DNA of 24,974 nt from a virus. This document shows, piece after piece, positions 1 to 24,974 of this stretch (its first letter is position 1; each line of letters begins with the position of its first letter). Under the pieces are notes generated by a model. It had not been told where the DNA came from. It ran no database searches and saw only the letters and a list, made by a program, of their open reading frames with translations. The DNA lies in IMG/VR virus record IMGVR_UViG_3300025168_000621, positions 1 to 24,974 of that record; one strand, given 5' to 3'. A program made the position numbers and the translations under genes.

Positions 1-262
1 TTATTCTAAAAGTTTTGTCCAATTCTATCTGCGCTCTACCTTTCGCACCTCCGTACATTGATCCAAACTTAGTGGCAGCCAAAGCCCCAAAAGCACCAGC
101 GCCCATACCTGTAAAGGCGCCTAATTGCCAAAATCCTGCTAACGCCCCTACAACCGCATGTCGCACAATATTGTTTTCACTAAATGAGTCAAAACTGTGC
201 ACAGCAATCGCTAATATCACGTGTAAGATTATACCTATTATTTCCTTTGTTTTATTTTTCAT
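1..262 (-). CDS. Small glycine-rich membrane protein, 3' end off the window
   Basis: The reading frame opens at an ATG at 262 (MKNKTKEIIGII...) and continues for 87 codons to the window edge with no stop, so the C-terminus is missing. Residues 8-22 form a short hydrophobic segment. Residues 38-72 are rich in Gly and Ala with small-residue spacing (GALAGFW, GMGAGAFGALA), which could be a second, glycine-zipper-type membrane segment. The ATG lies 10 bp after the stop of the 239-aa gene, so it is the next gene of the same operon. I do not recognise the family. A protein with hydrophobic and glycine-zipper segments at the end of a tail module could be a DNA-ejection protein that enters the host membrane, or a second lysis protein. 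The plus-strand frame over the same bases looks like an artefact of this gene. Confidence 0.6.
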   Translation of the reverse strand, partial: MKNKTKEIIGIILHVILAIAVHSFDSFSENNIVRHAVVGALAGFWQLGAFTGMGAGAFGALAATKFGSMYGGAKGRAQIELDKTFRI

Positions 263-272
263 ATTAATTATT

Positions 273-992
273 TTACCCTAATGCCGCTGCCGCTGTCGCG
301 TCCATTCCTTTTCCTACCCCCATCATTCCTTTAAAAAATCCTATAGCTGATGATGCCTCTAATTGAGCTGCTTCTTGTTCTTGTTTTTTGTATGCTTGAT
401 AATAGGCCAGTTCTTGTTGCTTGTGCATAGCGTACTCGTCTTGTACTAACCCTGTTAACATACCAAATCTTTTAGAATTAAATTGCGCGGGTATATTTCT
501 TCCACTTCTTTGTAACTCTTGTGTTTTTTGAGCATGCTGAGATAATAGTTGTTGATTTTTTGATTCTTGACTACCTATACCAACAGATGCTTGTCTTGAT
601 GCTAGCATGCCTTGTGTTAATAGTTTTTGAGCCAAAGATGCTGTTCCACTTGAACCACTCGCGCTACGCAAGCTATGTAGCATATTCACTTGGTCTTGGT
701 TAAACGCGTCTCTTTGAAACTCTGCTTGCTTTTGATTAACTTTTAAATCTTGTGATCTTAAAGTTTCTTCTATATTTCTATATGGATCTTGAATTCGTAA
801 ATTAGCATATATGCCTTTCAGGCGCTCTAGTTCTATTTTATTTTTTCGTGCATCTCCCCTGGCTCTAATTTCCATTGATGTAAGATTACTTCTTCTCCAC
901 ATGTTTTTTCTTCTCTGCGTCTTCCCCATCATTATGGTGTCCCTAAACATTTTATCACTCATGTATGTGCCGCCAGTATAATCGTCGTTCAT
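273..992 (-). CDS. Probable internal virion (ejection/cargo-type) protein, 239 aa
   Basis: Residues 1-60 are rich in Arg and Lys (for example KTQRRKNMWRR). Residues 60-230 are Gln-rich and strongly helical, with long Q/A/E/K runs, and the C-terminus is Ala/Gly-rich (GMDATAAAALG). A central segment, ASGSSGTASLAQ at about residues 111-122, resembles a Gly/Ser hinge that I associate with structural proteins of marine podovirus-like phages. Gln-rich helical proteins after the tail genes are often packaged proteins ejected with the DNA, and I infer that role here. The ATG at 992 is preceded by an AT-rich leader without a Shine-Dalgarno sequence. A second in-frame Met at residue 11 is a possible alternative start. 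The gene is separated from its upstream neighbour by 53 bp that contain a dyad element. Confidence 0.6.
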   Translation of the reverse strand: MNDDYTGGTYMSDKMFRDTIMMGKTQRRKNMWRRSNLTSMEIRARGDARKNKIELERLKGIYANLRIQDPYRNIEETLRSQDLKVNQKQAEFQRDAFNQDQVNMLHSLRSASGSSGTASLAQKLLTQGMLASRQASVGIGSQESKNQQLLSQHAQKTQELQRSGRNIPAQFNSKRFGMLTGLVQDEYAMHKQQELAYYQAYKKQEQEAAQLEASSAIGFFKGMMGVGKGMDATAAAALG

Positions 993-1020
993 ATATTTAT
1001 CACTTTAATATTAATCTACC

Positions 1021-1035
1021 ACTATATAGTTACAT
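1021..1035 (-). promoter_or_regulatory. Dyad element ACTATATAGT with flank, candidate promoter/operator
   Basis: On the minus strand this reads ATGTA followed by the perfect 10-bp palindrome ACTATATAGT, in the 53-bp gap before the 239-aa gene, about 30 nt from its start codon. The 12-mer ATGTAACTATAT is repeated exactly in the other relevant spacer (11480-11491), also about 30 nt before a start codon and also inside a dyad. The shared position and symmetry suggest a phage promoter or operator, but no canonical -35/-10 pair can be assigned, and AT-rich dyads can arise by chance. Confidence 0.35.
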
Positions 1036-1045
1036 TTTTTACTAA

Positions 1046-1411
1046 TTATTTACTGCTTTCAGATATATCACATCCCACTGAAAACAACTCCATAGCTGAC
1101 GTGCTATTGTTTTTTAGTTCAACTAAGCCAAAATAACCCCTTACAGAAGACATGTTTACAACATTATTTTTGCTAAAGAATATAAAACTATCTGCTGTTG
1201 GTAGTGTTAAATCTATTTCACAATTAACCTTAATCGCGGTGGTAGTACTACTATTTTCTATAGTTTCAATATCACCTATTAACACTTTATCGCTAGATAC
1301 GTTAAACCCACTACTTTCCGTTGGATTAGTGTAGTAAACAGTATCACCAACCCTCATTGATATATTATTGTTTAAGCTAGTTGTGTTAAAAGTTAAATCT
1401 ATGTAAGCCAT
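1046..1411 (-). CDS. Small beta-rich virion protein, 121 aa
   Basis: The protein is almost entirely predicted beta-strand, with no signal peptide or membrane segment. Residues 19-81 form a compact module: RVGDTVYYTN, then a variable stretch, then CEIDLTLPTADSFIFFSKN. This module resembles stretches in the 487-aa and 223-aa proteins of this window. The C-terminal part (residues 85-121) carries GYFGLVELKNNST and ends in ISESSK. I associate this pattern with small structural proteins of marine phages but cannot name a family. It lies 16 bp downstream of the 487-aa gene, in the tail module, so a tail-tip or tail accessory part is the likeliest role. The start is the first Met, giving MAYIDLTF, behind an A-rich leader. 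Confidence 0.6.
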   Translation of the reverse strand: MAYIDLTFNTTSLNNNISMRVGDTVYYTNPTESSGFNVSSDKVLIGDIETIENSSTTTAIKVNCEIDLTLPTADSFIFFSKNNVVNMSSVRGYFGLVELKNNSTSAMELFSVGCDISESSK

Positions 1412-1427
1412 TATTTTTGTTTTATGA

Positions 1428-2891
1428 TTAGTATGTTAATAGTTCATTTAAATCTAGTGCCATAGTAACGTCTTCAATACCCCACCTGTTTATAGTAATA
1501 GTTCCTTCTATTAGCAAAGTTGTTTCGCCAATAGTAGATGCCGATAAAGCATTTATATTTACATCAGTTCCACCATTTAAACTTGCCATTGAATTTGTCC
1601 AATGAGAAGTTATACCTTTATTAGCAGCAAGTTCTGGAGTAATAGTATTTTGAAAAACAGGTATAGTAAAACTAGTAAAGCTTTTACCACCTGAACCTGT
1701 TAAAAGGTACTTAAAGTTAATAATTTCTTTAATCCTAGAAAACCTTGTTGTTTGCTCGCTAGTAAAACCAGCTATGCCAGCATATCTTTTTTCATGATAA
1801 TGAGCTGTACCTGAGCCAAGCCCTGTTGCAACACCGTCAAATTGCGTTATAGTATAATTAGCACTTCCTTCTGCTTTTAAAGTTAAAATTGGATCTCTAT
1901 ATTGACAAAGAGTATATGTTGGAGTGGTTACTGGTATGCTCGAGGCCAACCCACTACTAGTTTCTATATTTATATTGTATTTTCTAGATCTCTTAAATAC
2001 AACCCGAGCATTATCAGCAGCGGTTAAGTTTGGTGAAATAGTACACTCGTTAGTATTATTACCATTTGGATTTAATAATGTAACCACAGTAGATGCTGTT
2101 TCATCAGAAGATGAAGTTAGCATTATCTTGTCTCCTACTTTAACGCCAGTTAGGTCGTCAAAAATAACAGTCGCTGAACCACCACTGGCCGCCATGGTTC
2201 CATTCACGGCTGTTCCTTTAGAAATAATACTTGGAAAAAATTGTGTAAAAGAATAAACACCACTCTTATCAATGGTAAAACTATAAGAGTCGGTAATTTC
2301 GTTAGTTAAAGAATCAGTTAAAATAGAATCACCGTTATCGTCTTTTATTGTTAAAGTAGCTGTGGCGCCAGATGAACCAATTACTTTTATTTCTCTTGTC
2401 TCCCCACCTTTATTTAATATATAGCTACCAAAAGTTAAGCTGGTTATGAAGTTTAAAGAGCCACCTATTCTTGTTGGCACACTGGAGTCTTTATACACTA
2501 AACTAGCCACCGCGTTGTCTTGCTTGTTCACAGATACAGTGTTATAATATATCACATCAAATAAGTAAGAATACACATACTTGCGGTCATCATTGTAGTC
2601 AGCTGTTTTTTCCTCAATATCTTTTGGTATTAATTTTATATTATACTTAGAACTTAAAGAAGGTGCTTGTATAAACTCTCTTGCAGTCGCGTGACTTGCT
2701 TCAATTTTTATTGTAGCTATTGTAATTCTACCTTTTGAAGAAGTAGATCCTTTTATATTATAAATTTTTTGCTCTCCTTTAAAACCACCGTATTTCGTTG
2801 TTGTTGTTAGTCTATATGGGGCTTTTCCGGTGAGTGTTACTATACCGGAGTTTTTGTTGATACTATCTACTATGTTAATTGAAAAGTTCAT
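1428..2891 (-). CDS. Beta-rich tail-associated protein, 487 aa
   Basis: There is no recognisable enzyme motif. The sequence is rich in Thr, Ser, Gly and Val and is predicted to be mostly beta-strand, typical of tail fibres, tail tips and baseplate-like parts. Residues 150-220 look like an immunoglobulin-like repeat (IGSSGATATLTIKDDNGD). Residues 238-301 contain the module GVKVGDKIMLTS ... TISPNLTAADNARVVFKRS, which resembles modules in neighbouring proteins. The C-terminal 150 residues include HYHEKRYAGIAGF and end in VTMALDLNELLTY. The gene follows the 2315-aa gene by 12 bp and precedes the 121-aa gene by 16 bp, so it is co-transcribed with tail genes. A tail-tip or receptor-contact role is inferred from position and composition only. 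Confidence 0.6.
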   Translation of the reverse strand: MNFSINIVDSINKNSGIVTLTGKAPYRLTTTTKYGGFKGEQKIYNIKGSTSSKGRITIATIKIEASHATAREFIQAPSLSSKYNIKLIPKDIEEKTADYNDDRKYVYSYLFDVIYYNTVSVNKQDNAVASLVYKDSSVPTRIGGSLNFITSLTFGSYILNKGGETREIKVIGSSGATATLTIKDDNGDSILTDSLTNEITDSYSFTIDKSGVYSFTQFFPSIISKGTAVNGTMAASGGSATVIFDDLTGVKVGDKIMLTSSSDETASTVVTLLNPNGNNTNECTISPNLTAADNARVVFKRSRKYNINIETSSGLASSIPVTTPTYTLCQYRDPILTLKAEGSANYTITQFDGVATGLGSGTAHYHEKRYAGIAGFTSEQTTRFSRIKEIINFKYLLTGSGGKSFTSFTIPVFQNTITPELAANKGITSHWTNSMASLNGGTDVNINALSASTIGETTLLIEGTITINRWGIEDVTMALDLNELLTY

Positions 2892-2903
2892 TGAAATTAT
2901 TTA

Positions 2904-5900
2904 TTATAAATATACACTTGAAATAATAGATGCGTTACCAATTCCTTGAACAGTAAATTCACCTGTGTCTAAGTTTTCTAGAGTTGTTGCAACTCCGTTT
3001 ATCTTATTATACCACTTACCTTCCTTTTCTATAAACTCAGGTACAGCGCCGCTATGCTTGTCTGTTTCAAACGAATTAACATACCATCCAAGTTTGTTTT
3101 CTAGATTATAATATTCGTTAGTATCACTAGTATTTTTATTTACTTTAGATTGAGAGCCCTCATAATTAACGGAGTTAAATGATTTTATAACACCAGGAGC
3201 ATCATTGAATAAAACAGATATTGACGACTCGTAACTAGAGTTAGTAGTAGGATCAACACCATAAAAACAATTATAAAGGCTATTAGTATAATGCTGGTAA
3301 ACACTATTGCCCTTAGCTGTTATATACGTTCCACTAACAGAGCCACCGGCTTCAGGTAAAAACGTTTTAAAACTAACCCAGCCTTTAGACTCTTCACTAA
3401 AAGATACTGTGGTATCATATGTTGAATCTGGATTAGTTTTAGTTAGTGTTAAGTTATATTCTCCACTAACTACGTCAAAGGTACCTAGAGCTTTATCTGT
3501 TAGTTTTAAATTATCTCTAAACCAAGTTTTCATACCAACGTTTGATATCGGTGTTAAACCATCTTGTGACAATCTTAAAACAGCTCCTCTTTGTTTGTCA
3601 GTAAAATACATTCTGTACTGATCAAACGCTAAAGATTCAGGATTTTTAGATATACCGTAGTCACCAACGAATGGCATAGCGGTTCCTAAAACTCTGTCTG
3701 TGGCTGTTAATTGAGGGTTTCCATCAGCGTTAAATAGCGCGTCTTTACTAGATAGTACTTTTAATACCTTATCTTCAGTTAGCACAATAACATCAGTATC
3801 TCTAGTTTTTAATCTTTGAATAGAACCATAAGATGGGTTCAGGTCCTTAGTAATTTTTTGAGACATGTTAAATTCATTCAAATCGTTTACTTGAGATGTT
3901 GAGTTGTACAAGCCAGAGTATATCAATCCACTTGTTCTATCCTCTTGTCCATAACCTGAAAACGTTGTTGAAGCCTTAACACCATTACCTATTTGTGGTG
4001 CGTTAAAATCGTCTCTTATTCTATCTGATTCTACACCATTACCATAAGAGTAGCAATTTGACCAACCCAGATCTATAGGATATTTCCAAACATCTCTATC
4101 TATAGAATAATAACCTGTTGGTGGTCCTACAAATTCAACATCAAATATTTCACCATCAACATTAGCTGATACAAATTCATCAGCCGCCTGTAGTGCACCT
4201 GCTGAAGTTTGAAAATAAAATGGTGTACCCATTGAACTAGAAACTTTTATTCTTGCAGGACTAGTAGATACAACTTGTGTTATTATAACCCCATGGTCAA
4301 CACCAGTACCAATTATTTGCATTCCTTCTTTTAGATCCGCAATATTACTAGTACTTGTTACCTCCAACTCGTTCGTTATAATACCAACGGCAGGGTCCCA
4401 AGGATTTGCTCCACCATCAGGTGTTGATAATATAAAAGTAGGTTTAGCTTGCACTGTTCCGGTGTGTTTAATCACTGGACTATAGCTTGAGCCAAGCACT
4501 GTTTGTGTTGGGTCAGATGTAGTGCCAGTAACATCCTCACTACCTGCAATTTTTTTTGTTTTTTCAAAAAATCCAGTTACTTTAGATCTTGTTTTAGTTC
4601 CATTTTTGTGACTAAAAATTATTTCATCATTTATATATATACCATTTTTTTGCTCACCATGAAACTGAGCCGTAAGTGTATCAATAAGATCATCATTTAC
4701 GACTTGTATTATTGGATCACCAAATCCTAGTATATCATTACCGTTAACATCTAATGCGTCATCTGGATTAAAATCACTATTAAATAAAGATGGTCTACCT
4801 ATAGCATTACCAACTTTATTAGACGGTGTGTTAATACTATTACTACTTGCGGTATTTGGTAAAACAATTTCTTCTATAGTTAAATGGTTTACTCTTTCAA
4901 TAGACACCATGCTGCCAATAGGTGAAAAATCATATATGTTATTTTCATTCAAAGTCAAAGGCATAGAGCTTGATCCTTCGTAGTATATATCTAGATCTAC
5001 ATCTTTTTTAGGTTCTGTTTCTAATATAGCAGGATCACTATCAAATATCAATTGTGTACCTCCAAAACTTTGTTTTCTCACTATTTCTATTTGAAGTTGA
5101 TGATCAGTATTTGCCGCACCATTAGTGTTAAGACCGTCTCTACCATCATGCCGTGCAACTCCTCTTGGATCAAATGAGCTTACGTCAATTCCTTCGTTTA
5201 ATAGTTGATTAGCAGCTGGATCATATTTTCTAAAATTAAGTGTAAAACCAACTCTTGTATTTGATGGTGTGCTTGTAGCATTTATCTTTATACGTCCTTT
5301 TGGATTTGGACTTGTGGTTGACTCAAACACCATGTTATTACCTAGACCACCACCATTAGAAGGGTAGTCTTCAGTTTGTATAACTTTGTATATATTATCA
5401 GAGTCATTAGTAAATCTAAAAAATGTACCTGGTTTTCTCATTTCTAACATAAAAAATTGAGAGTCTTGAGGTTGTATACTGTCATACTCAATGAAACCAA
5501 GGACAGATAAAGACATTTTACCTAAAGTTCCACTTGCGGGTGTAGTAGAGCCACCAAAACCATGAGCGTATGCTAAGTCTGATGATATAGAACCTATCTC
5601 TAGTCCTCTTGGGTAGTTTGGGTATTGATCATAAGAATTAGTATATATATCCCAAGTGAGCTGTGGACTTCCTCCACTTCTTAACCCTGCTGGTTTAGCG
5701 GCATCTATAAACGGTCTACCAGGTAGATCGTTTATTCTTGACTGCCAAAACTCGGTTGTTGGAACTTTCCAGCAATAGTAACTAAAACCAGATTCTAAAT
5801 TTGAATTACCACCGCTAACATTGAAGGCTCCATAACCTGTTGCAGGATTGTCCGATGTGACATAAACATTAGTACCTGGTACAGAAAGGCGCGCGTTATC

Positions 5901-8900
5901 ATTAAAATTTCCTGTTTTTTTCTTTGAGTGTTTAGAAAAGTTAGCACAACCATTTACTAATGATTCATTCGCCCAATCTACATTAATCGGTCCATTGTAG
6001 GTTTGTGCACCAGCTTGTGATGATTGATATGGAGGGTTTGGATCTTGTTCTCCGTTCCACGCGGGACTACCGCCATTATTAAGACTAGTCCAAGTATTAA
6101 CAATATCAAATTTATTATACCACCAGCCATTAGCTTCTCCAAAAGCCCATTCCTCTGCCGCGTGATTTCCAGATGAGGCTGTATTTTTAGATTTTGATTC
6201 AATGTAGCTTATTTTAGTAGTTGCAATATTTGTAAAAACTTGATCTACTTCAGATGTTAGTAGTACGTTATCTTCTAACGCAGTGTCAGCTTCAACTTTT
6301 ACAAAAAATCTACCATCAAACTCCGGTTTGTTTTCAATTATTTCTTCTTTGAATTCAAAGTGATATGTTAGTCCAGTTACAGTGTCTGTGCCAGCAGCAG
6401 GATAATCCAGTGTTGAGTCAGCTATAAACCTAGCATACATATCAGCATCACTTCCAAACTTTTCAGCAAAGTATATATGAAAGAAGCCTGCTGTATTTCC
6501 ACCAGCCTCACTTTTATAGTTCGTTATCTCATTCCATTTAGAATACTTTTTATGCTCAGTAGCATCCATACCTCTTACGCGCATACTAAGCTTTGATCTA
6601 GTAGATTTTGGTTTATCGTCAGTTCCTGTGACTCCCATACCAAATAAAAAATCCCATCTTACTTTATCTATTTCAAGACGTTCAAAATCTGGATCAATTA
6701 AGTTGATTGGTGAAATATCTGTAATAGTTGCATTTAAAGTAGTCCAAACAGTGGTACCAGTTTCATCATCTCCTGGTAAAGCTAGAATAGAACCTATTTC
6801 ATTGTGCTTAGTTTTTACAAAATCAGGCGCATTATTCTCTATTGCTATTATTCTATATCGAGCTTCATTTTCAACTTGCTCTGCTGATCCGTTTTTACTT
6901 TTTAAAATTAGATAAGTTTCTTCATCAACCTTGTTTCTATCAGTTGACTGAAATGAAAGCCACACTGTTGATCCCTTTTCATTAGCAAGATACCATCTAT
7001 TTAACACTAGATTGTAGTATTCGTTAGAAGTTTCTTTAACGTAGTACTTAACGTACTCAGCCCAGCTAGGTGGGGTGTTGTTGGTATTAATTGGATTGCT
7101 CCAATTTTGTTTAATTCTAAATGAATTCTTAGTGTTAGAAAAGGTTTTATTTAACGAAACATCCCCTGTTAAAGTAGTATAGTTATCAGTAAATCCAGTT
7201 GTATAACCAGATGTAAAAACTGGTGTTTCTCTACCGTACTTATCGCCAAACACCATTCCCCATTTATAGTCTCTAATAGATTTTATAGATTTATTTGCTG
7301 ATTTTATATCTTGTATGTTTTTACCAACAACCTCTTGAGTTAAACCAACTGGTAGTTGAACATCATATCCTTGTGCATAGTTACCAAATAACAACCTATT
7401 TCCTGTTATTTCCTGAGCATTAGCATATCTAGGCACGTTGTCCCAAGTTCTTAGTATTTGACTTTCTGGCAAAACCCTATGTATTGCTTCTGATGTTATG
7501 TTTAGTTGACCACTGAGTTTTTGATCTGGAGTTGCTGCTGTAGGGGTAAATAATTGCCATTCAGCATCAACACCTCTACTGACCGTTTTAACAACATAAC
7601 AATTTGGCTCATCTGTGGGTTTATAAAGTATATCAATACTACTAACATCTAAAGGTCTATTTCCAAATGGAATAAAATCTTTTATAATAATTTCCCTAAC
7701 ATTATTTTTCATTCCTAGGTTATGACCTCTTTCTGCTTCATAATCAAAAACACCTGGTAAGAAAGCCAACTCAGACCATGGGCTAAAACTGGAGTACTCA
7801 CCGTCTTCATATTTATACCTGTAAGCAAACCTACCTAATTTAAGTTCAAATAGTGGAGCTTGTTGTCTTAGCTTAACATTCCAATCTGTTACAGTTGCGT
7901 TTAAACCATCACCTTCAAAACTTAATACCTCAACCTTTATCAATTCTTTTGATTCGTTAGCGTTTTCATTATTTGTAGGATCTATATATGAAATAAACTT
8001 ACAAACAACTTTAGCTACTTCTGTATTCACAATGGTAGTTCCTGTAGAATTATACTCTACAATTTCACCTGTAAAATCTAATACATCATTTAATCTAAAT
8101 ACACTAAAAGCAAATAAATTATTAGAAAATATTCGTGTTTGATTAACGCTTAAGTCAGCTGTGTTTTGACCGCCATCACCAGTAATAAACGGACTGTTGG
8201 TTATATTTAATTCTGACAAGCCTTGTCCTCTATCAGTTGAGTTTAATATAAGTGTTGGTGCTCGCCTAGGCGCTTTTCTTATAACCGTTATATGTTCTTC
8301 TTTTAAATTAGCATCAATTTTGTCACCTTCAGAATTATAATGCTCTAAGTCTGTTACAGGAATAAAAGCTTGAGAACTTACATCAGTCGGGTCCTCCACG
8401 TGTAATTGTGTATGAGAATATATCGTAGTAGATGAACTTAAAAGAGAAACATTGTCAATAATAGCCGTAACAGCACCACCGGAAGCTGGAGTTGTCGAAG
8501 TTCCATAGAATGAAATATCTAGTTGATCTGTTGCTGCTACAAATGTGTGAGTATATGTGCCGCTCGTACCTTCATTGGTGGCTGGAGAAGGAGCAACAAA
8601 AGTTGCGTTTTCATCAACAGAGCCATCTAAATCAGAAGTCAACGTACCTAATATAACAACATAATCAAAAGAATAAACGTATGTTTGACCAACGGTTAAA
8701 CCTGTTATACTTTGTATGATCACACCATTTTTTGCAGCGGTTATATCACCTGTATCTTCGCTTGCATCAAGTGATGTGTTAGAACCCTGAAGACCACTTA
8801 GTGATAGAGATGGGCTTTCAGGAAACAATGAATATGCGGTAGCATTACTATTACTAACACTAGGTGCACTTCCTCCAAAAGTTACACCACCTGTTGTAGC

Positions 8901-9851
8901 CCAACCATCAAGAGGCTCGTTATCACTGTTAGCTGTTAAATTTTCTGAAAAGTCACCGTTGTATACATATTCCTCTGGAACAAAGGCAGGTGTACCAGCT
9001 ATACACCTATCTATGTTTATTTTTTTAGGCTCACTTGATCCATCTGTCCAGATTAATAAATTATCAATAACGTTTATAGCTGTTACTTGTTTATCGTAGT
9101 TAAAGTTTAATACTTTTGGACTTGAAAATTTAACCCAAGAATTATTTGGATCCGTTGTGGTACTTGGATTCGCTAAGAGTATATCGGAGACAGCAGTAGC
9201 TAAATATCCAGTGTGAAGAGTTAAATAATTAAAACCATCATCTTTTGTAAATATATTTTTAATAATAGCGTTTGGAATCTTATTGACACCTTCATTATTA
9301 AATATCTCCATTTTCATGCCTACTTTTACTTTTTCAGCAATAGTAGTGTCTGTGATTTTAACTTCATACCAATTATCATCTTGTGGATCATAACCACCAA
9401 ACGATTCTTCATCTGTAAATGCAGTTGTGGATTTTGTTATTATAGTATGCTCGTCAATGATAACTGGTGTCGTTGTTCCATCAACGTTTTGTTGTATTAT
9501 GCTGTCTGTGAATATTGTTGTTCCAGTAGAATCAATTTCACTACCAGTTACGGTTTCAAGTGAAATAGCACCAACAGGTGGTGATGCCATGAAAAAATAT
9601 ATATTATCATTTTTTTCATCAGTAACGCTACCTATTGTTTTTGTGCTAAGCCCTGTTTGCGGGTTGGTTGTATTTGTAAAACTACCTATAGATTTGTTTC
9701 CTTTTATACCTTGAACTGTACCAGCTGCGTCTCCATCAGTTGTCCTAACTTGGATATTACTAGCATTTCTATATTCGCCGTTAGGAACAAGTCTTTCATC
9801 AAGATCTTTGTTCATCTTACCGCCCGTAAAAGTATGTTTTATTTCTGGCAT
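2904..9851 (-). CDS. Giant tail protein with stabilisation/nozzle-type features, 2315 aa
   Basis: This gene fills more than a quarter of the window. The N-terminus (FTGGKMNKDLDERLVPNGEY, then RNASNIQVR) is a pattern I associate with the large tail or head-completion proteins of marine podovirus-like and crAss-like phages. The stretch NVIDNLLIWTDGSSEPKKIN at residues 261-280 belongs to the same pattern. Residues 296-472 form a carbohydrate-binding-type insert. Around residues 2010-2150 there is propeller-like sequence (VLTEDKVLKVLSS, DQYRMYFTDKQRG, LRLSQDGLTPISNVGMKTW) similar in style to P22 gp10-like tail stabilisation proteins. The C-terminus contains FNDAPGVIKSFNSVNYEGSQ. The gene begins 4 bp after the second adaptor gene. 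Likely role: the tube or nozzle below the adaptor rings, with receptor-binding decorations. There is no peptidase or lysozyme motif that I can see. Confidence 0.75.
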   Translation of the reverse strand: MPEIKHTFTGGKMNKDLDERLVPNGEYRNASNIQVRTTDGDAAGTVQGIKGNKSIGSFTNTTNPQTGLSTKTIGSVTDEKNDNIYFFMASPPVGAISLETVTGSEIDSTGTTIFTDSIIQQNVDGTTTPVIIDEHTIITKSTTAFTDEESFGGYDPQDDNWYEVKITDTTIAEKVKVGMKMEIFNNEGVNKIPNAIIKNIFTKDDGFNYLTLHTGYLATAVSDILLANPSTTTDPNNSWVKFSSPKVLNFNYDKQVTAINVIDNLLIWTDGSSEPKKINIDRCIAGTPAFVPEEYVYNGDFSENLTANSDNEPLDGWATTGGVTFGGSAPSVSNSNATAYSLFPESPSLSLSGLQGSNTSLDASEDTGDITAAKNGVIIQSITGLTVGQTYVYSFDYVVILGTLTSDLDGSVDENATFVAPSPATNEGTSGTYTHTFVAATDQLDISFYGTSTTPASGGAVTAIIDNVSLLSSSTTIYSHTQLHVEDPTDVSSQAFIPVTDLEHYNSEGDKIDANLKEEHITVIRKAPRRAPTLILNSTDRGQGLSELNITNSPFITGDGGQNTADLSVNQTRIFSNNLFAFSVFRLNDVLDFTGEIVEYNSTGTTIVNTEVAKVVCKFISYIDPTNNENANESKELIKVEVLSFEGDGLNATVTDWNVKLRQQAPLFELKLGRFAYRYKYEDGEYSSFSPWSELAFLPGVFDYEAERGHNLGMKNNVREIIIKDFIPFGNRPLDVSSIDILYKPTDEPNCYVVKTVSRGVDAEWQLFTPTAATPDQKLSGQLNITSEAIHRVLPESQILRTWDNVPRYANAQEITGNRLLFGNYAQGYDVQLPVGLTQEVVGKNIQDIKSANKSIKSIRDYKWGMVFGDKYGRETPVFTSGYTTGFTDNYTTLTGDVSLNKTFSNTKNSFRIKQNWSNPINTNNTPPSWAEYVKYYVKETSNEYYNLVLNRWYLANEKGSTVWLSFQSTDRNKVDEETYLILKSKNGSAEQVENEARYRIIAIENNAPDFVKTKHNEIGSILALPGDDETGTTVWTTLNATITDISPINLIDPDFERLEIDKVRWDFLFGMGVTGTDDKPKSTRSKLSMRVRGMDATEHKKYSKWNEITNYKSEAGGNTAGFFHIYFAEKFGSDADMYARFIADSTLDYPAAGTDTVTGLTYHFEFKEEIIENKPEFDGRFFVKVEADTALEDNVLLTSEVDQVFTNIATTKISYIESKSKNTASSGNHAAEEWAFGEANGWWYNKFDIVNTWTSLNNGGSPAWNGEQDPNPPYQSSQAGAQTYNGPINVDWANESLVNGCANFSKHSKKKTGNFNDNARLSVPGTNVYVTSDNPATGYGAFNVSGGNSNLESGFSYYCWKVPTTEFWQSRINDLPGRPFIDAAKPAGLRSGGSPQLTWDIYTNSYDQYPNYPRGLEIGSISSDLAYAHGFGGSTTPASGTLGKMSLSVLGFIEYDSIQPQDSQFFMLEMRKPGTFFRFTNDSDNIYKVIQTEDYPSNGGGLGNNMVFESTTSPNPKGRIKINATSTPSNTRVGFTLNFRKYDPAANQLLNEGIDVSSFDPRGVARHDGRDGLNTNGAANTDHQLQIEIVRKQSFGGTQLIFDSDPAILETEPKKDVDLDIYYEGSSSMPLTLNENNIYDFSPIGSMVSIERVNHLTIEEIVLPNTASSNSINTPSNKVGNAIGRPSLFNSDFNPDDALDVNGNDILGFGDPIIQVVNDDLIDTLTAQFHGEQKNGIYINDEIIFSHKNGTKTRSKVTGFFEKTKKIAGSEDVTGTTSDPTQTVLGSSYSPVIKHTGTVQAKPTFILSTPDGGANPWDPAVGIITNELEVTSTSNIADLKEGMQIIGTGVDHGVIITQVVSTSPARIKVSSSMGTPFYFQTSAGALQAADEFVSANVDGEIFDVEFVGPPTGYYSIDRDVWKYPIDLGWSNCYSYGNGVESDRIRDDFNAPQIGNGVKASTTFSGYGQEDRTSGLIYSGLYNSTSQVNDLNEFNMSQKITKDLNPSYGSIQRLKTRDTDVIVLTEDKVLKVLSSKDALFNADGNPQLTATDRVLGTAMPFVGDYGISKNPESLAFDQYRMYFTDKQRGAVLRLSQDGLTPISNVGMKTWFRDNLKLTDKALGTFDVVSGEYNLTLTKTNPDSTYDTTVSFSEESKGWVSFKTFLPEAGGSVSGTYITAKGNSVYQHYTNSLYNCFYGVDPTTNSSYESSISVLFNDAPGVIKSFNSVNYEGSQSKVNKNTSDTNEYYNLENKLGWYVNSFETDKHSGAVPEFIEKEGKWYNKINGVATTLENLDTGEFTVQGIGNASIISSVYL
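8436..8966 (-). other. Carbohydrate-binding-module-like insert within the 2315-aa protein
   Basis: Residues 296-472 of the giant tail protein have the outline of a CBM4/9-type (galactose-binding-like) jelly roll. It opens with YNGDFSE, followed by DGWATTGGV, then ITGLTVGQTYVYSFDYV in the middle, then QLDISFYGTS and a closing AIIDNVSLL. The 'NGDF ... GW ... GQTYxxSFD ... IDNVSL' order is typical of that fold. It interrupts a region that otherwise continues the conserved tail sequence, directly after the TDGSSEPKKINI motif. It probably binds host-surface or extracellular polysaccharide; the ligand cannot be read from sequence. Confidence 0.6.
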
Positions 9852-9855
9852 GATA

Positions 9856-10743
9856 TTACTTTATTGGTTTACTTTGACCTTTTAAAACTTGAGTAAATTC
9901 TTCTATCTTAATATTAGATAATCTAATCTTTGCTTTTCTAGTTTCTGCAAATCTTTCTCGTTTGTATCTTTGAACTACGAACTCCGGCATATTAGATCTT
10001 GTGGATAAAACAGCGTAAGCCACATGTTTATAAACAGCTTCTTCGCAAAACTTATGAACAACCATTTCTGAGTCTGTACCTAATCCATCGCTTATGTATT
10101 TTAAAATCACTGTTTGACCAGCTAGCGATGAACCAAAATGTATATAACCTCTGTGGTAATCTATAAAAAAAGTACCATTAGCTTGAGCGTGCTGAGGATC
10201 TAGTCCATATCTTCTACCTCTATTATCTATCTCTACATCTGTTGAGTCATCCGAATACTCGTTTGTTTCTGTTTGATCTTGATGATTACTTAACGTGTTA
10301 CTGGGTGATTGCTCTTTAAGATTGTCTAAAGCACCATCATTATCTGCGTCTTTAAATTGATAGACACCATCTGTGTCTTGAGTTATAGCAAATGGGTTTG
10401 ACGTCTTACCTGTTGGATACAGTACTCTTTCTATACCATTAGAATCACTTCTAACTAGCTTGACATAGTTAACGTAATCTTGAGGTAATACCATTTTTAA
10501 AGTATTAGGCACTTCTATCTCTTGAGACTTGATAGAACGAAATACATCATATGAAAGTTCTTGCATAGCGCGCATAGCGTGAAACTGTACGTCTGTTCTA
10601 TTAACTTTTGGTATTATCTTATCTTCTCCAACATAAGCAAACATAAAGGCGCTTATAATATTATCTAAAGAAACAAATTGGTATGTTCCAAAATCTGTTC
10701 CAGTGTAATATGAGTTTTGAGTTTGATTATCTAGTAATCCCAT
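9856..10743 (-). CDS. Head-to-tail adaptor/ring-like protein 2, 295 aa
   Basis: The N-terminal half contains FVSLDNIISAFMFAYVGED, followed by IIPKVNRTDVQFHAMRAMQE, then VPNTLKMVLPQDYVNYVKL. I associate this pattern with the second ring or adaptor protein of marine flavobacterial and crAss-like podoviruses. Residues 132-140 are DADNDGALD, an EF-hand-like calcium loop inside an acidic linker (about 120-175). The C-terminal part is helical and basic (YKRERFAETRKAKIRL). It lies 2 bp after the 234-aa adaptor gene and 4 bp before the giant tail gene, consistent with assembly between portal and tail. The start (MGLLDNQTQ) is the first Met in frame. The adaptor role is inferred from context and pattern and not from a solved homologue. 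Confidence 0.65.
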   Translation of the reverse strand: MGLLDNQTQNSYYTGTDFGTYQFVSLDNIISAFMFAYVGEDKIIPKVNRTDVQFHAMRAMQELSYDVFRSIKSQEIEVPNTLKMVLPQDYVNYVKLVRSDSNGIERVLYPTGKTSNPFAITQDTDGVYQFKDADNDGALDNLKEQSPSNTLSNHQDQTETNEYSDDSTDVEIDNRGRRYGLDPQHAQANGTFFIDYHRGYIHFGSSLAGQTVILKYISDGLGTDSEMVVHKFCEEAVYKHVAYAVLSTRSNMPEFVVQRYKRERFAETRKAKIRLSNIKIEEFTQVLKGQSKPIK

Positions 10744-10745
10744 AA

Positions 10746-11450
10746 TTAATTATTTTGTTCTTGTTTAGTCATTTGTTTATCAACCATAGCAGCTTGTTGT
10801 ATATCTGGCCTGTTCATAGTTATACCAGATAACTCTAGTATTCTTATGACTAAAACCTCTTCCTCTGAAGTATGTAGTTCAAAATTAGTACTTGCCGTAG
10901 AGCTATATAATGCTTTTTCACTTACAATTACATATCCCCAGTTTGGAGGTGTTGGTTTTTTAAAAAATTGTATTTCAAACGACACGGGGTTGTCGACAGT
11001 ACCAGCTGGAGCTGGATATAGTTTTACAGTATCACTAGCTTCTCTAACATAAACAGTTCTATTGATAGTTGCTTTTGTTAGCGGATTATTTTCAGTTAAT
11101 AATACTTCTTTTTTACTAAGCTCAACAACCTCACCTTCGGCTCTTGAAATATTGTCTATTCTATAAAGTGTTGTTGGGAGAGTTAAAGTTGCACTAGAAC
11201 CATTGTTTTCAACAGTGCTTGAAGATTTAAAAGATTGAAGTTTTTCTGATAACATTTCCAATTCGTCACTAAATCCAGTTTGGTTTTTAGGTTTATGGTA
11301 AGCTGTTTTAATATCGTGAAAATAACTATCAAGTATATCCAATTGAGCCTTATCAGCTAATAAGTTAAACTCCTGAGGCGTTATGTAGCCTCTTTGTTCT
11401 TTATTAGCTAAAGCTAAAACCTTTTGGTATACTGTGTCTATGTTAATCAT
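10746..11450 (-). CDS. Head-to-tail adaptor/ring-like protein 1, 234 aa
   Basis: The N-terminus, with VYQKVLALANKEQRGYITPQ followed by EFNLLADKAQLDILDSYFHD, is a very characteristic helical pattern of the first adaptor or ring protein in marine podovirus-like phages. A mixed strand region follows (residues 85-180, for example YRIDNISRAEGEVVELSKKE), and the protein ends in helices (EEVLVIRILELSGI) and a polar tail (MTKQEQNN). It is the first gene after two terminators and a dyad element, so it probably begins the tail transcription unit. The start at 11450 sits behind TATAAAAAACAAAG, which has no Shine-Dalgarno sequence. The expected partner is the portal ring on one side and the 295-aa protein on the other. 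Confidence 0.7.
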   Translation of the reverse strand: MINIDTVYQKVLALANKEQRGYITPQEFNLLADKAQLDILDSYFHDIKTAYHKPKNQTGFSDELEMLSEKLQSFKSSSTVENNGSSATLTLPTTLYRIDNISRAEGEVVELSKKEVLLTENNPLTKATINRTVYVREASDTVKLYPAPAGTVDNPVSFEIQFFKKPTPPNWGYVIVSEKALYSSTASTNFELHTSEEEVLVIRILELSGITMNRPDIQQAAMVDKQMTKQEQNN

Positions 11451-11473
11451 CTTTGTTTTTTATAAATATATTT

Positions 11474-11491
11474 ACTATAATATAGTTACAT
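11474..11491 (-). promoter_or_regulatory. Dyad element ACTATA-T-TATAGT with flank, candidate promoter/operator
   Basis: In the spacer between a terminator and the first adaptor gene, the minus strand reads ATGTA followed by ACTATA-T-TATAGT, a 6-bp inverted repeat around one base. The leading 12-mer is identical to that at 1024-1035. The element ends 23 nt before the ATG, and the shared 12-mer ends 29 nt before it. A gene cluster starting right after a terminator needs a promoter or readthrough, which makes this spacer the best place for one. The element could be part of the promoter or a binding site for a dimeric regulator. Confidence 0.4.
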
Positions 11492-11518
11492 AATAAAGCG
11501 AAAGGTTAGCATTTTAAT

Positions 11519-11547
11519 AAAAATAGCCACTCCTTGCGGGTGGCTAT
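11519..11547 (-). terminator. Intrinsic terminator after the 282-aa gene
   Basis: The minus-strand RNA forms an 8-bp stem, AUAGCCAC with GUGGCUAU. An inner CC/GG pair closes a GCAA (GNRA-type) loop with one bulged A, and five U residues follow. It begins 19 bp after the stop codon of the 282-aa gene and precedes the tail module. Confidence 0.85.
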
Positions 11548-11566
11548 CTTTATCAGTTAAAAAATT

Positions 11567-12415
11567 TTAGTTTAATCTTTTTTCTATATTTGAGTATATT
11601 TCCATACCTTCATCGGTTTTAAACCAAGCAGCTAACGCTGAATATGGATGCTCATCAAATGGAACAGTCATTAGTTTTCTATTATTAGAAGCCCATGTAA
11701 ATGTTCTTTGATCTGATGATAATTTAATTACCCCCATCTCTGTAGCTTTGATACCAAAGTTTCTAAGTACAACGTTTTCATCGTTTACTAATTCTAAGAA
11801 TAACTCAGGATTTTTTTTAGCGTATAATAATAAATCTCTTTTTAATTCTTTAGAACTTAAGTTTGATACCTTAGATCCTATTTCTACTCTCATTATTGCT
11901 TCGGCTAAGTCTATGTCTATGTCTTTAGCAGCATTTAATGCTTCTATTTCCATTTCTAACCATAGTATCTCATTTTTAGCTTTAGCAACTGGTTTATCTT
12001 CAGAGTATATAACATCTATACCTGGATGATACAGTGATAATAGTTTTTGTAAAACGGTTTTTTCTTTTGGGACCATTAGTATTCCTTTTTGAAAAACAAT
12101 ATGTTCTAATCTTTGATCACCTTTCATTTCATCAACAAATGAAGTTCTTTGATTTTGACAATACTTAAGTTCTCTTTCGTAACCTTTTTCTTCATCAAAC
12201 CAAAATATATCAGCTGCTTTAATTGATCTAGTCAAAGGTTTTTTTAATCCCTTTAGTATATACATCCTATCTTTTATCTCCCATTTTTCTTTTTTTGGTT
12301 CAGGTTTGACTTCCTTTTTTACTTTAGGAGTTTCAACCACCGGCTGTTCCATAACAACCGTTTCTTCTACTTGAGGTACTTCTACCTCAACTTTTGTTTC
12401 TTTTTTCTTTGCCAT
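11567..12415 (-). CDS. Conserved-looking protein between capsid and tail genes, 282 aa
   Basis: Residues 1-45 are a highly charged linker rich in Lys, Glu, Val and Pro (KKKETKVEVEVPQVEETVV). Residues 48-110 form a domain containing MYILKGLKKPLTRSIKAADI followed by FWFDEEKGYERELKYC. The rest is helical (NEILWLEMEIEALNAAKDID), with a mixed C-terminal end containing FTWASNNRKLMTVPFDEHPY. No enzyme motif is visible. It lies between the capsid gene and the adaptor genes with a terminator on each side, so it has its own dosage control. It could be a packaged or capsid-associated protein held by its charged tail, or an assembly factor. I do not recognise a named family. The start gives MAKKKETK and follows an AT-only leader. 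Confidence 0.6.
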   Translation of the reverse strand: MAKKKETKVEVEVPQVEETVVMEQPVVETPKVKKEVKPEPKKEKWEIKDRMYILKGLKKPLTRSIKAADIFWFDEEKGYERELKYCQNQRTSFVDEMKGDQRLEHIVFQKGILMVPKEKTVLQKLLSLYHPGIDVIYSEDKPVAKAKNEILWLEMEIEALNAAKDIDIDLAEAIMRVEIGSKVSNLSSKELKRDLLLYAKKNPELFLELVNDENVVLRNFGIKATEMGVIKLSSDQRTFTWASNNRKLMTVPFDEHPYSALAAWFKTDEGMEIYSNIEKRLN

Positions 12416-12438
12416 AATATAATATAATAAAAATTAAT

Positions 12439-12473
12439 AAAAAAAAATAGAGGCAGTATTTGACTGCCCCTAT
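12439..12473 (-). terminator. Intrinsic terminator after the major capsid gene
   Basis: The minus-strand RNA has an 11-bp stem, AUAGGGGCAGU with ACUGCCUCUAU, containing one G-U pair. The loop is 5 nt, and nine consecutive U positions overlap and follow the stem base. It starts 16 bp after the capsid stop codon. Only 23 bp separate it from the next start codon, so the next gene depends on readthrough or on a promoter inside this structure. Confidence 0.9.
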
Positions 12474-12488
12474 CTTATAAAGTAAATA

Positions 12489-13976
12489 CTACTTCATTAA
12501 CATAAAGTTGTTAGCACCTTGAGTAACTAAACATCTTTCTGATAACATGTGTATTTGCATTGCATCTAAAGCTGATGTAGCAGCACCAACAGAACCAGTA
12601 ACCCAAGTTTTCATTCTTCGGTCATCAGTTTGTGAAGCTCTATATCTAACGTGTAAAAATGGTCTCTTTAAGTTTTTACCTAAAGCTTGATCATACACTG
12701 AAGATGTTCCAGCGGGTACAATAACACCTCTGATAGCAGCACTAGTAGCAGCAGAATTAATACCACCACGAGTAGCTTTATCATTTAAGTATCTCATATC
12801 AGATTTGTAGAAGTCATAAGAACCTCTTCTAAATCCTGAGAAACCTAAATTTAATGCCATATCTTCATCGTTGTCGAATACTCCATAAGAAGTACCTCCA
12901 GCTCCGTAAGAATTCATTGAAGCAAGCATGTCGTCTATTGCAAGAGCAGTTGCTCTATTTACAAACATCATGTTTTCTTCAATAGCACCTTGGTTATCAA
13001 ACTCAGCTAAGATAGCATCAAATTCAGCTAAATCAGTAGCAGCGTTAACACCACTAATACCAGAAGTAACATTACCTCTAGATTCGATAGCAGCGAATAA
13101 ACCTTCAGTACCAGCATTAACGCCGGCATCAGCAGCACCTCTAATTTGCTTATCAGCAAAACCAATAAGAGATTCATCAGCCGCTTTATCAGCTTCTAGC
13201 ATTGTCATCTCTAAGTAATCATTAAATCTAGCTCTAGTGTCACCTTCTGCCTTCAAGTACCATAAGTAACCGTTTTGCCCTGATTCACCAGCAACTTCAA
13301 CCCAACCAATTTGAGACGCATCAGATCCTGAGATCTCATAGTAGTCTTTCATTATGATCGGCTTGTTAGTAAATGATTTAAAAGTAGGCTGTAAAGCTGT
13401 TCTTCTTTCAGAATTAAACGTACCTGTATTATCAGAGTAAGATTGTCCTTTACCGTACTCAGAACCAATAACTAATAAAGTTGCTCCTTGAGAAGTTATA
13501 GCATGACCACTTAAAACGGCCTCATCATAAGCCTCTAAAGATACAACAGCTGATTCTGGAGTTTCTACTACTAAACATTTTGAAACTTTTCCAGCACTAG
13601 CTAAAAGTACTATATCGTTTACTCTAATACCGTGAGTAGTAGTTAGCGTGTTACCATCAATATCTTTTTCTACTTCAAAAGTACCGTTAGTGTCACCTGC
13701 TAAAACCACTGTACCTTTGTAAGATAAATGTAGTCTTGATTGTTCAGACCAAATGACCTGATCTGCGGTCATAGCCTCTTCAGCACCTACTTGAGCAAGA
13801 AAACCTGAAATTGTTCTGTTACCGAAAACTTCAGCCTCTTTCTCCATTAGGTCTGGTAAATATTGTTGAGCCCAACCAGCCGTAGCTGAACTCGTAAAAT
13901 CGATGTAATTCGAAGCTAATGTTTGTTGCTGTGGAGCAACTACACTATTCAAACTACCTCCTGCAGTAATTGCCAT
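12489..13976 (-). CDS. Major capsid protein
   Basis: The 495-residue protein follows the portal and scaffold-like genes and is itself followed by a strong terminator, the standard position of a highly expressed capsid gene. The N-terminus, with SSATAGWAQQYLPDLMEKEA then VFGNRTISGFLAQVG, is a pattern I recognise from major capsid proteins of marine podovirus-like phages. The expected HK97 fold is known for this class but has no short diagnostic motif. Residues 98-175 look like an inserted beta-module (GIRVNDIVLL ... GATLLVIGSE). The C-terminal region includes KRPFLHVRYRASQTDDRRMK and ends in MLSERCLVTQGANNFMLMK. The start MAITAGGS lies behind AAAAAAAATATATT, an A-rich leader typical of strong Bacteroidota starts. 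Confidence 0.85.
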   Translation of the reverse strand: MAITAGGSLNSVVAPQQQTLASNYIDFTSSATAGWAQQYLPDLMEKEAEVFGNRTISGFLAQVGAEEAMTADQVIWSEQSRLHLSYKGTVVLAGDTNGTFEVEKDIDGNTLTTTHGIRVNDIVLLASAGKVSKCLVVETPESAVVSLEAYDEAVLSGHAITSQGATLLVIGSEYGKGQSYSDNTGTFNSERRTALQPTFKSFTNKPIIMKDYYEISGSDASQIGWVEVAGESGQNGYLWYLKAEGDTRARFNDYLEMTMLEADKAADESLIGFADKQIRGAADAGVNAGTEGLFAAIESRGNVTSGISGVNAATDLAEFDAILAEFDNQGAIEENMMFVNRATALAIDDMLASMNSYGAGGTSYGVFDNDEDMALNLGFSGFRRGSYDFYKSDMRYLNDKATRGGINSAATSAAIRGVIVPAGTSSVYDQALGKNLKRPFLHVRYRASQTDDRRMKTWVTGSVGAATSALDAMQIHMLSERCLVTQGANNFMLMK

Positions 13977-14000
13977 AATATATTTTTTTTAAATTGTTAA

Positions 14001-15176
14001 TTAATTTTTCTTTCTAATTTTAAAAGATCTGTTTTTTATACTAGAAGTATTTTCCCCCAAAACCTTATATTTAACTCCTCCAACGTTTACCTCTCCATGA
14101 GTTTGACGTGGATCTGTACTAATATTTTTATCTCTAACAACTCTATCTTTTGTTGCATCAGCTTTTCCTTGTTCATAAAAATGATTAGCAACAGCGTCAG
14201 CATTCATAGCAGTAAATAAAGACTTATGGTAACCACCAACATCCTCTATTTCAGATCTATCTTTGTTAGCAAACTTATTAACAAAGTTAGATATATCACT
14301 TTGGTTTTCTTTTGTTTTATCAACGTCTTTTACATTAAACCTAAATTTTTTATCTCCAACTTTATAATCAAAACCTTTGAAATTTTTATTAAAGACATTT
14401 TCAGTTCTTAGTTTAAAAGACTCGGCAACCTTCTTGTTATTTTCAGAATCTTCATTGTATCTATTAAAGAAATCAATAGCATCTTGTTGTTCGTTGGTCA
14501 ACTTTGACCCAGCTTTAATTTCATCATAGTATTTAGACTTTTGCCCGTCTAAGTGGCTTCTAGCCTCGGCAACTTGCTCTTTAAGGGCTATTCTTTTTTT
14601 ACGTATCGTTTTATCATCATCTACATCTTCATCTATACCAAAGTTATCTTCAAGTAAAAAAGATCTTTCTTCTGGCGATAAATGAGATTTTGTTTTTCTG
14701 TAGTATTCATCTAGTACTTCAGAATCATCCATCTTTGACACGTCTCTATTTAAATTTACGTAGTCTTGTAAGTCACCACCTGTATCCTCCATGAAGTCTA
14801 CAAGCTTTTGTATATTTTCAGGCAGTGGCTTTCCAGTTGCTTGTGACTCAACAACCGCTTCTTGTATTTGTTCTTCTACTTTTTCAACTTCTTTTTCTTC
14901 TACAATCTCCTCAAGTACTGGTTGTTCATCTAAAACATCTTCTTTTTCTGCTTCTGGCTCCTCAACTACGTCCACCTTTTCTTCTTCAACGGGTTGTTCT
15001 TTAACCTCTTCGCTTTCTTGAACTGGTGGTTTACTTAAATCAATTTTGACAACACTGTCGTCTCCAGCACTTTCAAATTTTGATTCATCTATTTTGTTTT
15101 CAACAACCTCCTCTACTGGCTGTTCAACTTGTTCTTCGGTAATCTCTTCGAGTACCTCTTTGTTTTCTTCTGTCAT
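14001..15176 (-). CDS. Probable capsid scaffolding protein
   Basis: The 391-residue protein sits between portal and capsid genes, where tailed phages encode scaffolds. Residues 1-125 are extremely acidic and low in complexity (many EE, VEE and EEVEEP-like runs) and are likely disordered. Residues 125-290 are helical and charged. The last ~45 residues contain VNVGGVKYKVLGENTSSI and a basic end, KNRSFKIRKKN. An acidic or helical body with a basic C-terminal capsid-binding tail is the usual scaffold design. No protease motif is visible, so any processing enzyme would be elsewhere or absent. The start follows an A/T-only leader (AAAATTTTATT) and the gene begins 26 bp after the portal stop. Confidence 0.65.
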   Translation of the reverse strand: MTEENKEVLEEITEEQVEQPVEEVVENKIDESKFESAGDDSVVKIDLSKPPVQESEEVKEQPVEEEKVDVVEEPEAEKEDVLDEQPVLEEIVEEKEVEKVEEQIQEAVVESQATGKPLPENIQKLVDFMEDTGGDLQDYVNLNRDVSKMDDSEVLDEYYRKTKSHLSPEERSFLLEDNFGIDEDVDDDKTIRKKRIALKEQVAEARSHLDGQKSKYYDEIKAGSKLTNEQQDAIDFFNRYNEDSENNKKVAESFKLRTENVFNKNFKGFDYKVGDKKFRFNVKDVDKTKENQSDISNFVNKFANKDRSEIEDVGGYHKSLFTAMNADAVANHFYEQGKADATKDRVVRDKNISTDPRQTHGEVNVGGVKYKVLGENTSSIKNRSFKIRKKN

Positions 15177-15202
15177 AATAAAATTTTATAAAATATTAAA
15201 TA

Positions 15203-17614
15203 TTAAGGAGTAAACCTATCTAAACCTGCTCCTCCCGTAAGTATATCATTACCTGATGATTCAAAATTATTAACGGAATCACCTAGTTTTCTTTGACCTA
15301 CCATGTTTTTTTGGTGAGCAGCTTGTCTGTCTACTCTTTGGTCTTTTCTATCTTCTTTTTTAGAATCTCTTTTTTCTGTTATTTCTGTTTCCATTCCTTT
15401 TAACTGAGCGTTTAACTCAAACTCTAACATCATTAGATCTTTTTTAGACTGAACCTCTTGTTGAAGAAATTGAATTTTTAAATCACTTTTAGCAACCTCT
15501 AATTGACCATCTATTTGAGCTTCAGCTTGACTTTTTCTTATCTCTGCTTCAGCTTGAGCTGCTACTTGTTGTTGTTGAGCTTCAGATTGTGCTTGAATGT
15601 TTTGTTGCTGAATCAACTGGTCTCTTTGCATTTTTTTCTTTCTTTTGACTTTAAGAAGTTGATTAGCTAGTTTTATATTTCTAACATTTCTAATATCAAT
15701 AGCATCATCCAAGTCTAATGTTTGCTGAGCCAATGCTTGTTGTATGTTATTTTCTAATAACATTTTTTCTTCTTCATCAGGCATTAGTTCTATAAATATA
15801 CCAAAGTCATAAAGATGTAATTCTTTCATTTCATCTAAAGTTGCTACATTGTGTGCACCAATGGCCTGTATAAATGCATTCTTTGTTGGAGAGTATTCAA
15901 CTATATCAGATATTCTAAGTGATAAACACTCGGCTGTTTCAACTGTCAAAAACAACATAGACTGTAATATGTGCCTTGTTGCTGTGTTTGAATTTGCTGC
16001 TGCTAATTTTTGAACACCAACTAAAGCATTTTTATCTGGCATACTACCATCTCTGGCTTCATTTAATCCAGTTACATCCCTTATCATTTGTAGATAATAG
16101 TTATAGGTTGTAATCAGACTTTGTATTTTATTACCACCAGCTCCATTTTGAATCTGCTGAATTGGTACTTTACCAGGATTAGGATTGCCTTCAGAAGTAA
16201 AACTCCTACCTATAACAGAACCTGTTTGAAAAAACATGTTTAGAGCTTCTTGTGGATTATAGTTTGTTCCATTGCCAAGATCAACCTCTGCTAGACCATC
16301 AACATCTAGAAATACTCCATCTGGAACCATCCTTGCCATTACTTGCTGTAATTTCAAATGAGTTAACTGAATCATATCTGCAAAACCAGTTATTCTACTA
16401 ACCAAAGACTCTATGTTGCCTTTATACATTCTAGGTGCTACGATTTGATAATTCATTTTAACTTTAGCAAAATCACTATCACTTCTCATCATATTAGTAG
16501 CCATCTCCCATTTTAATAACTTACCGCAACCAACAACGTAAACTCCTTCGTACAAACACTCTATGACTCTTTCTAGTTTACTATACTCACCGTCTTTATT
16601 TTCTGGTGGATTAAATGTGTCATCTTTTTGAATAACCTTCTCAGCACCACTACCCGTTGTTTTTAATTTGTAAACATCATTAGCGTGTGTTTTGTAATTA
16701 AAATACAATACTTCTATTTTGTTTCTATCAGTATTGGTTCTATAGTCAGCTCTATAGTTAGCTCTACCAATATACGTTTGTCCAGAACTATCTGTTATTT
16801 CTTTTATTTCCTCTTCTGTTAGATTTGGAAATTGTTTAACTAACTCGTTTATAGGTATTTCTTTAACTTCACCAACATAGTACATGTCTTCAAAATAAGG
16901 AGACTCAGTGTAAGAGTATACTAAATTAGCTGGATCTACATACTTAGCTTGAGCACCTTCTGAAAAGTCAAAAGTGGTTTTAGTAGCAGCAATACCTATG
17001 GTTGTTAAATCATATAAGCACCGTTTTCTAATAAGCTCATAATTACTACCTTCCATTAAAACATTTATAGCTTGTTCTTCAGCTAGTTCGACTGCCTGCT
17101 TGTAGCCAAGCTGCATGTGAAGTGCTAGTTCTTCTTCTGTGTCAGGTAGTTCCGCTGGAGGATTCTCGTACAAATCTATAGCAAAAGTTGATTGAGCCAT
17201 GTTGTTAAACTCTCTAGTACGCATATCACGAAGCATAGACTCCATATATTCTGTTCTTTTTGATACTCCATAAGCATCTTGAGAAAAACAATTTATTTCA
17301 TAGTTTCTTTGCGCCATACCATTTACAACAATATCAACAAACTTAGGAACAATTGGAACAGGTTTCCAATCTAAATTTAAATAAGATAAGTCACCATTTA
17401 TAGATAATTCATCTTTGTATTTTTGTATTGATTGCTCTCCTCTAGCGTATAGTCTTAAGTGGTGAAAATTATTTATATTACCATGGAACTTATTATTTGC
17501 TCCGTGGAACCACTCTTGTCTTATAGCTTTGGCTATTTTTTCTCCATACTCTATTGACATTTTTTCAATATCGCTAACCGCTTGAGATGGAAAATTTATA
17601 ACAGACTCTGTCAT
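15203..17614 (-). CDS. Portal protein with long C-terminal coiled coil
   Basis: The 803-residue protein directly follows the terminase gene by 3 bp. N-terminal sequence LYARGEQSIQKYKDEL and NLDWKPVPIVPKFVDIVVNG (residues 80-99) form the pattern I associate with portals of marine flavobacterial and crAss-like podoviruses. The central part carries YNYYLQMIRDVTGLNEARDG, typical of the portal stem and wing region. Residues 662-770 are Gln/Ala/Lys/Glu-rich and should form a long helical barrel or coiled coil (QSEAQQQQVAAQAEAEIRKS), as in P22-type portals with a barrel reaching into the capsid. The length fits this class. The portal forms the dodecameric DNA gate at the capsid vertex and contacts TerL and the first adaptor ring. 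Confidence 0.85.
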   Translation of the reverse strand: MTESVINFPSQAVSDIEKMSIEYGEKIAKAIRQEWFHGANNKFHGNINNFHHLRLYARGEQSIQKYKDELSINGDLSYLNLDWKPVPIVPKFVDIVVNGMAQRNYEINCFSQDAYGVSKRTEYMESMLRDMRTREFNNMAQSTFAIDLYENPPAELPDTEEELALHMQLGYKQAVELAEEQAINVLMEGSNYELIRKRCLYDLTTIGIAATKTTFDFSEGAQAKYVDPANLVYSYTESPYFEDMYYVGEVKEIPINELVKQFPNLTEEEIKEITDSSGQTYIGRANYRADYRTNTDRNKIEVLYFNYKTHANDVYKLKTTGSGAEKVIQKDDTFNPPENKDGEYSKLERVIECLYEGVYVVGCGKLLKWEMATNMMRSDSDFAKVKMNYQIVAPRMYKGNIESLVSRITGFADMIQLTHLKLQQVMARMVPDGVFLDVDGLAEVDLGNGTNYNPQEALNMFFQTGSVIGRSFTSEGNPNPGKVPIQQIQNGAGGNKIQSLITTYNYYLQMIRDVTGLNEARDGSMPDKNALVGVQKLAAANSNTATRHILQSMLFLTVETAECLSLRISDIVEYSPTKNAFIQAIGAHNVATLDEMKELHLYDFGIFIELMPDEEEKMLLENNIQQALAQQTLDLDDAIDIRNVRNIKLANQLLKVKRKKKMQRDQLIQQQNIQAQSEAQQQQVAAQAEAEIRKSQAEAQIDGQLEVAKSDLKIQFLQQEVQSKKDLMMLEFELNAQLKGMETEITEKRDSKKEDRKDQRVDRQAAHQKNMVGQRKLGDSVNNFESSGNDILTGGAGLDRFTP

Positions 17615-17617
17615 ATT

Positions 17618-19846
17618 TTATTTTTTTATTATTGTTGATTGAAATCCTTTGTTACTATACTTTGAAACATGAAGGTTTAATGGTTTTTTTTCTTTATTAG
17701 GGTTTGGTTTGTATAAATGTCTATTGCAAGCCATGATAGCCAAACCAGAACTAATAGTAGCATCGTGCTTTGTTCTTTTGTTTATATCAAACTTAGACCA
17801 GTCGTTTAGTGTTTCGTTGAAATAAGTATTACCAAAAGAACCGTCTTCTAGTAACCCAACGTGATCATTGATGTACATTTCAACAGCAGCAGCGTGCGCT
17901 TGCTTTATGTCTTCACTAGAGTTTGGTATTCCACCAACCTCTTTTTCTGCAACAGATAGTTTGTTCCAAACTTTATCTGGTCTATTCATACTAAACTTTC
18001 TATAACCTCTTCTTCTAAGATAATACAATAATCTAGGTTTATTATTTTCTGCTAGTATTGGCATACCGTAAAACACTAACGCCATTAATATATCTTCAAA
18101 AAATATCTCTGCTGTTTGTGGCCTAGCTATGTACTCTAAGAAAAAAGTATTAGCTGGAGCATCTTCCATAGAAAATTTAGTTAATCCATGTAAAGCACCT
18201 TTTGATCCTCTTCCGTCCACCGTCCCTGATATATCATATGAGTCACATCCAAATGCCCCAATATGTTCGTTACCTGGGTGTTTTACGCCATTCTTTAATA
18301 TAACGTTGTTTTGTAGTTTTTTTCCTGGTACCCAACTTATTTTAAACCTACCATTAGGATCTGGATTAAAAGTTACTTGAGTATCTTTAACTCCATTTGA
18401 CCATTGGAAATTACCAGTTGTTAAAACAGATGAGTTTTTGTTTCCCTCGTTGTAATCTATTTGTTCGTATATTTTAACTAGATTAAATAGACTATTACCG
18501 GTTTCATCTCTAAATGCGTGCTCCTCTGTTCTAGGAAATTGACGATAAAATTCATTCAAAGCGTCTTGATCGTCTTTTAGTCCTTCTGCTTCATTGCTCC
18601 AATGATCTATTACACCACAGTCTATTTCTATTCCGCTAGGATCAAATGTTTGTTTTTCTGGAGTATTGAAAACAGGTTGTCCGAATTCATCAATGAATCC
18701 TTCGTAATTCCATTCCATAGGAATAAACAAAGAATAAAGTCCCGACTTAGTTTGTCCATTTCTATTTCTTTTTGCGACATCTGAATTATCATATAAGTTC
18801 TTGAAATTATCCCCACCTTTATCTAATGCGTTACTTGTTGATCCCATCATGCACTTACCTATAATCCTACTACCTAATCGTAAGCAAGTTTTTGTTACTC
18901 TCCAATTGTTTTTTATATTATCAGGTCTCTCCCATTTACCACTTTCATCATGTACTAACAAAGAAAGCTTTTCACCATCATAACTATTATCACCTGTATT
19001 TTTCCAATCTATAGTAGTATCTAGTCCTTCCATGTCATCTTGCTCTTCTCGCTCCCTCATTTTTTTACGAGTAAACTTCTTCGCTGGTACTCTATATGCT
19101 AGTTCAGACTTTGGACGATCCATACCATCTTGTATTGGTTTGAAAAAGAATGGATAGTTTAAACTAATTGGTACAACTTTGTCGGTAAACATCTTCTTTG
19201 CATCAGCACCTGTTTTAGATAATATGCCAAATCTACTATCACCAGCTAATGTTGCTTGATGCACTGTTTCTGCTGAACTCATAAAAGAAAAACCAGAACG
19301 TCTATTTTTTAAGTAACACATTCCATAACTTCTATTATCTGCCTTACAAGCTTCCCAGAATATAAAGAACAATCTGTTTGCCTCTCTAAAATCAGGGGCA
19401 CCAACATCAATCTTACTCCATTGAAGGTACATATAGTGTGTACCTGTTATATAAGTTGGTTTACCATTGTTAACAAACCAAAACCCTTCTTCTCTTCTTT
19501 TAAACTCTTCGTCTATATACCCGTAGTGTTTTTCTTTAAAATCATCTGGATAATCTTGCCAATCAAATACAGTTTTAATTCTTTTAAAATCAGGGTTAAC
19601 AGGGAATTGTCTCCATTTTTGCTCTGATTGAATTTTACTACAAGAGTATATTTCTGTAGGTTGTTTAGGTAGTGCTATTTGAAAACCTTGTATTTCTAGT
19701 ACATCACCTACCATACCTGTTTTAGATATCACAACAATATCATTTTCTTTATTATAACCGTACTCCCATTTCTTAGACTTGTTAAGTCTTTTGACAGTGT
19801 TTGATTTTATAGGTTCTACAACCTTGTATAGTGATTGCTCGTACAT
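17618..19846 (-). CDS. terL: Terminase large subunit (packaging ATPase/nuclease)
   Basis: The 742-residue protein has both terminase domains. In the ATPase part, CYLKNRRSGFSFMSSAE (about 177-193) is an R-rich, non-classical Walker A. LSLLVHDESGKW (294-305) is Walker B with the catalytic acidic pair, and MGSTSNA (334-340) is the coupling motif. In the nuclease part, GAFGCDSYD (530-538) supplies the first metal-binding acidic residues, FFEDIL lies near 582-587, and KHDATISSGLA (693-703) supplies the last catalytic Asp. The enzyme pumps DNA into the prohead and cuts the concatemer. Its ATG overlaps the stop of the preceding small gene as TAATG, which suggests coupled translation. The following portal gene starts after 3 bp. 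Confidence 0.93.
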   Translation of the reverse strand: MYEQSLYKVVEPIKSNTVKRLNKSKKWEYGYNKENDIVVISKTGMVGDVLEIQGFQIALPKQPTEIYSCSKIQSEQKWRQFPVNPDFKRIKTVFDWQDYPDDFKEKHYGYIDEEFKRREEGFWFVNNGKPTYITGTHYMYLQWSKIDVGAPDFREANRLFFIFWEACKADNRSYGMCYLKNRRSGFSFMSSAETVHQATLAGDSRFGILSKTGADAKKMFTDKVVPISLNYPFFFKPIQDGMDRPKSELAYRVPAKKFTRKKMREREEQDDMEGLDTTIDWKNTGDNSYDGEKLSLLVHDESGKWERPDNIKNNWRVTKTCLRLGSRIIGKCMMGSTSNALDKGGDNFKNLYDNSDVAKRNRNGQTKSGLYSLFIPMEWNYEGFIDEFGQPVFNTPEKQTFDPSGIEIDCGVIDHWSNEAEGLKDDQDALNEFYRQFPRTEEHAFRDETGNSLFNLVKIYEQIDYNEGNKNSSVLTTGNFQWSNGVKDTQVTFNPDPNGRFKISWVPGKKLQNNVILKNGVKHPGNEHIGAFGCDSYDISGTVDGRGSKGALHGLTKFSMEDAPANTFFLEYIARPQTAEIFFEDILMALVFYGMPILAENNKPRLLYYLRRRGYRKFSMNRPDKVWNKLSVAEKEVGGIPNSSEDIKQAHAAAVEMYINDHVGLLEDGSFGNTYFNETLNDWSKFDINKRTKHDATISSGLAIMACNRHLYKPNPNKEKKPLNLHVSKYSNKGFQSTIIKK

Positions 19847-20118
19847 TATTTAGATCTTCCTTCTGCGAATCCCTTAAAAGTATTTTTCTTTTCTTCTACA
19901 GGCTTATCATCAAGCATGTTTTCTTCTTCGTGAATTCTGTTTAGTATTTCAAAAGCATCAAATATAGCTAACTTCTTTGTAGCTGCAGCATTCTTTAATC
20001 TATCTGCTGATATGTCTTCGTCTGAATCTACTATTTCCTCTCTGGCAACTTTAATTAGTTCTTCAACCGCTTTGTGCCCAGCTTGGATTATATTCTTCTT
20101 CGTTTCCTTGATATTCAT
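19846..20118 (-). CDS. Candidate terminase small subunit, 90 aa
   Basis: The protein is helical with conserved-looking KNIIQAGHKAVEELIKVARE (residues 8-27) and DRLKNAAATKKLAIFDAFEI (39-58), followed by an acidic/basic tail (EEENMLDDKPVEEKKNTFKG). Small subunits of terminases are short helical proteins encoded directly upstream of TerL, which is exactly this position (stop and start shared in TAATG). No helix-turn-helix motif is clear, so the assignment rests on place, size and pattern. Its start lies 56 bp inside the preceding 195-aa gene in a different frame. No other Met is available before residue 68, so the overlap appears genuine. An alternative is a non-TerS assembly factor. Confidence 0.45.
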   Translation of the reverse strand: MNIKETKKNIIQAGHKAVEELIKVAREEIVDSDEDISADRLKNAAATKKLAIFDAFEILNRIHEEENMLDDKPVEEKKNTFKGFAEGRSK

Positions 20119-20650
20119 ATTTAATTGTAATAAATTTATTTAAGACCCTATATAATCTTTGACCATCAATAACAAATTCATATTTACTTACTGGATCAAA
20201 ACCGACAAGTTCTTCTTTGTTGAAGGTTCCATCAGAGTACTTAATAATACCAACTAAAGGTTTTTCGTCTTCTATATTGAACTTGCTAATAGCCTTTAAT
20301 GGTTTAACAAAACTAAAACCAGGTGTTGCTTTCCAGTTTTTATCTTTATATAAATATAGTTGATTTTCTGAAACTAGGTATCTGTCGTCACTTAAGTAAG
20401 ATCTACTATTTCTTTCTTTACCTTTAATATCGTGCCATCTTCTAAAAACGTTATGATGTACTATTACCTCATCACCCACGTTAATAGGTGATGAAAATAA
20501 TAGCGGGGTAGCGATAACCCTCGCACGCCTGTTCACGAAATGGTGATTGTAAACTTCGGTGTTTAATATTAAGTCTTTGTTTCCAACTTTTTTATAATTA
20601 TTATATCTTTCACCTATTGGTGAAATTAAAAAGTCTTTATAAGCTTTCAT
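20063..20650 (-). CDS. GroES-like co-chaperonin with two tandem barrels, 195 aa
   Basis: Residues 8-102 follow the GroES outline: LISPIGERYNNYKK matches the opening 'RPLGDRVLVK' strand. ILNTEVYNHH plus RRARVIATP match the mobile-loop and 'GxVxAVG' region. INVGDEVIVHHNVFRRW matches 'VKVGDxVLFxxY', and DRYLVSENQLYLYK matches the closing 'eYLxLxExDILA'. Residues 110-180 repeat the plan more loosely: GFSFVKPL, PLVGIIKYS, ELVGFDPVSKYEFVIDG and RLYRVLNKFITIKYE. Phages use GroES substitutes (T4 gp31 is the known example) to fold capsid proteins with host GroEL. The gene lies in the pre-terminase block and overlaps its neighbours by 1 bp upstream and 56 bp downstream. Domain one is fairly clear; the second copy is inference. 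Confidence 0.65.
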   Translation of the reverse strand: MKAYKDFLISPIGERYNNYKKVGNKDLILNTEVYNHHFVNRRARVIATPLLFSSPINVGDEVIVHHNVFRRWHDIKGKERNSRSYLSDDRYLVSENQLYLYKDKNWKATPGFSFVKPLKAISKFNIEDEKPLVGIIKYSDGTFNKEELVGFDPVSKYEFVIDGQRLYRVLNKFITIKYEYQGNEEEYNPSWAQSG

Positions 20651-20874
20651 TAGTATTCTAAGTTATACTCAACAGATATAGCCATGTTTTTGTTAAAATC
20701 TTTCCAAGGTATAACTATTTTTTCTTTTCTAATATAAATAGAGTACTTGTCTTTCTCTTCTATTATATCACAAATCTTATGACCACCATACACCTCTTGA
20801 TTTACAGCGTAGTGCATAGAATCATTTTTGTAGTCTTTACCTATAGTAATTTTTCTGATGATATTATTTTTCAT
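20650..20874 (-). CDS. Small beta-rich protein of unknown function, 74 aa
   Basis: The sequence alternates strands and turns: ITIGKDYKNDSMHYAVNQEV, then CDIIEEKDKYSIYI, then IVIPWKDFNKNMAISVEYNL. It has no signal peptide or membrane segment. The 'WKxFNxxMxxSxEYN' ending is a pattern I have seen in small proteins beside packaging genes of marine phages, without a known function. Its start overlaps the upstream coiled-coil gene by 11 bp and its stop is shared with the next start (TAATG), so it is translated with the GroES-like protein. A role as its partner is possible but unsupported by motifs. Confidence 0.6.
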   Translation of the reverse strand: MKNNIIRKITIGKDYKNDSMHYAVNQEVYGGHKICDIIEEKDKYSIYIRKEKIVIPWKDFNKNMAISVEYNLEY

Positions 20875-21136
20875 CTTCTTTCCAGTTAATCGTTCCGTCC
20901 ATTATGTTAACATCATCGTTACCATACTCTTTGTTTAAAGTATCTTGAAATATAGAGACTTTATTTTGAGTTACCGCTAGATCATGTAGTAAACTATGTT
21001 TTTGAGCTTCTAGTTTACCAACGCTAGCGTGTGTTTGGTTTATGTTATTTATAATCCCTTGTAACTCTTTTAAATGTTCGTCAGATATCTTTTCTTGTTT
21101 AACTTTTAATTCTATTTCTTTTTCTTTATTTGCCAT
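20864..21136 (-). CDS. Coiled-coil small protein, 90 aa
   Basis: Residues 5-60 are charged heptad-like helix (KEIELKVKQEKISDEHLKEL). A second helix (KLEAQKHSLLHDLAVTQNKV) and a short C-terminal strand segment (YGNDDVNIMDGTINWKEDEK) follow. The arrangement could be a coiled-coil hairpin, loosely like prefoldin beta-type subunits or a scaffold helper, but there is no diagnostic motif. It opens the block that leads to the GroES-like, TerS-like and TerL genes and lies 29 bp after the LamG gene. The start MANKEKE follows AATAAAATTAAATAAA, an A-rich leader. Confidence 0.6.
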   Translation of the reverse strand: MANKEKEIELKVKQEKISDEHLKELQGIINNINQTHASVGKLEAQKHSLLHDLAVTQNKVSIFQDTLNKEYGNDDVNIMDGTINWKEDEK

Positions 21137-21165
21137 TTTATTTAATTTTATTTAATTATTAATTA

Positions 21166-22149
21166 TTACGATATTCCGTATTTTGTTTTTAAGTGGTTTT
21201 CTATTAGAGTGCAATTAGCATCACTTAGTCCTTTGTTATATAGTATGCTTTCATATATTTTTCCTTTAAAACCCGCTGCTTTTGCATTAGTTCCCGCGGA
21301 TTTACCAATACGAAAGTTACTAGCATTATTAAGATAACTTACTCCAAATGGATTTGGGTACACGTGTGCTGATCCTACGTCTGACATATCTATAGTGTAT
21401 GCACTGTTAGTATCCCCATCTATATAAAAGGTACCAGCTGCCGTTCTATCTCCATCGTCTCTAAATCTCAATGTAAGTAATTGAACTCCTGTTGCAACAT
21501 CTATATCAGCATCATGGAATTGGAAAGGTCCTGTTCCGTCATACGTTCCAATATTCCATTGATCGTCGTTTGCTTCTACTTTCAAATTAATTCCAGTATA
21601 ATTACTACTACCAGCATCACCATTTGCTTTAAACGAAAAAAGTGTTTTATCAGTACTCGTAGAAGCTGTGTCACTATGAGGATCTACTACGAAAAAAAAA
21701 GTTATTCCAGCATAAGAGTTAACTAGACCGTTACTTAATGGACCCTCGTTTATACTAGCTGACGGCATTGTTGTAGACGCTAGGTTTCCATGATAAGTGC
21801 TACTTGCTTCAGTTACTTCAGTTTGTGTAAGTAAGCCATTAAAATCTCCATAACTCTTACCATTAGCACCACCTGTTGCAAACGTTAAAGTGCTACCAGT
21901 TTTAGTAAAACTAAGAGAAAAGTTTCCAAGTCTAGTGTTGTGAGTTACTTTATTGTTTATTGAATAAATGTCATCTCCATTATCTACTGACTCACCTGGT
22001 GTTGGGGTTCTCAATGTAGAAACATCACTCCAATCATACCACGCGATTATCCCTGTGTTTTCACTAGGATTTATATCTGAATTATGAATAACACCCTCTG
22101 GATCTTGTAGGTGCTCACCATATACTAATCCAGTTGACAATCCTAACAT
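21166..22149 (-). CDS. LamG/concanavalin A-like lectin-domain surface protein, 327 aa
   Basis: From about residue 33 to the end the protein has the outline of a LamG (ConA-like jelly roll) domain. It starts with IIAWYDWSDVSTLR, has YAGITFFFVVDPHSD and TLFSFKANGDAGSS in the middle and GTFYIDGDT later. It closes with the very typical GKIYESILYNKGLSDANCTL then IENHLKTKYGI. Such domains bind sugars or proteins at the cell surface and are common on phage fibres and head decorations. No catalytic glycosidase residues can be assigned. The start overlaps the stop of the 122-aa gene (TAATG). AGGAG upstream of this ATG belongs to the codons of that gene (Ile-Gly-Asp). Position among head-surface-type genes suggests a head fibre or appendage. 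Confidence 0.7.
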   Translation of the reverse strand: MLGLSTGLVYGEHLQDPEGVIHNSDINPSENTGIIAWYDWSDVSTLRTPTPGESVDNGDDIYSINNKVTHNTRLGNFSLSFTKTGSTLTFATGGANGKSYGDFNGLLTQTEVTEASSTYHGNLASTTMPSASINEGPLSNGLVNSYAGITFFFVVDPHSDTASTSTDKTLFSFKANGDAGSSNYTGINLKVEANDDQWNIGTYDGTGPFQFHDADIDVATGVQLLTLRFRDDGDRTAAGTFYIDGDTNSAYTIDMSDVGSAHVYPNPFGVSYLNNASNFRIGKSAGTNAKAAGFKGKIYESILYNKGLSDANCTLIENHLKTKYGIS

Positions 22150-22517
22150 TAGTCTCCTATATAAAGCATTATTGGTGTTGCGGCATTATTAGTTACCTTT
22201 GTCCACCTACCATATATTGTTATACCTTTTGGAAAAGTATTTCCATTGTCTACAACATCACCTCCAGCACCAGACTCTCCTTTATCAGGAGAAAGAACAG
22301 CATCATGAGCCGCGGTATCTGTTCCAGCATATTCTAATCCAGAAGTTATATCATTATCAGCAACTAAACCATTAGTGCTATTGAATATCGTATCTGCCAA
22401 CATTGTTATTGCTACAAATACTTTATTTGTTGGTGGAGTTATAGCTCCAGTAGTGTCACTAAAAACACTCCCCATCTGTCCAAATCCATATTCTACTGTG
22501 TTATGTTTATATGCCAT
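22149..22517 (-). CDS. Small virion surface protein, short paralogue, 122 aa
   Basis: The N-terminus (VEYGFGQMGSVFSDTTGAIT, residues 8-27, then PPTNKVFVAITMLAD) and C-terminus (NTFPKGITIYGRWTKV ... MLYIGD) match both ends of the 223-aa gene product two genes upstream. The match covers about 35 residues at each end. The middle (residues 45-85) is short and unrelated to that protein's insert. The 'FGQxGS ... IYGRW' framework is a pattern I associate with structural proteins of marine phages. It is probably a head decoration or fibre-base protein. It is preceded by an A-rich leader and shares its stop with the LamG start. Confidence 0.6.
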   Translation of the reverse strand: MAYKHNTVEYGFGQMGSVFSDTTGAITPPTNKVFVAITMLADTIFNSTNGLVADNDITSGLEYAGTDTAAHDAVLSPDKGESGAGGDVVDNGNTFPKGITIYGRWTKVTNNAATPIMLYIGD

Positions 22518-22532
22518 AGTTTATTTATTTAA

Positions 22533-22877
22533 TTATCTGCATGGTGTTTTTGCTCTCACAACACCATCAGTATCTACTTGTATGCTAAAATTTGTTCTTC
22601 CATCAGCCGTTACTTTATAGTGACCAGCTTCAAATTTATTATCAGAACGAGCTCTTTTTTTTAAATAAATTATATCACCTACACCTGGAACAGTAGATCC
22701 ACTATTATGATAAAATGTTTCACTCATTGATCCTGAATAGCCACAAGCAGATCTAGATTGCACTGGAGAAGATGTTACGGAGTTGTAACCTCTTGCAGTT
22801 ACAACTTCTTTTATTCTCTTCACTAGATGACCCTTTCTTCTACTTCCGGTTTGACCCGAACTATTACCTAATCCCAT
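22533..22877 (-). CDS. Small basic protein between the paralogues, 114 aa
   Basis: The N-terminal 30 residues are basic and Gly/Ser-rich (GNSSGQTGSRRKGHLVKRIK). The rest is beta-rich: TFYHNSGSTVPGVGDIIYLK, then KKRARSDNKFEAGHYKV, ending in GVVRAKTPCR. Two Cys residues (C45, C113) are not part of a visible metal site. The gene lies between two related surface-protein genes and starts in a TAATG overlap with the first. I do not know a family. A virion accessory role, possibly linking the flanking proteins to the capsid, is inferred from position only. Confidence 0.55.
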   Translation of the reverse strand: MGLGNSSGQTGSRRKGHLVKRIKEVVTARGYNSVTSSPVQSRSACGYSGSMSETFYHNSGSTVPGVGDIIYLKKRARSDNKFEAGHYKVTADGRTNFSIQVDTDGVVRAKTPCR

Positions 22878-23548
22878 TATTTACCAAAATAACAAATTAC
22901 TGCTTTGGCGTTTTCAGGTTTAAATGCTATCCATCTACCATATATTGTTAATCCAGCTGGAAAAGCAGTACCTGTAGCACTAGTACCTCCAGCGCCATGT
23001 GTTTCATCAAGAAAAACTAAAGCTTGATCACCAGTTGGAGTTATATCAGTGTCTAATTGAACCTTACTCACACCGTCGTAAGCAGTTACTTTAACACCTT
23101 GTTTACTAGGTCCTCTGTAAATTGGATGGGGTGTTTCAGCATCTATTACCATATCTGTATCCGCTTCACTAGCATCTCCGTTTACTAATAACACGTAATT
23201 ACCAACTTTAATTCTACCAGTTGGATCAGCTGGTGTGTCTAACGTAATGTCAGTTCCAGCAGTAACATCTGCATTTGGTATTTCACTTGACCATACACCA
23301 TTAAAGTTGAAGTAATTATTTCCAGAAGAGTCAACGTGTTCATCTGTTGATCCTGATATAGCAGGAAAGTTCGGTCCACCTTCATCTAGTTTTTCTGGCG
23401 TTAATATTGTTGGCGTGTGTGAATCAGTTATAAATTGAATTGCTACTATAACATGATCTTTTGGTGGTATTATAACGTTGTCAACATCGCAAAAAACACT
23501 ACCTAATTGTCCGAAGTTATATGCGACTCCTTGTGAATTTATTCCCAT
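22877..23548 (-). CDS. Virion surface protein, long paralogue with inserted beta-module, 223 aa
   Basis: Residues 9-42 (AYNFGQLGSVFCDVDNVIIP then PKDHVIVAIQFITDS) and 186-223 (GAGGTS then FPAGLTIYGRWIAF and ICYFGK) match the two ends of the 122-aa protein encoded two genes further on. Between them the long form carries a roughly 100-residue insert. Residues 98-182 of that insert resemble the beta-module seen in other proteins here (RIKVGNYVLLVNG ... DTDITPTGDQALVFLDE). It is probably a head decoration, head fibre or related surface part. It lies 8 bp after the holin gene and its stop overlaps the next start. Confidence 0.6.
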   Translation of the reverse strand: MGINSQGVAYNFGQLGSVFCDVDNVIIPPKDHVIVAIQFITDSHTPTILTPEKLDEGGPNFPAISGSTDEHVDSSGNNYFNFNGVWSSEIPNADVTAGTDITLDTPADPTGRIKVGNYVLLVNGDASEADTDMVIDAETPHPIYRGPSKQGVKVTAYDGVSKVQLDTDITPTGDQALVFLDETHGAGGTSATGTAFPAGLTIYGRWIAFKPENAKAVICYFGK

Positions 23549-23556
23549 TTTATTAT

Positions 23557-23976
23557 TTATTTATTTTGTTCTTGATTCTTTTTTGACGATCCGCCGAAAA
23601 AGAAATCGACTACCGTATTAACTTTTGCGCTCATTGCGCCAAATATTGTAGAGATAAAACTTATTTCAAATTCTCCTAAGTTTAGATCTCCTGTTACAAA
23701 GTATCTAAACATCATGAAGCTTAATCCAAAGTACGCGATCGTGAATAACGTTGCAAGTATCTTTTGAATAATCGCATCGTCTTTATACATATCCCTAGCG
23801 CTCTTTCTGTCTTCGACTTCTTGTTTAAAAGCTTCTTGTTCGGCTTCGAGTAGTAGTCGCTTGAGAGCAAGCTTAGCTTCATCTCTTTCTTTGTCTGTCG
23901 TAATAACTTTGTCAAGTATTCCTTCTGCATTTTCTACTACTGTGCTGAATAAGCCACCTACTATTTTTCCTATCAT
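23557..23976 (-). CDS. Holin of the 3TM (GTA/marine phage) type, 139 aa
   Basis: The N-terminus (MIGKIVGGLFSTVVENAEGI, then LDKVITTDKERDEAKLALKR) and the amphipathic, acidic helix that follows are characteristic of the 'holin of 3TMs' family (Pfam PF11351). A linker containing KSARDMYKDDAIIQK leads to hydrophobic segments at about residues 69-93 and 103-127, ending in a basic tail (SSKKNQEQNK). Such holins form lesions in the inner membrane that let the endolysin out at the end of infection. No endolysin is recognisable in this window. The start overlaps the winged-helix gene stop by 4 bp (ATGA). A frame overlapping residues 16-85 on the same strand has no leader and is disregarded. Confidence 0.8.
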   Translation of the reverse strand: MIGKIVGGLFSTVVENAEGILDKVITTDKERDEAKLALKRLLLEAEQEAFKQEVEDRKSARDMYKDDAIIQKILATLFTIAYFGLSFMMFRYFVTGDLNLGEFEISFISTIFGAMSAKVNTVVDFFFGGSSKKNQEQNK

Positions 23977-24413
23977 CTTTCATTATCTTTTATCATATCA
24001 TCGATAGACTTATTCATGACCTTATCGGTGTATGACTTGTTATTAAAAAACACACTTTTCTCTGATGTAGGTATATCTTCCTCTCCTAATAATATTCGAT
24101 ATATCCTACTAATTAAGTGTGAGCATTTAAAAGAGGTTTTGAATACAGAGTATTTGATGGTTGTTCTGTTTCTGTGTCTCCACGTTTCTATCCAACCATT
24201 CCTCTTTAGTTTCTCCCAACGGTTCTTATCCCAACTCATGGTATATGTTCCGTCGATAAATTCATTTCTTGTGAAACGCCCCTTGCAATCTAAATATATT
24301 AAGAGTTCAAGGTCTGCGTCTGTTAACCCATAAGTTTTACAGGCCCATTTTCTAACGAGCCTGTAATACTTAAGGATTTGTAAATCACGTAAATCGTGAG
24401 AAGTTAATCTCAT
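23973..24413 (-). CDS. Winged helix-turn-helix DNA-binding protein, MarR-like, 146 aa
   Basis: Residues 25-95 have a winged-helix outline: CKTYGLTDADLELLIYLDCK (helices 1-2), then FTRNEFIDGTYTMSWDKNRW (helix 2 to recognition helix) and LKRNGWIETWRHRNRTTIKY, where the WRHRNRTT stretch is the wing. The C-terminus is helical, with HLISRIYRILLGEED and SYTDKVMNKSIDDMIKDNER, suitable for dimerisation. The combination is similar to MarR-type regulators, and I associate this particular pattern with a conserved protein of marine flavobacterial phages. It overlaps the holin start by 4 bp. It may control late genes, and the dyads at 1021 and 11474 are candidate targets, but that link is speculation. Confidence 0.65.
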   Translation of the reverse strand: MRLTSHDLRDLQILKYYRLVRKWACKTYGLTDADLELLIYLDCKGRFTRNEFIDGTYTMSWDKNRWEKLKRNGWIETWRHRNRTTIKYSVFKTSFKCSHLISRIYRILLGEEDIPTSEKSVFFNNKSYTDKVMNKSIDDMIKDNER

Positions 24414-24418
24414 TTAAA

Positions 24419-24733
24419 TTACGGAGATACGTCAACTGTTATGGCAGCACAAGCAGAGATTAAGCCATCGCAGTAAACACTATTAGCGTCATCAGCTATA
24501 GTAATTACTTCGTTTTTAAATCCTCCGCTTACAGCAGCACCAACAGATTTTGCAACCGCGTCGGAATTTCCATCAGCAACTGTTAACACAACAGTACTTA
24601 ACAGTGTTCCGCCTGGAGAGGTAAAATACATGTTCACTACATCATTACCAGCATCTATTAAATATAGATTACTAGCAGGTACGCATAAACTGTCCTCTGT
24701 GCCAGTGTTAAAATAAAGCATTGATTGATTCAT
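24419..24733 (-). CDS. Small probable virion protein, 104 aa
   Basis: This is a beta-rich, neutral, Val/Ala/Ser/Asp-rich sequence: LYLIDAGNDVVNMYFTSPGG, then TVVLTVADGNSDAVAKSVGA, then EVITIADDANSVYCDG. The phrase 'VLTVADGNS..AVAKSV' looks like small decoration or structural proteins of marine phages, without a named family. No signal peptide is visible, and Cys residues (C17, C88, C94) show no metal pattern. The gene follows the 131-bp spacer with the hairpin and G-rich repeat, and its stop is 5 bp before the winged-helix start, so it heads the operon seen here. Confidence 0.55.
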   Translation of the reverse strand: MNQSMLYFNTGTEDSLCVPASNLYLIDAGNDVVNMYFTSPGGTLLSTVVLTVADGNSDAVAKSVGAAVSGGFKNEVITIADDANSVYCDGLISACAAITVDVSP

Positions 24734-24775
24734 GTTTTATAATTTTAATTGATTAATAATTTGTTTTCGTCTCTA

Positions 24776-24807
24776 GGTTTTAGGGTTTTAGTTTGTGGTT
24801 TAGGTTT
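24776..24807 (+). repeat. G-rich telomere-like short repeat
   Basis: The plus strand reads GGTTTTA, GGGTTTTA, GTTTGTGG, then TTTAGGTTT: imperfect repeats of a (T)TTTAGG unit with four runs of two or three G. It lies between the hairpin at 24812 and the 104-aa gene. Four G-runs separated by short loops could fold as a weak two-layer quadruplex on the strand that serves as template for minus-strand transcription. The surrounding spacer holds no gene. Confidence 0.5.
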
Positions 24808-24811
24808 AATC

Positions 24812-24851
24812 TATTAATACCACGCTACCATTAGATAGCGTAGTATTAATA
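24812..24851 (-). other. Long stem-loop in the spacer upstream of the 104-aa gene
   Basis: The arms at 24812-24827 and 24836-24851 pair over 16 bp with an 8-nt loop. The one non-Watson-Crick position is G-U in minus-strand RNA but C-A on the plus strand, so the structure is better formed in minus-strand transcripts. No U-run follows, so it does not look like an ordinary intrinsic terminator. It begins 13 bp after the stop of the truncated gene at the window edge. It may be a processing or stability hairpin, or a DNA dyad bound by a protein. Confidence 0.7.
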
Positions 24852-24864
24852 AGTTGTTAAGCTA

Positions 24865-24974
24865 TTAAGCTATTGTAAATGCTCCATCTAATTTAGACTG
24901 ACCACTTATATAGATCTTCCCATCAGCCACAACCATATCAATATAGTCACCGATAGTTTCAGCTCCTAGTTCAA
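24865..24974 (-). CDS. C-terminal end of an unidentified gene, cut by the window edge
   Basis: On the minus strand a frame open from the window edge gives 35 residues ending GQSKLDGAFTIA and a TAA stop at 24865-24867. The visible part is beta-like (GDYIDMVVADGKIYISG). No start is in the window. The simple 'DGKIYISG' strand pattern suits a structural protein, but no family can be named. It is supported by its direction, which is the same as all other genes, and by the hairpin that follows it. Confidence 0.5.
   Translation of the reverse strand, partial: ELGAETIGDYIDMVVADGKIYISGQSKLDGAFTIA

Follow-up and report, generated by a model that had tools for sequence, protein, structure and literature searches.

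A probable beta-barrel family shared by the tail-slot, muzzle-like and, in relatives, ring-position proteins of a marine phage

Does a short motif that recurs among the virion proteins of one phage mark a single small barrel carried from protein to protein, or only a turn that many small barrels have in common? The question is raised by the window analyzed here, which is the entire 24,974-base stretch of virus record IMGVR_UViG_3300025168_000621. The original prediction placed a beta-module with a 'VGD-hydrophobic' motif at 1989-2180 on the minus strand and proposed that one barrel had spread through head, surface and tail proteins of the virion. This location corresponds to residues 238-301 of the 487-aa open reading frame at 1428-2891, as had been claimed, and the strings quoted for the various segments are at most two residues off the ranges given with them.

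The structural genes of the window all lie on the minus strand, in the order terminase (phrog_6681, 5e-175), portal (phrog_6547, 1e-150), a 391-aa protein, major capsid protein (phrog_13704, 3e-100), p282, p234 (a weak SU10 adaptor match), p295 (phrog_13977, virion structural protein), p2315 (2315 aa; phrog_14478, 2e-121), p487 (487 aa), p121 and p239. Gene order and database matches are the basis for calling p295 the ring-position protein. The name muzzle-like for p2315 comes from gene order and a weak crAss_MUZ_C match (22.3 bits, E 1.8e-4) that does not reach the curated cut-off of 27. Capsid relatives with ~26-48% identity occur in 85 phage records (68 Flavobacterium, 15 Cellulophaga, 1 Maribacter and 1 unassigned), and the phage belongs to a marine group that is kin to the Cellulophaga and Flavobacterium podoviruses. 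Counts of relatives given below are drawn from the best 80 of at least 600 such capsid relatives.

The motif does recur in the window, as had been proposed, and is enriched there. A pattern written after the segments had been inspected (VG[DNM]x-hydrophobic or VNDx-hydrophobic) has 10 matches among the 23 proteins of the window, compared with 2.57 (sd 1.6) in shuffled proteins, and 0/500 shuffles reach 10. However, only five of these sites fall in the segments that had been named; the rest belong to the terminase, GroES-like p195, p114 and two additional places in p2315. When the window proteins are all compared with one another by BLASTP, no named segment matches another significantly, and p114 and p223 match each other at 0.016. 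Because small barrels of many unrelated kinds (SH3/KOW, GroES, OB) begin their first strand with a VGDxV turn, the likeness could have arisen without common descent. The terminase occurrence and a weak KOW4 match in the phi46:3 capsid (0.077) are consistent with convergence of this kind, as is GroES-like p195, which scores up to 43% with p487 profiles over alignments of only 10-13 columns (13 for the highest score). The matches among the slot, ring and muzzle copies described below span 37-65 columns, however, and those between ring and slot copies reach 1e-10, so we regard convergence as an unlikely account of them. Nor does a GroES-type or KOW identity for the module gain support, p195 having no match beyond the VGDxV turn. 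The p195 gene itself (20063-20650; phrog_13932, 4.8e-12) encodes a GroES-like co-chaperonin directly upstream of the terminase, where relatives have an annotated GroES, and it overlaps a 90-aa open reading frame on the same strand (19846-20118) by 56 bases.

In p487 the barrel module occupies residues 226-308 (1968-2216, minus strand). Gene order and homologues (L001, L002 and L123-L126) identify p487 (1428-2891, minus strand) as the window's version of a variable tail-slot protein. Such a protein, of 398-960 aa, lies between the muzzle-like and p121-like genes in 9/12 related regions from the best 80 of at least 600 capsid relatives; in two of the remaining regions a variable protein follows the p121-like gene, and in one none was recognized. 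For profile comparison, the homologue alignments of each window protein were cut into 336 overlapping slices, and each named segment was compared with those slices that did not come from its own protein. The p487 module profile ranks p2315 residues 161-250 first of 315 slices (72% with three rows, then 62% with seven), which bears out the predicted resemblance of p487 to p2315 near residue 173. An HMM of the p487 module finds, in one pass, copies in the slot proteins of four further records among the same best 80 of at least 600 (1e-5 to 3e-4), one of which has a second copy at 0.004-0.006, and one round of iteration adds slot-protein copies in three more records. The window protein has one copy, and those of relatives have one or two, perhaps three. 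In rounds 3-4, p295 homologues of other phages entered the search unprompted, at 1.3e-5 and 0.002 and then down to 3.6e-6. That ring proteins joined only at this late stage counts against a shared barrel. A tblastn search of 50,697 phage records with p487 and a ring insert gave no match.

The muzzle-like protein contains two candidate copies. The first, a 'VGM' form near its start (residues 160-250; 9102-9374, minus strand), is conserved in 22 aligned rows from the same best 80 of at least 600 and provides the top slice for both the p487 and the p121 profiles. The comparison also works in the opposite direction, where a profile of this copy ranks p487 slices first (83%) and p121 next (57%) of 223 slices. 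The second copy lies at residues ~1823-1905 (4137-4385, minus strand), with 'KEGMQI' at 1841, and is the best window slice for the profile of ring inserts described below. An HMM of the same inserts matches residues 1831-1864 with a domain i-E of 0.04 and a whole-protein E of 1.9. One relative (L111, 4333-7501) has a muzzle-like protein that is seemingly split over several open reading frames, one of which has a module match at 9e-5.

Ring-position proteins of relatives carry inserts at a loop that corresponds to p295 residues ~131-160 (10264-10353, minus strand), and the window's own p295 is without an insert there. Among 47 homologues from the best 80 of at least 600 capsid relatives, which were assigned to classes by hand, 25 lack an insert, 12 have a barrel-type insert of one or two modules and 10 have an insert of another type. 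All of the inserts are at about one site, and the barrel modules are usually a tandem pair. The p295 matches number 49; a 118-aa fragment (L040) was excluded from the tree, and a sequence that ends inside the insert region (L037) was excluded from the state counts. On this tree, which comes from a quick search with SH-aLRT as its only support, the insert states require nine changes where the minimum is three, and one insert of the other type (L080) is nested among paired barrels. The p295 loop is a putative domain-swap site in relatives, and the gain and loss of inserts there would be more in keeping with an exposed position that the protein can do without than with part of its structural core. 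The ten inserts of the other type (L039, L064, L079, L035, L014, L009, L021, L080, L041 and L066) occupy the same loop; some resemble carbohydrate-binding or jelly-roll domains by eye, and two (L009 and L039) have no Pfam match.

A second HMM was built from ring inserts only, without p487, and was used for a single search of 2,963 frames together with the window proteins. This HMM matches 11 of the 12 barrel-bearing rings. Eight of these supplied rows to the HMM and match by construction, whereas three (L055, L072 and L018) match independently at 1e-4 to 1e-3; the remaining ring (L016) was assigned to the barrel class from the motif alone. The same HMM matches the slot proteins of two records at 1e-10 to 4e-10, the split muzzle at 9e-5 and another muzzle at 4e-4, and its best match in reversed or shuffled databases is 0.28. 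Against the 336 window slices, the top nine hits of the ring-only profile are all in p2315, within residues 1761-1930 (94% at best) and 101-250 (74% at best). Among the window proteins, p487 itself is absent from the HMM matches at a domain E below 3, and direct comparison of the ring-only profile with the p487 module gives 1.4%. The link between ring and p487 therefore passes through p2315 and the slot proteins of relatives, and the two slot records matched by the ring-only HMM score 0.05-0.08 with the p487 HMM before iteration.

The slot, ring and muzzle copies are kin at the profile level, and the ring inserts are present or absent at a single site. Since a profile made from ring inserts alone finds slot proteins at 1e-10 as well as muzzle proteins, and has its best window match in p2315, we consider it likely that one family of accessory, six-stranded, I-domain-like barrels is common to the slot, muzzle and, in relatives, ring-position proteins. 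The proposal of one small barrel in head, surface and tail thus survives for p487, for two places in p2315 and for the ring-position protein of relatives, but no kinship was found for the capsid segment.

The first part of p121 (residues 1-90; 1142-1411, minus strand) is probably a further member of the barrel family, a placement that we make with moderate confidence. The p121 family profile ranks p2315 residues 161-250 first of 333 slices (75% with three rows, then 62% with 21 aligned), the same slice that p487 selects. A p121-like sequence is found in 18/22 virus records from the same best 80 of at least 600 and, at 2e-10 to 7e-5, in 5/5 annotated relatives. The muzzle-like protein of phi38:1 ends in such a sequence as its C-terminus, and phrog_18548 has matches in p121 as well as at the end of p2315. 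Because of this fusion and this double match, the best reading of p121 is as a muzzle C-terminus that has become detached. In one relative (L106, 925-1776) the p121 homologue is 284 aa long and is matched repeatedly by the p121 profile, which may reflect an internal duplication.

Two other named segments, in p223 and in the capsid, behave differently from these copies, and together with the p114 segment ('VGDII', 0.1 to 6.5%) they yield mainly short motif matches in the profile comparison. The p223 segment (residues 88-184; 22997-23287, minus strand) appears, from alignment with the paralogue p122 and relatives, as an insert of ~90 residues in the middle of the protein. The paralogues p122 (22149-22517) and p223 (22877-23548) have matching ends with 44% identity, and the insert is common to several relatives and absent from others. 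Its predicted likeness to the module is equivocal, scoring 29% over 64 columns with the combined profile but 1% with the ring-only profile.

The capsid segment (residues 85-178; 13443-13724, minus strand) scores 0.1 to 7.5% against the other module profiles, and the claim that it resembles them is not borne out. It is present in 5/5 annotated relatives that were aligned. In crAss001, a beta-barrel I-domain described as similar to that of P22 is placed in the E-loop of the capsid protein at residues 79-180 and is reported to strengthen the capsid wall (PMC10172136). The segment looks inherited with the capsid, because it occurs in all five annotated relatives and its place fits the crAss001 E-loop I-domain. 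It is most likely an inherited E-loop I-domain, its fold likeness being suggested by position and by the crAss001 description. Recent acquisition was rejected given its presence in all five annotated relatives and its low profile scores. For the capsid, p223, p121, p487 and p2315 segments all to derive from one barrel spread through head, surface and tail, as first proposed, is thus very unlikely. The similar motif order in p223, the position of the capsid segment where crAss001 has its P22-like I-domain, and the resemblance of the modelled p487 copy to the capsid I-domains of P22 and VP1 are compatible with such an origin. It is contradicted by the profile scores of the capsid (0.1-7.5%) and p223 (1-29%) segments, and by the occurrence of the capsid segment in 5/5 annotated flavophage relatives, of which 0/5 are matched by the combined module profile at E <=1. 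This lack of matches in annotated relatives also counts against the shared barrel family itself.

The p487 copy is predicted to be a six-stranded beta-barrel. AlphaFold2 gives a confident model for this copy only (residues 222-310; pLDDT 80.3, pTM 0.70), from an alignment with six slot and 12 ring copies that presupposes the ring-slot kinship. The prediction for full-length p487 from three rows has a mean pLDDT of 50.8, with block means of 26-43 for the module residues. Fragment and alignment both differed between the two predictions, and the gain in pLDDT therefore cannot be credited to the ring rows alone. The full-length model was too poor for its Foldseek list to be used as fold evidence. 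It resembles immunoglobulin and fibronectin chains, and a weak FlgD_ig match (0.085) occurs just ahead of the module at residues 167-209; both would suit an Ig-like or fibronectin-like domain, a common phage decoration. We give this identification almost no credence, since barrels head the structural matches obtained with the module itself and no Ig family is among the Pfam matches for 19 module rows.

Structural searches with the module model suggest a known kind of barrel. Foldseek finds no match below 0.001 in the PDB, where the Mystique tail tube comes closest (0.024). Its top match among viral models is to a protein of an uncultured virus (1.4e-3), followed by others that include P-HM1 E3SMS4 (4.9e-3) and cyanophage structural proteins. 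In VIA-align, which warns that a Z below 8 may reflect a common arrangement, only the Mystique tail tube exceeds this level (Z 8.3). P22 coat chains score 5.8-7.6, all below the safe level, the JBD30 baseplate 7.4, the VP1 capsid 7.2, lambda and Chi tail tips 6.2, E1 FCCH 6.0 (4p22_B) and F1-ATPase barrels 5.5-6.2. E1_FCCH is absent from the Pfam matches of the module at E up to 1. The Mystique match is to an insert (9n71_A, residues 102-188; 81 residues, rmsd 3.2) in an Acinetobacter phage, with a weak sequence match at the same place (E 0.35), but this phage is of another lineage and another tail type. The P22 coat I-domain (2m5s and 8i1v), for which Z values of 7.6 and 7.2 were obtained, is a six-stranded beta-barrel inserted in a virion protein, as is predicted for the module; the 7.2 is for 2m5s, which aligns over 77 residues with rmsd 2.4 and 26% identity. 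The P22 and crAss001 I-domains belong to capsid proteins, whereas the module family occurs in proteins of the tail slot, the muzzle and the ring position, and the sequences of the two show no kinship. Because it sits in a tail-slot protein and not in an HK97-fold capsid protein, the p487 module would work like a capsid I-domain without being one. The small six-stranded barrel of the JBD30 baseplate hub (8rk3_b; Z 7.4, 81 residues, rmsd 5.5), of which residues 477-568 appear to be the domain described, is reported to stabilize the baseplate (PMC11445458), but it is not known there as a repeated or mobile unit.

This barrel family seems to be without a name. Searches of Pfam, NCBIfam and PHROGs give no convincing named family for the module, the best scores being 0.0014 for PEGA (2/19 rows), 0.045 in NCBIfam and 0.0012 for phrog_6005. 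PDB sequence searches with p487, capsid, p2315 and p295 gave nothing useful, and one with the module profile gave nothing below 0.05. That one fold serves several virion functions in phages is an established idea (Cardarelli 2010, cited in PMC10684548). What the present analysis adds is an uncatalogued barrel that is traced to muzzle proteins and to ring-position proteins as well, the type of insert at the ring loop changing repeatedly on the tree. Literature searches, with passages of PMC10172136, PMC10684548, PMC9965877 and PMC11445458, turned up no account of such barrels inserted into the ring or muzzle proteins of these phages. A broad survey mentions RIFT-related domains in tail and neck proteins, and in it the phage proteins tied to recent domain shuffling are mostly endolysins and receptor-binding proteins (PMC10684548).

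If the shared family is real, then its barrels may lie on the outer surface of the neck and tail as exchangeable packing, spacer or adhesive units that could be gained and lost by recombination. By analogy, accessory barrels would most likely pack between neighbours or bind outside partners, and the copies here might bind host glycans or stabilize the particle in the manner of baseplate or capsid barrels. A bolder possibility, which we hold tentatively and consider less likely than not, is that duplication and recombination carry one and the same barrel lineage from protein to protein, among the tail-slot protein, the muzzle and the loop of the neck ring, with p121 and p223 as further destinations. 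The ring loop would then be a general docking site that swaps barrel pairs and other domains, producing a modular coat on the neck surface. Some of the differences in length among these proteins of marine phages may be due to barrel inserts, and the acquisition of exchangeable parts by virion surfaces becomes testable.

The combined module profile also matches PHM1_093 of the Prochlorococcus phage P-HM1, a T4-like cyanophage, at 3.7e-5. This protein, which has no assigned function and is encoded near a baseplate wedge gene, is probably the Foldseek match E3SMS4, judging from the phage and the length of 559 aa. In the same record (L127, 46129-50000) the gene annotated as baseplate wedge gp7 spans ~13 kb, and the module profile matches PHM1_093 only, not gp7.
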